IMG/VR virus record: IMGVR_UViG_3300041405_000397
Span: 1-53,374 of that record
Length of the DNA: 53,374 bases
Source: a virus
Strand: one strand, 5' to 3'
Part shown: piece after piece, positions 1 to 53,374 of the stretch
How positions within the stretch are numbered: the stretch's first letter is position 1
Layout: every line of letters starts with the position of its first letter
Program-made: the position numbers and the translations under genes
Notes under the pieces: model-generated
Seen by the model: the letters and a program-made list of their open reading frames with translations, nothing else
The model's database searches: none
Told to the model about the DNA's origin: nothing

Positions 1-897
1 TTACTGACTAAGGTGCCGACGCAGCTCATCGAAGAAGTGCTGAGCCAGCGGTGACGCCCGCCCTGGTTCAGCTACCACCAGCGCCGCATGGCGCGACATC
101 GGCGGGATATCCAGCTTACGGCGCGCCAGCTGTTGCAGATTGCTTTCCAGCAGATGCCCGACCGGCGCAATCATGCAGCCCAGCCCCACCTCCACCGCCT
201 GCAACAGTTGAAATACCGATGTGGTTTCGAGAATGACCCGCGGCTGCAGTCCTGCATCGCGAAAATGGTTATCAAGATAGCGGCGAAAATAGCGCGTCGG
301 CTCTGCCAGACAGAGCGGCAGATCTTTAAGCTGCGCGATGGTCAGCGCCTCAGCCTGTTCCAGCGCTGGAAAATGGTGCGGATGAAAAACCAGTTCCACG
401 CCTTCATCGGCTAAAAGCTCAGCCTGAAAGTGCAGTTCGCGCAGCGTGGAAAGTTCGAAAAATCCAATACCGGCATCCACCGTGTGACTGTTTAGCGCCT
501 CAAGCAGCTGATCGGCGCTCAGCACCGCGATGCGATAATCGAGCTGGGGATAGCGCTCCTGCACCGCCTTCAGCAATTTTGGCAGTGATATGCTGCACTG
601 CGGCACCACGCCAATGCGCAGCGTGCCATTTACGCCATGCTTGAGCGATTCCACTTCCAGCTTCAGGCCCTGATAAACCGACACGATTTCCCGCGCCCAG
701 GTAAGCACGCGTTCCCCTTCGGCGGTAAAGCCATCAAAATTGTTGCTGCGGTTGATCAGCGACAGGCCAAGCTCACGCTCCAGATTCTTCAGGCGCATGG
801 AGAGCGTTGGCTGACTGACAAAGCTCGCCTCTGCCGCCCGGCCAAAGTGGCGTTCGCGCTCAAGATTACAGAGATATATAAGCTGTTTTATGTCCAT
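1..897 (-). CDS. LysR-type transcriptional regulator (host gene at attL)
   Basis: 298-residue protein of normal LysR length. An N-terminal winged helix-turn-helix covers about residues 1-60 (FGRAAEASFVSQPTLSMRLK is the recognition region), followed by an effector-binding domain that starts near residue 92 (TLRIGVVPQ). It is expected to bind DNA as a tetramer and respond to a small ligand; the ligand and target genes cannot be read from the sequence. The ATG lies inside the phage attachment core, so the coding region is intact, but everything more than about 25 bases upstream of the start codon is now phage DNA. Confidence 0.93.
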   Translation of the reverse strand: MDIKQLIYLCNLERERHFGRAAEASFVSQPTLSMRLKNLERELGLSLINRSNNFDGFTAEGERVLTWAREIVSVYQGLKLEVESLKHGVNGTLRIGVVPQCSISLPKLLKAVQERYPQLDYRIAVLSADQLLEALNSHTVDAGIGFFELSTLRELHFQAELLADEGVELVFHPHHFPALEQAEALTIAQLKDLPLCLAEPTRYFRRYLDNHFRDAGLQPRVILETTSVFQLLQAVEVGLGCMIAPVGHLLESNLQQLARRKLDIPPMSRHAALVVAEPGRASPLAQHFFDELRRHLSQ

Positions 898-922
898 TAT
901 CTTTATTTATCAACCACTTAAA
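878..922. repeat. attL core, 45-base direct repeat
   Basis: Identical to 51500-51544. The match extends 13 bases further left (865-877 against 51487-51499) with one mismatch, consistent with the host attB being slightly wider than the exact core. It covers the first six codons of the LysR gene and 25 bases in front of its ATG. Confidence 0.93.
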
Positions 923-951
923 ATTATTTTAAAACTAAAATAAAAAAATTA

Positions 952-971
952 TGTACTAATTTGTGTACTAA
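952..971. promoter_or_regulatory. Candidate integrase arm-type sites (left)
   Basis: Two copies of TGTACTAA (952-959 and 964-971), 12 bases apart, lie just inside attL. A third exact copy is at 51331-51338 on the integrase side, followed by a palindromic ATGTACAT. Repeated octamers on both sides of the core are what tyrosine integrase arm sites look like; the assignment is inference. Confidence 0.5.
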
Positions 972-977
972 TAAAAA

Positions 978-1086
978 TTTTACCATGCTCATTCTGATGC
1001 TTATCTGCCGAATAGCGGCTTTGAGCCTCAGTTAATGCGCGATTTATCTTAGCATGGCAGAAATAGTGGGCTTTGCGGATCAGGCT
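978..1086. repeat. Phage-borne diverged copy of the LysR upstream region
   Basis: This segment aligns without gaps to host DNA at 51598-51706. By eye about 87 of 109 bases match, including perfect blocks at 1001-1016, 1051-1060 and 1071-1086. The 55 bases between the core and this copy do not match the host and contain the TGTACTAA repeats. The phage therefore supplies a substitute promoter-proximal region to the gene it splits. Confidence 0.8.
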
Positions 1087-1091
1087 ATCAC

Positions 1092-1127
1092 CTAAAACGG
1101 CAGGCCAAACTGGTCATAGTCGAACTC
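1092..1127 (-). pseudogene. 3' fragment of a relative of the 1643-1906 gene
   Basis: Read on the minus strand this encodes EFDYDQFGLPF and a stop. The neighbouring intact gene ends VFDDDQFGLPF. The 36 bases differ from 1643-1678 at five positions. No start or body is present, so this is a scar of a second, diverged gene copy lying right next to the host-like segment. Confidence 0.7.
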
Positions 1128-1255
1128 AAAAAAATGTACTCCGATCAGATTTTTTTGCTGTCTATAAAGTGTGAGCAAGCCCTGCCGATAACTTAAAGGT
1201 CTAAGCATGAATTACCAATGCTGCTCATACAGAAGTTTTAATTAACTGCATTCTT

Positions 1256-1280
1256 GCCCGCTTATTGCGGGCTTTTTTTT
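1256..1280 (+). terminator. Rho-independent terminator
   Basis: GCCCGC, loop TTATT, GCGGGC, then eight T residues on the plus strand. Confidence 0.85.
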
Positions 1281-1478
1281 GCCGCCTATGCTTGAACCGC
1301 TAGCACAACCTTATTAAGGTTACTTTTATTGCCAGACAAGCCGGGCGCTCCTACCGTTCGGTGAGTGGGGACAGGCTCGCGGGAAGGCGGGTCTTTTCTC
1401 ACTATCTTCCCATGAGATTTGAACAGAACTCTTATAACAGAGCGCGTTCAGCGTTCGTATATCATCACCACGCTACTG

Positions 1479-1511
1479 CCCATCATCGCCTCTGATGATG
1501 GGACTTTTTTT
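1479..1511 (+). terminator. Rho-independent terminator
   Basis: Nine-base-pair stem CCCATCATC / GATGATGGG with a six-base loop, then AC and a run of seven T residues. Confidence 0.8.
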
Positions 1512-1612
1512 GCTTATTACAAATTAACGGCTACGCTTGAAGGACATCAGTAACGTGGTGAATTAATGTAATTTATTGCTATTTTTTGGCCTGTCAAAGA
1601 GTTGAGTTTTAG

Positions 1613-1634
1613 CCCGCCCTTGTGGCGGGTTTTT
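1613..1634 (+). terminator. Rho-independent terminator
   Basis: CCCGCC, loop CTTGT, GGCGGG, then TTTTT. It ends just beyond the 3' end of the leftward gene at 1643-1906. Confidence 0.8.
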
Positions 1635-1642
1635 AATATTTG

Positions 1643-1906
1643 TTAAAACGGCAAACCAAACTGGTCATCGTCGAACACTTCCAGTTGAGGCTTAATGCTC
1701 TCAAGCGCCAGCAGGTAGTTGATTCCCTGCGTCAGTGATGTCGGTTGCCCGAACTCCAGCCAGAAGTAAAAGGCATACGTCCGGCCAAACCAGTAGCCGC
1801 CGCCGTACTTCTTTGGGCGCTGGAAGAATACCCACTCACCTTCCCTGAAGTGCTCAAGCTCCTCGCCCCGATAAACTACCTTGAAGTTACTGTCCTTGCC
1901 GCCCAT
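1643..1906 (-). CDS. Small phage protein under LexA control
   Basis: 87 residues, rich in aromatic and charged residues (GEWVFFQRPKKYGGGYWFGR in the middle), with an acidic tail before GLPF. No signal peptide or membrane segment. I do not recognise the family; it is not DinI-like by eye. It is the last gene of the prophage on this side and is separated from the tail fibre gene by its own regulatory region with a LexA box 13 bases before its ATG. Its 3' end is duplicated at 1092-1127. Other lambdoid phages place SOS-controlled genes at this end of the tail operon, so a role after DNA damage is plausible. Confidence 0.75.
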   Translation of the reverse strand: MGGKDSNFKVVYRGEELEHFREGEWVFFQRPKKYGGGYWFGRTYAFYFWLEFGQPTSLTQGINYLLALESIKPQLEVFDDDQFGLPF

Positions 1907-1919
1907 AAACTCATCTCAA

Positions 1920-1939
1920 TACTGTTTTTATAAACAGTA
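1920..1939. promoter_or_regulatory. LexA box (SOS operator)
   Basis: A 20-base palindrome, TACTGTTTTTATAAACAGTA, matches the LexA consensus TACTG-TATATATA-CAGTA closely: both CTGT and ACAG half sites are perfect with eight A/T bases between them. It lies 13 bases upstream of the 1643-1906 gene, overlapping where its promoter or early transcript should be. Confidence 0.85.
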
Positions 1940-2112
1940 ATGTCGATCGGCACTTTTGATCAAGGCGGAGCGGCTCCCAGATTTGTAAAGAGGTTGATGG
2001 TGCGAGGTTTTTTAATCAGGCGGTTGTGCCGGCCGGCGACTAATGTCAAATGACCCACCCCGCAGCTTGCTCAGACAGGAGTGGCTGAGTCATTGTCCGG
2101 CAGCCGGGCTTT

Positions 2113-3438
2113 TTATGCGTCGAGGCCATCAAGTGCTTTCATTCTGGCCTCCAGTTCAGCCAGACGGGCCTCCATATTACTGATAATGCCATCCTGTTTG
2201 CTGATGGTATCTCCCTGCGCCTTTACCATGTCTTTCAGGTTGGCAACATATCCAACAAGCCACGCTGCAAGACCCGAATAGTTAATGCTTAACAGGTCAG
2301 GGTATTTTTCATTCCAGTAATATTCGGATACCAGGTCAGGCAGTACGGCCTGCAAATCCTGAGCAACGATGCCTAATTCACGGGAGACTGTTGGCGTGAC
2401 AGGTACCGGGCCTGAGCTAATTGGCCCCTCACTCTGCTCGCCTTCTACTGGATCAAGAGGTTCGCTATCCACCGGCGGATTTGGTACATCTCCCTCAGGA
2501 GATCGCTTGTCATAGCGCTGTGGGATTATCTTATCAATCACGTCGATATCGTAATCCACTGGCTCAAAGTTACTCTTAAGCCGACGGTCAGACGTCAGTG
2601 CGTTTCCGCTTGCGTATATAGTCCCAGGCGAACGGAAAGACCCATCATTTCTTTTCTCCCATACGTAAGCAGTACCGCCCTGCGTTAAAATGTCCCTTTC
2701 AGCCCAATACTGACCTGATTGCAGATACAAAGCATTCTGTATTACAACGGTTCCATCTCCATTCCTGATGTCCGCGTGGTAGTTATATGATCCATCAAAC
2801 CCATTGGGATGTTTATAGTAAGCAGCGCTCTTCGAGGTCGCGATTATTTGGCCTGAAACAATCCCGCCTATCCTCTGCAATGCACCGTCGATCCGTGAAT
2901 CATTACCTGCTGCAACGGTGTTTGCGGCGGTTCCGACCCCCATTGTTGCGGCATCCCCGAGCCCTAAATTCGAGCGCGCAGTCGCCTTATTAGCAACGTC
3001 ATTCAGGTTCTGACTTTTATCCATTTTGCCGGAAATGGATGCAGCAATACCATTCCAGGCAGGCCCGGTAAATGATGTGCCATCCGGCAGGTTAACCGTG
3101 ACGTTGCCGGTGCCGGTAAAAACCTGCTGCCAGTTGGCTTTGTCCAGATTAAGCCCGCGAATCGCTTTCGCTACATCCGCAGCAACCTGAGCTGTAATAC
3201 CGACTAGCGTTGCATTGGGGACCGGCGTCCATGACAAACCGGAAATGGTTGCACCGCCGTAAGCAGAGACAAGAGTAAGCGCCGTCGCTGAATCAACAGA
3301 CTTAATCCCAAGCGTGTAGGTCACGCCTCCGACTACCACCACAACGAAATCATTGGCTTTCAGCTCGCTGGTAAAGCTGGTTCCTGTGCCGGTTACCGCG
3401 GCTGAGTTATTGGTTAAAGCAATAGTGCCTGCTGGCAT
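2113..3438 (-). CDS. Tail fibre protein with S74 intramolecular chaperone
   Basis: 441 residues. The N-terminal part (MPAGTIALTNNS to about residue 70) is a tail-attachment type domain. The middle has collar-like repeats (ARSNLGLGDAAT). The C-terminal part from about residue 283 (TSDRRLKSNFEPV) is a peptidase S74 chaperone that helps trimerise the fibre and then cuts itself off before the Ser-Asp pair. A Pro- and acid-rich insert of about 45 residues interrupts the chaperone domain, and the protein ends in a heptad-like coiled coil (ISNMEARLAELEARMKAL). It is the distal adhesin and likely decides host range. A leftward terminator separates it from the upstream tail gene. Confidence 0.88.
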   Translation of the reverse strand: MPAGTIALTNNSAAVTGTGTSFTSELKANDFVVVVVGGVTYTLGIKSVDSATALTLVSAYGGATISGLSWTPVPNATLVGITAQVAADVAKAIRGLNLDKANWQQVFTGTGNVTVNLPDGTSFTGPAWNGIAASISGKMDKSQNLNDVANKATARSNLGLGDAATMGVGTAANTVAAGNDSRIDGALQRIGGIVSGQIIATSKSAAYYKHPNGFDGSYNYHADIRNGDGTVVIQNALYLQSGQYWAERDILTQGGTAYVWEKRNDGSFRSPGTIYASGNALTSDRRLKSNFEPVDYDIDVIDKIIPQRYDKRSPEGDVPNPPVDSEPLDPVEGEQSEGPISSGPVPVTPTVSRELGIVAQDLQAVLPDLVSEYYWNEKYPDLLSINYSGLAAWLVGYVANLKDMVKAQGDTISKQDGIISNMEARLAELEARMKALDGLDA

Positions 3439-3455
3439 AGTTTTCTCCGGGCAAT

Positions 3456-3480
3456 AAAAAACCCGGCGCAGTGGCCGGGT
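3456..3480 (-). terminator. Leftward terminator before the tail fibre gene
   Basis: On the minus strand ACCCGGC, loop CACTGC, GCCGGGT, then a T run. It would trim late transcripts between 3499-4572 and the tail fibre gene unless the polymerase is Q-modified. Confidence 0.75.
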
Positions 3481-3498
3481 CTGTTGAAGGGGTTTAAT

Positions 3499-4572
3499 TC
3501 AGAAGTAATCGACAGCGTCCAGACAGGGAAGTGAGCACCCAACCTGCTTGGCTTTTTGATAAAGACTTACAGGAGCGTCAGCCCCTACTGGTCGGGCCCG
3601 CGCGCAGGAAACGCTGTTGCCGGACATCTTGAATCCGGCATACAGAACAGGCCGGAATGAATAGTTCCCTGATGACCGACTAAAATCTCCGCGCTGAATT
3701 CCGATGCTGCAAAGCGGCACCATAGGCTGCGCCACATTCCCGGACGGGCCCACCCAGCTCAGCACCTCTCCGGAGGACGTGTCGAAATTGTCATAGTTGG
3801 GAAAGTTGAATGAGCCACCACGCCACATAACCGGAGGGTATTTGCTGGAGAAGGTAATGACATTCTGGGCGTTACGAATCACCATTCCCCAGCCTGACGC
3901 TGGCAGCGACGGAGAGAATGCGCAGGAGATAATGACCAGCTGCACGCCTGCAACAGAGTCGCCCACGCCCGCCCCTCCGGCGCTGCCAAAGCCGGTATAA
4001 CACTCAATGCGGTTGTTATCCCTGTTGAGGAATAACGGCGTTGCCGTGTTGTTCCATCGGGCAAATACCACATACGGGCCCATATTCAGAACGCTGGCCG
4101 GGATATCCCAGTATCCATTCACATCCACAGTACCGCGCCATGTAACGTAGCCAAGATAACTGGTGTCGTTGATCTCCATGAAGTTGGCACCGTCCGTGAT
4201 GCGCGCTCCGTAACTGCCGGGGTTTGACTGCCCGGCTATGGAAAAAACATCAACCGTGGCGAAGTTATTGACCACGTTTTCCACGCCCTTACTGCCGCCC
4301 ACTGAATAACTGAAATTACCTCCGGCATCCACGCCCCAGCCATTCACATAGAAGAACTGCGGTACCTGACCGTCTCCCGGAAAGATGCTCACGAGGCTTC
4401 GCGGCACAACCAGCGGAGTAGCGCCGGGCGTTGGCGCCTTAATGCTTCGGGTTCGATCCCTGCCGTTAAGCTGCATACTCGCCAGATAAGAAAGAAAGCG
4501 CGTCCCTGCATCCAGGATGATTTGCTTGCCGCCATCATCCGGGGTAATCCTTACGCCGTAATAGTCCGCCAT
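3499..4572 (-). CDS. Tail tip or fibre-associated protein (DUF6453-like)
   Basis: 357 residues starting MADYYGVRITPDDG. Proteins with this beginning lie directly downstream of J in many lambdoid and lambda-tailed phages. No enzyme motif is visible. The body is Gly-, Ser- and aromatic-rich as in beta-structured virion proteins, with several Cys near the C terminus (CARARP, GCSLPCLDAV). The stop overlaps the J start side by one base, so it is translationally linked to J. A function in the tail tip, or as a base for the fibre, is inferred from position. Confidence 0.65.
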   Translation of the reverse strand: MADYYGVRITPDDGGKQIILDAGTRFLSYLASMQLNGRDRTRSIKAPTPGATPLVVPRSLVSIFPGDGQVPQFFYVNGWGVDAGGNFSYSVGGSKGVENVVNNFATVDVFSIAGQSNPGSYGARITDGANFMEINDTSYLGYVTWRGTVDVNGYWDIPASVLNMGPYVVFARWNNTATPLFLNRDNNRIECYTGFGSAGGAGVGDSVAGVQLVIISCAFSPSLPASGWGMVIRNAQNVITFSSKYPPVMWRGGSFNFPNYDNFDTSSGEVLSWVGPSGNVAQPMVPLCSIGIQRGDFSRSSGNYSFRPVLYAGFKMSGNSVSCARARPVGADAPVSLYQKAKQVGCSLPCLDAVDYF

Positions 4573-7500
4573 TAGCTCAGTTTCCCCGCCCTGAATCGCT
4601 CAACCCCACCGGCGTCGTAAACAGAAAATCCTGTTTCATCCATACGCGTTGAGCCTCCGCCGCCTGCGCCGCCAAAAAAGAAGCCGGCATTTTTATCAAT
4701 TCGCCAACCTACCGCTCCGTTGTAATTTGTCGACTGGATGAAATTACCAATCTTGGCATTATCTATCGTCCCGTCCTGAATGAATGCTGAGCGCAAAAAG
4801 ACCTGACCATTTACAGCCGCAAACGCCAGCTGATAGCTGCCCGCACTACTGCCAGAGTAAATTCCGAACTGGTCAGCGCTAAACGCAATGGTGGACTTAT
4901 AGCCACTTCCTGAAGGTTCAATGCCCATCGCCATACCGGTTTTATAATTCTGTCCGTTGCGCTGGATTTGAAGACCTACATCATAAAATGCGCTGGCGCT
5001 GCCATCCGAATTAACGGTGGCCGTAAGCTTCTGGTTAACAGAGGAAGTGAGATCGCCAATCTGAGCCTGAACAAGCGTATTCTGCTCAGCCATGGCCCTG
5101 TTGACATCGGCTATGGTAGTGCGGACAGTGATGATATCTGCCCTTACCTCTCCGAACTGGCGGAACTGGTGATTTACACTGGAGTCATTATCGAGGGCGT
5201 TTTGAAGCATCCCTTCAATGTTGGTGTCAATTACCCCACTTAACCGCTCAAAGGCACCAGAGTTTCGTATAGCGTCATCGATATAATCCAGCATGCCAGG
5301 GATGTCGCCGGATGCCTTTCCAGATACTTCAACAAAAGGTGATACGCCGAAGGCATTCTTTGTGCGAACGTACATATAGTAGGTTGTGTCAGCTTTCAGC
5401 CCGTGTAACGTCCATTGCGATGCCCGCCCAAGGAACTGAGCTTCATTCTCAACGTTACCAATGCTGGTTACCCTGACCTCACCTGTGTACCAAAATTCAA
5501 ATGAAGTATCTGTCGTTGCTGACACGCTCATCACAGGCACGATATCTGCGGAAAAGATGCCAGGAGTCCACTGCACAAATGAAGGCGCAGAAGGTGCGCC
5601 GATAACCAGACTCACCTGCGTCTCAGCGCCTTTCATGCCGTTGTCATTGCGACCACGGACGCCCAGCGTATAACTTCCGGCATCAAGCCCGTAAAACTCA
5701 TAACGGAACTGATCGGTCTCATACTGCGCGACAACCTTTCCATCAAGGTTGTACACATACAGCTCAAACATCATTCTCTTTGTTGTTGTTGCCGTCTCCC
5801 AGGTGGCCGTTACCTGCACCGTTTCAGTGTTATTGTTGATAATGCGCAGATTCTCGATATTCGGAACCCGATATCCGTTCAGGGTATCGTTGGGAATATC
5901 AAACACGGCGCCATCATCAACAATAGCCTGTTTGTTGGGGTCATACAGAGTGGCCGAGATACTGTAAAGCGAGTTGTTATCGTCCTCTGTGATACCCATT
6001 ACCCTGAACAGTCGGGTGGCTACCTCTCCCGTTGAAATGACAAATATAGTGCCGTCGCGCACCCATGCGGGCACCGACTTAAGAGTGATAATCCTTCCTG
6101 AAGCAGATGCTATTTCGTACTTAACGAATTTGCCATCAGAGCCCATAAGCGACATCCGGTCTCCGGCGCCAGCCATGCTGGAAACGTCAGCATCGACAGT
6201 AATTCTGGTTCCGATGTGCGAAGTTATTCTTCCGCCTAACCGGGTTGCCGAATAATTGTTGTCCATCAGCTCAATGACATCGCCAGGCATGAATGCGATC
6301 GCATCTCTTGCCATCCTGAAGCTGACTTTTTTGGTTTCCCGCTTTGCCGTCTCCAGCAACCATTTGCCAGCCCGGAATGCCTGCCCCCGCGACGTGCATC
6401 CGAATGCCTCCAGTGTCGTCTCGTTGTACTGGTAACGATCGATCATTGCGTCATCGGAGACGTATTCTTTTACCTGCTCCCAGCCATTGTTTGGGTCAGT
6501 CCACGAAACCACTACGGCATTAAAACGCTCTGATCGCTTCATCGAACTGTATGTGAACAGGCCATCTATAACGCTGGCATTTGTCACTGCAGCAACCGGG
6601 TCCTGCGGGTTGTCGAGTATGATTGAAAAGCGCAGTCCATCCCACAGGGCGATGCCGCGAAACATCCCGGCGATGTCATCCAGCAGGTCTCTTGCCGTCT
6701 TCTGCTCAGTGATGTAAGCATTGAGCGTGAAGCGCGGTTCCTTTCCGCCATAACCATCATCAACCAGCTGATCGCAGAACTGTGAAAGCACATACAAACT
6801 TCCGTCATCGACGTCGATATAACCGGCACGCTTAGCCAGCCCAAAGCGAGTATTTTTAACCAGTGCCCGGAAAAGCCACGCAGGATTATTTGTCCAGGAC
6901 GATTTAAATCCCCCAGTCCAGATTCCTGCATAGGTGCGGTTTATTGGGTCATAATTGTCAGGTACATCCACAATCAGTCCACGAAGGTGATAGGTTCTCG
7001 TCGGCGTGTCGGTGTACTGGTCGCGGTCTATTACTGCGCCTGCAATGGCTGCGTAGGGATAGGAGAGGTTCTGATCTGTTATTTCACTGAAGCTGTTCCA
7101 GATGGTGCCGTTGGTGAGCAGGTCACTTCCGCTGTCGGCGGTCAGCCTCCGCAAGCGTATATCGAAGGGCTTTGTTGCCGGCGCATCAATCATATGCGCT
7201 TCAAGATACTCACCGGATATTTTGCCGGAAATGGTAACCATCTTGACCACTTCCCATCCGCTATTCCCGACCCTGACGTCAATCGACATACTGACGGACG
7301 TTTCTTTCTGATTGCCCTTGGTATCCTGCTCCGCCAACCCCGTCACGCCAATGTTCATCCTCACGCGAGTGACATCAGTGTCTGTTACGGTGCGCACAAG
7401 TGGCGTGTTCAGCGTCACCTCAGTGTTGACTACAGTTGTTGATTCGATTGAGTCAAACCCGGCTATGGGTGCCTGTGTTGCTGAGCCCGGCCGCCACGCG

Positions 7501-7703
7501 ATGCTAACGCCATTAATGCTGGGCTTCCCTGCACTGTCAGTGACTGAAGTCTTGTTAAGCATGAATGAAGAGAGGCTGTTTTGATCTACCGGTCCGTAGA
7601 TTGGGCCTTCTGAAATCAGGTCGAGAACGCGGAGGAATTGCTTTGATTTTAAATTGTCGTCGATAAGTTTTGGTGTACTTCCACCGCCGCCGCCTGAGCT
7701 CAT
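4572..7703 (-). CDS. J: Tail tip host-specificity protein J
   Basis: 1043 residues, close to lambda J. It starts with the typical Gly-rich leader and KLIDDNLKSKQFLRVLDLISEGPI. The first 600 residues form the conserved tail-hub part (FDIRLRRLTADS, AIWRG-like turns, KKVSFRMARDAIAFMPGDVIEL). Two fibronectin type III-like domains follow at about 610-800. The C-terminal 250 residues include a coiled segment (RADIITVRTTIADVNRAM) and the central straight fibre type domain ending VERFRAGKLS. In lambda, J closes the tail tip and its end binds the receptor. Confidence 0.95.
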   Translation of the reverse strand: MSSGGGGGSTPKLIDDNLKSKQFLRVLDLISEGPIYGPVDQNSLSSFMLNKTSVTDSAGKPSINGVSIAWRPGSATQAPIAGFDSIESTTVVNTEVTLNTPLVRTVTDTDVTRVRMNIGVTGLAEQDTKGNQKETSVSMSIDVRVGNSGWEVVKMVTISGKISGEYLEAHMIDAPATKPFDIRLRRLTADSGSDLLTNGTIWNSFSEITDQNLSYPYAAIAGAVIDRDQYTDTPTRTYHLRGLIVDVPDNYDPINRTYAGIWTGGFKSSWTNNPAWLFRALVKNTRFGLAKRAGYIDVDDGSLYVLSQFCDQLVDDGYGGKEPRFTLNAYITEQKTARDLLDDIAGMFRGIALWDGLRFSIILDNPQDPVAAVTNASVIDGLFTYSSMKRSERFNAVVVSWTDPNNGWEQVKEYVSDDAMIDRYQYNETTLEAFGCTSRGQAFRAGKWLLETAKRETKKVSFRMARDAIAFMPGDVIELMDNNYSATRLGGRITSHIGTRITVDADVSSMAGAGDRMSLMGSDGKFVKYEIASASGRIITLKSVPAWVRDGTIFVISTGEVATRLFRVMGITEDDNNSLYSISATLYDPNKQAIVDDGAVFDIPNDTLNGYRVPNIENLRIINNNTETVQVTATWETATTTKRMMFELYVYNLDGKVVAQYETDQFRYEFYGLDAGSYTLGVRGRNDNGMKGAETQVSLVIGAPSAPSFVQWTPGIFSADIVPVMSVSATTDTSFEFWYTGEVRVTSIGNVENEAQFLGRASQWTLHGLKADTTYYMYVRTKNAFGVSPFVEVSGKASGDIPGMLDYIDDAIRNSGAFERLSGVIDTNIEGMLQNALDNDSSVNHQFRQFGEVRADIITVRTTIADVNRAMAEQNTLVQAQIGDLTSSVNQKLTATVNSDGSASAFYDVGLQIQRNGQNYKTGMAMGIEPSGSGYKSTIAFSADQFGIYSGSSAGSYQLAFAAVNGQVFLRSAFIQDGTIDNAKIGNFIQSTNYNGAVGWRIDKNAGFFFGGAGGGGSTRMDETGFSVYDAGGVERFRAGKLS

Positions 7704-7712
7704 ATTTTCACC

Positions 7713-8240
7713 TTAACTGATGGATTCCGACCAATCCTGATTATTAGAAGTGTCGATACCGAGAGATATCACGTTGGAACCAACAACCATCTCGCCAAGC
7801 AAAAGCGGTACCGGACGGCCCTGACCAATCCGGTTCTCTGCGCTGGTAAAAGAGTTATTGGTTAGCGAGTTATTTGCTGCGTCATCAGCTGATGTTTTAG
7901 TCTTCATGTGGGAAGTCATGTAGAGCGAGTAAGCGACCGAAGCCACCGTTACCGCCACCATGATCCATGCCGCTGCGGCGGCACTTATCGAACCTTCAAC
8001 GACGGGCGCGAACAGCACCGTTGAGCCATCCTTAAGATGACGGTTCATATGAAATTCGAGTTCATTGCTGGCCACGTCTGAACGATCAACGCGAATACGC
8101 AGGCGGGTTTTATAGAAATCTCGTTTAAATGCAGGGCACTGTGCCAGGAGCAGTCTCAATCCCTGTGAAGGAGTATCAACGTTTAAAGCGATCTGACGGA
8201 AATGTCGTCGAAGATTCCCCGCAAATCTAAAGATGAGCAT
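7713..8240 (-). CDS. I: Tail assembly protein I
   Basis: 175 residues with the lambda tail assembly I layout: a beta-grasp-like N-terminal half (MLIFRFAGNLRRHF), a hydrophobic helix in the middle (WIMVAVTVASVAYSLYM) and a C-terminal stretch with GQGRPVPLLLGEM. It lies between K and J as in lambda. The start overlaps the end of K by 58 bases. The protein is needed for tail tip assembly but is thought not to stay in the virion. Confidence 0.85.
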   Translation of the reverse strand: MLIFRFAGNLRRHFRQIALNVDTPSQGLRLLLAQCPAFKRDFYKTRLRIRVDRSDVASNELEFHMNRHLKDGSTVLFAPVVEGSISAAAAAWIMVAVTVASVAYSLYMTSHMKTKTSADDAANNSLTNNSFTSAENRIGQGRPVPLLLGEMVVGSNVISLGIDTSNNQDWSESIS

Positions 8241-8911
8241 TGTTCATGCCTCCAGATTGAATGGGTAAGTTTTACGTAGGCTTGTCGATATGGCTCGCGA
8301 CGGCTCAGGCGCCCGGCCTGCTCGTGATGGAGCACTGTGTTATCACCAAGCCAGATCATTGCGTGGCAAGGATCGGACTCTGCGAAGGCCCGCCGGATGA
8401 TGACGTCCCCGGACTGGATGGCTTGCGCATCAACCTGGTGAAAGCCATTGGCAGCCATATTCTTGATATAAAGATTCTCTCCCCTGACCCACCAACCTGT
8501 TGATCGTTCGAAGTCTGGCAGGTCGATTCCGCACAGGTGGTAGGCATCCCGAAAAAGCGTGTAGCAGTCCATTATGCCATGCTCGAAAGCGCGTCCAAGA
8601 AGATACGATACCGGCCTGAATTTCCTCAGCTCTCCGGCGCTGGCAAGCCACCATTCAACATCCGTAGCAATCTGCGACTGGCGGTCAGCACCTGAAAGAA
8701 CCAGCTTTGGCTGCGGATGAGAATGAAAAACGGCGGTGATTTCTCCCGCCGCTTCTGCATTCATCCAGTCTGTATCGCTTATCCTGAAGTTCCTGTCTGG
8801 TTCAGGGTGAGCATTCTTACAACGAATCAGCCTGGCGCCATCAATAATCAGACCGCAGACCTCGCGGGTCGACGATGCTGCATATGCAAGGCATTCACTC
8901 TCTAACGTCAT
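8183..8911 (-). CDS. K: Tail assembly protein K (JAMM plus NlpC/P60 peptidase)
   Basis: 242 residues with two hydrolase domains. The N-terminal Mov34/JAMM domain shows His63-Ser-His65-Pro and Ser73-x-x-Asp76. The C-terminal NlpC/P60 domain has Cys116 (MDCYTLFRDAYH) and His183 (PCHAMIWLGD). Lambda K has the same two domains and may cut peptidoglycan during DNA entry or process tail parts. It overlaps L at 8908-8911 and I at 8183-8240, which suggests coupled translation. Confidence 0.93.
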   Translation of the reverse strand: MTLESECLAYAASSTREVCGLIIDGARLIRCKNAHPEPDRNFRISDTDWMNAEAAGEITAVFHSHPQPKLVLSGADRQSQIATDVEWWLASAGELRKFRPVSYLLGRAFEHGIMDCYTLFRDAYHLCGIDLPDFERSTGWWVRGENLYIKNMAANGFHQVDAQAIQSGDVIIRRAFAESDPCHAMIWLGDNTVLHHEQAGRLSRREPYRQAYVKLTHSIWRHEQCSSLDLRGIFDDISVRSL

Positions 8912-9612
8912 GAGATTTTCCCTGAACCGGGGAATCCCCCGAATGGTTTAGGTGAAGGCTTCGGATAGCGAAAATTACACCCGGAAAGGTGCTTTGAGCA
9001 CTTATCTCTCGACAGGTCTGATGTGGGGTTATCCTTCTCATCGGCTACTGCCGGACCGTCATAGAAGCAGCCATCGCCGCGGTAAACCCACTGGCAAACG
9101 TCAGCCAGTATCGTGCGGGCCGGGATGATCGCATTGTCGCAGTCCACCGGAGTGGCAAGACTGTAGGTAACGGTCTCAAAGGTCTCTTCCGTCATCTCTT
9201 CAATGACGTACCTTGAAACGGCCTCCATAGTGCTGTCTGCATTCGCATTGCCATTGGGGAAGTTGACCGCATCCAGATGCTTAACCAGAACCTGACGGCG
9301 AGTTACCACAGCACCAAGCGCATCATCAAAGTCATGGTTGATACCGGTAATCAGGCCAGATATGTTTGCCACCTTCATCGTGGGGCGCGAGTACGTCCCT
9401 TCTGATTTGGTTTCAAAACCCTCCACCGCGATCGGATACGCTGAATACTTTCTTCCCTGCCAGACAACATCACCGTAATAACCGTTTGTGCCTGAGTGGA
9501 AGCGAATCACATCCCCACCGAACGCCTGCAAATCAACCTCAAAGAGGTCAAGCATTGCGCCAACGCCAGCATCAACACTTTCGATAATCAGCTCTGCCGG
9601 AATGTCTCTCAT
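8908..9612 (-). CDS. L: Minor tail protein L
   Basis: 234 residues starting MRDIPAELIIESVDAG, the standard start of lambda L homologues. Four Cys in the C-terminal part (GDGCFYDGP, DKCSKHLSGCNFRYP) fit the family, where they bind an iron-sulphur cluster. Part of the tail tip complex that initiates tail assembly with I, J and K. Four-base overlaps with both neighbours. Confidence 0.93.
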   Translation of the reverse strand: MRDIPAELIIESVDAGVGAMLDLFEVDLQAFGGDVIRFHSGTNGYYGDVVWQGRKYSAYPIAVEGFETKSEGTYSRPTMKVANISGLITGINHDFDDALGAVVTRRQVLVKHLDAVNFPNGNANADSTMEAVSRYVIEEMTEETFETVTYSLATPVDCDNAIIPARTILADVCQWVYRGDGCFYDGPAVADEKDNPTSDLSRDKCSKHLSGCNFRYPKPSPKPFGGFPGSGKIS

Positions 9613-9962
9613 CGCGGCACCTGCTCAAAGTCGGCTGAAAGCTTGTAGTGGCCTCCATTTTTTACGAGCGACCATGATCGGCATACGAATAACGCCTGCG
9701 TTCCGGTATCCGATGGCGTCCAGTAAAAGGACTCCACTGCCATCCTCGCTGTTAGAAAAGCATTTGCCTGTTTTGCCACGTTTGGCCGCGAACACTTCGC
9801 ATCGTCCACTCCTACAAACTCCAGTGAATATTTGTCCATGAGCGGGTTAATACCTTTGGTCTGGCGCTGCTCGTAACCATCTCCAAGCTTCACCACTGCC
9901 ACATTTGGCGTGCGATCAGCCGTGAAGCTCTTTTGAGGGCTCCAGATGAATGTTTCTGGCAT
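9609..9962 (-). CDS. M: Minor tail protein M
   Basis: 117 residues from the ATG at 9962, chosen because MPETFIWSPQKSF is the normal family start and a CGGAG lies a few bases upstream; a longer reading to 10007 has no better signal. Family motifs include VAVVKLGDGYEQRQ and SFYWTPSDTG. Lambda M joins the tail tip before the tape measure protein is added. Confidence 0.92.
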   Translation of the reverse strand: MPETFIWSPQKSFTADRTPNVAVVKLGDGYEQRQTKGINPLMDKYSLEFVGVDDAKCSRPNVAKQANAFLTARMAVESFYWTPSDTGTQALFVCRSWSLVKNGGHYKLSADFEQVPR

Positions 9963-10027
9963 TGAATACTCCGGTGTAGAATGGCACTGCATAACAATGC
10001 GCATCATAAAAATTTGAGGAAATTTAT

Positions 10028-10258
10028 ATGCTTGATATTTCTGAAATGACTTACGAACAGCGAGATCTTATTGTTTTACGTAGTGCCATGCAGTTTGTAA
10101 TCAGTGTGCTGAGTGATGAGCAGCGAGACCGCTTATATGAATTGGCTAATGGAGCCAAAAATGGCGCAACTGAGAGCGAGGATGAGGACATTAGAAGCCT
10201 TACTCCTGAGCTGTTTGATGAAGTAATTAAGCTGTTCAAAGATTCTGACATTAGATAG
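10028..10258 (+). CDS. Small acidic helical protein, rightward gene in the late operon
   Basis: 76 residues, ATG preceded by GAGGAA. It runs against the surrounding tail genes, between M and the tape measure gene, so it needs its own promoter. It is predicted to be all-helical and acidic. The central part (VLRSAMQFVISVLSDEQRDRLYEL) resembles the product of 14357-14563 (IVQLKMVIGLIIAKLPPEQREDLIQEL). Such opposed small genes are often expressed in the lysogen. Function unknown. Confidence 0.75.
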   Translation: MLDISEMTYEQRDLIVLRSAMQFVISVLSDEQRDRLYELANGAKNGATESEDEDIRSLTPELFDEVIKLFKDSDIR

Positions 10259-10274
10259 AAATGATACGGGTGGG

Positions 10275-13200
10275 TTATTTTTTCCTTAGCATTCCACCCG
10301 GCCTTTGTTGATCCCTCATTATCATCATCATGTCCGTCGACCAAGCCTGCCTGAGTTGCTTAACCGTGCCGTCATCAATCCCGCCAGTTGTATTTATAGT
10401 CAGGTTCATTGTTGGGTTAAAGGATGCTCCACCATCGGTGCGACCGATATCGCTGTTGCTAATCACTCGACCATTATCGCCAGGAATCATGTACTGGTTG
10501 CCGTTACTGGCTTTGTAGATTTCAGGCTTGCCACCTTCCCCTACCCGATACATCGAATTGCCGTTAACCGGGCCACCATGCTCACGGCCGCCGCCGTAGG
10601 AAATGCTGCCTATTGTCGACAGAACCCCGGCGCCAGCACTCGCAATTGAAGCGTAGTTGGCAAGCTTTTGCGCAGGAGTGAGAGCTGTTGGATCGGCCAT
10701 AGCTTGAGAGATTGCCAGCTGCAGGTTGAGCGCTGACTGAGCTACAGCAAACCCTTTGCTGAGCGCGAACATGGCCTGATACGCACCACTGCTCCTGCCT
10801 GCCGCACCGGCCGCAAGATTAGCCAAACCGTCAAAGCCCTGAGCTACAGACCCGATAATCGAGGATATAGCAGCAGACTGCATGTCAGCCTCATCCTGAA
10901 TGATTTGCTGCCGGGCATTGGAAGCCTGCCGCTGAATTGCGGTTTTGGCATCCTCGTAAATCTGCGTGTTCTCTGTATCAATGGCCTGATACTTGGCAAG
11001 CGCTGCCAGCTTCTGTTGCTCCTGCAGGTCTATCTGCGCAGTCGGATCAACCACAGCACCGGTTACTGCATCAGGCATTACATTGGCCGCTGCTATTTCC
11101 TGCGTGGCAAACTTACGGCCCTGCTCAGCCTGAGCCAGATCGCGAACTGCCTTGGCACTGTCGAAAGTTTTAGCAGCGTATTCGCCAGCCTGACGGATAT
11201 CGTTATCGGTCGCGCCCTTGCCAAGTGACTGCTGAGCGTTGAGGATGGCCTTCTCGCGCGTAAGCTCCTGTGTTGATTCGGCGGCAAGCTCAGATTGTTC
11301 TTTCAACTTAGCCAACTTTTGAGCAACACTTTCAGCTTGGTTGGCTGCCTTTTTTGATTCTGAGTTGGCATCCTTAGCGGCTTTGTTTCTTGCCGCCTCT
11401 GCCTGCTGCAAATCATATTGCTTCCCAGCAAGTTCACCTGCTGAATTAATTTGATTCTGGTTTCCCTGCTTTGACTGGGCCTCCATCTTGGCTTTGGTCA
11501 CCGCCCGGAGACGCTTGTCTGTTATAGAAAGCAGCTCATTTTCTTCTTCAAGGCTCTGATTGTATTCATCTGCCTTTTGGCTGCGAGGAATCTCCAAGCT
11601 GGATGAGTTAAACCTTTCCTTGGCTTTACTTGCAATATCCAGTGCCTTGCCAAACTGGTTCATCATGCCAGCTGCAATGCTAGCTTGTTCTCCATCACGC
11701 TTAAGCAGGTCTATGCCATCTTTTAAAGTCCCGTTCAGCGTTGCTCTTCCAAGATTGATGGCGCTCTGCGTTTGATCGAGCCTCCTTTGTGCCTGAGCGA
11801 GATTATCGGCCGCTATTGCCATGTCATCCTGAGCACCTGACAGTGCCTCAGCCGCTTGCCTTCCCCTTTTTATTCCCTCCCCCCAGTTTTCTACTTCTTT
11901 CTTCAGGTTCACCACCCTGGTTGCTGTTTTATCGAATGCCTCTTGGGCCTCTTCAAGCGAATCGTTCAGCTGCGGGATGTTTTTGCTTAGTTTGGCAACT
12001 GATGAAGCCACTTCGACATCAGACATTGCCTTGAATTTTTGGACAAGATTGTTTACGCCATCAGCAAGCTCATTGGATTCTTTTCTGGCCTCTTTAGCTG
12101 CATTAGAGAAATAAAGAACCGCGCTAGCCGCCAGCGCAGCCACGCCGACCGGGCCGCCAACAAGACTTAGCGCACTACGAAATAACCCTATGCCTGCATT
12201 GGCATTTCTGGCAGCCGTGTTTGCAGCTGCCTGCGCAGTAGCGTTAGCTGCTAGTGCCCGATTGTAGTTGTCAGTAGCTGTCGCCGCGCTAACGCGTGCA
12301 GCAGACAGAGAAGCCTCTGCCGCGGTAGTGTTGGCAGCACTGAACGCGCTGGCGCGCATCATTTCAGCGAGGCGGATTTCATCTATAGCTCTTTGTTTCG
12401 CAGCAAGAGATGACCTAAGTTCTGCAGCAGCAAGGTTCGCAGCAGCCTGAGCTGCCTGATTGTCTGCCAGCGCGGCTTCTCTTGCAGAATATGCTAGTTT
12501 GATTTTTGCTGCAGTTGCGGCTGATAGCATGCCTACAAATCGACTTCCCATCACAGTAGCTAGGACGGCTACTGCCGTGCCAATCACATCAAGGTTCTCA
12601 CTTAAAGAGATGACGCTTTTGTTGAACACGTTGATGGTTGACTGGACACTCGATGATTCACCTACAAACTTCGTTATGTTATTTGTGGCAGTGGTGAAGG
12701 CCTGACCCATTGTGGTTACGGTGTTTCCAAACTCTTTAGCGATTACATCGCTCTGTTTGAGCAAGCCATTAACCACAACCTCTGTTGTTAACTGCCCTTG
12801 CGCGGCCATTCCACGAAGCTGTCCAATCGTCACGCCCAGTGAGTCTGCTAAAGCAACTGCAAGGCGACTGCCGTTTTCTGAGATTGAGTTAAATTCCTCA
12901 CCTCGCAGAACACCGGATGCCAGTGCTTGGGACAGCTGCGTCATGGTAGAGCTGGCTTCCTCCGTGGTTGCCCCAGACACGGCCAGCCCTTTATTAATCG
13001 TCGTGGTAAGGGTTACGAGATCTTTAGTGCTTGTCCCTGCACTTCTGGTGGCGCGCTCCAGCCTTCCGTACAAAGTTGCCGTCGCAGAAAGACTGCTCAT
13101 AGTGTTCTGCGAAATGTCGAAAACTCGCTGAGTTACATCAGCAAGTTGTTCATTAGCTCTCACTGAGTTAGCTAATTTGTTGTTAACATTTACCCATTCG

Positions 13201-13469
13201 TTACCATATTCAGCAACCTGTTGAATGGATAGAGCAGCTGCTACACCCTTGGCTATTCCACTAAGGCTGGACATAGCCTGCCCCATCGACGACACAGAAC
13301 GCTCCGTTCTTGTTACGCTCGCCTCCAGCCTGCCCATATTTGCGCCCATTCCATTTAGGGCAGCATCAACCTCTCTTCTTGCCGCCAGAAGCTTTGCGGT
13401 ATCCATATCTACTTCATAGATGATGCTGCCTGCATTTAGCGAGCCTGCCATTTGATTATCTCCGGGCAT
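10275..13469 (-). CDS. Tail tape measure protein
   Basis: 1064 residues, very Ala-rich and mostly helical. The N-terminal tape measure domain spans about residues 60-250 (FNSISENGSRLAVALADSLG, LTTEVVVNGLL). Hydrophobic segments lie in the middle (LVGGPVGVAALAASAVLYFS) and C-terminal part, long coiled-coil stretches between, and a C-terminal virion domain follows (NSMYRVGEGGKPEIYKASNGN). It sets tail length and leaves first during DNA injection. Two chaperone genes would normally lie just upstream; here that place is taken by the immI-like insertion. Confidence 0.95.
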   Translation of the reverse strand: MPGDNQMAGSLNAGSIIYEVDMDTAKLLAARREVDAALNGMGANMGRLEASVTRTERSVSSMGQAMSSLSGIAKGVAAALSIQQVAEYGNEWVNVNNKLANSVRANEQLADVTQRVFDISQNTMSSLSATATLYGRLERATRSAGTSTKDLVTLTTTINKGLAVSGATTEEASSTMTQLSQALASGVLRGEEFNSISENGSRLAVALADSLGVTIGQLRGMAAQGQLTTEVVVNGLLKQSDVIAKEFGNTVTTMGQAFTTATNNITKFVGESSSVQSTINVFNKSVISLSENLDVIGTAVAVLATVMGSRFVGMLSAATAAKIKLAYSAREAALADNQAAQAAANLAAAELRSSLAAKQRAIDEIRLAEMMRASAFSAANTTAAEASLSAARVSAATATDNYNRALAANATAQAAANTAARNANAGIGLFRSALSLVGGPVGVAALAASAVLYFSNAAKEARKESNELADGVNNLVQKFKAMSDVEVASSVAKLSKNIPQLNDSLEEAQEAFDKTATRVVNLKKEVENWGEGIKRGRQAAEALSGAQDDMAIAADNLAQAQRRLDQTQSAINLGRATLNGTLKDGIDLLKRDGEQASIAAGMMNQFGKALDIASKAKERFNSSSLEIPRSQKADEYNQSLEEENELLSITDKRLRAVTKAKMEAQSKQGNQNQINSAGELAGKQYDLQQAEAARNKAAKDANSESKKAANQAESVAQKLAKLKEQSELAAESTQELTREKAILNAQQSLGKGATDNDIRQAGEYAAKTFDSAKAVRDLAQAEQGRKFATQEIAAANVMPDAVTGAVVDPTAQIDLQEQQKLAALAKYQAIDTENTQIYEDAKTAIQRQASNARQQIIQDEADMQSAAISSIIGSVAQGFDGLANLAAGAAGRSSGAYQAMFALSKGFAVAQSALNLQLAISQAMADPTALTPAQKLANYASIASAGAGVLSTIGSISYGGGREHGGPVNGNSMYRVGEGGKPEIYKASNGNQYMIPGDNGRVISNSDIGRTDGGASFNPTMNLTINTTGGIDDGTVKQLRQAWSTDMMMIMRDQQRPGGMLRKK

Positions 13470-13494
13470 AAAAAAACCCCGCCGGAGCGAGGTT
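13470..13494 (-). terminator. Leftward terminator before the tape measure gene
   Basis: On the minus strand AACCTCGC, loop TCCG, GCGGGGTT, then a T run. It separates the inserted block from the tape measure gene. Confidence 0.7.
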
Positions 13495-13511
13495 TTGGAT
13501 TCTTTTAGTGA

Positions 13512-13796
13512 TTAGTTATACGTGCTTATTTTTGCTCTGATGTCTTTAGCATTTTGACAATACATCGCATCTTCTGGCTTAGATGGCTTGTTCTTGAGGC
13601 ATTCCATATAGATGTCATCATTTTGCTGAACGCTTTTCATTAAAATGCCAACTACGCGTTTGCAAAGCTCTGGCTTCTGATGGTCTTTGCAAACACCATC
13701 ATGAAGCTGATTCATCGACGACATCGAATCTTCTTCGGCAAAAGATGGTGATGACACAGTCATGGCAATAACCAAGATCGCAAATAAAGCCCTCAT
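13512..13796 (-). CDS. Small secreted protein with four cysteines
   Basis: 94 residues from the ATG at 13796. A clear signal peptide (MRALFAILVIAMTVSSPSFA, cut after Ala20) is followed by a mature part of about 74 residues with four Cys (GVCKD, ELCKR, MECLK, YCQNA). It is likely folded in the periplasm with two disulphides. It is not a virion protein by any motif. Position beside a sieA-like gene and the immI switch makes an effect on the cell envelope or on superinfecting phages possible; that is inference. Confidence 0.7.
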   Translation of the reverse strand: MRALFAILVIAMTVSSPSFAEEDSMSSMNQLHDGVCKDHQKPELCKRVVGILMKSVQQNDDIYMECLKNKPSKPEDAMYCQNAKDIRAKISTYN

Positions 13797-13809
13797 TTCC
13801 TTGCTCCCA

Positions 13810-14307
13810 TTAATCAGCCCAGCCTTCATATTTTCGCTTTGCCTCAATTTCTTCGAGCTTAGCAAAGTCTTTGTTTCGACGCAGTATCACAGAGTATTGC
13901 CTGTAACCATGATGAGCTGGAGCATGGAACTCCGGGCTTGGATGCTGCCGCCCTGTAATTTTCTGATATTCCACAACGCTATCTTTATGCTTTGCTGCCA
14001 TTGCTTCAACTGCAAGTGGCGCCAAGGCTATTTGCTGCTCACACAGAGCAATCGCCTTCTTCAGATTCCTGGGCTCAGCGCGAAGTTTATAGTGCTTTTT
14101 GATTTGCTCTTGCAAACGAAAGTGAGCTTGAATTATCTGATCGTTACTGAGGTGACGCAGGCCATCCAGCCATTCCTCTTCAGTCACATCCCTTTCCCCA
14201 CCTGTAATTGATGAGATAAATCCTAAAGGGAAACTAACGCAATGGGAAGCAAGAATGAAGTGAGCGTGATGTGATGAAACATCGTAGGCAGCAAGTTGCT
14301 CTCGCAT
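13810..14307 (-). CDS. Conserved phage protein of unknown function
   Basis: Up to 165 residues. The part from about residue 38 (ERDVTEEEWLDGLRHLSNDQ) looks like the conserved core: a helical protein with RAEPRNLKKAIALCEQQIAL and a C-terminal FHAPAHHGYRQYSVILRR stretch. I recall similar proteins in other enterobacterial phages but no function. The true start may be downstream of 14307, since the first 35 residues are less regular and no good ribosome site precedes the ATG. It overlaps the extended upstream reading of the next gene on the other strand but not its likely start. Confidence 0.6.
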   Translation of the reverse strand: MREQLAAYDVSSHHAHFILASHCVSFPLGFISSITGGERDVTEEEWLDGLRHLSNDQIIQAHFRLQEQIKKHYKLRAEPRNLKKAIALCEQQIALAPLAVEAMAAKHKDSVVEYQKITGRQHPSPEFHAPAHHGYRQYSVILRRNKDFAKLEEIEAKRKYEGWAD

Positions 14308-14356
14308 GGCTGATCACGATATTTTGTCTTCACGTAATAATAAAAATGGAGAGAAC

Positions 14357-14563
14357 ATGCCTACGGTCAATAAGCGCATCCAGCTTCAATGCGTACTCGA
14401 TAATTTAGACGATGCACAGGTTGAGATTGTTCAACTGAAGATGGTTATCGGTCTAATCATCGCCAAACTGCCACCTGAACAAAGAGAAGACCTCATTCAG
14501 GAGCTGCGAAATTTTGGTCTAAGCAGCAGCGCCCAAGAGTTCACTCAGTTTGTAGTGGAGTAA
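14357..14563 (+). CDS. Small helical protein, rightward gene in the late operon
   Basis: 68 residues from the ATG at 14357, which has GGAGAG seven bases upstream. It has the same style as 10028-10258: an isolated rightward gene inside leftward late genes, with a hydrophobic heptad stretch followed by PPEQREDLIQEL. The two may be distant paralogues on either side of the tape measure gene. No known function. Confidence 0.7.
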   Translation: MPTVNKRIQLQCVLDNLDDAQVEIVQLKMVIGLIIAKLPPEQREDLIQELRNFGLSSSAQEFTQFVVE

Positions 14564-14667
14564 GTGTCACCGTGCACTCATCATCTATTAGAATGCGGCT
14601 CGATCGAAAGCAAGAAACCCGCAGTTAAGCGGGTTGTGATTTACTGCGTTGTGATGATCACAATTCT

Positions 14668-15372
14668 TTATGCTACATCTGCACTGTGAATCAGGTGGCG
14701 TAGAGCCTTTACCCCTTCGGCGTTATAGCGGAATGCCTCAACCTGCTTGCTGCTGTAGGCTGACTTGTCCATGACGGTAATTCCGTACTGCTCGGTCTTG
14801 AGGTTGTTAGCATTAGCTACCCGCCCAATCTTCTGAGCGGAAACGCCCAGCATTTCGCCGACTTCTCCCGCGCTGTGGTAATGCCCCTCAACCTGTGGAA
14901 GCGGAAGCAATTCCATTCCTGCCGCATCATTAACGGCGCGAGCCATAGCGGTCTGCTTTGCCACATCGCTTAACTTGGGCATGAATGAAAGAGCTAGGCT
15001 CATTGCCTCAACTTCCATTTTTATTGCACGGGCGCGTCGATATTCTGGAAGATGTGATTTGGACTTTTGCGAAAGAACTTCCCCGGACTCAAGCTGACGC
15101 CAGCGTTTTGCCACCTTATGACGCAGCGGAATGCTGTAGCCGGTCATGAGGGTAAGGGTCAGGTCTTGGTCGAGCCAGAACTCCTGATATGTGCGTCCAC
15201 GCTCGTCTTTGTAATCGGCTGAGAAGTCAGCCGATTGAAGATTCAGCGCCTCGAGCATGGACCGGCAGTCAGCCATCACGTTTTTGTGCTGCTTTCCGGT
15301 CAATTTTGCAATCTCACGGCTCGACATTTTGGTGACAGCAGATCTTGGGTTTGCTACAGTTAGTCCAGACAT
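14668..15372 (-). CDS. Rha-family antirepressor or regulatory protein
   Basis: 234 residues from the ATG at 15372, with AGAGG six bases upstream. The N-terminal Rha domain is clear: MSSREIAKLTGKQHKNVMAD, then FWLDQDLTLTLMTGY and HKVAKRWRQLE. The C-terminal domain (HYHSAGEVGEMLGVSAQKIG) is the ANT/KilAC type found in phage antirepressors. Proteins of this type antagonise repressors or block growth when expressed early. It is second in the leftward unit headed by the Arc-like gene. Confidence 0.85.
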   Translation of the reverse strand: MSGLTVANPRSAVTKMSSREIAKLTGKQHKNVMADCRSMLEALNLQSADFSADYKDERGRTYQEFWLDQDLTLTLMTGYSIPLRHKVAKRWRQLESGEVLSQKSKSHLPEYRRARAIKMEVEAMSLALSFMPKLSDVAKQTAMARAVNDAAGMELLPLPQVEGHYHSAGEVGEMLGVSAQKIGRVANANNLKTEQYGITVMDKSAYSSKQVEAFRYNAEGVKALRHLIHSADVA

Positions 15373-15400
15373 AAAGCCTCTCATGGTTTTTGTTAATAGG

Positions 15401-15427
15401 CCGCCAACTCCACATTGGCGGTTTTTC
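15401..15427 (+). terminator. Rightward terminator
   Basis: CCGCCAA, loop CTCCACA, TTGGCGG, then TTTTTC and more T residues on the plus strand. It lies between the two antirepressor genes, so it may stop antisense transcription coming from 14357-14563. Confidence 0.65.
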
Positions 15428-15431
15428 TTTT

Positions 15432-16016
15432 TTAGCGAATCCTTGCTTCCTCTCCTTCCTTTAACTGTTTTTCCGCACCTTGCTTCACATAGCTCATGAA
15501 CACTTTTCCATCCTGAAACCTGTCATGCAGGCGGCCTGCCAACGGTGACTCAATAGCTCGCAAAGCTGGCTCAATCTGTGTCTTCCATGCTTCGTACATC
15601 ACCTGATAGTGCATACACAGGGAATCGACGTTGTAAGCATGACGCTCACGTTCGCTGGGCATTGCTGAAACCGGCATGTTTATAACAACTTCTCGATCTA
15701 AAATATCCAACACCCAACGCCGAAATTCTTTTGCCACTGGAGTGCGAGCAAACATTGCGATCAGATGTGCGCCTCTCAGAGAGAACACACGTACCTTTTT
15801 CCTGTAATTACCTGAGGTCACTGATTCAATGACCTGAGTCATTTCGGCGCTGAACTCATCTGCGTTCTGATTGAAAAGGTTGGTTATCGACTTGGTATTT
15901 TTGTATTGGAGGGCATTAGCGATATCTGCCGAAGTCAGCCATACCTGACTAAAATTTGCGACAGGTTGCAGTTGAATGCCGTGGAAGTTCAAATCTGGTT
16001 TAGCTACAATGTTCAT
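15432..16016 (-). CDS. BRO-N domain antirepressor
   Basis: 194 residues from the ATG at 16016. The BRO-N domain covers about residues 5-110: VWLTSADIANALQY, ITNLFNQNADEF, KVRVFSLRGAHLIAMFARTP and VAKEFRRWVLDIL. The same N-terminal domain is found in P22 Ant. The C-terminal half is helical and has no known domain. It lies directly behind the Arc-like repressor gene, as ant does in P22, so it probably inactivates a prophage repressor. Confidence 0.85.
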   Translation of the reverse strand: MNIVAKPDLNFHGIQLQPVANFSQVWLTSADIANALQYKNTKSITNLFNQNADEFSAEMTQVIESVTSGNYRKKVRVFSLRGAHLIAMFARTPVAKEFRRWVLDILDREVVINMPVSAMPSERERHAYNVDSLCMHYQVMYEAWKTQIEPALRAIESPLAGRLHDRFQDGKVFMSYVKQGAEKQLKEGEEARIR

Positions 16017-16089
16017 GTTGGTTTTCTCGCAAAGGTTAACCGGCACATTAGAAGCCCTGACTGTTAGCGCAGTTAGGGCTTCGCTGTTT

Positions 16090-16263
16090 TTACTGCGCAT
16101 TCAATTTTTCCTCTCTCAGACTTTTTGCCAGCCTCTGCACAATTGCTGAATTAATAGAAATGCCGTCCATCTCTGCCATCCTACGTATCTCTTCATCCAT
16201 TCTTTCAGGCAGGCGCAGATTGAAAACAACATTTTTTCGGCCTGTGTACGTTACGTCTTGCAT
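16090..16263 (-). CDS. arc: Arc-like ribbon-helix-helix repressor
   Basis: 57 residues from the ATG at 16263, with GGAGA nine bases upstream. The fold is read from VVFNLRLPERMDEEIRRMAE and ISINSAIVQRL, which align with P22 Arc (FNLRWP, NGRSVNSEIYQRV). The beta-strand residues contact DNA in the major groove as a dimer. It is the first gene of the leftward arc-ant type operon and faces the Mnt-like gene across a shared operator region. Confidence 0.88.
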   Translation of the reverse strand: MQDVTYTGRKNVVFNLRLPERMDEEIRRMAEMDGISINSAIVQRLAKSLREEKLNAQ

Positions 16264-16286
16264 TAAGATTCTCCACTCACCCAAAA

Positions 16287-16377
16287 GACACCAACTTGGT
16301 ACTAGCTCCAATTTACCACCATATTAGATGGTGTCAAGTAGGTGCTATTATCAAGCTATACGTCGAACGACCTACTT
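16287..16377. promoter_or_regulatory. Divergent operator-promoter region of the immI-like switch
   Basis: Two inverted repeats lie between the Arc-like and Mnt-like genes: GACACCA (16287-16293) with TGGTGTC (16329-16335), and AAGTAGGT (16336-16343) with ACCTACTT (16370-16377). An internal CACCA/TGGTG palindrome around 16317-16333 overlaps the first. These are good candidates for Arc and Mnt operators controlling the two opposite promoters. Confidence 0.6.
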
Positions 16378-16390
16378 TTATGGTAAAGAG

Positions 16391-16705
16391 ATGAGTAATT
16401 ACCCAAGCCAAGAAATGGACAGATTTAACGTACGCTTGCCTGCCGGAATGCGTGACGCTATAGCGGAACGGGCCAAAACGAACGGAAGATCAATGAACTC
16501 CGAAATTGTGCAGATACTGCAGGATGCATTAGATAGTTCACCTGAGCAGGTTTCATCAGACGCTATTGATAGAGCTTATTTTAATATGCTGGCAGAGATG
16601 AATAATGAGGATTTAGAACAGTGGTTTAAAGCAATAAAGGAGCATACAAAAGTCTTAAATCAAGCCACCGAAATTATAAAAAAACATAACAAAAAGCCCA
16701 CCTGA
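16391..16705 (+). CDS. mnt: Mnt-like ribbon-helix-helix repressor
   Basis: 104 residues from the ATG at 16391. Residues 10-50 (DRFNVRLPAGMRD, NGRSMNSEIVQILQDALDSS) match P22 Mnt (HFNFRMP, NGRSMNSELLQIVQDAL) closely. The C-terminal half is helical and ends in a Lys-rich tail, as expected for the tetramerisation helix of Mnt. It is transcribed away from arc and ant, as in P22, and in a lysogen should keep the antirepressors silent. A hairpin (AAGCCCAC/GTGGGCTT, 16694-16714) follows its stop. Confidence 0.9.
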   Translation: MSNYPSQEMDRFNVRLPAGMRDAIAERAKTNGRSMNSEIVQILQDALDSSPEQVSSDAIDRAYFNMLAEMNNEDLEQWFKAIKEHTKVLNQATEIIKKHNKKPT

Positions 16706-16774
16706 GTGGGCTTTCGGACGATTAGCACTGAGCAAGTAAAAAACAAAAAACTAGCGAGCGGTAGATATTGAATA

Positions 16775-17572
16775 TCAAGCTTTGGCTTTGGCCCTTTGTT
16801 CTGAAAGTGATTTGTAGCTTTCCAGAGCGACGCCTAGCTTAATCCCTTGGCTACGATTAGGGAGCGATATTTCGCCTGTTACGCTTCCTGTTAGAACGTT
16901 CCTTGCAGGATTAGTACGAACATTACTCTGAACCAATTGAGTAGATGTCGCTTGGTAAGTGCGGTTTTCGGGCTTGTTACTCTTGTTAAACATACCACCC
17001 TCCTTAAATAAGTTCTCACTAGTAACCATTATCACAAAAAGTACGAAAAAGAAAGCAGTTAACCACATCGCATGGATTGAAATGTTGATCCTCCATGCTT
17101 TCTTATCATGGATCTTGTTTATATCCTTCAAGGCATTATGATATTGGTCTGCCGCATCCCATAAGGTTTCATTTCTCGGTTTCGTAAGAAAAAAGGTTGC
17201 GGTCTCTGAATCTGTAACCAAGGTAGGTAAATCTTTAAGGGTTACTGCCGAGAAAACCATTCCCCAAGCAGTGACAAGGGAAATGAAAGTCCCCACACCA
17301 AAAATCAACAGCGATACTGTAAAAAAACCCGCATTTGAATTTAAAAGCTCACCTCCAACAAAGCGGATCGTAAGCACTAAAGCAGTAATTATTACACTTA
17401 CAGAACCGAACAGCTTTAGTGCCTTGTCTTCAATACGCCGCATCCTTTCAAGACCATAATCATATTGATCTTTAAAGAATTCCAGAAGAACAGAAGCCCT
17501 TTCGGTACTCTCTTCATAAAGCTCTTTATCATGTTTTTTTTGGTCTTCCGCTATTTTTCTACTGCGTGACAT
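16775..17572 (-). CDS. Membrane protein next to mnt, sieA position
   Basis: 265 residues from the ATG at 17572 (a GTG at 17602 is possible). A charged helical N-terminal part (about 1-50) is followed by two close membrane segments (FGSVSVIITALVLTIRF and FFTVSLLIFGVGTFISLVTA), a soluble stretch of about 60 residues, a third segment (SIHAMWLTAFFFVLFVIMV) and a polar C-terminal tail. I do not recognise the family. In P22 the superinfection exclusion gene sieA lies beside mnt, and this gene takes the same place. It is richer in A and T than the tail genes around it, a sign of separate origin. Confidence 0.75.
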   Translation of the reverse strand: MSRSRKIAEDQKKHDKELYEESTERASVLLEFFKDQYDYGLERMRRIEDKALKLFGSVSVIITALVLTIRFVGGELLNSNAGFFTVSLLIFGVGTFISLVTAWGMVFSAVTLKDLPTLVTDSETATFFLTKPRNETLWDAADQYHNALKDINKIHDKKAWRINISIHAMWLTAFFFVLFVIMVTSENLFKEGGMFNKSNKPENRTYQATSTQLVQSNVRTNPARNVLTGSVTGEISLPNRSQGIKLGVALESYKSLSEQRAKAKA

Positions 17573-17672
17573 TAAAGACCTAAGCAGGATTCTAAGTGGC
17601 ACAATTTATTACCAATGATTTTATGGTTAATGCAAATATAACCAAGGAAGAAAGGTTTTAGCAATCATGAGC

Positions 17673-18344
17673 TTATTTGTATTGAATCTTTTTTCCTTTC
17701 CGCGCTAGATAATTTTCAGTTATTGAATCGTACTCTTCTTTGGTAAAGCCTTTCGGTTCTGGTTGCTTCGCTGTGAGCAACATCTGAAACTCAGTCATCG
17801 TTAGCTGCTCCGCCTCATTCCTGCTGATACCAAAATGATTCCGGGCTGCATTGATGTACTCGAATGCATTAAATTCGGTTGATGCCTGCCCACCTTCATG
17901 ACGCTGCAGCTGCCTCACCTTGGCTTTGCCAATGATGCCATGCACGATGAGCGATCGGGCGATCAGCACCATATCGGCATGATTCATCTTTCCGGGTCTA
18001 TAAACGAATGCCCACCTCCCTGACTTGCCGGGGATCAGCTCACCCGTCAGGGGCGTTGTGTCATCGTCACAACAGGCAGCCAGCACGCGCATTGCCGCAT
18101 AGATGGTCGGCTTGGAAAATTGCGGCCTCGCTACATACTTTTTCAGCCACTCAGGAACAGCATTGTATGCCTCAGTCGCGCGGTCCAGTAACTGCCTCAA
18201 GTCATCGTTATGCAGTTCGTGAAAAGTCGTCACGATGTCTTCTGGTGAGCCTATGCTCGCCATGTTCATGAACGATGGGCGAAAGAAATAATCATTCTCT
18301 CCGTAGCTGATGAGGCACTCGCCCATTTCCTTCAGAGGTGTCAT
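17673..18344 (-). CDS. Tail assembly chaperone-like protein (DUF6246-like)
   Basis: 223 residues, directly downstream of the major tail gene, where tail assembly chaperones normally lie. Conserved-looking parts are MRVLAACCDDDTTPLTGE, ADMVLIARSLIVHGIIGKAK and NAFEYINAARNHFGISRNEA. The last of these ends in a helical motif often seen in proteins that interact with tape measure proteins. No frameshift site was recognised near its end. The assignment is by position plus resemblance to phage proteins of this length. Confidence 0.65.
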   Translation of the reverse strand: MTPLKEMGECLISYGENDYFFRPSFMNMASIGSPEDIVTTFHELHNDDLRQLLDRATEAYNAVPEWLKKYVARPQFSKPTIYAAMRVLAACCDDDTTPLTGELIPGKSGRWAFVYRPGKMNHADMVLIARSLIVHGIIGKAKVRQLQRHEGGQASTEFNAFEYINAARNHFGISRNEAEQLTMTEFQMLLTAKQPEPKGFTKEEYDSITENYLARKGKKIQYK

Positions 18345-18403
18345 TGCATCATCCGTTAAAAGTCATTTTCGGGGCCACCACAGGGAAGCCCCTGAAATGG
18401 CAA

Positions 18404-19147
18404 TTAGGAAGTGGTCACGGTCACCGCTGTGGTGCCGGTAAAGCCGCCATCGCGTGACGTGAACGTGATCGTCGCTGTGCCTGCGGCAACGCCGGTTACA
18501 AGGCCAACATTGTTAACCGTTGCTTTGGTCGCGTCAGACGTTGTCCAAGTGCCTGACTTGTCCGTCGCCGTAGCCGGGTTAACCGTGCCGGTCAGCTGGC
18601 GAGTGCCACCGACAATAGTGGAGGTGGTTGCTGGCGTAACCGTAACGCCCGTTGCCGGGACGGGCTCTTCAGAGTCAGTCACCTGAATCGTGCTGGCATC
18701 ACCCACTTTGAACTCAGTGGACAGCGATACGATGTCGTTAGTGCCGCCGTCAGAGCTCAGCGCTGTCACTACCATATAACCCTGAAAGGTTACCGGACCG
18801 TATTCCATGCGAACCCAGATACCTGGCTGGCGGCGCGCTTTCAGTTCCGTTGCAAAATACTGAATGAAGCGACCGATACCGTACTGGTCCAGCTTGTCTT
18901 TTTTACGCACCTCACCTTCAAAGCTGATGGTGAAATCGGAGTTGGTGATGATGCTTTCGACATAGCCGCCGCCATCATCCGCATCGCTGGTTACCGTATT
19001 CGGGCTGAAGTCGAAGCCCTTTGATGTGCCAGCGGCGAGCGCTTTCCACTCGGATTCCTGCGGCACCTGATCCGGGCAGCCATCGGCCACTTCAAGCACA
19101 ACGGCGCCACCGAACAAACGTTCGTTGCTGTTCTGGCAATTAGCCAT
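18404..19147 (-). CDS. Major tail (tube) protein with an Ig-like domain
   Basis: 247 residues. Residues 1-155 form the tube domain (SEWKALAAGTSKGFDFSPNT, YVESIITNSDFTISFEGEVR, IVSLSTEFKVGDAS). Residues 165-247 are a bacterial Ig-like (Big_2) domain (VTVTPATTSTIVGGTRQLT, VATGTATITFTS-like). Lambda V has the same tube plus C-terminal Ig arrangement. The Ig domain decorates the outside of the tail and may help adsorption. Confidence 0.92.
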   Translation of the reverse strand: MANCQNSNERLFGGAVVLEVADGCPDQVPQESEWKALAAGTSKGFDFSPNTVTSDADDGGGYVESIITNSDFTISFEGEVRKKDKLDQYGIGRFIQYFATELKARRQPGIWVRMEYGPVTFQGYMVVTALSSDGGTNDIVSLSTEFKVGDASTIQVTDSEEPVPATGVTVTPATTSTIVGGTRQLTGTVNPATATDKSGTWTTSDATKATVNNVGLVTGVAAGTATITFTSRDGGFTGTTAVTVTTS

Positions 19148-19172
19148 GTTTTAATTCCTCTTTGACGTTTAA

Positions 19173-19556
19173 CTAAGCGCCGTATGTGGCGACAAACTGA
19201 AGCCGATAGACCAGGCGGCCTTCGGAGGTTGGGACAGGTGCGGGTATGCCGCCGAGATTCTGGAGATAGCCGACGCACTCGTCGGCCATTGGGTTTTCCT
19301 GAACGTGGTCGATGATGGCCTGAACTGCGCTATCAGTAGCTCCGTTGCTACCTTTGGAGCCGATCACATCAACCATCACGTAATATTCTGATCCGAGACC
19401 ATTCCGTACAGCAGAGCCGCCGTTGGGCCGGAACACCATAAAGCTGTCTGCTGCATTGCCGGTGTCGTTCCAGATAAGCAACTGCGGAATGAAGCTGCCG
19501 ATTAGGCCAGCATCAGAAAAGTAATTGCGGACGCGCGTATGCATTGGAGGATTCAA
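19173..19556 (-). CDS. Tail terminator or minor tail protein
   Basis: 127 residues (MNPPMHTRVRNYFSDAGLIG, GSKGSNGATDSAVQAIIDHV). Size and position directly before the tube protein gene fit the tail terminator (lambda U-like) that caps the tail tube. No motif proves it. Confidence 0.65.
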   Translation of the reverse strand: MNPPMHTRVRNYFSDAGLIGSFIPQLLIWNDTGNAADSFMVFRPNGGSAVRNGLGSEYYVMVDVIGSKGSNGATDSAVQAIIDHVQENPMADECVGYLQNLGGIPAPVPTSEGRLVYRLQFVATYGA

Positions 19557-19921
19557 AGCGACATCTCCCTTGCAATGGTTCTGTCGATAAGCTCTCGCTC
19601 ATCTTCAAAGCTTTTGGTGAGAAACTCTTTCTGAGCGGTCGAGCGCCGAAAGTTCTGCGGAATAGACGGGTCATGCACGTAGGCTGCGTAATTGGCCGTG
19701 TAGCCAACCCTGCCGGTTATTCTGGTACCGTTAATCACTATCTCGCGGAACTGACTGTTTATCAGGTAGGAAGTATCAATTGGCGTATATATGGCCGCCT
19801 GAGACCCGCCGATAATCATGGCGCTGGTTAATGCCCTGACGACCTTCCGATGCTGAATGTTATCGATGGCCCGGTTAACCTTTCGGGCTACCTGTTTAAC
19901 GCCCTTCACTTTCACACCCAT
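19553..19921 (-). CDS. HK97 gp10-like head-tail joining protein
   Basis: 122 residues with the usual basic start (MGVKVKGVKQVARKVNRAID) and the family's TPIDTSYLINSQF and GYTANYAAYVHDPS motifs (the YA.yvh stretch). It is part of the head-tail connector or tail completion set. It overlaps the next gene by four bases. Confidence 0.8.
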   Translation of the reverse strand: MGVKVKGVKQVARKVNRAIDNIQHRKVVRALTSAMIIGGSQAAIYTPIDTSYLINSQFREIVINGTRITGRVGYTANYAAYVHDPSIPQNFRRSTAQKEFLTKSFEDERELIDRTIAREMSL

Positions 19922-19923
19922 AA

Positions 19924-20271
19924 TCAGGCTCCGGTAAGAATGGCGTAATCGTCAGTCAGGCGCTCAAAGGTGTCTGCATAGCGAATGGCCTGCATTACCT
20001 CGTCAGCACCGGCTGCGATTGGGTCAGGATTGGTTGATGCGCCGATGAGCAGATAGTCGCCCGTGTCAGCCAGAGGGTATTCGGTCCAGATGGTATTTTT
20101 AACCACCTTCTCGCTACCGATATTCCCTAGCCGCTTTGAAAGCCCACCCTGATAGTCACAGGCAATCACTAACGGCGCATCGAATGACGGGTCACCATAT
20201 TCATTAGTTGCGCCTGAACGCTTCCAGATCGTCGCCTGAGCCGTGTATGACCAGCTAGCCAGTGATGACAT
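19924..20271 (-). CDS. Head closure or head-tail adaptor protein
   Basis: 115 residues. ATIWKRSGATNEYGDPSFDAP and GDYLLIGASTNPDPIAAGADEVM are typical of small beta-rich head-completion proteins. It sits between the adaptor genes and the gp10-like gene, the normal place for the head stopper. Confidence 0.7.
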   Translation of the reverse strand: MSSLASWSYTAQATIWKRSGATNEYGDPSFDAPLVIACDYQGGLSKRLGNIGSEKVVKNTIWTEYPLADTGDYLLIGASTNPDPIAAGADEVMQAIRYADTFERLTDDYAILTGA

Positions 20272-20272
20272 G

Positions 20273-20440
20273 CTATTTCCTCCAGCCCGTCACGGTGGGC
20301 TTCTGCGCGGCTATCCGGGGACAGTTAATTACCCACTCGCCGCTGCTGTTCACATAACCCGTCGTTTCGCGGCCATTGGAAGTTTTGATCCATACCCGCT
20401 CGAATGGTTTGGGTAGCTGCTGTGCAGCGTGCCAATCCAT
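20273..20440 (-). CDS. Small conserved phage protein
   Basis: 55 residues, MDWHAAQQLPKPFERVWIKT to PTVTGWRK. The start codon overlaps the stop of the upstream gene as TAATG, and the gene fits the gap between two head-tail genes with no other content. WIKTSNGRETTGYVN suggests a small beta domain. No known role. Confidence 0.7.
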   Translation of the reverse strand: MDWHAAQQLPKPFERVWIKTSNGRETTGYVNSSGEWVINCPRIAAQKPTVTGWRK

Positions 20441-20838
20441 TACTTATCCCCACACATGCATCCGCCCCTGGCTATCCAGATTCCGGCAAATGCCTGCTGG
20501 GTTGGATTGGCGGGAATCAGCGACGTAGCGCAGCCGTATTTATCAAGCCCACGAAGCAGCCCAAGCGAGCCTTTCCATCGGTCCGAAAATGAACCGTAGC
20601 GGAATGACCTCGACGCACCAGACGGGGCTGACTGAGAGCTGATGTATTTATCGCCCTGCCCCAGCCCCATCAGTCCTAACAGATACATCTGAATCAGAAG
20701 CGCAGTGGCTGACGGGTAATTAGCATCCAGACATTCCTGAATGCTGTTTGCCTGCTCGACCAGCGCCGAGAGAATGAAGTCTGGCAGCGAAATACCCTGG
20801 CTCACCAGATACTCTTTTGCCTGTTCCTGAGTGACCAT
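20440..20838 (-). CDS. Head-tail connector/adaptor protein (DUF7370-like)
   Basis: 132 residues. The helical first half (QEQAKEYLVSQGISLPDFIL, YPSATALLIQMYLLGLMGLG) is followed by a loop rich in Ser and aromatic residues (GASRSFRYGSFSDRWKGSL). The pattern fits adaptor proteins that bind the portal ring. The C terminus is Cys-rich (GGCMCGDK). Confidence 0.65.
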   Translation of the reverse strand: MVTQEQAKEYLVSQGISLPDFILSALVEQANSIQECLDANYPSATALLIQMYLLGLMGLGQGDKYISSQSAPSGASRSFRYGSFSDRWKGSLGLLRGLDKYGCATSLIPANPTQQAFAGIWIARGGCMCGDK

Positions 20839-20870
20839 GAATACCTCTCAGCCCTGCCGGAACAGGGCAT

Positions 20871-20893
20871 AAAAAAACCGCCATTCCGGCGGC
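20871..20893 (-). terminator. Leftward terminator inside the head operon
   Basis: On the minus strand GCCGCC, loop GGAAT, GGCGGT, followed by seven T residues. It lies between the 20896-21192 gene and the connector gene. It may reduce connector expression relative to capsid protein. Confidence 0.7.
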
Positions 20894-20895
20894 TG

Positions 20896-21192
20896 TTATT
20901 CAGCAAGAAAGAGCTTTTCCAGCTCGCCTTGCGGCAGCAGCTCTGCCAGCTTATCCGCGCCAAGATTGCCTTTGTACTCAATGGCGAGTTCATCCAGGCG
21001 TTTCGTGATGGCCTCTTTGCGCGCCTGCTTATCCGAGGTTGCGTTCGGCGTTGCCGGAGTCAGCTGAGCAGTGGCCTTATCTGACAGCTTGCGAACGTGC
21101 GATTTCAGTGACGGGTGCAGCTTTTCCAGCTCAACCACGTCACCTTTTGCAACGCCATGCCACGGGCGAGTTACTTCGTATTTATCAGTCAT
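20896..21192 (-). CDS. Small head protein with a HeH-like C terminus
   Basis: 98 residues from the ATG at 21192. The first 40 residues (YEVTRPWHGVAKGDVVELEK) form a small beta domain. The C-terminal part (RLDELAIEYKGNLGADKLAELLPQ) resembles the helix-extended-helix or SAP-like fold often found in small genes just after the major capsid gene. Role unknown; probably a head accessory protein. Confidence 0.7.
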   Translation of the reverse strand: MTDKYEVTRPWHGVAKGDVVELEKLHPSLKSHVRKLSDKATAQLTPATPNATSDKQARKEAITKRLDELAIEYKGNLGADKLAELLPQGELEKLFLAE

Positions 21193-21202
21193 GCCTTTTT
21201 CC

Positions 21203-22300
21203 TTATGCCAGGTTGGCGCCGTAGATGACACCAGACAGGCCTTCGCCATCTTTCTTAATCTGCAGACCTTCAGCAGACATGATCTGGAAGTTGTAATTGC
21301 TCTGCGGCATAGGGCGAGGCAGAGGAACAACGCCAACCGCCATGCCGACCAGCGGAGAAATTACGTCCTGACGACGCTGATAACCGAAGAACTCATTGCC
21401 GGTAAGCGCATAGGTAGGAAGAATTTCTTTGGCAGGAATAAACCGGGAAACTGCATCCAGCACGGTACCGCTCACCATGGCATTGGTGCCGCCATTGACG
21501 TCAATCAGGTAAGGCTTAGCCATGTTGGCGTAAATCTCAGCGCTCACCCAAAGCTTGTCATAAACGGTGACTTTGTTGCGGCGAGCCGTTACGCCAAATG
21601 CGCCGGTCGGCCCGAAGAATGCCAGCAACTGAGCCGGAGTTGCGGTGGTCAGATCGATGCTGGCACCGCCCGCGCCGCTGCCAAGGTTGATTTTGGCGGT
21701 GTTGCGATGATTACGGATGCCCTGGCCTTTGTAGCCATTTACGGAAATGCTGTCGCTGCCGTTGAGGTAGTAGTTGACGCGCTTTTTATGGAATTTGCGC
21801 ATTTTGGCAGCCTGAGAGTCCAGAGCCAGATCGATGCCTACCGAACTTAGCCCGGCAGCATGACGCCAGTTAACGCCGTAACCCGCGGTAAAGACAGGAA
21901 TCGGGTCACCATCGTTATCGTAATCGGAGTGATCAAAGGAATAAGGCGCCTGACCATCAATACTGATTGATACGTCATCGGCAATGTCACCGGCCACGTT
22001 ATACAGCTTGGCGGTTTTGCCAATGGGCAGTACGGTCTGAACGCCCAGCAGGTCATTGATAATTTCCATGCCGATTTCCTGATCGCGCATTTGAATAACC
22101 TGGCGATCCAGTTCAGCCCAGAAATCACGGGCAAAGCCGCCAACAGCGTTGGCTGCAATGGTTTCAGCATCCATCACGCCACGATAGGCGTTTACCATCA
22201 GGTCATGCGAGCGGTTAAACATATTGCGCTGGGCCCATAACGAATCCCATTGCACGCGCAGTCGGCTGTTTGCAGCCAAATTTTCAGCGGTAAAATACAT
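21203..22300 (-). CDS. Major capsid protein (HK97 fold)
   Basis: 365 residues, right length and position. N-terminal helix (WDSLWAQRNMFNRSHDLMVN), spine-helix region (GGFARDFWAELDRQVIQMR), AYGVNWRHAAG-like loop, and P-domain type C-terminal part (TGNEFFGYQRRQDVISPLVGM). It is preceded by a small decoration gene and by a DUF2213 protein whose end may serve as scaffold, so the shell is probably a decorated HK97-type icosahedron. Confidence 0.88.
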   Translation of the reverse strand: MYFTAENLAANSRLRVQWDSLWAQRNMFNRSHDLMVNAYRGVMDAETIAANAVGGFARDFWAELDRQVIQMRDQEIGMEIINDLLGVQTVLPIGKTAKLYNVAGDIADDVSISIDGQAPYSFDHSDYDNDGDPIPVFTAGYGVNWRHAAGLSSVGIDLALDSQAAKMRKFHKKRVNYYLNGSDSISVNGYKGQGIRNHRNTAKINLGSGAGGASIDLTTATPAQLLAFFGPTGAFGVTARRNKVTVYDKLWVSAEIYANMAKPYLIDVNGGTNAMVSGTVLDAVSRFIPAKEILPTYALTGNEFFGYQRRQDVISPLVGMAVGVVPLPRPMPQSNYNFQIMSAEGLQIKKDGEGLSGVIYGANLA

Positions 22301-22315
22301 TCTTAATTCTCCTGA

Positions 22316-22768
22316 TTACGCGCCAGCGGCTGCGGCAACGGTGCCAGCGCGCATACGCACGCGGATGAGGTCTGTGGTGCTCGCAGCAATGGTTGCTTCG
22401 TCCTGGCTGTAGCCGATCACTGAGTCAGTGTCTGCTGTCGCAATTTTGAACTGACCGTTTGCGCCGAGAGTGATCGGTGAATCTTTTTTGTATGCGCCAG
22501 GCACGCAGCGCAAGGCCAGCTCGCGACCTTCTTCCACGTAATTACCAACAGCGGAGTCACCGGCAGGAATTTCTTCGTTGATATTCAGCCCCTGATGGTA
22601 GGCGACGTCGACAATGTAAAGACGTCCCTTAATCGCAGTTGCCTGAGCGAACTCATTGTCACCGTTAATCACAACAGCGGTACCGGGCAGCAACGCAGCC
22701 GCAGTGGCGCGCGTTTCGGTCTTGTACAGTGACTGACCGTCAATATTTACTCGACGATAACGTGCCAT
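22316..22768 (-). CDS. Head decoration / structural cement protein
   Basis: 150 residues (MARYRRVNIDGQSLYKTETR, ALLPGTAVVINGD, GALRCVPG-type beta strands). Ala- and Gly-rich beta protein between protease and capsid genes. Its start overlaps the stop of the DUF2213 gene by one base. Cement proteins of this length stabilise the capsid after expansion. Confidence 0.72.
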   Translation of the reverse strand: MARYRRVNIDGQSLYKTETRATAAALLPGTAVVINGDNEFAQATAIKGRLYIVDVAYHQGLNINEEIPAGDSAVGNYVEEGRELALRCVPGAYKKDSPITLGANGQFKIATADTDSVIGYSQDEATIAASTTDLIRVRMRAGTVAAAAGA

Positions 22769-24057
22769 TACGCAGCACCTCCGAAGTAGGTTTTAAAATC
22801 AGGGGCGCCTGTTTCTGCCGGATTGTTCGCAGAGTTAGCGCCGATAGGAGCCGCTACGCCGAGCTTGCTGAACATCTCTTTCAGGGCATCGCCAGACAGG
22901 GCATTTGCGATCAGCTCGCCATGAACAGCTTTTACTGCGTCACGCATGGTCTGCTCTTCAGCGCGTGAGTTCGCGGTCAGGGAGTCAGACAATTCTTTGT
23001 GGTTAGCCTGAAGCTGGTTAATTTGTTCGGTGACCGGTTTGAGCGCTTCAGCGAAGTTAGCGGCCAGACCTTTACCGATTTCCGTAATCAGCTCTTGTTT
23101 CTCTTCAGTGGTTAAAGGCATGTCGCCCTCCGTTTGGTGGTTTGTTGCAGGGGCTTCCTGCGTATTGAAAAGTGCTTTGAATTTGTTGCCGATGAGGGAT
23201 ACCCACGACTCAGAGCGAACAACCTGTGTCCCGGCGTCGTCGAATGTGATCTTCCCGCCTTCAGAGGTGTATCCGTAGATTTGAGCATCGCCACCGTTTC
23301 GGATGATTACAGCCTGCGAATCGGTGAAATCTGCCACCCAGCAATACTCATCCTGACCACTCGCAAACCGGTCACGTGCTGCCTTCTCAATGCGGCGCTC
23401 GCGCTCGCGGTAGCTTTCGCCAATGAGCGCGCCCGAGTTTGTTCTGAGTGGCTGTGCAAGGTCAGCGTTAACCATCAGGCCAACGCCCTGCTCTGGCGTC
23501 GCTGCACCAACCTCATGCAGCAGGATGGCGTCATGATCCATTGCGTGAATCTTCACTACATGGTTGGCACCCATTGCCTTTTGCTCATCGGAAGCCGGAA
23601 GCTGATCGCGGAATACCGCAACGCTGGTGTGAATAGGCGGGACATCTTCGCCACGCTCAATGGCCTCAACGCGTGCAATCAGCTCGCGTCCGTTTTCGCT
23701 CTCATTGGCCTTCAGCACATCCACCCATTTTTCCAGGTAGATGCGATTACCGGACTTCTTAACGTTGCGGTTCCATGCGCCTGCATAGCCGACGTTAATG
23801 CCTTCAGGGGAGAACGCGGAAACGAACTGCCCGTTAACAGTTGGATGGCCGAGCGGCGCCAGCGTGCCCTCAAGACCTTTATAGTGGGCGTCGATTTCTG
23901 ACTCAGGATAAAGCTCGTTATTCATAACGACATTGGCCGGCAGCGTGTAGCTTGGGATGACGATGTGATCGCGTCCGTTGTGTACCTCCCGCCGGATAGA
24001 CTGACTGTTCACCTTTGTGGTGACGTTAACCTGCATGGGCATTGGGATATCTCTCAA
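22768..24057 (-). CDS. DUF2213 prohead protease / scaffold protein
   Basis: 429 residues. The N-terminal half is DUF2213 (RDHIVIPSYTLPANVVMNN, YKGLEGTLAPLGHPTVNGQF, VVKIHAMDHDAILLHEVGA), found in many phages in place of a classical prohead protease. The C-terminal third (MPLTTEEKQELITEIGKGLA, ITEQINQLQANHKELSDSL) is a charged coiled coil like capsid scaffolds. Likely both shapes the prohead and processes or removes the scaffold. Confidence 0.85.
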   Translation of the reverse strand: MRDIPMPMQVNVTTKVNSQSIRREVHNGRDHIVIPSYTLPANVVMNNELYPESEIDAHYKGLEGTLAPLGHPTVNGQFVSAFSPEGINVGYAGAWNRNVKKSGNRIYLEKWVDVLKANESENGRELIARVEAIERGEDVPPIHTSVAVFRDQLPASDEQKAMGANHVVKIHAMDHDAILLHEVGAATPEQGVGLMVNADLAQPLRTNSGALIGESYRERERRIEKAARDRFASGQDEYCWVADFTDSQAVIIRNGGDAQIYGYTSEGGKITFDDAGTQVVRSESWVSLIGNKFKALFNTQEAPATNHQTEGDMPLTTEEKQELITEIGKGLAANFAEALKPVTEQINQLQANHKELSDSLTANSRAEEQTMRDAVKAVHGELIANALSGDALKEMFSKLGVAAPIGANSANNPAETGAPDFKTYFGGAA

Positions 24058-25017
24058 TTAAGCGGCATGCTTATGGCCGCAGCAGTGGTGTGATTTGTTG
24101 GCAGCAATGCCTTTCCATTGCTGAAACTCTTTGCGGGCCATCTCGACAACTTTGGAGTTAAGTGGCTGCCCCTTGCTGCCGACCAGCACCTCAACCTGAT
24201 TGCATTTGCAGTTGATGGCATTGGCACCTGTCGCATACCACGCTCTGACTTCTTCCACCGTGTAGAGGTGATAATGGCGAAAAGCATGCGACTGACGGGT
24301 TGTTGGACTGAGCGCAGAGATATGCATCAGCCGGATATTCAGGCCCAGGTCTTTCTTTGCCTCGTCGGCCTCATCCCATCTGGCACGGCGTAAGGCAGTG
24401 GTTAGCTCTGTACGGGCAATCGTGTTTGCGCGCCGCTTTTCAATACCAGCCTGTGAGCGCAGATTCCTTGCTACTTCCTTCGGGTTTAACCCCCGGCCAA
24501 TCCCGTCAGTCAGTACGCGAGCCATGTTCCTTTTGGTCTCAGCGGTCAGACCTTTCATTTCTTCAAAGACACGGGCGTTTACCAGCGCCATGCGGCGTTG
24601 ATAGGGATCGCTTAACAAAAGCGTCTGAAGGGATTGCCTGTCGGCCAGATATGTCGCTGACTGCTGGGACAGGTTGGCGAATGCCTGCGCCGTTCCCCTC
24701 ACAACCGCCGCCTCAACGTAGGTTTCAGCGAACCAGTTGTTACTCTGGTCCCCTTCAAGCAGGACAGAATCAACCAGCATGCTGGCGTCGTTGAGCGTCA
24801 TATTGAGAAGCAGAGGATCGAGTTGGTATTCGTAGCTGGCGTTTACTGCGAGTGTGGCCGGGAATTTTTCAAGAGCGATGATGTAGACGCCGACGACCTT
24901 TTTCATTCGCACTGCGAAATCCTTCATCGCCTTGCGCTCAAGCCGGTCTATTCCGGTCGGGTCTTGCTTATTTCCGGGCAGGATTGCTGGTTTAGGTTTC
25001 TTCATCCTCTTCGTCAT
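24058..25017 (-). CDS. Minor head protein, Mu F-like (head morphogenesis)
   Basis: 319 residues. The C-terminal Mu F-like domain shows IARTELTTALRRARWDEAD, LMHISALSPTTRQSHAFRH and NAINCKCNQVEVLVG. These are SPP1 gp7 / Mu gpF type proteins that go into the prohead with the portal and may leave with DNA. It overlaps the portal gene by 26 bases and ends in a His-rich tail (SHHCCGHKHAA). Confidence 0.9.
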   Translation of the reverse strand: MTKRMKKPKPAILPGNKQDPTGIDRLERKAMKDFAVRMKKVVGVYIIALEKFPATLAVNASYEYQLDPLLLNMTLNDASMLVDSVLLEGDQSNNWFAETYVEAAVVRGTAQAFANLSQQSATYLADRQSLQTLLLSDPYQRRMALVNARVFEEMKGLTAETKRNMARVLTDGIGRGLNPKEVARNLRSQAGIEKRRANTIARTELTTALRRARWDEADEAKKDLGLNIRLMHISALSPTTRQSHAFRHYHLYTVEEVRAWYATGANAINCKCNQVEVLVGSKGQPLNSKVVEMARKEFQQWKGIAANKSHHCCGHKHAA

Positions 25018-26302
25018 CCTCGCCTAATACGTCGTTACCCATCGGCTGGTAACCGGCGGCAACACGAATCTCATCGCCGGAGAAAACCGCCTCACCAGAT
25101 GCGAGCGATGTCTGATTGATGTTGCTCATCTTCACCGCGCTATCGAGCTTGTCGGATGGTGACTGCTCGTTTAGCTCATCCCAGACGATGCTGAACTTTG
25201 ATACAGGCTTCAGCGCCTGCAGGTAGATAAGCTTGTCGACCAAATCCTCAATATCGAAAGACAGGTCGCCGCGCCGTGACTGACAGCGAGCGTTGAAGTA
25301 AATCTGGTCTTCCGTGCTGGCGCGCTCGCCAGACTGATTGCCGACGATAATCCGGGAGGGGATATCTACCGATGAGCTGAAGGTCTGAAGGTTTACGCTG
25401 TACGTTGGCGAGGGGTCTGATACAGCAGAGACCATCGATGTAATCTGCGCCCCCTGCGTGATCAGGAGCGCGTCATTGCCGCGGTTAATCTCGCGGGCAG
25501 CCTCGTTATAGCGTTCCTGCAGCTCATCAACAGTGACGCCATACATTGAGGCCAGATTGTTAAAGTCGATGTCTTTATCGAAGTTAATATTCTGCTGGCG
25601 TGCGGCATTCTTCAGGAATGACTCGCCCGAACCGCCCTCAACTTTTTCCAGACTGACGCATGCGTTATAGCCGGGTTCCAGAAAGCCGATTTCGTCATCG
25701 GACATATCGCCAATAATCAGGATGCGATCGGGATGGATATTGCGGCGCGCCGTGCTGCCATCAGAGAGCGTTTCTGTGTACTGCCAGTTAGTTATGTTGC
25801 CGTTACCGTCACGATTTCCCACCTGCAAAGCGCTGGCCCATACTGGCGTTATCTTTTGCAGGGCCTTGCCTTTAATTACCGGCTCGTTCCAGTTTTTACT
25901 GTCTTTGATGTGAAGCAATATGCCAGCCCATCGACCAACCAGGCGCCGCGTATCGGCCTTTGCAAATGCCCGCCAGAAACGGTGAGTGAAAACTTGTTTA
26001 CTGGCCTTCTCCCATTCCGTCTCTTCGCGGGACTCATCAGAGATCTCACCCTCAATGACTTCAGGGTTAGTTCTCCAGCAGTTCGCAACGAGCTTATTTA
26101 CCGCGCCGTTGGCAATGCCGCCGCGGCGATAGAGCTTGTAGAGATCGTCAAAGGTAAGGTTTTCTTTAAAGCCATATTCGCACCATGCTGAGCTGCGTTT
26201 TGCATCAAGCCCCATGCCGGGGTTAAGCGTCATCGCTCGCGCACGGGCAAGCCTGACATCACTCAACGCATGGTTGACGGCCAGAGTTAATTTATCTGTC
26301 AT
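24992..26302 (-). CDS. Portal protein (DUF1073 family)
   Basis: 436 residues, a short form of the DUF1073 portal. Motifs: DLYKLYRRGGIANGAVNKLV, HPDRILIIGDMSDDE, RIIVGNQSGERASTEDQIYF and DIEDLVDKLIYLQAL. It forms the twelve-subunit ring through which DNA enters and leaves. Some databases name this family after the anti-CBASS protein Acb1, because Acb1 and this portal are fused in some phages. The Acb1 phosphodiesterase domain is not present here; the protein ends shortly after the portal wing (GEDDEEDEET). Confidence 0.9.
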   Translation of the reverse strand: MTDKLTLAVNHALSDVRLARARAMTLNPGMGLDAKRSSAWCEYGFKENLTFDDLYKLYRRGGIANGAVNKLVANCWRTNPEVIEGEISDESREETEWEKASKQVFTHRFWRAFAKADTRRLVGRWAGILLHIKDSKNWNEPVIKGKALQKITPVWASALQVGNRDGNGNITNWQYTETLSDGSTARRNIHPDRILIIGDMSDDEIGFLEPGYNACVSLEKVEGGSGESFLKNAARQQNINFDKDIDFNNLASMYGVTVDELQERYNEAAREINRGNDALLITQGAQITSMVSAVSDPSPTYSVNLQTFSSSVDIPSRIIVGNQSGERASTEDQIYFNARCQSRRGDLSFDIEDLVDKLIYLQALKPVSKFSIVWDELNEQSPSDKLDSAVKMSNINQTSLASGEAVFSGDEIRVAAGYQPMGNDVLGEDDEEDEET

Positions 26303-26320
26303 GGTTTGTCCGTTAGTGTG

Positions 26321-27805
26321 TTATCTGCCTTGCAGGCGTTTGGGGATCATCATGCCCATTGACTGAGCACCGCCCAATTCGGTTAACGCATAAACCATCG
26401 CATCTAAGCGGTCAGGGGATTTCTTGGCGGTCGTTGGCACGTATTCCATTAGCTGATTTTCCAGCACATAGAGATTGCCGTTATGGGTGACACGGCCTTG
26501 CTCATAAAGCGCAGAGATTGGTTCAGCTCGGGCATATTTCCCCTTGCTGGCATGAACGCGAATGATGCGCCCTTTGAATCCGGCGTTGCGCAGGGTCTCC
26601 TCTGCCATATCGCCGCCCTGGTTGGTTTCGATGACAATTGCATCAGCATCGTGCTCTTCGTAGGCAAACATCGCCTTCTTAGCCCAACCAGCAGGTGAGT
26701 ATTTGCCGCTGTAATCCGCGTCCACGGTGAATTGCTTCTTGTCTCCGGCTCCATAGGCGCTGGCTACCACGATCCCCGACTCATCGCTCTCTTCACTATT
26801 GGTCGCTTGTGGGTCAATGGCTACGACCGTGCGCACCTTCTCATGCTTGATGTTGAGAGAATGAGATGCGGTGATCATCGCCTCTGTCCACAATGCACCT
26901 TCAGCATTGAAGCGGCGTGGCTTCTGCATGTACTGAGCTTCAGCAGTACGACGGTGCGAGAACAGCGATACACGATGTGATTCGTTATGCTTGAACGGCC
27001 ACAGCCACCCATCAGGCAGGCCATGATCAATCGGTATGGCGTGAGTGTTTTCTGGATACTGCTCTGAATAGCTCTGATTATTGTCGATCAGCACTGGAAG
27101 GTTCAGGTGATGCCACTTTTCTCCGCTGCCACCGCGAAGTAGATAGCCGCTGAGGTCTTGGTAGTGGATGCGCTGCATAATCACGATCATCGGCGTTGTT
27201 TCAATCGCGAGTCGTGACTTGATGGTTTCGTTGAAACGGTTATTTACACCATCACGAACGGTTTCGCTGTATGCATCATCTGGCTTTACTGGGTCATCGA
27301 TTATCAATGCGCCCTGCCATCCCGGCTCCATATGACCAGCACGAAAGCCAGTTACCTGACCGGCAGCGGATGATGCATAAACGCCGCCGCCAAACTCATT
27401 CCACCACATCGCCTTACTGTCTGCATCACCGCGTAATTCCATAGGCCACATCGACTGATAGGCTTTTGAGCGAATCATGCCGCGCGCGGTTGATGAGTTG
27501 AGCAGTGCCAGATTGTGCGAATACGACAGATGCATGAAGCGGGCACGATTGTTCAGCGTCAGCCCTCGTCCCATCATATTGATGGTTGCCAGCTCGGTTT
27601 TGGTGTAGCCAGGCGGAACGTTAATTATCAGGCGGGTTATCTCCCCGCTGATTACGCGATCGAGCGTTTGCTGAATAACTTTGTGGTGTGGCGCGACAAT
27701 CATCTTGCCGCCGGTGCGCTGCTTGAGGAAGTAACGAGCGTAATACAGCCCATCCTCTTCACACTCTAACCGGCGTGCATAGTTCCTCTGCTCAGCAGTC
27801 GTCAT
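26321..27805 (-). CDS. terL: Terminase large subunit
   Basis: 494 residues. The ATPase domain shows a Walker A-like VPPGYTKT (63-70), Walker B LIIDDP, and coupling motif (TTPMIVIMQRIHYQDLSG). The C-terminal nuclease domain has acidic residues at VVAIDPQATN, AIVIETNQGGD and SPDRLDAMVYAL. It cuts concatemers and pumps DNA into the prohead. Fourteen-base overlap with the small subunit gene. Confidence 0.96.
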   Translation of the reverse strand: MTTAEQRNYARRLECEEDGLYYARYFLKQRTGGKMIVAPHHKVIQQTLDRVISGEITRLIINVPPGYTKTELATINMMGRGLTLNNRARFMHLSYSHNLALLNSSTARGMIRSKAYQSMWPMELRGDADSKAMWWNEFGGGVYASSAAGQVTGFRAGHMEPGWQGALIIDDPVKPDDAYSETVRDGVNNRFNETIKSRLAIETTPMIVIMQRIHYQDLSGYLLRGGSGEKWHHLNLPVLIDNNQSYSEQYPENTHAIPIDHGLPDGWLWPFKHNESHRVSLFSHRRTAEAQYMQKPRRFNAEGALWTEAMITASHSLNIKHEKVRTVVAIDPQATNSEESDESGIVVASAYGAGDKKQFTVDADYSGKYSPAGWAKKAMFAYEEHDADAIVIETNQGGDMAEETLRNAGFKGRIIRVHASKGKYARAEPISALYEQGRVTHNGNLYVLENQLMEYVPTTAKKSPDRLDAMVYALTELGGAQSMGMMIPKRLQGR

Positions 27806-28361
27806 CCTCCAACATCTCCCGCCGCGCAGCTCTGTATTCGTCTTTGGTCAGCGTTGCCACTTCAATCGGGCTGCCGTTCTTGCCGGTGAGCTCATGCGAG
27901 GCCTGCTCTTTGAATGCCATAACGCTGATGTGCTTGCCGAGCAACTCAAGATTTTTGACCTTATCAGGCCACTTAATCTTTTTGAGCATATTTTCGATTG
28001 TGGTTTCATCGAAGTTAGTAATGCTCGTATTGATATCGAAGCTGCTAATGGTTGTACGCCAGACTTTCGGCCACTCGCTGATAGCCTTAATGCCACCGTC
28101 GTCTTTCAGGATGTCGAGTACATCCATCTGATCAATCTCAACCAAGCGCCGCAACACATAACCAGCATCAATGTTTACTTGCTCATTGCGCTGTAATTTG
28201 AGATCTGAAATACGGTTTTGAATACTAAGTTTTGCTAAGTTTTGAGCGCCCTGTTCGTTCGCGGTTTTTTCACTATACCCCGCCCGAATGGCCGCTTGCG
28301 TGGCGTTCAAATCGATGAGGTACTCGCGACAGAACATCTCTTGTTTGTCGGTAAGTGCCAT
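27792..28361 (-). CDS. terS: Terminase small subunit
   Basis: 189 residues. The N-terminal helix-turn-helix is clear (LTDKQEMFCREYLIDLNATQ, AAIRAGYSEKTANEQGAQNL). The middle is an oligomerisation part with VLRRLVEIDQMDVLDIL. It recognises the packaging site, which in many phages lies in or near its own gene; no obvious repeat marks it here. Confidence 0.94.
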   Translation of the reverse strand: MALTDKQEMFCREYLIDLNATQAAIRAGYSEKTANEQGAQNLAKLSIQNRISDLKLQRNEQVNIDAGYVLRRLVEIDQMDVLDILKDDGGIKAISEWPKVWRTTISSFDINTSITNFDETTIENMLKKIKWPDKVKNLELLGKHISVMAFKEQASHELTGKNGSPIEVATLTKDEYRAARREMLEDDDC

Positions 28362-28387
28362 TTAACCTTCTTTTTTCTCAATAAATC

Positions 28388-28570
28388 ATGGAGATGTTAG
28401 TGGAAAAGCATATTTACGAGGGTGTTGAGTACGATATTGAAGTAGTTAACGGCAAACCTGTCGCTGTTTATCTTAATGGCGAGTTGATTACAGGTCCGCT
28501 TGCCGATGAAATAATCGACCACTTTGATAAAAAACGTCCGGCACCTACACCAAGGCGTCCTAAACCTTAA
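28388..28570 (+). CDS. Small protein, divergent from the terminase genes
   Basis: 60 residues if started at ATG 28388; a GTG at 28400 has a better spaced TGGAG before it and would give 56. The core HIYEGVEYDIEVVNGKPVAVYLNGELITG is a small beta sheet with alternating hydrophobics. The Pro-rich end is APTPRRPKP. Similar little genes accompany terminase small subunits in other phages. Function unknown. Confidence 0.65.
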   Translation: MEMLVEKHIYEGVEYDIEVVNGKPVAVYLNGELITGPLADEIIDHFDKKRPAPTPRRPKP

Positions 28571-28620
28571 TAATTAGCTTGCCGCCTCTAAGTAAAAATC
28601 ACCTAGAGGCAGCATGATTA

Positions 28621-28664
28621 TTTAACATTTGTTAAAGCATTAAGAAAATGTTAATCAAAACATT
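28621..28664. promoter_or_regulatory. Two palindromes upstream of the YfbU-like gene
   Basis: TTTAAC-ATTT-GTTAAA (28621-28636) and AATGTT-AATCAA-AACATT (28647-28664) lie in A/T-rich DNA about 100-140 bases before the rightward gene at 28764. They look like operator or promoter-regulating sites; the binding protein is unknown. Confidence 0.45.
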
Positions 28665-28763
28665 CACAATCAAAGTACATTTTCTAAGAAGTTGTAGATC
28701 CACTTCCTGTCAAAAAATTCTTAATTCCACAATGAGTTATAAAATCATATAAGGAGAATTTTA

Positions 28764-29315
28764 ATGAGCTACACACAAGCAGAAAAACTTCAAATCTTGC
28801 TGCTTTGCGATATACACGAAGCTTTAGGCATCAAAAACAGATATGACCCCGAACTAATCAGAGAGGCAGTTTCTTCTGATAACATATGGGCTTTAGAGTG
28901 GGAATATCAAAATCTATCGACAGAGGACGATAACCCTGTTGAGGTAAAGCATGTCTGCGACGTATTAGATATGTATGACATACTCAAATTCACATATGAA
29001 CATTTGTCACCAGACGACCAAGCTAAGCTTATAGAAGAAGTCCCTCATTTTAGCCCTGCTCATTCTCTTACGTTCCCGGGTTTCGATGGAAACAATGAAG
29101 GCCGCTTAAGGAGCATTGCTTACATGCTCAATCGCATGGGACGGTTCAATACTCAAGAAATTACTAAAAACTCTCATCATCCCACTTACGACACATCTGA
29201 GAGAATGCTTAGTGTCTACTTGCCTGAACGATCTAATTTTCAGCATCAACGCGGCATTACCTATGAAGCACTGAGGGATACTTTACTAGCTCAAATTCGT
29301 CCCTCCAACCGTTGA
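28764..29315 (+). CDS. YfbU-domain protein (lysogenic cargo gene)
   Basis: 183 residues. ATG preceded by AAGGAG. It aligns in style with E. coli YfbU: LQILLLCDIHEAL near the start, LDMYDILKFTYEHLSPDD in the middle, then LTFPGFDGNNEGRLRSIAYM and MLNRMGRFNTQE, and a C-terminal ERMLSVYLPERSNF. YfbU is a small helical protein of unclear function linked with cell survival. The gene is A/T-rich, rightward against the late operon, and has its own upstream region, so it is probably expressed in the lysogen. Confidence 0.82.
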   Translation: MSYTQAEKLQILLLCDIHEALGIKNRYDPELIREAVSSDNIWALEWEYQNLSTEDDNPVEVKHVCDVLDMYDILKFTYEHLSPDDQAKLIEEVPHFSPAHSLTFPGFDGNNEGRLRSIAYMLNRMGRFNTQEITKNSHHPTYDTSERMLSVYLPERSNFQHQRGITYEALRDTLLAQIRPSNR

Positions 29316-29373
29316 GGATGACAAATAAAATTGATTTAACTGCCTAAGCAAAAATTACCTGTAGCCAAAAATA

Positions 29374-29438
29374 GTCATCACAAGTCGCACTTGTAAATGT
29401 GCCTTGTGATGACAATAAAAAACCGCCCGGAGGCGGTT
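29374..29438 (-). terminator. Hairpin plus leftward terminator, repeat copy 1
   Basis: A long stem (29374-29413: GTCATCACAAG / CTTGTGATGAC with an inner GCAC/GTGC) is followed by AACCGCC-CGGA-GGCGGTT (29421-29438), which on the minus strand is followed by a T run. 29386-29438 is repeated at 29885-29937 with two mismatches. It ends the 29437-29745 gene and perhaps also stops the YfbU transcript. Confidence 0.75.
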
Positions 29439-29745
29439 ATGCATAGTGCGTAGACCAGTGCTTACTGCACTCCCCAACGGCGGCGCTGATGTCTCTGCTG
29501 GCTCTCATGTGGGTTTGTATGACGCGCTGAAACCCTCCATCCTCAGGAAAGCCAAGGTGTTCCAAAGATATTTCATCGTCAGTTCTGTACCAAATACGCT
29601 CCCCTTCATGCAGCCTTTCACGATAAACATGAATCGAATCGATGTTGCTCGCAGGGTTGCCATCTGTTTTGAAAATCTCATACCTAGTCAGTTGCCCATC
29701 ATCACCGCGATAAAGAAGCGTTCTTTCCAGTGTTAGCTTGGTCAT
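29437..29745 (-). CDS. Hypothetical protein in a repeat-flanked cassette
   Basis: 102 residues (MTKLTLERTLLYRGDDGQLT, RLHEGERIWYRTDDEISLEH, GDCSKHWSTHYA-like end). No signal, membrane part or known motif. It is bracketed by two near-identical 53-base hairpin-terminator repeats (29386-29438 and 29885-29937), so it looks like an independently acquired gene with its own terminator. Confidence 0.65.
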   Translation of the reverse strand: MTKLTLERTLLYRGDDGQLTRYEIFKTDGNPASNIDSIHVYRERLHEGERIWYRTDDEISLEHLGFPEDGGFQRVIQTHMRASRDISAAVGECSKHWSTHYA

Positions 29746-29884
29746 TAGATATCCTCTGTCAGTGAAGGATCATCAAATTAACACCAGAAAATAATACTTC
29801 AAAACCTGTAACCAGCTTCGCGACACTTCACAGCGTGGCTAACCGTTAACGGGGGGAATGCTCATGGCAGTAAAAATCATCAGC

Positions 29885-29937
29885 CGCACTTGTAAATGTG
29901 CTTTGTGATGCCAATAAAAAACCGCCCGGAGGCGGTT
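29885..29937 (-). terminator. Leftward terminator, repeat copy 2
   Basis: The same 53-base sequence as 29386-29438 with two differences, ending in ACCGCC-CGGA-GGCGGT and a minus-strand T run. It lies right after the 29942-30325 gene. The longer outer stem seen in copy 1 is only partly preserved. Confidence 0.75.
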
Positions 29938-29941
29938 GAGT

Positions 29942-30325
29942 TTACTGAAATTTGAGGCTTCGTACTTGGTCGGTAAGCCTGCCGAAATCACAATGCCTCA
30001 GCATGAGATTTTGTTGCGGCCCGGTTGAGCTGGCGCTCCCACACTTACTGTTCGCGTAATCCACCATATTGTTTAGCGTACAGATTACCTGTTCCAGCCC
30101 CCACGCCCCTTCTGATTCTACGTGCGCCCGGATTAGCCGGTTGTGCTCAATTACAGGAGCGCGGCTGGAAAACGCAGCTGGCCTGATTGTGCATAGATAA
30201 TCTCGAAAGTGCCCTTGCCACTGAGCGTTCACCATCTGGTTTAGCTCGAAATACAAGATACCCGAATTGCCGCTTATCTGGCTAAGATTATGATTGATAC
30301 CCATTATTTTTGGATTCAATTCCAC
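29942..30325 (-). CDS. Hypothetical protein
   Basis: Up to 127 residues from a GTG at 30325, or 120 from the ATG at 30304; neither has a good ribosome site. Helical, with EGAWGLEQVICTLNNMVDYA near the middle and two or three Cys. No recognised domain. It ends at the second copy of the hairpin-terminator repeat. Confidence 0.5.
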   Translation of the reverse strand: MELNPKIMGINHNLSQISGNSGILYFELNQMVNAQWQGHFRDYLCTIRPAAFSSRAPVIEHNRLIRAHVESEGAWGLEQVICTLNNMVDYANSKCGSASSTGPQQNLMLRHCDFGRLTDQVRSLKFQ

Positions 30326-30551
30326 GATAACATGCCCTTAAATCGGTCCCTAACCCAAAGAGTAATACAAGAATAGTCCTAAATATTTAATGTTTTCCAG
30401 CAATTTCTGTCTATTAACGCAACAATTTTGTGATTAATCGCGGCTTAGCTCGACCAGATTTAGCTAGTAACAAGCTATTAGCCATGTGGCAGTGTCCCAA
30501 GGCCCTAAACGATACTACCTTCCAGCAGTTTTGCTTAACTCATTTATTTAC
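30326..30551. other. Intergenic, nothing recognised
   Basis: 226 bases between Rz1 and the 29942 gene. No reading frame with a start signal and no strong hairpin; presumably the promoter region of the 29942-30325 gene. Confidence 0.4.
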
Positions 30552-30839
30552 CTATCTGGTTAACTCGATTTTACGGATGGCGACGCGGTCAATGTTGCAC
30601 TGCCCTAACAGGCCGAATAGCTCAGCATTCAGCGCAACACTGTCACCGAATGTCATTGACTCCGGTATGGCAGGCACATCAATCTGACTTGTCAGCTCAG
30701 CGGGCAGGCTTAACTGCGGTTGCTTTATTGTTCGATATTCCACTTGCGGATTTTGCTGCATCGCGCAACCGGTCAGCAGCATCAGCGGGAACAGGAGCAA
30801 CAGCGCACTTGTCCGACGCAAGGTAACGTTTGATTTCAC
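30552..30839 (-). CDS. Rz1: Spanin outer-membrane lipoprotein Rz1
   Basis: 95 residues from a GTG at 30839 with GGAAG upstream; it begins inside Rz in another frame, the classical nested arrangement. Signal sequence TSALLLLFPLMLLTGC with lipobox LTGC, then a Pro-rich periplasmic part (QNPQVEYRTIKQPQLSLPAE). It continues some 55 residues beyond the usual short Rz1, past the end of Rz. It pairs with Rz to fuse inner and outer membranes in the last step of lysis. Confidence 0.85.
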   Translation of the reverse strand: MKSNVTLRRTSALLLLFPLMLLTGCAMQQNPQVEYRTIKQPQLSLPAELTSQIDVPAIPESMTFGDSVALNAELFGLLGQCNIDRVAIRKIELTR

Positions 30840-31131
30840 TCTGGAGCTTCCTGTTTTGCTGTGCTGTAACTGCCCGTTGCTCAGTGACCTGAGACATGAC
30901 GGCATTCTGGTTTTTTACTGCTGTGACCAGGTCTTTTACGCTGCTCGCCAGGTCATCATTTTTGGAACGCAGGTCGTTTATCTGCGTGTCTTTGCTGTTA
31001 CTCAGCTGTTCAAGTCGCTCGTTAGTTGCAGTTAGCTGTGAGTTACGGGCATTCAGCCCCCACAGCGCCACACAGATAAGCCCGATGACGATGATGTGTG
31101 AGTAGTTCCTGATAGCAGCGATGATGTTCAT
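30697..31131 (-). CDS. Rz: Spanin inner-membrane protein Rz
   Basis: 144 residues. One N-terminal membrane anchor (IIVIGLICVALWGLNA) and a long periplasmic coiled coil (TNERLEQLSNSKDTQINDLR, LVTAVKNQNAVMSQVTEQR), with one Cys at about residue 109. Its start overlaps the lysozyme stop by four bases. Confidence 0.9.
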   Translation of the reverse strand: MNIIAAIRNYSHIIVIGLICVALWGLNARNSQLTATNERLEQLSNSKDTQINDLRSKNDDLASSVKDLVTAVKNQNAVMSQVTEQRAVTAQQNRKLQSEIKRYLASDKCAVAPVPADAADRLRDAAKSASGISNNKATAVKPAR

Positions 31132-31565
31132 GTGTTGAATAGCTCCCGTTCACGCTTGCGGCGAGGAAGCAGCAGGTCAGGATCGCTTCCAGCTCTCTTC
31201 CACTGGAGGAATTGATCTGCGGCTCCCTTGTAGTTATTCACGTTTAGCAGGCGAAGCAGGGTTGAACCTGCGAAAGCATTTCTGCCTATGTTGAACACCA
31301 GGCTGCATAGTGCGTCGTACTGGTTCTGGGTAAGCGGCACTTTGACGTTGCCGTTAATCGCCGATTCCACCCACGCCAGATCGCTAATCAGAAGGCTGGT
31401 TGATTTACTCTGTGTAATGGTCATCCCGCGCGCCACAGGTTTGCCATCCACGGTGCCCGTATGACCTACGCCGATTGTCCAGACACCAACAGAGTCCTGA
31501 TACGCAGTCAGCTTCTCGCCTTCCTCACGTTTGATAAACGCAATGCCGTTATTGCTGAGCTTCAT
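31128..31565 (-). CDS. Endolysin, GH24 (T4/P22-type) lysozyme
   Basis: 145 residues. Catalytic set Glu15-Gly, Asp24 and Thr30 (EEGEKLTAYQDSVGVWTIGV) has the same spacing as T4 lysozyme (11, 20, 26). It cuts the glycosidic bond of peptidoglycan. There is no hydrophobic N terminus, so it is not a signal-arrest-release enzyme and needs the holin hole to escape. Its start overlaps the holin gene by 17 bases. Confidence 0.95.
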   Translation of the reverse strand: MKLSNNGIAFIKREEGEKLTAYQDSVGVWTIGVGHTGTVDGKPVARGMTITQSKSTSLLISDLAWVESAINGNVKVPLTQNQYDALCSLVFNIGRNAFAGSTLLRLLNVNNYKGAADQFLQWKRAGSDPDLLLPRRKRERELFNT

Positions 31566-31911
31566 CAGTACCTCCGAATTTGCGATCGGTCAGCTTCCTG
31601 AACCGGAATGAGATGTAGTCGATACCGATGAAACCGATAAGGATGGCGGCCACCCAGGCGAAGTCATCACCCACACTCCATCCGAAGATGGAAATGATTA
31701 CCTGAAGGGTTGGTTTAACGAAGAAGGCGAAGATACTGCACATGGCTGCGTCCATAAGACGGCGCGGCCACGTGTCTTTTCCGAAGTATGATGCCCTGAG
31801 CAAAGCCATTGCGCCTGCAAGAGCGGCATACCCTGATTCATTTCGGTGAGCATAAAGCCAGGCTATCAGGCTCGCCCAGTAGCCCGGATCTTTATCTGGC
31901 ATACGTTTCAT
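31549..31911 (-). CDS. S: Lambda S-type holin with a possible dual start
   Basis: 120 residues from the ATG at 31911, preceded by GGGGTGG. Three membrane segments can be drawn (ALAGAMALLRAS, DAAMCSIFAFFVKPTLQVII, FAWVAAILIGFIGIDYISF) and the C terminus is charged, as in lambda S. It begins Met-Lys-Arg-Met; a second ATG at 31902 would give a form lacking two positive residues, as in the lambda antiholin/holin pair S107/S105. It sets the time of lysis. Confidence 0.9.
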   Translation of the reverse strand: MKRMPDKDPGYWASLIAWLYAHRNESGYAALAGAMALLRASYFGKDTWPRRLMDAAMCSIFAFFVKPTLQVIISIFGWSVGDDFAWVAAILIGFIGIDYISFRFRKLTDRKFGGTDEAQQ

Positions 31912-32036
31912 TTCCACCCCCAAATGCGGGGACTTGTTCAGATTAGGAATCGTTGACATTGTGAACAGAACAAGTCCGGTTAAACTTCTTCCTGTCGAGA
32001 GAAAAAGCACCGCCTTGCTGATAGAAGTCAAAATGA

Positions 32037-32091
32037 AGAATCCGCCATTGAGCGGATTTTGTACATAAAAAAGCCCTGCAGGAGCAGAGCT
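32037..32091 (-). terminator. Terminator pair after the 32112-32609 gene
   Basis: Leftward terminator: AGCTCTGC, loop TCCT, GCAGGGCT, then a T run on the minus strand (32065-32091). A second hairpin AATCCGC-CATTGA-GCGGATT lies at 32038-32057 and has T residues on the plus side. Confidence 0.75.
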
Positions 32092-32111
32092 TAACTGTTT
32101 TTTAAAAGCAA

Positions 32112-32609
32112 TTAGGAACTTGTGTTAGGCGGAACTTTATAATTCGCCATATAATTTTTTCTAAGTCTAAAAAAACTTAAAGAATTTGCTCCATACATAG
32201 CTATTCGACTTAAAAGATTATTCCGGTGCCTGATATAGTCAATTGTTTGGTCTATCTCATTGAGATGTTCAATATCGTAGCTAGCTTTCTTTGAGTTGGC
32301 CCAATCACACTTTAGCCGGGACAGCAACCAAAGAGATCGAGAATAATATTTTCTGTGGAACCTTAACTCATACACCGCATCCAGTTGGTAAGCAATGTAA
32401 ATGCTCCCGTCATTTCCTCGGCCTTCATTAATTTCTTTGATGAGCAATCTGTATCTATCAAATCTTTTTTGTTCACTTTCAGACAAAACTTTTTGAAAGA
32501 AAACTAGCGCAGTCCACAAGCCGCCGACGAATAAACCCATAGCCGCCGATATTATCTGCCAAGAGACAGATACATCAGCTCTGACCCAGTTGAAAAAATT
32601 ATCAAGCAT
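32112..32609 (-). CDS. Membrane-anchored protein, first gene after the late promoter
   Basis: 165 residues. One or one-and-a-half N-terminal membrane helices (WQIISAAMGLFVGGLWTALVFFQKVL), then a charged helical cytoplasmic domain (YRLLIKEINEG, RFHRKYYSRSLWLLSRLKCD). No known family. It lies between the late promoter and the holin and has its own terminator pair. A/T-rich compared with its neighbours. It could modulate lysis or be cargo; position alone does not decide. Confidence 0.65.
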   Translation of the reverse strand: MLDNFFNWVRADVSVSWQIISAAMGLFVGGLWTALVFFQKVLSESEQKRFDRYRLLIKEINEGRGNDGSIYIAYQLDAVYELRFHRKYYSRSLWLLSRLKCDWANSKKASYDIEHLNEIDQTIDYIRHRNNLLSRIAMYGANSLSFFRLRKNYMANYKVPPNTSS

Positions 32610-32663
32610 GCAAACCTCCCTCTGTTAGAGAGGTAATCGGCAAAGCTAAATTTAACTTTAAAA

Positions 32664-32696
32664 AAAAGCCCCAACCGGTAAAGGTCAGGGCTTTTT
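32664..32696 (-). terminator. Candidate tR' terminator downstream of the late promoter
   Basis: AGCCC-x-AACC and GGT-x-AGGGCT pair around a GTAAA loop, with T runs on both sides. On the leftward transcript it comes about 35-70 bases after the predicted late start, where lambdoid phages have the terminator overcome by Q. Confidence 0.75.
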
Positions 32697-32738
32697 AATA
32701 TTCTGTTGCTCAACTACTTGTGTCACGAGCATATCAGA

Positions 32739-32767
32739 AATGTACTAGTTCCAAGTGACGTTTTCAA
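32739..32767 (-). promoter_or_regulatory. Candidate late promoter PR'
   Basis: Read leftward: TTGAAA (32762-32767), 17-base spacer, TACATT (32739-32744). It lies directly after Q and before a terminator, exactly as lambda PR' does. Q should bind near the promoter and let polymerase run through to lysis, head and tail genes. Confidence 0.7.
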
Positions 32768-32813
32768 GCATCTATAAAAATATTTTTGCGACTTATCGCA
32801 TTTACGCGGCAAG

Positions 32814-33416
32814 TTACTGCCTGTTAGCGTCAATATCGGCAACGATAGCGTGATACACCCCTGCCTCAAGCAGCTGTCGGCACCACTTAATGCGCGTCTT
32901 TGCGTTCTCCGGATGAATACCGGTAACCCGAGACAGCTCATAGGCGATGTCTTGCGCGCACTTGCGCTCGCAATAGTATTTAATGGCTACATGGCGGATC
33001 GGATTAGCCGGTTCAAACAGCCTGCAGATTACAGCTTCCACAATGTCGGCATCTTCCTGTTCGTTGGCGCGGTCGAGAAGATTGCTGACTGAGTTCTGAG
33101 GGTTAATGAGTTGCTGAGCTTTGATAAACAGCTCATTGCCTTTGTATCCTTGTTTGTGCAGGTTATCGACGACTTCCAGTATCCGTTCCGATTCCCGGTC
33201 ATTCCATTCCTTGCGTATCATCAGGCGCCCTATCACACTCGACTTACCGCTGTCCGGGCCCACTGAGCCGCCGTACTTCTCTCCCCATACATCCAGCAGG
33301 CATCGCACCCATGCAGATTGCAGTGGAGTAATCAGCTTGACCGGCTTCAGGTATCGCTTCTTCAGGTCAGATTTACGCATCACCTGTGCGAGCTGGGCTA
33401 AGGCGTCGTTGTTCAT
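32814..33416 (-). CDS. Q: Late gene antiterminator Q (DUF1133-type)
   Basis: 200 residues. Begins MNNDALAQLAQVMRKSDLKK; conserved-looking parts are LITPLQSAWVRCLLDVWGEK and IRHVAIKYYCERKCAQDIAY followed by a helix-turn-helix-like LSRVTGIHPENAKTRIKWCR. Size, place at the end of the nin region and the PR'/tR' pair behind it support a Q function. It is not closely like lambda Q itself, but resembles the DUF1133 group. Confidence 0.82.
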   Translation of the reverse strand: MNNDALAQLAQVMRKSDLKKRYLKPVKLITPLQSAWVRCLLDVWGEKYGGSVGPDSGKSSVIGRLMIRKEWNDRESERILEVVDNLHKQGYKGNELFIKAQQLINPQNSVSNLLDRANEQEDADIVEAVICRLFEPANPIRHVAIKYYCERKCAQDIAYELSRVTGIHPENAKTRIKWCRQLLEAGVYHAIVADIDANRQ

Positions 33417-33532
33417 GCGGCTCTCCCCATTATCTTGGCTGTGTTATGGATGATTCGATAATTGATTTCGTACATGCGGCGGGCTTTGAACATGCGCAGA
33501 AGGCGCCATTTATCTTTGAGAAATTGGGTCAT
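33413..33532 (-). CDS. Small basic protein in the nin region
   Basis: 39 residues, MTQFLKDKWRLLRMFKARR to IMGRAA. It has ATGA overlaps with both the upstream PP-loop gene and downstream Q, so it is almost certainly translated. Strongly basic. Function unknown. Confidence 0.75.
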   Translation of the reverse strand: MTQFLKDKWRLLRMFKARRMYEINYRIIHNTAKIMGRAA

Positions 33533-34365
33533 GCAGCCTCCATTGAAAAATCAAATCCAATTTGTCCGCTAAACGCTTCGCAGCTCTCCGAGCAAGAACC
33601 GGTGTCGTACTGGCGCATTGAGGTCATCCTTGATGCGAGTTCATCTCTTTCGGTATCGCCAAACATAGCGATCACCTGCTCCAGTGAGTTGTTGCTGCGG
33701 TACATAACCTTGTCTTTTTTTACGTCGCAGATTTGAAGGGTGTCGATAAAATCTGCTGCAAGCTCAGGCTCATCTTTTGCCGCCAGCGCTACTTTTTGAA
33801 TGCTCTTTTTGATGCAGAATACGCAGTTGCCAAGGTGCTCCTGTATTCCCAAGTTGAATGGCTGCTTGTCCCACCATTCAATTACATCCTGCTTTTCAAA
33901 ATCACTGATCTCCGCCAGATATCTGATGCCGGGCTTAGGGGTCGTTCGTTTTGGCTCGTCAATTCTCATTCCCAGCCATGTTGTGTAATTTCCTCGCCCA
34001 AAATGCTCATCGCAGTATTTGATGAATGGCACTGTCTTCATCCTGTCTGTGCAGAACGCGCCGCCTACGTATGGATGACCATACTTTCTGAGCATGCGTT
34101 TCCATGGCTCAAGGTCGGGACCGATTTGGGAAACAGCGAGAATTTCGTAGGTGCTGGGCTTGTTCATTTCCGGGTTGGGGATAACACGGAGACAGGTGAG
34201 TTTTATTTTCCAGTGCTTAACGATGTTGCGGATAAATTCATATGTCTTTGGGTGCTCTGCTCCGGTATCCATGAATATGAATTCCATTTCCGGGTCTCTG
34301 TCTTTCTTGAGGTGAGCCAGGTATGCAGAGGTTAGACCGCCAGATAAGCTGACGACACTTTTCAT
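33529..34365 (-). CDS. PAPS reductase-family PP-loop protein
   Basis: 278 residues. The PP-loop is SLSGGLTSAYLA (6-17). Further family marks are FMDTGAEHPKTYEF, FCTDRMKTVPF (Cys105) and the LGMRIDEPKR motif. A Cys181-x-x-Cys184 pair and a C-terminal CSESC could bind a metal or iron-sulphur cluster. PP-loop enzymes activate substrates with ATP; relatives include PAPS reductase and DndC of DNA phosphorothioation. Copies are known in nin regions of several phages, without a proven role. Confidence 0.85.
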   Translation of the reverse strand: MKSVVSLSGGLTSAYLAHLKKDRDPEMEFIFMDTGAEHPKTYEFIRNIVKHWKIKLTCLRVIPNPEMNKPSTYEILAVSQIGPDLEPWKRMLRKYGHPYVGGAFCTDRMKTVPFIKYCDEHFGRGNYTTWLGMRIDEPKRTTPKPGIRYLAEISDFEKQDVIEWWDKQPFNLGIQEHLGNCVFCIKKSIQKVALAAKDEPELAADFIDTLQICDVKKDKVMYRSNNSLEQVIAMFGDTERDELASRMTSMRQYDTGSCSESCEAFSGQIGFDFSMEAA

Positions 34366-34946
34366 GCTGCCTCTCTTTGCTTATTCAGTTCACGCAGCAA
34401 AGCCCTGTAACGCGCTCGTATCGCGTCCAGTTCTTCTCTGGTGTATCGGTGAGGTTCGTTGTTGGATTCGAGCGCCATAACGCGCTGAAGGCCGATTTTT
34501 GCTGTTAAGTTGATGCGGTACGGGCCAATGGCGCCGGAGTGATGCACGTTGCATGCTGCACACTGACTATGGACGTTGTCCTCGTTGAATCGTAATTGCG
34601 ACGCCGCCGCTGTCGTCCTGTAGTGCCCTGCGTGGTAGCTGACCGCCGTTGTACTGCCGCAGCTGATGCAGATATTCCCGTCCCTTGCCCTTACCCAATC
34701 GTTAAACACCCGCTGGGTCATGTTCATCCAGTGGCTTAACGGCTTCACATCGGCTTTGCGCTTGTTCCACTCGGCGCGCTCAGCTTTCTCCCGGCGCTTT
34801 TGATTGCGATCGAATAGCTGGTTGGCGAGTTGGATGGCGCATTTTGGGGAGCAGACTGTTTGGGTGGTGGTGCGAGGAGTGAATTTCTCAGGACAGCATT
34901 TGCATTTCTTCAGCTTGGGCGGCTTCGGCTTGGTGCCTTTAGCCAT
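34362..34946 (-). CDS. ninG: NinG (Rap-like) recombination protein
   Basis: 194 residues from the ATG at 34946, chosen for MAKGTKPKPPKLKKCKCC and the GGGGGTAAG before it. A zinc site (CKCCPEKF with VCSPKCA) is followed by basic helices, then CISCGS and the HAGHYRT / QCAACNVHHSG nuclease-like motif. Lambda NinG is a Holliday junction nuclease that supports Red recombination. Confidence 0.92.
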   Translation of the reverse strand: MAKGTKPKPPKLKKCKCCPEKFTPRTTTQTVCSPKCAIQLANQLFDRNQKRREKAERAEWNKRKADVKPLSHWMNMTQRVFNDWVRARDGNICISCGSTTAVSYHAGHYRTTAAASQLRFNEDNVHSQCAACNVHHSGAIGPYRINLTAKIGLQRVMALESNNEPHRYTREELDAIRARYRALLRELNKQREAA

Positions 34947-35529
34947 GCTTACCCCCACAATGCAAAGCGGCTCTGGGGCGCCCATGATTCTTATGGAAGC
35001 CATACCTAATTTCAGCGGACTTCCTCAGGCAGCAGGCTTCAAAGAAGTCTTTCGTTGATCCTAAATATTCTCTGACCCCCTCTTTTTTTATGTAAACGAA
35101 AAACCCTTCAACTTTATTACTTATCGTGACCCCATAAACCCCTGTAGAGCTATTGCTTTGGATTGCACGATTCATCGCGTTTTCCGTCTTGCTGACACTA
35201 CGAAGATTCAAGATCCGGTTATCTTTTCTATCTCCATTTTCATGATCGATATACTCAGGCTCCGAGCCTTTAGCCATTTTCCATGCAATTCTATGGACAA
35301 GATATGACCGACCTTCCAGGCGCGTTGTCAGATACCCCTGCTGATTGACCTTCACATTATGAGAGCCTGAAAATCTCTTTTCGCTCATTTTATATGCTGC
35401 ATCGGACTTATAAAATTCTCGATTTCTGAGCTTTCTTTTCAAAATCCCAGTATTCGGATCGTAATCAAAGCACTCTCTCAGGTGCTCTACTGAAGGAAGA
35501 GTGTTGGACTGTGTTTTGCTTTTTTTCAT
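34939..35529 (-). CDS. HNH homing endonuclease (free-standing)
   Basis: 196 residues from the ATG at 35529. HNH motif: VHRIAWKMA (His79), YIDHENGDRKDNRILNLR (Asp95-His96, Asn98, Asn103, Asn108). The C-terminal DNA-binding part is AP2-like (STGVYGVTISNK, FEACCLRKSAEIRYG). It fills the space between NinG and a small zinc-finger-like gene, overlapping both by a few bases. Such genes spread by cutting uninserted alleles in related phages. Confidence 0.9.
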   Translation of the reverse strand: MKKSKTQSNTLPSVEHLRECFDYDPNTGILKRKLRNREFYKSDAAYKMSEKRFSGSHNVKVNQQGYLTTRLEGRSYLVHRIAWKMAKGSEPEYIDHENGDRKDNRILNLRSVSKTENAMNRAIQSNSSTGVYGVTISNKVEGFFVYIKKEGVREYLGSTKDFFEACCLRKSAEIRYGFHKNHGRPRAALHCGGKHG

Positions 35530-35813
35530 TTCCAAGCCTCCGGGTATTTTCTTCGTCTTGCATCCATCCGGCTGCGCACCGATCGCATGCATACGTTTCC
35601 TGCGGCAAAAGGGGCTGAGTACAACCAACGCACACCGAAGCACATTGCACGCCAGCGCCAGTAGGCGGACTTGATTGGGCTGTGCTTTTCGGCCTCTTCG
35701 TACATGTTGTCGAGTTCACAGGGCTCACAATTAGCTCCGTAGTTGTGTTTGTCTTCAGTGGTGAGGGTTGCGTGACAACGGCAACAGCGATCAGCGCCAG
35801 ATGTGGTTTTCAT
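35526..35813 (-). CDS. Small Cys-rich protein of the nin region
   Basis: 95 residues with a zinc-finger-like start (CCRCHATLTTEDKHNYGANCEPC). The pattern Cys-x-x-Cys...Cys-x-x-Cys suggests a metal site. The second half (YWRWRAMCFGVRWLYSAPFA, then MRSVRSRMDARRRKYPEAWK) is basic and aromatic. Overlaps the HNH gene as ATGA. Similar small genes occur in other lambdoid nin regions. Confidence 0.7.
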   Translation of the reverse strand: MKTTSGADRCCRCHATLTTEDKHNYGANCEPCELDNMYEEAEKHSPIKSAYWRWRAMCFGVRWLYSAPFAAGNVCMRSVRSRMDARRRKYPEAWK

Positions 35814-35991
35814 ATGTTTTATCCCTCCTTGGCTCGAAGTTACTTTCAGGCAGCAGCGCGCTGACCAGCCAGAGGCGTTGGTCGGTAGCGAGTGTCTTTT
35901 GGGTTTGAATGTTGCGGGCGCTATATCGGGAGATGAGGATTTCAGCGGTTTCGGCGTCTACGGCATCATGAACGAACCATGTTAGCTTCAT
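35791..35991 (-). CDS. Small hypothetical protein
   Basis: 66 residues, MKLTWFVHDAVDAETAEILI to DKTYENHIWR. It overlaps both neighbours (23 and 26 bases) and has AAGGAGG-like sequence before the ATG. The first half is a likely beta-alpha unit. No function known. Confidence 0.65.
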   Translation of the reverse strand: MKLTWFVHDAVDAETAEILISRYSARNIQTQKTLATDQRLWLVSALLPESNFEPRRDKTYENHIWR

Positions 35992-36319
35992 GGTTCCTCC
36001 TTGCGCCAGCTATCATGTTGTTGAACTCAACCAGTGCAGAAGTGGAGCGGCATTGTTCAACGACACCATCCTTTCGCAATGCCACTTCTTCCTCATAGCT
36101 CTCACCAAATTTCGGATCAACAGCGGCCAGCTGATACTGATAGCCATTGTTTCCCGGTGCCTTCCTGCGCCGAATCACGCCTGAGCGATATGCTCTGGAA
36201 AGCGCCTGCTGCGCTGCTTTCTCTGTCATCCGCTTTCTCGTAAAGCACCTGTGAACCTCACGGGAGGTCATGGAGGGCTTCTTTCTTAAAGCGCGCATCA
36301 GTATTTCATCAGAATGCAT
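35966..36319 (-). CDS. DNA-binding-like nin region protein
   Basis: 117 residues. The first 55 form a winged-helix-like unit (LMRALRKKPSMTSREVHRCF, EKAAQQALSRAYRSGVIRRR). The second half has no known pattern. Directly behind NinB. A regulatory or DNA-binding role is an inference from the fold-like pattern. Confidence 0.65.
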   Translation of the reverse strand: MHSDEILMRALRKKPSMTSREVHRCFTRKRMTEKAAQQALSRAYRSGVIRRRKAPGNNGYQYQLAAVDPKFGESYEEEVALRKDGVVEQCRSTSALVEFNNMIAGARRNHEANMVRS

Positions 36320-36321
36320 GG

Positions 36322-36762
36322 TTAACTCCTGTTCTGTTCACCCCAGCGACTCGCCCACTCTGCCGCACGGGCTGACTCATCGCTGAATTTGATATTGCGT
36401 TGCACGCCGAAGGCATGGATGAGTGTGATTAAATCTCTCATCTCACTGACGCGCATTTTGCTGGTTGATTTGCCGAGGACTACAAAGCCGCCGTCGATAC
36501 CGGGCACCGTTTCCTGCCTGTTCAGCGCTGCACTGAATACGTGCTTCCACGATTCGCTGTCCAGCTTCTTTCCGTACCAGATAACCTGTTCCGAAACGTC
36601 ACGCAGGCACGCCCAAAGCATGCGGTTTTGCGCAAGGCTGCGGGTGTCTTCCTGGATGGTTACTTGCAGGGGTTTTTCGGGACTGGCGGGAAGGTGCTGG
36701 ATGGTGGCAATGCAGTTCTGGCGGATATTGCTGTTCCTGAGCAGGAACGTTTGTTTCTCCAC
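36322..36762 (-). CDS. ninB: NinB recombination mediator
   Basis: 146 residues from a GTG at 36762. NinB marks: QVTIQEDTRSLAQNRMLWAC, LRDVSEQVIWYGKKLDSESW, KHVFSAALNRQETVPGIDGG and STSKMRVSEMRDLITLIHAF. Lambda NinB (Orf) binds single-stranded DNA and loads recombinases, taking the place of RecFOR. Confidence 0.94.
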   Translation of the reverse strand: MEKQTFLLRNSNIRQNCIATIQHLPASPEKPLQVTIQEDTRSLAQNRMLWACLRDVSEQVIWYGKKLDSESWKHVFSAALNRQETVPGIDGGFVVLGKSTSKMRVSEMRDLITLIHAFGVQRNIKFSDESARAAEWASRWGEQNRS

Positions 36763-36765
36763 TGG

Positions 36766-36939
36766 CTACCTCCGGGTGGCTGTCTCCGCGATTTGTTCAA
36801 GGTGATATTCAGCCTTGGCGATCACTTCGCTGATAACCAGGTGGCTGTGGCCGCCTAATGTCAGAACCCGCAACAGCACAAGCGCGTCATGTACCTGCCT
36901 GTGGTGATCGGGGCGTTTTAATCGGATTACGTTGTTCAT
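36766..36939 (-). CDS. Small helical nin region protein
   Basis: 57 residues, MNNVIRLKRPDHHRQVHDAL to QIAETATRR, read between NinB and the TGT-like gene. The stop lies three bases before the NinB GTG, and an AGG inside its end serves as the NinB ribosome site. Leucine-rich helix in the middle. No known role. Confidence 0.65.
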   Translation of the reverse strand: MNNVIRLKRPDHHRQVHDALVLLRVLTLGGHSHLVISEVIAKAEYHLEQIAETATRR

Positions 36940-36948
36940 AGTTATCTC

Positions 36949-37704
36949 TCAAACTGCAAGTTGCAGTTGCATGTTGAACTTGTCCCGATCCTCACAATAG
37001 TGAAGTGAGCCGGGGCTATTATGTGACTCAATGCGCTCGACCATCAGAGTTGCTCTGGTTTCTTTTGATGCCGGGGCATAAGCACCTTTCCAGGCTTTAT
37101 CAATACCAATATTCCTTGCTACGTTAGTGCTGTCTGCGCTTGCCAGCGGCAGCTTGGTGAAAATAAGTGGATTAAGCATTCTCAGGCCATGCAGCTTGGC
37201 TATAGGCTGACCATAATCATCGGTCACATGGCGAATAAGGTCTTTCATCCTCCCAACTGCAAGGCTTGGCCGCTTAACGTCATATTCACCACAACTCCCG
37301 ATCGCCACCCGTGGATACTCATTGCACAGCCGGATGAATCGTTCATCGCTCTCGTTCATATGCCATACCGGTACGCCGTAGAAATCTCCGTGTGGCCACT
37401 CATCAAGCAGAGCCTCGTTCTCAGTCTCTCCACCGTCGATAACGTCAGGGATGATCGCGAAGTCAAAGCCGGGATGGTTTTTCCATCGAGCCACGAACTC
37501 GTAGTAATCGCCCCAGTCGATTTTGTTTCGGCCAGCTGCCTTCCACGCAGTAAACGCGCCGTTATCGAGAGCGAATGACTGACAGTATTCAGAGGCGAGG
37601 TTAATTTGACTGGCGTGGGCGAAGGAGATGAATGCGTGTCGGGATTTCCAGGCTTTGATAGCACAGGTATCAGGCGTTATTGGCCCGCCATGATAGTGAA
37701 TCAT
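36949..37704 (-). CDS. TGT/DpdA-like TIM-barrel protein
   Basis: 251 residues. The pattern fits the tRNA-guanine transglycosylase superfamily in its phage form: ALDNGAFTAW (Asp47), FDFAIIPDVIDGG (Asp81, Asp87), VPVWHMNE (His115), RVAIGSCGE, KLHGLRM (170-176) and SADSTN (Asp191). Phage DpdA proteins exchange a DNA guanine for a 7-deazaguanine; cellular TGT does this on tRNA. No preQ0 synthesis genes are visible in the prophage, so precursor would have to come from the host. The family call is from motif style, not a search. Confidence 0.6.
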   Translation of the reverse strand: MIHYHGGPITPDTCAIKAWKSRHAFISFAHASQINLASEYCQSFALDNGAFTAWKAAGRNKIDWGDYYEFVARWKNHPGFDFAIIPDVIDGGETENEALLDEWPHGDFYGVPVWHMNESDERFIRLCNEYPRVAIGSCGEYDVKRPSLAVGRMKDLIRHVTDDYGQPIAKLHGLRMLNPLIFTKLPLASADSTNVARNIGIDKAWKGAYAPASKETRATLMVERIESHNSPGSLHYCEDRDKFNMQLQLAV

Positions 37705-37915
37705 TAGGAACCACCTTTTTTCCCTTTAGCTGGCACTCAGCCTGAATAATCGTGTCGTGCGCCTCGTGAGCCAGCATGTCGATGGCATCCATGCGCGCCT
37801 GATATTGCGCCGGTGTTAAGTTCCGGCACTTAGCCAGCTCAATGATTGCCAGCGTCAGATTGCGCACCTGCTTCAGGGCCGGTTGCTCAATGACCATCTG
37901 AATAACCTGTGTCAT
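37670..37915 (-). CDS. Small hypothetical protein
   Basis: 81 residues, helical (ALKQVRNLTLAIIELAKCRN, QARMDAIDMLAHEAHDTII). It overlaps the TGT-like gene by 35 bases and the upstream gene by ATGA. No known function. Confidence 0.65.
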   Translation of the reverse strand: MTQVIQMVIEQPALKQVRNLTLAIIELAKCRNLTPAQYQARMDAIDMLAHEAHDTIIQAECQLKGKKVVPNDSLSWRANNA

Positions 37916-38067
37916 GCCGCCCCCGATTCCAGACCTGACTGCCAGAAGAAAAACGCCCGGTTAACGACCTCAGAGGCATAGCCCAGGTAAGTGCGGGTCA
38001 GGTCGTGCCGGTCGCCGTACATGCTGCGGTACAGCCGTTCAAACCGGCTGCGCTGTGCGTCGCTCAT
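37912..38067 (-). CDS. Small hypothetical protein next to P
   Basis: 51 residues, MSDAQRSRFERLYRSMYGDR to SGLESGAA. ATGA overlaps on both sides with P and the 37670 gene show it belongs to the early right operon. Basic N terminus and an aromatic FFFWQ stretch. Unknown. Confidence 0.7.
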   Translation of the reverse strand: MSDAQRSRFERLYRSMYGDRHDLTRTYLGYASEVVNRAFFFWQSGLESGAA

Positions 38068-38765
38068 GATGCCCTCCGTTTCATGCCGAACCGGCTGCGA
38101 ATCTCCGCGATTTTATCCAGTCCCTTGTCGTTGCTGAGCGGGAGGTGCAGGTGCGGAATCTGCCTGCGTGGCGGTGGAATGACTTCACCTGACTCAATGC
38201 GGCGCGCCATCTTGCGCAGCTCGTCAGCCAGGCGTCTGCGGCACTCGCCGTCAGACAAGTTGAAAGAGCGCATCTGGTTGTAAACGGCGGTCACCATGTG
38301 AAAACTGGCCGGACTTTCCCACGGGAACTCTTCGCTGCTGTCGTAAATGCCACGGTCACGGCAGAAAAGCCGGAACATGTCATACAGCGCTTCTTCGTCC
38401 GGTAACCCGGCGGCGAGGTAGTCGCCCTGCCTGCACCACTCGATGAACTGGCCGGGCGATGGCAGAAACGGGGAGCCGTTGGCGCGAGCCTGCTTCATAC
38501 CGGCTGAGAGCTGCTGTTTGTTGCTGATGCCGTTCTCGGCGAAGGCGGCGATCCACTGACGTTTTGCTGCGGCTTCGTCGCGTGGGTCACGCCAGGCGGT
38601 GCTGACCGATGCGGGGAATACCTGCTTCAGATTTGCGAAAAGTGCGTCAACCAGACGTTCAACGCCCTCATGCACGCCGCGTTCTACCGGCTGCGGGCCT
38701 TCGCCTGCGATGCGGGACAGTGCGCCAGCGTCGCGGTTCTGAATTGCTGCTACAAGGTTTCTCAT
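38064..38765 (-). CDS. P: Replication protein P (helicase loader)
   Basis: 233 residues from the ATG at 38765, which overlaps the O stop as ATGA. It is clearly lambda P-like: NLVAAIQNRDAGALSRIAGE, ENGISNKQQLSAGMKQARAN, SPFLPSPGQFIEWCRQGDYL and the C-terminal LDKIAEIRSRFGMK. P takes host DnaB helicase to the O-bound origin. Confidence 0.95.
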   Translation of the reverse strand: MRNLVAAIQNRDAGALSRIAGEGPQPVERGVHEGVERLVDALFANLKQVFPASVSTAWRDPRDEAAAKRQWIAAFAENGISNKQQLSAGMKQARANGSPFLPSPGQFIEWCRQGDYLAAGLPDEEALYDMFRLFCRDRGIYDSSEEFPWESPASFHMVTAVYNQMRSFNLSDGECRRRLADELRKMARRIESGEVIPPPRRQIPHLHLPLSNDKGLDKIAEIRSRFGMKRRAS

Positions 38766-39676
38766 ATGAAATCGTTCTCCCATGCTGTGCGGCTGTTCCA
38801 GTGCTCAACCGGCTGCTGAGGCGCTGGCGTTCTGTTGCGGCCCGGCTGGCTCATCTGCGCCTTCAGCGTTTGCCACTTGGCGCGGAGCTTTGCAGGACTG
38901 AGGATATTGGTCTGCCAGAAGTGATCTACGTTTGCCCACCGGAAGGTTTCGCAGATATCGTGATGCGTCACCTCAAGAGCGCCTCTCATCAGCCGGATAT
39001 CATTTGCCCAGGCGGGCCAGTTAGGTTGCTGAGCTGTCGGGGCGATGCTCTGCACTTTCCCGAAAATCCACTCTGCGGCTTTCAGGTCATCGGCTGTTCC
39101 CCACTTGTCGCCTTTCGGTGAGTGGACAGCGGCTTCAGGACGAACAGCAGGAAGTGTCTTCAGGGGTGTGTCGGAGGATTCGCCAGAATTCTCTGACGAA
39201 GTGTTTTTATTACTGTTCTTGTTCTTGTATTGGGTGGCTACCGTTTCCGGTAAGAGTTTTTCCGTTTTCGGTAACCTTTTTACCGTTTTCGGTAATTTTC
39301 TTACCGTTTCCGGTTTGTCTAAAATCCATGCAGAAAGCTCAGTATTTACGCCGACTAATTTCATCCCACCCTGCTTCTGGCTGAAGATAATTTTTCGTTC
39401 GGCGAGAGCTTTAAGGGAGTTGGAAACGTGCGTGTCGTCCAGGCCCGTAAGCTCGGCGATTACCGTATTCGTCACCCTGTCCTGTTTTTTATTCCATCCG
39501 TAAGTAAGCCATATCACCGCTTCAAAACACTGCCACTCACGCCCGGATAATCTCAGGCGTGGCTTAAGCTTCTGAATCTCGTTGGCGACCTTGGTGTACC
39601 CGTTGGACAGGTCGGCCATGTGACCTCCTGTTTGCTCGGTTTTTTTAGGGAAGCTGATAACAGTGGCGAGACTCAT
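38762..39676 (-). CDS. O: Replication initiator O
   Basis: 304 residues. The N-terminal winged-helix origin-binding domain (DLSNGYTKVANEIQKLKPRL, EWQCFEAVIWLTYGWNKKQD) is followed by a linker with a repeated seven-residue unit encoded by the iterons. The C-terminal part is strongly lambda O-like: SSENSGESSD, WGTADDLKAAEWIFGKVQSI, WANDIRLMRG, LSPAKLRAKW. It binds iterons inside its own gene. Confidence 0.95.
   Translation of the reverse strand: MSLATVISFPKKTEQTGGHMADLSNGYTKVANEIQKLKPRLRLSGREWQCFEAVIWLTYGWNKKQDRVTNTVIAELTGLDDTHVSNSLKALAERKIIFSQKQGGMKLVGVNTELSAWILDKPETVRKLPKTVKRLPKTEKLLPETVATQYKNKNSNKNTSSENSGESSDTPLKTLPAVRPEAAVHSPKGDKWGTADDLKAAEWIFGKVQSIAPTAQQPNWPAWANDIRLMRGALEVTHHDICETFRWANVDHFWQTNILSPAKLRAKWQTLKAQMSQPGRNRTPAPQQPVEHWNSRTAWENDFI
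39200..39318. other. Phage replication origin: four 21-base iterons and an A/T-rich stretch inside O
   Basis: Four copies of the palindromic CCGTTTYCGGTA start at 39241, 39262, 39283 and 39304, exactly 21 bases apart, so each also encodes seven residues (variants of TVRKLPK). Next to them (39200-39235) is an A/T-rich segment encoding the Asn- and Lys-rich YKNKNSNKN stretch. Iterons followed by an A/T-rich unwinding region inside O is the lambda origin layout. Confidence 0.88.
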
Positions 39677-40500
39677 GACGCCTCCACTTCAGCAGGTATT
39701 CCGGCACGGTAATCGGCCAGAATGCGGTTGATTTCTGAATCGGTTCCCTCAGTCAGGCGAAGCGTCCCGAATCCATCCTCATGCAGATAATCAGCGCCAA
39801 CCAAAAGCTCTGCCAGGCGACGTGCTTTAGCCGCGCTGAACTGCGGTATGGCAGCAGAGCGCGTCAGCTTCGTTTTGCCAGCGGCTTTGGCCTTCTCCAT
39901 CTGAACCTGTGCCACGGCTTCCGCTTTGGGGCCATGCTCACGGGAAAGTGCCACAGCCGTTGTCGGTGCCACCTCGCCAGCCCTGACCATTGCGATCAGT
40001 CCGTCGCCGCATTCCAGCAGCTGAAGGTGTTGATCAACATCAGCTGCTGAGCGCTTCACCTTTTTGGCAATCTCGGCGGGCGTCCAGCCCTGATTAAGCA
40101 GGCGCTGGTAGGCTGCCGCACGTTCCAGAGGAGACAGCGCCTTACCCTGTGAACTGGTGACCATAAACGCGATACGATCAGCCTCAGAACCGGCAAAGTC
40201 TTTGCACTCCAGACGCGGAATTTCGTGGCCTTCATCTGACGCCATTTTCGCGCCGTAGTAACGATGATGGCCATCGATAATCTTGATGCCCTGCTCAGTG
40301 ACCTGAACAGCCAGCGGCGGGACAAACTCACCGGCAATGAACGCATCGCGAAATTCAGCGACGTGCTCCTGATCGATTTCACGAACGTTATAGCCTGGCT
40401 CGACGTAAAGCTCTGCCAGTGGCACCAGGAACGTTTTCTTAACCGTTGTGGCGGTGCCGTTTTTCTCTTTAGCCTTGTAAAGCGATAATAAAGAACTCAT
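39673..40500 (-). CDS. ParB/Spo0J-like nuclease-domain protein
   Basis: 275 residues. The ParB N-terminal domain shows YNVREIDQEHVAEFRDAFIA, IKIIDGHHRYYGAKMA (the GHHR motif) and a downstream helix-turn-helix (WTPAEIAKKVKRSAADVDQH). No ParA gene lies near, so partition is unlikely. Such proteins occur between cII and O in several phages; a role in replication initiation or regulation is possible. ATGA overlap with O. Confidence 0.85.
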   Translation of the reverse strand: MSSLLSLYKAKEKNGTATTVKKTFLVPLAELYVEPGYNVREIDQEHVAEFRDAFIAGEFVPPLAVQVTEQGIKIIDGHHRYYGAKMASDEGHEIPRLECKDFAGSEADRIAFMVTSSQGKALSPLERAAAYQRLLNQGWTPAEIAKKVKRSAADVDQHLQLLECGDGLIAMVRAGEVAPTTAVALSREHGPKAEAVAQVQMEKAKAAGKTKLTRSAAIPQFSAAKARRLAELLVGADYLHEDGFGTLRLTEGTDSEINRILADYRAGIPAEVEAS

Positions 40501-40534
40501 AATTACTCCTGTGATTTGATCCAGTCATTTCGCA

Positions 40535-40834
40535 TCAGGCCTCGAAGAATTCGCCGTTCTTCGGGGCTTTTTCTTTGGTGAGTAACCGCTCAATACGCAG
40601 CAAACTCTTCGCCACTTCTGACTCCGGCGACACCACTTCCAGGTAGGCCATTGCCAGACTCATCATCTGGAAGAAGCTGTATTTCTGCATTCCTGATGGT
40701 CGCTTCATGCGACTCACTGCTGCCTCGTTAAGTCCAAGCACTTCCGCCAGTTGTCCCTGTCCACGTTCAGCCAGTTTGTTCAGTAACTGACTTTCGATCT
40801 CTCTCGCTTTTTTGCGATAGCTTGCAATTTCCAT
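40535..40834 (-). CDS. cII: CII transcription activator
   Basis: 99 residues. Aligns with lambda CII: REIESQLLNKLAERGQGQLAE and VLGLNEAAVSRMKR (helix-turn-helix), KYSFFQMMSLAMAYLEV. CII tetramers bind TTGC-N6-TTGC repeats and start cI transcription after infection. A perfect site lies upstream at 40863-40876. The acidic end is probably the target of FtsH, which CIII inhibits. Confidence 0.92.
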   Translation of the reverse strand: MEIASYRKKAREIESQLLNKLAERGQGQLAEVLGLNEAAVSRMKRPSGMQKYSFFQMMSLAMAYLEVVSPESEVAKSLLRIERLLTKEKAPKNGEFFEA

Positions 40835-40862
40835 GATTTAAAATTCCTGTCGTTGAATTAAG

Positions 40863-40876
40863 TTGCGTGACATTGC
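40863..40876 (+). promoter_or_regulatory. CII-binding site, candidate PRE promoter
   Basis: TTGC-GTGACA-TTGC is a perfect match to the CII recognition pattern. It lies between cII and cro and points rightward through cro (antisense) into cI, the same geometry as lambda PRE. Confidence 0.8.
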
Positions 40877-40901
40877 GGTGCGCAAGTCACTTGAATTTTT
40901 G

Positions 40902-40939
40902 GGGGCCGAAACAGCCTCCGGTCAGATTGATAAAGAGCA
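40902..40939 (-). promoter_or_regulatory. nutR site (boxA and boxB)
   Basis: On the leftward early transcript: boxA TGCTCTTTATCA (40928-40939), then nine bases, then a hairpin GAGGCT-GTTTC-GGCCCC (40902-40918). The nutL hairpin at 43730-43746 has the same CTGNTTCGG top, so both should be bound by the same N protein. Confidence 0.8.
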
Positions 40940-40946
40940 ACGCTGC

Positions 40947-41144
40947 TTATGCAGCAGCGTTTTTACTGCTTGGGAAGGGGCGAAGTTCTTCTGCCTGCAC
41001 GCGCCCATCAGGAAGTGTGGTTACAAAAATTTTCCGCCCTACCCGTACTGCTTTGCTGATTGCTGTCTGGTGAACACCGATTGCATCGGCGGCCTTTGCC
41101 TGTCCGTTCTCCTTGACGTAATCAGCCAGGGTTAACTTATCCAT
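40947..41144 (-). CDS. cro: Cro repressor
   Basis: 65 residues. Helix-turn-helix AKAADAIGVHQTAISKAVRV, preceded by TLADYVKENG as in lambda Cro. GGAGG lies before the ATG. First gene of the right early operon, transcribed from PR inside the operator cluster; it should shut down cI and later early transcription. Confidence 0.9.
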   Translation of the reverse strand: MDKLTLADYVKENGQAKAADAIGVHQTAISKAVRVGRKIFVTTLPDGRVQAEELRPFPSSKNAAA

Positions 41145-41175
41145 CGGTTTCCTCCGAGTGATTACCGATGACTTA

Positions 41176-41203
41176 ATAATACTACAAGTATTAAATATAT
41201 CAA
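41176..41203 (-). promoter_or_regulatory. PR promoter for cro
   Basis: Leftward TTGATA (41198-41203), 16-base spacer, TATTAT (41176-41181). The -10 box overlaps the first operator and the -35 box touches the second, so repressor binding would block it. Confidence 0.7.
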
Positions 41204-41240
41204 TACTTGCGGTATTTCAATTTTTAATAACTTGGGTATT
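41178..41240. promoter_or_regulatory. Right operator OR, three repressor sites
   Basis: Three 15-base palindromic sites at 41178-41192, 41202-41216 and 41226-41240 share AATAC-N5-GTATT (the third begins AATAA). Their centres are exactly 24 bases apart. They fill the space between the divergent cI and cro genes, as in lambda OR. Confidence 0.88.
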
Positions 41241-41251
41241 AGAATTCGGGC

Positions 41252-41962
41252 ATGGAAAAGAAAAAAGAACTGACTCAAGAGCAAGTTGCTGATGCTAATC
41301 GTCTGAAGGCTTTGTATGAATCAAAGAAGAAGTCGCTGGGCATTACGCAGCAACATATAGCCGACGCTTTGGACATTACTCAAGGCGGTGTTGGGCATTA
41401 TCTAAATGGGCGAAACGCTTTGAACGTATCAGTGGCATCCGTGTTTGCGAAGATGCTTCAATGCTCCATCGCTGATTTCAGTCCGGTTCTTGCCAAAGAG
41501 GCAAGTAGTTATGCTACTTCAGCTGATGCTAACGTCTCACACCCTAAGGACTACAAGCCGACTGCGCGCTACCCGGTATTAAGTAAAGTTCAGGCCGGCG
41601 CATGGGCTGAGGCCTGTGAACCCTACACGATAAAGGATGTCGATATGTGGCTTGAATCTGACGCACATACACAGGGAGAGGCCTTCTGGTTGCAGGTGGA
41701 AGGTGACTCGATGACTGCGCCGATCGGACTCAGCATTCCGGCAGGTACGTATGTACTGTTTGATACGGGGCGGGAAGCGGTGAATGGCAGCCTAGTTGTG
41801 GCGAAGCTGACTGATGATAACGAAGCCACATTCAAGAAGCTCATCATCGACGGCAGCCAGAAGTACCTTAAGGGCTTGAACCCACAGTGGCCTATGGTGC
41901 CGGTTAACGGGAACTGTAAAGTGCTGGGTGTGGCGATCGAGACGAAGATGCGGCTGGTTTAA
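41252..41962 (+). CDS. cI: CI prophage repressor (self-cleaving, S24 family)
   Basis: 236 residues. N-terminal helix-turn-helix at about 31-58 (ITQQHIADALDITQGGVGHY). Linker with Ala115-Gly116 cleavage site (VQAGAW). C-terminal S24 peptidase domain with Ser153 (EGDSM) and Lys195 or 196 (ATFKKL). RecA filaments after DNA damage trigger self-cutting, which induces the phage. No good ribosome site lies before the ATG, so the PRM transcript may be nearly leaderless as in lambda. Two further genes follow in the same operon. Confidence 0.95.
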   Translation: MEKKKELTQEQVADANRLKALYESKKKSLGITQQHIADALDITQGGVGHYLNGRNALNVSVASVFAKMLQCSIADFSPVLAKEASSYATSADANVSHPKDYKPTARYPVLSKVQAGAWAEACEPYTIKDVDMWLESDAHTQGEAFWLQVEGDSMTAPIGLSIPAGTYVLFDTGREAVNGSLVVAKLTDDNEATFKKLIIDGSQKYLKGLNPQWPMVPVNGNCKVLGVAIETKMRLV

Positions 41963-42002
41963 TGCTCAGTTGCTGGGTGAGGCGCTTACATAAGGATTGA
42001 TT

Positions 42003-42575
42003 TTGAAGGCTCTTACTAACCCGTTATGGAACCCAATGGGGGTCATCTCTCCTATAGATGCCTCTAACCCAACTAGTGCGGCTAGGTCTCCATACGAAAT
42101 GGATGTTGTGCAATTCGTAAGCATGTTCGCCTTAACGTCTGCCAGAATAAATATTTTAAAAGGATTCTTAAATTTTAGAATGGCATTAAGTGCAGCAGGT
42201 TTAATTGATGGTTTTCAATGGATTGACGGAAGTTTCACAGAAAATGTTGAGATGATTGAAAAAAGGCCTCCTAATGATGTTGATGTGGTAACTTTTTTTA
42301 GTTTCCAATCAGGTGATAACGATGAGCTGGTTTATCTAAGAGATCCTGATCTCTTTGACCAGCCGACTGTCAAAAGTAAATATCTGGTTGATTCCTATTT
42401 CGAAGGATTGCATGCTCCAGGCAATCATCTTGTCTCAAGAACTGTATATTGGTACAGTATGTGGGCGCATAAACGCGATCTTTCTTGGAAAGGTTTTGTT
42501 CAGGTTCCACTATCCCCAGCGCTTGATTTAACAGCGATGTCTATACTTGAGTCTACCGTCATTGAGGAGGCATAA
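42003..42575 (+). CDS. DUF6932-like protein with nucleotidyltransferase motif, in the cI operon
   Basis: 190 residues from TTG 42003, chosen because AAGGA lies six bases before it (an upstream TTG at 41997 touches the ribosome site). The centre reads WIDGSFTEN (Gly76-Ser77) and, 14 residues on, NDVDVVTFF (Asp92-x-Asp94). This is the GS...DxD signature of minimal nucleotidyltransferases. The third acidic residue is not certain. The gene lies 40 bases after cI and its stop abuts the next ATG, before a strong terminator. It could modify a nucleic acid or protein as part of phage exclusion or a toxin pair; this is inference. Confidence 0.75.
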   Translation: MKALTNPLWNPMGVISPIDASNPTSAARSPYEMDVVQFVSMFALTSARINILKGFLNFRMALSAAGLIDGFQWIDGSFTENVEMIEKRPPNDVDVVTFFSFQSGDNDELVYLRDPDLFDQPTVKSKYLVDSYFEGLHAPGNHLVSRTVYWYSMWAHKRDLSWKGFVQVPLSPALDLTAMSILESTVIEEA

Positions 42576-43490
42576 ATGAATCGTGATGATTATGTTTTCG
42601 CTCTCAGTGAACGCGAACAAGTTAAAAAGCTTTTAGGCGATATGCCTTCTGGATTTTCACTGGCTAAAATTAGCCTTGAGTCGCGTTTGAAAAAAATAGA
42701 GAAAATTTTATCAAATGCTGAACCTCGCCAATATGAAGCAACTAAAGCCACATTAACGTTTAGAGGCCCTACTGTTATGGGGACTCATGGCATCTCCGCT
42801 TCATTTGGAACGAAAGCGTTGACCTTTTTTGATGAAGCTATCGCCTATGTTGCCAGCGCGTTCAATGGCTCATTGCCTTCTGCAGGTAAAGTACCAAATA
42901 GTGAGCAAAACCACTTGATGATTACCTCATCTGCAAGAGGGTCATTTGGTTTTATCCTGGAAGAATTTCGACCAGATGCCCCACTGGGCTTTGATGAACC
43001 TACATTAGTGTCGAAAGCCCTTGATAAAACGCAGCTTATTTTACAAGCAAGTCTGGATGGCAATGATGAGCAGCTCGCCGAGGCTTTAGAGGACTTAGAT
43101 GAGAGAGCGCTGGAAAAAATCAGATCATTTATTAGCTTCCTTGTTGATAATAAAACTGTTTTCACATTAAAAAGTAACGGATTTGATTTGGTTTTTAGCG
43201 AGCCTAAGCAACTCGAAGGTGCTCTCAAACAGTTAAGCCCAGATAACATCAAAGAAGAGCTATTAGAATTAGATGTATTCTTCCTGGGCGTGCTACCCAA
43301 CAAAAGGCAGTGTGAATTCATAATCGAGGGCGATACAGACGTGAAATCAGCAAAAATCGACAAAGGTTTTGCTGACCCTAACGTTTTGAATAAGCACCTG
43401 TCCACACCAGCACGAGCGAAGTTTGCTAGAAAAATAATAGGGAACGGGAAACCTCGATTTACTCTACTAACTGAACCCTCCTGGAAGTAA
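42576..43490 (+). CDS. Partner protein of the nucleotidyltransferase-like gene
   Basis: 304 residues. The ATG follows the previous stop directly and has GGAGG upstream. The start is helical (LSEREQVKKLLGDMPSGFSL, LESRLKKIEKIL). The middle has a beta pattern (ATLTFRGPTVMGTHGISASF), then helices rich in acidic residues (ALEDLDERALEKIRSFISFL). The C-terminal third is again beta-like (FLGVLPNKRQCEFIIEGDTD). I do not recognise a catalytic motif. Tight coupling says it works with the 42003 gene, as antidote, sensor or complex partner. Confidence 0.75.
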   Translation: MNRDDYVFALSEREQVKKLLGDMPSGFSLAKISLESRLKKIEKILSNAEPRQYEATKATLTFRGPTVMGTHGISASFGTKALTFFDEAIAYVASAFNGSLPSAGKVPNSEQNHLMITSSARGSFGFILEEFRPDAPLGFDEPTLVSKALDKTQLILQASLDGNDEQLAEALEDLDERALEKIRSFISFLVDNKTVFTLKSNGFDLVFSEPKQLEGALKQLSPDNIKEELLELDVFFLGVLPNKRQCEFIIEGDTDVKSAKIDKGFADPNVLNKHLSTPARAKFARKIIGNGKPRFTLLTEPSWK

Positions 43491-43528
43491 TACATTCCAC
43501 TTTGACACACGTAGAAATTTTAACTGCT

Positions 43529-43553
43529 AGCCCGCCATTGAGCGGGCTTTTTT
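43529..43553 (+). terminator. Terminator of the cI operon
   Basis: AGCCCGC, loop CATTGA, GCGGGCT, then TTTTTT. It closes the cI - 42003 - 42576 unit and separates it from PL. Confidence 0.88.
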
Positions 43554-43603
43554 GTGCCCGCAAATCACTGCAAAAAATAAATTCCTTTCTAAATCAAACA
43601 ACT

Positions 43604-43664
43604 AATATCTGAGGTATTAATTTTAATACTCAGGGTATTGCAATAAATTAATACCGCTAGTATT
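43604..43664. promoter_or_regulatory. Left operator OL, three repressor sites
   Basis: Sites at 43604-43618, 43625-43639 and 43650-43664 fit AATAYC/T-N4-GTATT, the same pattern as OR. Centres are 21 and 25 bases apart. They overlap the PL promoter elements. Confidence 0.87.
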
Positions 43665-43666
43665 GT
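43638..43666 (+). promoter_or_regulatory. PL promoter
   Basis: TTGCAA (43638-43643), 17-base spacer, TATTGT (43661-43666), pointing to N. Both boxes overlap operator sites. Confidence 0.65.
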
Positions 43667-43709
43667 TTATCTCATCAGCAGGACGCTGGCTCAGTACGAA
43701 ACGGATAGC

Positions 43710-43746
43710 TGCTCTTTAACAATCAGGTTGAGACTGATTCGGTCTC
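43710..43746 (+). promoter_or_regulatory. nutL site (boxA and boxB)
   Basis: boxA TGCTCTTTAACA (43710-43721) is identical to the bacterial rRNA boxA core. After eight bases comes the hairpin GAGACT-GATTC-GGTCTC (43730-43746), five Watson-Crick pairs, one T-G pair and a five-base loop. N and NusA/B/E/G should bind here. Confidence 0.85.
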
Positions 43747-43768
43747 ACCAAAGTGCAGTTGGCTTTGG

Positions 43769-43835
43769 GATGTGGTAGCGCAGTGGCAGACGCGGGCATT
43801 CAGCCGTACCTCTGGTTCGATTCCAGAACACATCA
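43769..43835 (+). ncRNA. tRNA-like element in the N leader
   Basis: A near-complete cloverleaf. Acceptor: GATGTG pairs with CACATC (six pairs, then a G-A mismatch), followed by ACC. T8-A9, D arm with GCG/CGC and GTGG in the loop. The T arm TCTGG-TTCGATT-CCAGA is perfect. Only 17 bases lie between the D and T arms (normal is about 23) and no five-pair anticodon stem with a seven-base loop can be made; a small GGC-ATTCA-GCC hairpin takes its place. It cannot decode normally. It lies between nutL and N, where lambda has an RNase III-sensitive hairpin. Confidence 0.6.
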
Positions 43836-43859
43836 CCTAAGCCAATTAACGGAGGCATC

Positions 43860-44108
43860 ATGAACAATAAGCAACGTAAGAAGCTGCAACGCGCCATTGA
43901 GCATCGTGCAGCACAACGTAATGAACTGAGGTTTGAACGCAAGATTACGGCAGCACTGTCTGGCTGCAGCTTAAACGTAGCCAGAGCAACCAGCGCTCCC
44001 TCTCTGCGGGATAAGCATGAGAGCGGCGCACTGTGTTTACCAGATGTTGCCCTGTATCAGGCAGGGTTCCGTAACGTTCGCAAAGACGCGACGCATATTG
44101 TTAAGTGA
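43860..44108 (+). CDS. N: Antitermination protein N (P22-type)
   Basis: 82 residues, ATG preceded by GGAGG. The Arg/Lys-rich start (NNKQRKKLQRAIEHRAAQRN) is the boxB RNA-binding part. The end LCLPDVALYQAGFRNVRKDA matches the end of P22 N (LLPGVALYAAGHRKSKQ). First gene from PL, after nutL and the tRNA-like element. It lets polymerase pass the terminators at 44147 and 45090. Confidence 0.9.
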   Translation: MNNKQRKKLQRAIEHRAAQRNELRFERKITAALSGCSLNVARATSAPSLRDKHESGALCLPDVALYQAGFRNVRKDATHIVK

Positions 44109-44146
44109 TTAGGCACCTTTCACAGCGGGCACGTGAGGTACCACAG

Positions 44147-44169
44147 AGGCTGTCCAGTGACAGCCTTTT
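44147..44169 (+). terminator. tL-type terminator after N
   Basis: AGGCTGTC, loop CAGT, GACAGCCT, then TTTT, 38 bases behind the N stop. Expected to stop PL transcripts without N. Confidence 0.75.
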
Positions 44170-44178
44170 AACCAGCAT

Positions 44179-44469
44179 TTATGGAAGGTCAATTTTTTCG
44201 AGGCCACGCCATGCCCTGCCAGCAACCTCCGTAACTATAACTTTAGGGGAGGGCAAAATTTCCCGGATTACTTTAAAAACTTTATCAAGAAGCTCTTGCC
44301 GGCATAAATAGCCAGAGCAGGTGAATTCGCCAGGCGGCAGCCGGTAATAAATACCGTTTTCATCTGAGAGACTATGTTTGAACCCGCATTTTCTCATTTT
44401 GTCACATAGCTTCTGGTAAGCATCCTGGGTGCTGTCGTGAAGTTCAATTGAGATATTAAAATTACCCAT
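44179..44469 (-). CDS. GhoS-like (DUF2622) small protein
   Basis: 96 residues. MGNFNISIELHDSTQDAYQK, MRKCGFKHSLSDENGIYYRL and PPGEFTCSGYL follow the pattern of DUF2622/GhoS-type proteins, known from prophages. E. coli GhoS is an RNase antitoxin; whether this relative cuts RNA is unknown, and no GhoT-like toxin lies beside it. It runs against the PL operon, so it may be expressed in the lysogen. Confidence 0.6.
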   Translation of the reverse strand: MGNFNISIELHDSTQDAYQKLCDKMRKCGFKHSLSDENGIYYRLPPGEFTCSGYLCRQELLDKVFKVIREILPSPKVIVTEVAGRAWRGLEKIDLP

Positions 44470-44658
44470 ATGACCACCTTGAGTGCTTGCTGCAATTTAA
44501 GTTTACTTAACTATGGCACCACGGCTTATTTATTGCACGAAAAAAGCTCATTAGACGAACTACACTGACTATTGGCAGCTTTTTAAGCCTCAAAAAAGGG
44601 GAGCAGCTGAAATTGCAAAAGCGGTATATCACAGAAGGAGCTTGCAGTTTACTGGGGG

Positions 44659-44728
44659 TACGGGCGGCAGGATTTGAACCCGCATCAGCAGCCAGATGGC
44701 TGTAGTAATTCCGTTATACCACGCCCGT
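44659..44728 (-). tRNA. tRNA-like gene, possibly Gln(CUG), with an abnormal anticodon arm
   Basis: Read on the minus strand: acceptor ACGGGCG / CGCCCGT is perfect, TG at 8-9, D arm GTAT / TTAC with GG in the loop, and T arm GCGGG-TTCAAAT-CCTGC. The centre allows two readings: a seven-base loop with anticodon CTG on a four-pair stem and only two variable bases, or a better five-pair stem CAGCC/GGCTG with a four-base loop. No CCA is encoded (ACCC follows). It may be a functional odd tRNA, a decayed one or a mimic. Confidence 0.6.
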
Positions 44729-44741
44729 TGTCATATAAAAC

Positions 44742-44915
44742 TTAATCAACTTTTTTAGTAATCAGAACGAGATAGGGATGGAGGGACATGACCGTCAAAG
44801 GGCTTCCACAACGAGCGCAAACCGCGCCGTGCGTGGATTTTCTGTTTTTACTATTAGTTGTGAAGATGAACTTTTTCCCTCCGCACTCAAGGCATATGAA
44901 TTTTATACGGCACAT
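44742..44915 (-). CDS. Small zinc-ribbon protein
   Basis: 57 residues. Cys8-x-x-Cys11 (FICLECGGKKF) and Cys33-x-x-Cys36 (AVCARCGSPL) make a zinc ribbon. ATG preceded by GGAGG. The stop lies 14 bases before the tRNA-like gene, so both are probably on one leftward transcript, antisense to the PL operon. A role in RNA or translation is possible from the zinc ribbon and the neighbour; unproven. Confidence 0.75.
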   Translation of the reverse strand: MCRIKFICLECGGKKFIFTTNSKNRKSTHGAVCARCGSPLTVMSLHPYLVLITKKVD

Positions 44916-44925
44916 GGTGCCTCCT

Positions 44926-44944
44926 GCTTAAGCAGTACTTAAGC
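44926..44944. promoter_or_regulatory. Palindrome upstream of the zinc-ribbon gene
   Basis: GCTTAAG-CAGTA-CTTAAGC lies 11 bases before the zinc-ribbon ATG. It could be an operator or a 5' hairpin. Confidence 0.4.
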
Positions 44945-45089
44945 ATTACCAAAAATTCAGCCTGACAGGTTGAGGTGTTATTACAAAGCTTTATATTTAA
45001 CTTATGCCAAATTAAGGCCGAAAATCACGTAAAAATCAAAAAATCATCAATTTTTAAACACTATTCTGCGTAAATTCCCATTCCGTTTC

Positions 45090-45114
45090 GCCCGCCATTG
45101 CGCGGGCTTTTTTT
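45090..45114 (+). terminator. Second terminator in the PL operon
   Basis: GCCCGC, loop CATTGC, GCGGGC, then seven T residues, ahead of cIII. Its core is nearly the same as the cI-operon terminator at 43529. Confidence 0.85.
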
Positions 45115-45182
45115 GGCCCATACCAAAGCAGCTTCGAGCGAGGCTGTTTCGCTATGTATCCAATCAACTTAAGGAATCACCC

Positions 45183-45314
45183 ATGCAACTCGCTATTGCT
45201 GGGGCTACCCACATGGGTGGCTTCAGCTTTAACACGTCACAACTCGACCGAATCACCCGTCGCCTCCGCACTGGCTGGCGCACCCTTCTCAACCTACTGG
45301 AGAGCCAGCCATGA
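45183..45314 (+). CDS. cIII: CIII regulator
   Basis: 43 residues. MQLAIAGATHMGG and LDRITRRLRTGWRTLLNLLE match lambda CIII (MQYAIAGWP, LERITRKLRDGWKRLIDIL). The amphipathic helix inhibits FtsH and so protects CII, favouring lysogeny. AAGGA lies before the ATG. It is overlapped by the next gene as ATGA. Confidence 0.9.
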   Translation: MQLAIAGATHMGGFSFNTSQLDRITRRLRTGWRTLLNLLESQP

Positions 45315-45427
45315 CAATCAGCTATTTCAAACGAGCGCAGCAGCTTTGCCGTGAAGCGCAGCTGTACAGCGATAAAGCGAAGTGGGCTATGGCAATGCGA
45401 CTGCTGCGGAGAGCGAGCCAGTGCTGA
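45311..45427 (+). CDS. Small early left protein
   Basis: 38 residues, MTISYFKRAQQLCREAQLYS to RRASQC. It starts inside the cIII stop and ends inside the next start region, so it is part of the coupled row of small genes after cIII. Basic and helical. Lambda has Kil near this place, but the sequence is not similar to Kil. Confidence 0.6.
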   Translation: MTISYFKRAQQLCREAQLYSDKAKWAMAMRLLRRASQC

Positions 45428-45570
45428 CCTGCAATCCAGCAGATGCTTACCAGCGTCAGCAGCAGGAAGCGGAGCGTCAACGCCGGGAGCAGGAAGATCG
45501 CGATCGCCTGGCGGATAACGACTTCATCCGGGCGCTGTTCGAGATGATTAACGTGGGAGTGAAGAAATGA
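45421..45570 (+). CDS. Small helical early left protein
   Basis: 49 residues from a GTG at 45421 with GGAGAG upstream; a longer reading from 45382 would overlap the previous gene more. Very charged helix (YQRQQQEAERQRREQEDRDR) then NDFIRALFEMINVGVKK. Overlaps the next gene as ATGA. Unknown. Confidence 0.6.
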   Translation: MLTCNPADAYQRQQQEAERQRREQEDRDRLADNDFIRALFEMINVGVKK

Positions 45571-45881
45571 AACTCAGCATCAGAGACAACAAAGAGATTG
45601 AGGCAATCATCGCCAGCCTCTCTGAGGGTGATAAGGAAATCATCGCTGAAGAGGTTGAGCGCCTGGCTGAACTGAAGTGTGCAAATCCCATTATGGGAGC
45701 AGTCAGCGGATATGAGCCGTCGGAGTTTACCGCGCTGGCCTGCGAGTGGCTGGATGAATCTGACAGTGAGTATCAGGTGAAGGTGAGCGAGGTACTTTGG
45801 GATTTGCTCACCTTTCGCGTAACCCGTGAATACGCACTCAATATTTTCCGCAACCGGCATAGCTTTGACGAGGTGGCGTGA
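45567..45881 (+). CDS. Hypothetical protein before the exonuclease gene
   Basis: 104 residues, acidic and helical (KEIEAIIASLSEGDKEIIAE, LACEWLDESDSEYQVKVSEV). Coupled on both sides, so co-translated with the recombination genes. Could be an accessory to exonuclease and RecT; no motif shows it. Confidence 0.7.
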   Translation: MKLSIRDNKEIEAIIASLSEGDKEIIAEEVERLAELKCANPIMGAVSGYEPSEFTALACEWLDESDSEYQVKVSEVLWDLLTFRVTREYALNIFRNRHSFDEVA

Positions 45882-46699
45882 TGGAACCCGGCGTTTATTT
45901 CGATATCAGCAACGAGGCTTATCACTCCGGGGCGGGCATCAGTAAGTCACAGCTGGATGATATCGCCATCAATCCGGCCATCTTCCAGTGGCGAAAGCTG
46001 GCACCCGAGGACGACGAGAAGAAGGCCGCACTCGACATGGGAACCGCCCTGCACTGCGTTTTGCTGGAGCCGGAGGAGTTTGATAAGCGGTTCATCGTGG
46101 CGCCTGAATTTAACCGCCGCACCACTCAGGGAAAGGCCGATGAGAAAGCCTTCATGGACGACTGCGCCGGGTGCGGCATGACAGTGATGGATGCCGAGCA
46201 GGGACGAAAGCTGAAGCTGATGCGCGCCAGCGCCCTCGCCCATCCCGCCGCACGCTGGCTGCTTGAGGCTGAAGGCCACTGCGAAGCATCAATATTCTGG
46301 AACGACGATGAGACCGGCGAATTTTGCCGCATCAGGCCAGACAAATTCCTCAGCTCTCAGCCAGTGGTGGTGGACGTGAAAAAGGTGGCGGATATGTCCC
46401 GCTTTGCCCGCCACGTTGAGGAATTCCGCTATCACGTGCAGGACGCCTACTACCGCGAGGGATTCAGCCGGCAGTACGGCGAATATCCCCTTTTCGTATT
46501 CATCGCCGTCAGCGAGTCGATCGATTGTGGCCGCTACCCGGTGCGCGTCTTCCAGCTTGGCGAAGATGATGTGCAGGTCGGTTATGACCTGTTCCGGCGC
46601 GACCTCAACACCTATCACGAATGTCTGGCTTCAGGTAACTGGGGCGGGATTGAAGAAATTACGCGCCCTGACTGGGCCAAAAGGAAGAACTACTCATGA
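45881..46699 (+). CDS. RecE-type exonuclease (PD-(D/E)XK, DUF3799)
   Basis: 272 residues from the ATG at 45881 (a GTG lies three bases before). Start PGVYFDISNEAYHSGAGISK and MGTALHCVLLEP (His58) are typical. Catalytic set Glu135 (EASIFW), Asp154 (RIRPDKF), Asp165-x-Lys167 (VVVDVKKV) and Tyr190 (YHVQDAYYREGF). It degrades one strand from DNA ends and hands the tail to RecT. ATGA overlap with recT. Confidence 0.92.
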   Translation: MEPGVYFDISNEAYHSGAGISKSQLDDIAINPAIFQWRKLAPEDDEKKAALDMGTALHCVLLEPEEFDKRFIVAPEFNRRTTQGKADEKAFMDDCAGCGMTVMDAEQGRKLKLMRASALAHPAARWLLEAEGHCEASIFWNDDETGEFCRIRPDKFLSSQPVVVDVKKVADMSRFARHVEEFRYHVQDAYYREGFSRQYGEYPLFVFIAVSESIDCGRYPVRVFQLGEDDVQVGYDLFRRDLNTYHECLASGNWGGIEEITRPDWAKRKNYS

Positions 46700-47595
46700 G
46701 CAACGAAATTATGCACCCGCCGGTCAATGAGGCCGACACCAAAGCAGCAATCTTCAGCCCTACCGGCCTGCAGAAGCTTCAGGCATTTGCCGAGGTTATG
46801 GCGCAGGGCAAAGCAACCGTGCCCGCCCACCTTGCCGGTAAGCCTGCTGACTGCCTGGCTATCGCATTGCAGGCCGCTCAGTGGGGAATGAATCCTTACG
46901 CCGTGGCGCAGAAAACGCACCTGGTAAACGGCGTGCTGGGCTATGAGGCGCAACTGGTCAATGCGGTAATCACCAGCTCCACCGCCGTGCAGGGCCGGTT
47001 CAAATACGACTACGGCGGCGACTGGGGTAAGTTCAAGCCGGGCGTGGCGAATGCCGCTAATGAAAAAGGCCTGTTTGTACGCGTAGGCGCTGTGTTGCGC
47101 GGTGAAACAGAAATCACCTGGGGTGAGCCGCTGTATATGGAGTTCGTCACCACCCGCAACTCCCCGCTGTGGAAAACCGCACCGAAGCAGCAGCTGGCGT
47201 ATCTGGCCGTTAAATACTGGGCCCGCCTCTACTGCCCGGACGTGATTCTCGGTGTTTACACTTCGGACGAATTTGAGCAGCAGGAGCGCGCAGAACGCGA
47301 CGTTACTCCTGCCCGGTCCCGACATGACCTGAACAACCTGATCAACAGCAAGCCTGAGCAGAAGGCAGCAGAGCGTGAGCTGAACCCGGCGCAGGAAGAG
47401 AAGCCACAACGCACACCTGATGAGCTGCTGGCTGACTTTACTGAAGCTGCAGGCAAGGCTGCTGGTCTGGCAGAGCTGGACAGGTTCTATAAGTATGCTG
47501 CGCAAAAGCTGGCGAGTGATAGCGACCGCCTAGACAGGGCAACGGACGTTTATCAGATCCGCAAAGTTGAGATCGAAGAAGCAGCGCAGGGTTAA
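46696..47595 (+). CDS. recT: RecT single-strand annealing protein
   Basis: 299 residues. RecT core: ALQAAQWGMNPYAVAQKTHL, GYEAQLVNAVI, YDYGGDWGKF and WKTAPKQQLAYLAVKYWARL. The C-terminal third is charged and linker-like, as usual. Anneals complementary single strands and works with the exonuclease upstream. Confidence 0.95.
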   Translation: MSNEIMHPPVNEADTKAAIFSPTGLQKLQAFAEVMAQGKATVPAHLAGKPADCLAIALQAAQWGMNPYAVAQKTHLVNGVLGYEAQLVNAVITSSTAVQGRFKYDYGGDWGKFKPGVANAANEKGLFVRVGAVLRGETEITWGEPLYMEFVTTRNSPLWKTAPKQQLAYLAVKYWARLYCPDVILGVYTSDEFEQQERAERDVTPARSRHDLNNLINSKPEQKAAERELNPAQEEKPQRTPDELLADFTEAAGKAAGLAELDRFYKYAAQKLASDSDRLDRATDVYQIRKVEIEEAAQG

Positions 47596-47874
47596 CCATC
47601 ATATGCGGTGTTAATCGCCGCAGATTATCAGACATAAACTACGGCGGCTAAGGAGATAATTCTAATAGGCTTTGTTCTGCTTATCATATTAGTCATGCAT
47701 GCTATATCCCAAAGTGATGGTATATGAGACAGTAAAGCCGATAATATTTCATCGCCTTCGCATCACCCTGTTTCAATGCACCGAAGTCAACCTTCAGGTA
47801 AAAGCTTTTCTCTTCGGCTATCGAGTTAGGTGAGGTTGGTTATGTAACCTGTTTTAACAGAAGGAAAAAGAAAC
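47596..47874. other. Intergenic, no gene recognised
   Basis: 279 bases after recT. No reading frame with a good start. A weak CGCCG / CGGCG pairing lies at about 47612-47647. It may hold a terminator and the promoter for the next small gene; nothing stronger is visible. Confidence 0.4.
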
Positions 47875-48087
47875 GTGAGCAAAATAATTTTGCAGGTGCA
47901 TTATAAGGATACCGGACTAACTGAAACTGAAGCATTTACTAAAATTCCTCGGCTCGGAGAGATTATTAAGCGCCCTGGAGACAACGGCGTAGCAGTAAAA
48001 TATCGCGTTGAAGGGCGTACCGGAATGGGATATAGAGAAGATAGTTCAGAACCCTGCCAGATTAGAATCGCCAGGGTTGATGAGTGA
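47875..48087 (+). CDS. Small hypothetical protein
   Basis: 70 residues from a GTG with AAGGAAA upstream. Beta-rich (KIILQVHYKDTGLTETEAFT, AVKYRVEGRTGMGYR) and basic. It ends 16 bases before a terminator, so it is probably a single-gene unit. Unknown. Confidence 0.65.
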   Translation: MSKIILQVHYKDTGLTETEAFTKIPRLGEIIKRPGDNGVAVKYRVEGRTGMGYREDSSEPCQIRIARVDE

Positions 48088-48102
48088 AAGTCAGACTTCA
48101 TT

Positions 48103-48128
48103 AAACCGCCCATCAAGGCGGTTTTTTT
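48103..48128 (+). terminator. Rho-independent terminator
   Basis: AAACCGCC, loop CATCAA, GGCGGTTT, then T residues to 48128. Confidence 0.85.
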
Positions 48129-48333
48129 ATGTTGCACAAGGGTGGATCAGATCTCCTCCATCTTCCCTGTTATCCAACATCTCAACGAAAGAATTTACAA
48201 TCCACTCAAAGCTTAGAGCAGATGAAGGTACGGAAATTAGAGCCTTAGTCATTTGACATGATTTGGGTGGGCTAAAATCATCTGCAAAGCATAAAGTTTT
48301 GACATCAAGGGTCGATGTATTAAATGTAGGCAT
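48127..48333 (-). CDS. Possible small leftward gene
   Basis: 68 residues from the ATG at 48333 (MPTFNTSTLDVKTLCFADDF to DGGDLIHPCAT). It occupies a stretch where no rightward gene lies and ends at the terminator. The ribosome site is weak (GAGC). Real or not cannot be decided from sequence alone. Confidence 0.35.
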   Translation of the reverse strand: MPTFNTSTLDVKTLCFADDFSPPKSCQMTKALISVPSSALSFEWIVNSFVEMLDNREDGGDLIHPCAT

Positions 48334-48361
48334 TTTGCTCAGCTCATGATTAGGAGAGGAG

Positions 48362-48610
48362 ATGACCCCGGTTAAAATTGTATATATTGGATTCACTCTT
48401 AGTGGAAGAATCAACCAACAACATCCTGATAGTAATAACTCATTTACCACTGTAACGACTATCGAGATAGACAAGGCTGCGGACAGCATCAATCTTTTTA
48501 AGGACTGGCCACGAAGTCAGGGGGTTTACTTTAAGCATGCTCCTTATGGAAGTGGCGATTACTTCTTGATTTATGAAACGCCATCAATGTATATATTTCA
48601 AAGTCGCTAA
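48362..48610 (+). CDS. Small hypothetical protein
   Basis: 82 residues, ATG preceded by AGGAGAGGAG. Beta-alpha pattern (PVKIVYIGFTLSGRINQ, TTIEIDKAADSINLFKDWPR, YFLIYETPSMYIF). Followed by its own terminator. Unknown cargo-type gene. Confidence 0.65.
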   Translation: MTPVKIVYIGFTLSGRINQQHPDSNNSFTTVTTIEIDKAADSINLFKDWPRSQGVYFKHAPYGSGDYFLIYETPSMYIFQSR

Positions 48611-48628
48611 TTTGACGTGCGCAAATAA

Positions 48629-48652
48629 ACCTCGCCTTGGCGGGGTTTTTTA
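48629..48652 (+). terminator. Rho-independent terminator
   Basis: CCTCGCC, TT, GGCGGGG and a T run; one T-G pair in the stem. Confidence 0.8.
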
Positions 48653-48678
48653 TTGCCTGCAATTGGAGCGAAAGGAAA

Positions 48679-48900
48679 GTGTCGCCAGAGACTGAAAACG
48701 CAGTCCGGTCCGTAGCGCGCCAGTGCAGAATGGAAATCATTGCTACCACGAAAGACAAACCTCGTTCTGAGCACGATCCAATAATCACTGCCCTACTCGA
48801 TAAACACGCTAAAACAATCCAAAACCTGCCGCTCAATACTTTCAGAGCGAAGGCATGGCTTGGGTATTACATCCGCCAGATTGAAAAGGAGAAATCATGA
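48679..48900 (+). CDS. Small hypothetical protein
   Basis: 73 residues from a GTG at 48679 with AAGGAAA before it; an upstream extension would run into the terminator. Helical, basic (NAVRSVARQCRMEIIATTKD, FRAKAWLGYYIRQIEKEKS). Overlaps the next gene as ATGA. Confidence 0.6.
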   Translation: MSPETENAVRSVARQCRMEIIATTKDKPRSEHDPIITALLDKHAKTIQNLPLNTFRAKAWLGYYIRQIEKEKS

Positions 48901-49232
48901 TACAGGATGAAATCAGCCAGTTGCCAAAGGATCGGCTTATCGCCCTGGCTAAGCTCGCAGCTGAAACAGCCGGCGGTGGTGACTATCACGATCGAATTAT
49001 TTTTGAAGCATGTGGTGAGCCCGGTGACTTCAATCCGCTGTCCAATTCCGATCACGCGATGATTGTCGCCGCCCGGCTGGAAATGACCATCAGCTTCGGC
49101 GATTCAGTGGTTCTGGTGACGGAGCCAGACGGTCTGGAATCGCGCACCATCGAATATACCTCTACCGGCCGCATTGCTGCCATGCGTAAAGCTATCACCC
49201 TGCTCGCTGCCGACTCCGCACAGTACATCTAA
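48897..49232 (+). CDS. Phage ABA-sandwich-like protein
   Basis: 111 residues. Helical start (QLPKDRLIALAKLAAETAGG), then GDFNPLSNSDHAMIVAARLE, a pattern seen in small phage proteins of the ABA-sandwich or DUF2591 kind. No catalytic residues known. Probably a general accessory protein of the left operon. Confidence 0.6.
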   Translation: MIQDEISQLPKDRLIALAKLAAETAGGGDYHDRIIFEACGEPGDFNPLSNSDHAMIVAARLEMTISFGDSVVLVTEPDGLESRTIEYTSTGRIAAMRKAITLLAADSAQYI

Positions 49233-49278
49233 CCAAACCCATCAACTTTAACTATCGCGCCCTGCGTGAGGAATAACT

Positions 49279-49758
49279 ATGTCTGAAATCAGCATTCTCG
49301 ATATGTGCTGCGGCTCCCGTATGTTCTGGATGGATAAGCAGGACAGCAGAGCCGTGTTCACAGATAAGCGTGAAGAGAAGCATATTTTATGCGATGGACG
49401 GTTACTGGAAATCAGCCCCGACATTATCGCTGACTTCCGTGCTCTTCCATTCCCTGACAGCACATTCTCTCAGGTTGTGTTTGACCCGCCTCATCTCGAA
49501 CGCGCCGGTGAAAATAGCTGGATGCGTAAAAAATATGGCGCGCTGGATAAGCAGAGCTGGCGTGATGATATCCGCGCTGGATTTGCTGAGGCTTTCAGAG
49601 TGCTGCGGCCACACGGCACATTGATATTCAAATGGAATGAAACACAGATTCCAGTCAGTCAGGTGATTGCTTTGACAGAGCAGAAGCCAACGATATGGCA
49701 GCGCACCGGCAAGGGTGACAAAACTCACTGGATTATCTTTCTGAAGCCAGGCATATGA
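49279..49758 (+). CDS. Class I SAM-dependent methyltransferase
   Basis: 159 residues. SAM-binding start ILDMCCGSRMF (6-16) and catalytic motif IV VFDPPHLE (Asp69-Pro-Pro-His), the DPPx type of amino-methylating (N6-adenine or N4-cytosine) enzymes. EAFRVLRPHGTLIFKWNE is motif V-VI. There is no separate target recognition domain, so the substrate may be a short site, RNA or protein. Common near int in enterobacterial phages. Confidence 0.85.
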   Translation: MSEISILDMCCGSRMFWMDKQDSRAVFTDKREEKHILCDGRLLEISPDIIADFRALPFPDSTFSQVVFDPPHLERAGENSWMRKKYGALDKQSWRDDIRAGFAEAFRVLRPHGTLIFKWNETQIPVSQVIALTEQKPTIWQRTGKGDKTHWIIFLKPGI

Positions 49759-49859
49759 ACACCCTCCCCGGCATCACCCCGGTTGAGTTCTGGTTATGGC
49801 TCAGCCTCACCCTTTTAATTATCACTATATTCATCGGCGGCAGACCGCCAGAGGAGTAG
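49755..49859 (+). CDS. Tiny membrane protein
   Basis: 34 residues with one membrane helix (FWLWLSLTLLIITIFIGG). It starts inside the methyltransferase stop (ATGA) and ends two bases before the excisionase start, so it is translationally linked to both. Function unknown. Confidence 0.6.
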   Translation: MNTLPGITPVEFWLWLSLTLLIITIFIGGRPPEE

Positions 49860-49861
49860 CT

Positions 49862-50056
49862 ATGGAGTCCCCATATATGACGTTTGAAGAGACAGCGGCA
49901 TTTTTTCGTCGCTCAGTTAAAACGATTCACAACTGGAACAGCAGAAACCGTAAGACCGGCGAAAAAAGAATGAGTGGCTTTCCCGATCCGGTGCATCACG
50001 GCCTGTTCTTAAAAAGTGAAATTGAGCACTATGGAAAATTACATTGTCAGGATTGA
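49862..50056 (+). CDS. xis: Excisionase candidate (AlpA/MerR-like)
   Basis: 64 residues from the ATG at 49862 with GAGGAG upstream. Winged-helix pattern YMTFEETAAFFRRSVKTIHN and WNSRNRKTGEKRMSGFPDPV with FLKSEIEHY, as in AlpA-type excisionases. It is last in the PL operon and its end overlaps the convergent int gene by 18 bases. Likely directs Int to excision. Confidence 0.75.
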   Translation: MESPYMTFEETAAFFRRSVKTIHNWNSRNRKTGEKRMSGFPDPVHHGLFLKSEIEHYGKLHCQD

Positions 50057-51280
50057 GCGAACATTGCTCTCTCCATTCACTATACTCATCACGGTTGCCC
50101 ACCAGGCGGTGTAAGCTTTTCTCTGTTCATCAAGGTAATCATTGTGGTCATAAACTGCCCATACGCCCGGTAGTTTATGGCCCAGCATTACTTCGCACAC
50201 ATGAGGTGGCGCGATTGGCGACCACCGCGTTCTTGCTGTCCTTCTTAGATCGTGCATAGAAAAATGCGGCAAGATTTTATTTCTCGTTCTCTGGTAGTAA
50301 CTCATAACTGTCTTCGGCAACGATAACACCGAGGAACTGTTCAGCATTTTCCCTTTATCCTTCGTCAGCGAACTTTCAAAAACCCACTCGCAACCTTTGC
50401 TTAATTGCATTGCCTCCTCTATCAACTTTTGCGCTGCGGGTATTATGGGGCGTTTTATCGGCTTACCATTTGCTCCGCCTTTATGGTTCTCAGGTGGAAC
50501 CGTCCAAATAGCGTGCTCGAAATCAAAATCGCAATGCCTGCTTTGCAAAATCTCTCCGGAGCGGCACCCAAAGAGCAAGATCAGCTGAATTAAAAGAGCG
50601 TTCTTACGGCGCATCGAGGTATTTTCGAATACTTCAAAGAGGAGCCTGATCTCATCATCATTTAATACGCGGCTTGTAGAACTCCTTCGCATACCCAAAT
50701 CCTGAGACTTGATAGTTTCTAAAGGGGTTGTCTCTACCATCTTCCGTCTTAAGGCCCATGAATGCGCCTGCTTTGCGCTGGTTAATATGCGACGCGCAAT
50801 ACCGGGTCTTTTTCTGAGAATTTCTTCAATCAGCGCGATCCAGACATGTGCACCAGCCGAGTCATGGGGAATGTGGCCGATTTTAGGAAAAACGTGTATC
50901 TCAAAAGTTCGAAGGATCTGATCTGCGTTTTTGATGTTTACCTTTGCATAGACGCGATCCCACTCACGTACAACATCTTCAACAGTTTTGATTGCACTGT
51001 TTCTTTGGAGCTTGGTAGCAAGATAAATTTGCGCATCCATGCCCTCCTCCAGAGCCCTTTTTATTTTTAGTACCTCTTCACGCGCGTCTTTCAAGCCCAG
51101 TGATGGATAGGTTCCAATATCAACACGCTTTTGCTTACTTTCGAACATGTAGCGAAGCTGGAAAACCACCTTACCCTTTCGTGAAACTCTGACAGACAGT
51201 CCATCCCTGTCGGTTTTTTCAAACACTTTCTCATGCTCTTTATTCATTATCGAACGCAGGAAGCTATCAGTAAGGGACAT
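50039..51280 (-). CDS. int: Tyrosine integrase (P4-type)
   Basis: 413 residues. N-terminal DUF4102-like domain (DGLSVRVSRKGKVVFQLRYM, VDIGTYPSLGLKDAREEV), core-binding domain from about 95, catalytic domain with Arg240 (FGCRSGEI), Lys267, His343-x-x-Arg346 (HDLRRTAR), His368 (LGHK) and Tyr377 or 382 (VYDHNDYL). It starts about 220 bases from attR and is read away from it. P4-type integrases mostly use tRNA genes; this one uses the 5' end of a protein gene. Confidence 0.95.
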   Translation of the reverse strand: MSLTDSFLRSIMNKEHEKVFEKTDRDGLSVRVSRKGKVVFQLRYMFESKQKRVDIGTYPSLGLKDAREEVLKIKRALEEGMDAQIYLATKLQRNSAIKTVEDVVREWDRVYAKVNIKNADQILRTFEIHVFPKIGHIPHDSAGAHVWIALIEEILRKRPGIARRILTSAKQAHSWALRRKMVETTPLETIKSQDLGMRRSSTSRVLNDDEIRLLFEVFENTSMRRKNALLIQLILLFGCRSGEILQSRHCDFDFEHAIWTVPPENHKGGANGKPIKRPIIPAAQKLIEEAMQLSKGCEWVFESSLTKDKGKMLNSSSVLSLPKTVMSYYQRTRNKILPHFSMHDLRRTARTRWSPIAPPHVCEVMLGHKLPGVWAVYDHNDYLDEQRKAYTAWWATVMSIVNGESNVRSILTM

Positions 51281-51330
51281 AGACGGACCTTTAGTAGATA
51301 AAAAAGATAGCTACAGAATATCTGAAATTA

Positions 51331-51350
51331 TGTACTAAAACATGTACATA
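51331..51350. promoter_or_regulatory. Candidate integrase arm-type sites (right)
   Basis: TGTACTAA (51331-51338) and the palindromic ATGTACAT (51342-51349), matching the paired octamers at 952-971. About 150 bases from the core, also close to the int start, where they may allow Int to repress itself. Confidence 0.5.
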
Positions 51351-51499
51351 TTTTTTAGGGAATGACAGGTAATTCTTGGGATTATAGGGGATGATTGGGG
51401 AAGGAAATGAATCATTAAACTCAATAAAACAAAGACATTTAGGGATGCATTGGGATTATTAGAGATTTGCGGAGCGTTCACAACTCATTACAGAGATAG

Positions 51500-51544
51500 A
51501 TAAGCTGTTTTATGTCCATTATCTTTATTTATCAACCACTTAAA
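51500..51544. repeat. attR core, 45-base direct repeat
   Basis: Identical to attL 878-922. It still carries a copy of the LysR start codon and first codons, which here lead only into phage DNA. Confidence 0.93.
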
Positions 51545-51948
51545 TTTAATACAGAGATCAGTTACAAAACGGTGTACGTCGTTATGCGCGCGTAAAATTT
51601 TACCCTGTTAAGCCCGCCGCTTATCTGCCGAATAGCAGCGATCAGTGTCAGTTAATGGGCGCTTTATAGTAGCATGGCAGGCATTGTGAGCTTTGCGGAT
51701 CAGGCTGTAGGGGATAATTCTTACGCGTGTATTGCTGGCTGAGCATAGCAAGCCAGAACAGAATGACGTTACCCGCGGAATGAAAGGATTTTATTGTCAG
51801 CAGAGTGTCGCTGACGGTTCGCTGCGTTTAACTGGCGTGAATGACTGATAAACCTGTTAACGCTGGCTGGGGCATTTTTTGCCCTCTTTTTACAGGCTAT
51901 TTTTATTCTATTGATTAGCAGAGCTGATTTCCCTGGTGCGCTTACTGC
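51545..51948. other. Original upstream region of the host LysR gene
   Basis: About 400 bases with no gene. 51598-51706 matches 978-1086 of the phage. Before integration this DNA led into the LysR gene at 1-897. No clear promoter could be fixed by eye. Confidence 0.65.
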
Positions 51949-52086
51949 TTATTTAGTGGGATACGGCCATGCGTGATCCATACCGATCATCGATAGTGAA
52001 CCGCTGGCGGCGAAGTACACAATCATTAACGTAAATATTACAAATGCCGTGATTTCAATAGATTTTATCAGATGATGCTTAGCCAT
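51949..52086 (-). CDS. Small host membrane protein
   Basis: 45 residues, MAKHHLIKSIEITAFVIFTL to DHAWPYPTK. One membrane helix (AFVIFTLMIVYFAA) with a basic cytoplasmic start. The ATG has AGAGGG upstream on its strand. Looks like one of the many short single-helix proteins of enterobacteria; no name recognised. Confidence 0.6.
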   Translation of the reverse strand: MAKHHLIKSIEITAFVIFTLMIVYFAASGSLSMIGMDHAWPYPTK

Positions 52087-52517
52087 AAATAGCCCTCTTA
52101 CGGTTGTGTGTATTGAACTGCTCCTGTGTAATTTAGAATGTTACCGGTAAAGTGCAAGCCTGCTTTACATAAGGAAACATAAAGAGTTAGCCGTCTCATA
52201 GCGCAGAACATATGTGCTCGGAGGGTAAGTGAACAACAGGTAGAAAATGATGAAGTCGTAGTGAATGATGTTGTGTACTGGCGCATGGCTTATCTTGCTG
52301 CATTAGCTTCAAGGCGAGCGGTGCAAATAGCGGAAAATGCCTGATGAGGGATCGGCCAGCAGCCTGCGGGTTTCAACAGATTCAGCGAAAGCGAGCAGAA
52401 CGGGATAACACAGACGAAGAGAATGCGCCGTTGCCGCAGGGCAATGGCGCAGGGGTGAACATCAGAGGATGGCGGCTTCGCTACATCGTTGAGGCGGCTA
52501 CGTTATCAAGTGCCCGA
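52087..52517. other. Host intergenic region, nothing recognised
   Basis: 431 bases. Short open frames exist on both strands but none has a ribosome site and protein-like composition together. Confidence 0.4.
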
Positions 52518-52772
52518 CTAGCTGCTCAGCGATTTAGTCTGTACCAATATTAACGGGCATTTTCTGACCTTGCAGGCCTGTGAATAGGCCAGCTCGCAAA
52601 CGTCACAGAGATCTCTTATATCTGACTCATATTCATATTCCATGTAATAACGAAAGTTGCCATCACAGGGCTGGGTTCTCCAGAATCGTTGCGGCTCCAG
52701 CACTTCATCAAGTTGCCTGAATGTCAGGCCCGTTGGGTTATGAAAACCCACTCTTACCAGGTATGTAGTCAT
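52518..52772 (-). CDS. Host hypothetical protein
   Basis: 84 residues, MTTYLVRVGFHNPTGLTFRQ to LILVQTKSLSS. FWRTQPCDGNFRYYMEYEYE and four Cys in the second half (CDVCELAYSQACKVRKC) suggest a small folded, maybe metal-binding protein. Outside the prophage. Unknown. Confidence 0.55.
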   Translation of the reverse strand: MTTYLVRVGFHNPTGLTFRQLDEVLEPQRFWRTQPCDGNFRYYMEYEYESDIRDLCDVCELAYSQACKVRKCPLILVQTKSLSS

Positions 52773-53137
52773 GCAATGATTATTCCCCTAACCGTGTCCG
52801 GGTAGCCAGCCGGTATTAATTCTCATTGAGATAGGAGAAACCTAACCTGAAGGCTTATGGCCGCCACGTTATCAACGGGATAATACCTGAGAATCCCCGC
52901 AAGCAGCTGAGCGTGAGCACGCGCAAGTGAAACGGCGGCGGCTTCCTTTGGTGGTTGAAGAAGGAGTAATGGTATGGCGTGAAAGGTAGAGAGGTTTGCC
53001 GGACAACGCCGCAGAGAAAAGCAAGGTTGCCAGGCGAGACGAACGTCTCTGATAGGGTGCCGAAAAAGCTGAAAGCAAGGAATGTGCTGAGAAAAGGTGC
53101 CTGCTTTCGCGGCAGGCGTTATATCCCTTCCGCGTGG
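52773..53137. other. Host intergenic region, nothing recognised
   Basis: 365 bases. A minus-strand frame at 52872-53078 is Ser/Arg-rich with no start signal and is not accepted as a gene. No clear terminator. Confidence 0.4.
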
Positions 53138-53374
53138 TTAGCCTGCTGAGCGCTGTAATACCGGCTCGGCCTGAAGCTCAAGCAGCTGCATCACTTTATT
53201 CATGGTATTCAGCTCATCGGCTGAATAGGTTTTATTGGCAATGAGGTCGATATTCAGCAGTGTCATAATGCTTTCAGCACAGGTTGGGCTGGCCACCGCC
53301 ATTGACAGCATCGCCTGTCCGACCAGAAAGCAGGTATTTTTATACTGCGGATTCACGTCATTATTCTTAGCCAT
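53138..53374 (-). CDS. Host small helical protein
   Basis: 78 residues, MAKNNDVNPQYKNTCFLVGQ to ELQAEPVLQRSAG. Helical, with SADELNTMNKVMQLLELQA. An ATG lies exactly at the window edge, so a start further upstream outside the window cannot be excluded. No family recognised. Confidence 0.6.
   Translation of the reverse strand: MAKNNDVNPQYKNTCFLVGQAMLSMAVASPTCAESIMTLLNIDLIANKTYSADELNTMNKVMQLLELQAEPVLQRSAG

Follow-up and report, generated by a model that had tools for sequence, protein, structure and literature searches.

A tRNA-like RNA without a normal anticodon arm caps a conserved stem between nutL and N, at a site where phages carry exchangeable RNA inserts

The window analysed here is the whole 53,374-nucleotide stretch of IMG/VR virus record IMGVR_UViG_3300041405_000397, whose relatives suggest an Enterobacterales host, such as Erwinia or Pantoea. 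It encodes an N antitermination protein, preceded by a nutL-like site and, between nutL and the gene, by a tRNA-like element that caps a long-range stem (43757-43768 with 43836-43847). The features of this N leader are as follows.

43711..43721, plus strand: boxA-like part of nutL (GCTCTTTAACA), seen in the sequence and also present in this position in related N leaders
43730..43746, plus strand: boxB-like hairpin GAGAC..GTCTC, seen in the sequence and predicted in the leader fold
43748..43768, plus strand: alternative upstream hairpin CCAAAG-TGCAGTTGG-CTTTGG, which competes for the 5' arm of the long stem and is found in 66 of 67 distinct leaders
43757..43768, plus strand: 5' arm of the long-range N-leader stem (AGTTGGCTTTGG), with covariation over 39 distinct arm pairs and a fold z-score of -3.4
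43769..43835, plus strand: tRNA-like apical insert with acceptor, U8-A9, D arm, a stunted 3-bp anticodon remnant, T arm and A73 (Rfam tRNA 27.8 bits; covariation with 13 relatives)
43794..43810, plus strand: 17-nt region that replaces the anticodon arm and variable loop (GGC-ATTCA-GCC plus GTACC; sequence GGGCATTCAGCCGTACC), with length and letters that vary between classes of tRNA-like inserts
43811..43827, plus strand: T arm TCTGG-TTCGATT-CCAGA, with two-sided T-stem changes across relatives
43836..43847, plus strand: 3' arm of the long-range stem (CCTAAGCCAATT), which pairs with the 5' arm according to covariation and fold
43851..43855, plus strand: Shine-Dalgarno sequence GGAGG of N, outside the stem and unpaired in the predicted fold
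43860..44108, plus strand: N antitermination protein of 82 amino acids (Pfam N_peptide, E-value 4e-8; PHROG 271, anti-termination protein N-like)

The tRNA-like element reads GATGTGG-TA-GCG-CAGTGGCAGA-CGC-GGGCATTCAGCCGTACC-TCTGG-TTCGATT-CCAGA-ACACATC-A. Its acceptor stem has six pairs, formed by GATGTG (43769-43774) and CACATC (43829-43834), and the seventh position is a mismatch (G43775 x A43828) that is confined to the window copy. U8-A9 are at 43776-43777, the D stem pairs GCG (43778-43780) with CGC (43791-43793) around a loop that contains GG, and the discriminator A43835 is followed by CCT. The element thus has the tRNA core, with a D arm, a T arm with a TTCRANN loop, U8 and R15-Y48, and the U8-A14 and G15-C48 partners and the elbow are intact. 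A canonical anticodon arm (5 bp, 7-nt loop, U33 and a triplet) is absent, as just 17 nt separate the D and T arms in the window, and these can pair only as GGC-ATTCA-GCC, a 3-bp stem with a 5-nt loop. An earlier note made from the letters alone had described a tRNA-like element without a usable anticodon between nutL and N, with six acceptor pairs, T8-A9, a D arm, a perfect T arm and 17 bases between the D and T arms. Every one of these features is present, and the placement is borne out by the boxA- and boxB-like sequences upstream and the N_peptide protein downstream.

The Rfam tRNA model (RF00005) aligned over the full length of the element with 27.8 bits (E-value of 4e-4 in a 211-nt search), below its gathering score of 29 bits, and ARAGORN makes no tRNA call at 43769-43835. 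This element is not a decoding tRNA. Taken alone, its 67 nt fold modestly better than shuffled sequences (z = -1.4). Together with the flanking stem (43757-43848), the z-score is -3.4 and none of 200 shuffles was as stable. The minus strand folds about equally well, but we rejected a minus-strand element, since it is the plus strand that carries the tRNA-core positions and on which the element precedes N.

The stem below the element is conserved with compensatory changes in the N leaders of many phages, including P22 and HK620. Across 39 distinct arm pairs, 47 cells were changed on both sides, compared with 14.9 in shuffles, and 87% of the cells were paired against 19-56% when the arms were slid, a paired percentage that is favoured by the choice of arms for pairing. 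As the Shine-Dalgarno sequence lies 3 nt beyond the stem, a cut at the stem foot would leave a translatable N message. The upstream hairpin also shows matched changes (CCGAGG/CTTCGG, CCGGAG/CTCTGG and CCAAAC/GTTTGG) in loci that were fetched by N protein alone. Because the CTTTGG strand belongs to both, this hairpin and the long stem are mutually exclusive, so an RNA switch next to nutL is conceivable. Neely and Friedman (2000, cited in PMC3526286) reportedly described alternative NUT RNA structures of phage H-19B. That phage group, with a related N, would likewise have a nut region with competing RNA pairings, whereas the competition here is between a local hairpin and a long stem.

For a survey of the position at the stem tip, we scanned viral contigs with the 5' flank only (CCAAAGTNNAGTTGGCTTTGG and CCARAGMGNAGTTGGCTTTGG) and fetched further loci by N protein. 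A complementary 3' arm recurs directly before the Shine-Dalgarno sequence of N, and the insert between the arms varies from phage to phage. In total, 163 inserts were distinct, with lengths from 17 to about 260 nt. The smallest were plain hairpins of 17 and 29 nt, and the first 125 distinct inserts fell into 35 clusters at 70% identity. This stem-plus-insert architecture is present in P22, HK620, HK629, Edwardsiella GF-2, Yersinia 30.14, a Vibrio phage and Hafnia Pocitis76. One insert type can occur on differing stems and one stem can carry differing inserts; the window-type insert, for example, sits on AGTTGGCTTTGG/CCTAAGCCAATT in the window and on AAAGTGCTTCGG/CCCAAGCACTTA in locus L346. The insert of the phi80 N leader is 90% identical to that of L025. 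With the exception of tRNA, no Rfam family reached its gathering score among the inserts searched. An origin of the element as an attachment site was rejected because the position between nut and N is fixed in many phages. In L080, L172 and L187, the 5' part (TGGGCGGTAGCTCAG) of a 168-nt N-leader insert resembles the 5' half of a tRNA and the 3' part does not.

The earlier note was right about the location of the tRNA-like RNA, but it missed the larger context, in which this RNA is one of dozens of interchangeable inserts that include hairpins of 17-29 nt. More than 30 sequence clusters in one slot, a mere 17- or 29-nt simple hairpin in some phages and the free combination of insert types with outer stems might also mean that a long RNase III-type stem does the regulation, and that its tip is a tolerated insertion site for tightly folded inserts without a specific function. 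We return to this below, as evidence from within the inserts bears on it.

In six of 152 distinct unselected inserts, a canonical T arm adjoins the closing helix (L001, which is the insert of the window, L002, L058, L059, L062 and L346); the T-arm matches of L017 and L256 are internal and were left out of this count. Under a strict test for an acceptor with an abutting T arm, five of the 152 qualified and none did in 100 rounds of dinucleotide shuffles. A T-arm-based pattern search added L091, L151, L110, L101, L095, L104, L133, L137, L119, L148 and L162. Inserts of the tRNA-like kind fill the slot in several phage groups. The Rfam tRNA cut-off was passed by L002 (47.2 bits), L119 (42.3), L062 (39.4), L059 (37.0), L101 (35.2) and L110 (34.8). 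Acceptor stems have 6, 7, 8, 9 or more pairs. The anticodon position is occupied by 5-6 nt loops on 3-bp stems (window, L058, L091, L151 and L346), by a loop of about 15 nt (L059, L062 and L110) or by 60-100 nt of other structure (L101, L095, L104, L133 and L137). The insert of Hafnia phage Pocitis76 is annotated as tRNA-Gly, yet it has a G at position 33 of the loop. The patterns of the window type and the L059 type had no match in 246 and 395 sampled bacterial genomes (from one family and order), and we therefore consider these insert types rare.

We determined covariation in the acceptor and T stems from fixed-length segments, as MAFFT alignment of the full tRNA-like leaders misplaced the D arms. 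Across 14 members, 17 cells were changed on both sides, against 4.6 in shuffles, and 98.7% were paired; the window and L058, for instance, differ by a compensatory A-U to G-C change in the acceptor. Related N leaders thus contain the compensatory stem changes that the earlier note had proposed to look for. It is very improbable that the element is a functionless, decaying tRNA gene trapped in the leader. Its score just under the tRNA cut-off, the lost anticodon arm and the single acceptor mismatch of the window copy would be consistent with decay, but relatives show covariation in the acceptor and T stems, the U8-A14 and G15-C48 partners have been retained along with the elbow, and every tRNA-like insert, even a distant one, is without a normal anticodon arm while the rest is kept.

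The commonest insert type is unlike tRNA in sequence but resembles it in layout, with a D-like and a T-like hairpin that pair through their loops. A 9-bp helix closes the insert. The 5' hairpin has the loop GGCTGA and is separated by a variable middle from the 3' hairpin, which has the loop AGATCAGCA and stacks directly on the closing helix. GCUGA of the first loop is complementary to UCAGC of the second; the two loops often lie about 100 nt apart and change together, as in GACTGA with TCAGT (L241) and GGTCGA with TCGAC (L060, L171 and L328). In the module alignment, every loop-loop cell pairs and three of the five pairs show two-sided changes. Among 53 distinct loop pairs, 13 have at least five complementary bases compared with a mean of 0.6 in shuffled loops, and because most of these 13 come from one lineage, the independent evidence for loop-loop pairing amounts to a few covarying types. 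The closing helix has two-sided changes at eight of nine pairs in 21 selected copies, in which the helix was itself selected for pairing.

This module is not limited to N leaders. Its 5' hairpin (GAATGCGCAGGCTGATGCGC) has matches in at least 120 viral contigs. Of 146 copies examined, 29 precede N and 104 have a matching 3' hairpin and closing helix. A late-leader copy matches 169 phage records; in HK620, it is located downstream of qut and upstream of the terminator tQ, ahead of the holin gene S. Further copies precede genes that, judged from their translations only, are lysozyme-, RecT- or terminase small-subunit-like. Since the module is also found before genes other than N, control of N cannot be its whole purpose. 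In the loci searched, it matched no Rfam family at gathering score, and we found no paper that describes it. The module looks widespread among phages and absent from Rfam, but it could already be one of the candidates in a large RNA catalogue such as PMC8040213.

Several module copies have other structured RNAs beside them. The HK620 late leader between qut and tQ (L495, 970-1650) contains apparent tandem stem-closed modules, namely GTAAGAGCA..TGCTCTTTCC followed by the GGCTGA/TCAGC module, and in L201 the first stem-closed late-leader module holds a tRNA T arm. In L454 (12177-12327, minus strand), a module copy is immediately preceded by two true tRNAs (74.5 and 72.9 bits), and a T arm is located at most 60 nt upstream in 11 of the 146 copies.

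The inserts thus contain helices with strong covariation, loops that stay paired across about 100 nt while their sequence changes, and a module that recurs at unrelated sites. As the covarying helices and loop-loop pairing suggest selection on a particular fold, we consider it unlikely, if still a serious alternative, that the tip is just a tolerated insertion site on a regulatory stem. A broader proposal, for which we see about even chances, is that phages carry an undescribed modular class of tRNA-shaped RNAs, in which an 'acceptor' helix closes a domain whose 5' and 3' hairpins flank a variable middle, with the 3' hairpin stacked on that helix and its loop paired with the 5' loop in the manner of the tRNA elbow. 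Such RNAs would be interchangeable with dead-anticodon tRNA-like RNAs in the leaders of antiterminated operons (the N leader and the late leader after qut), would also occur at other intergenic sites, and would control how the neighbouring mRNA is processed or how stable it is.

In lambda, translation of N is repressed by N and Nus factors bound at nutL, and this repression is modulated by RNase III, according to PMC5725501 (citing Wilson 1997, 2002), which describes N autorepression via nutL. This agrees with the lambda precedent for control of N translation at this place that the earlier note had invoked, and in both phages a structured RNA lies between nutL and the ribosome-binding site of N. 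The lambda N-leader hairpin is short and simple, whereas here a covarying long-range stem bears a hypervariable structured insert, which is tRNA-like in this phage. The element is the apical module of a conserved hairpin that parts nutL from the N ribosome-binding site. By analogy with the RNase III hairpin of lambda, we tentatively hypothesise, with slightly less than even confidence, that the closed hairpin domain is cut or shed from the early transcript. An N mRNA with a short 5' end and its Shine-Dalgarno sequence would then be freed from the nut-N-Nus-RNA polymerase complex, which would otherwise repress N translation. Where the insert is tRNA-like, the cut at 43768/43769 could be made by RNase P or another tRNA-processing enzyme, and the stem could be cut by RNase III whichever insert it bears. 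All versions would need a compact RNA domain here that closes on itself, and any of the exchangeable folds would supply it.

An acceptor and T stack of window-class size is a known RNase P recognition size, and the phi80 M3 RNA and phage C4 RNAs are RNase P substrates (PMC11143913, PMC10731613). These are likewise non-tRNA phage RNAs and are cut by RNase P, whereas the window element is a candidate substrate only. The earlier note had proposed that RNase P or CCA-related enzymes might act on the acceptor and T arm, so that a cut could separate nutL from the N message or guard N translation in a growth-dependent way, which are putative roles. Its stack has 7+5 positions, with one mismatch, followed by A-C-C. 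C74-C75 are paired with G's upstream in the long stem, which should hinder RNase P, and cleavage of the window element by this enzyme is possible. In other tRNA-like inserts the stack is not always 12 bp, because the acceptors range from six to nine or more pairs. Both this variation and the pairing of CC with the upstream GG count against a strict RNase P reading, and we therefore favour a hairpin that serves in processing or insulation and whose tip may take on various compact folds, one of them tRNA-like. The phi80 M3 RNA was also considered as the same element and was rejected because it is annotated as an oop homolog; it lies beside an O-like gene, outside the N leader. The Rfam C4 antisense RNA had no gathering-score match in the window or in 16 leader loci. 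The tRNA-like domain of tmRNA is comparable in that its acceptor and T arms enclose a large domain other than an anticodon arm, and the L095 insert has a weak Rfam tmRNA match (E-value of 1e-4, 21 bits against a cut-off of 47).

P22 infection gives a 96-nt small RNA, P22B, with its 3' end 16 nt before the N gene, 24, according to PMC13397905. P22B maps to the insert of the P22 N leader, which tops the same kind of hairpin and is of a different sequence type that is not tRNA. At least one leader of this type therefore yields a discrete RNA. The 5' end of P22B is inside the insert and not at its base, so that it fits neither a simple RNase P cut nor a simple RNase III cut. The passages on P22B in PMC13397905 name no enzyme that makes it and do not place it among a wider set of such hairpins. 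Detection of P22B from this position would also fit a role of the insert in trans, in which it would be set free as a stable small RNA and serve, for instance, as a decoy for host factors that bind or cut tRNAs or as a base-pairing regulator. An anticodon-less tRNA fold could bind tRNA enzymes, the middles of the modules are hypervariable, and a second anticodon-defective tRNA-like RNA is encoded nearby on the other strand. However, P22B was identified by read mapping alone and no target or partner was found, and we regard a role in trans as distinctly unlikely.

Control in the N leader is a textbook circuit that is known mainly from lambda. The present results describe the N-leader hairpin as a conserved stem whose RNA tip is exchangeable and in some cases mimics tRNA, in P22-like, HK620-like and many Erwinia, Pantoea, Hafnia, Edwardsiella and Yersinia phages. 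In the openly available literature, we found no report of a tRNA-like RNA in an N leader. The purpose of anticodon-less tRNA-like RNAs in message leaders becomes testable, and the natural insert variants can be used for dissecting how RNase III and RNase P control antitermination.

Elsewhere in the window, we identified the following features.

16017-16085, plus strand: match to the sar antisense RNA (RF00262, 43.7 bits)
41997-43490, plus strand: two-gene module between cI and pL, encoding a DUF6932 protein and a PHROG 18731 protein
44179-44469, minus strand: ORF matching GhoS, an antitoxin-type endoribonuclease (Pfam 21.2 bits, just over the cut-off), adjoining the second tRNA-like RNA
44657-44728, minus strand: second tRNA-like RNA, located downstream of N and antisense to the pL transcript (Rfam tRNA 44.3 bits)

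The sar antisense RNA is known from P22-type phages. In the second tRNA-like RNA, the acceptor, D and T arms are intact and the anticodon loop has just six bases; it is also found 780-940 nt past N in L028, L316 and L318.
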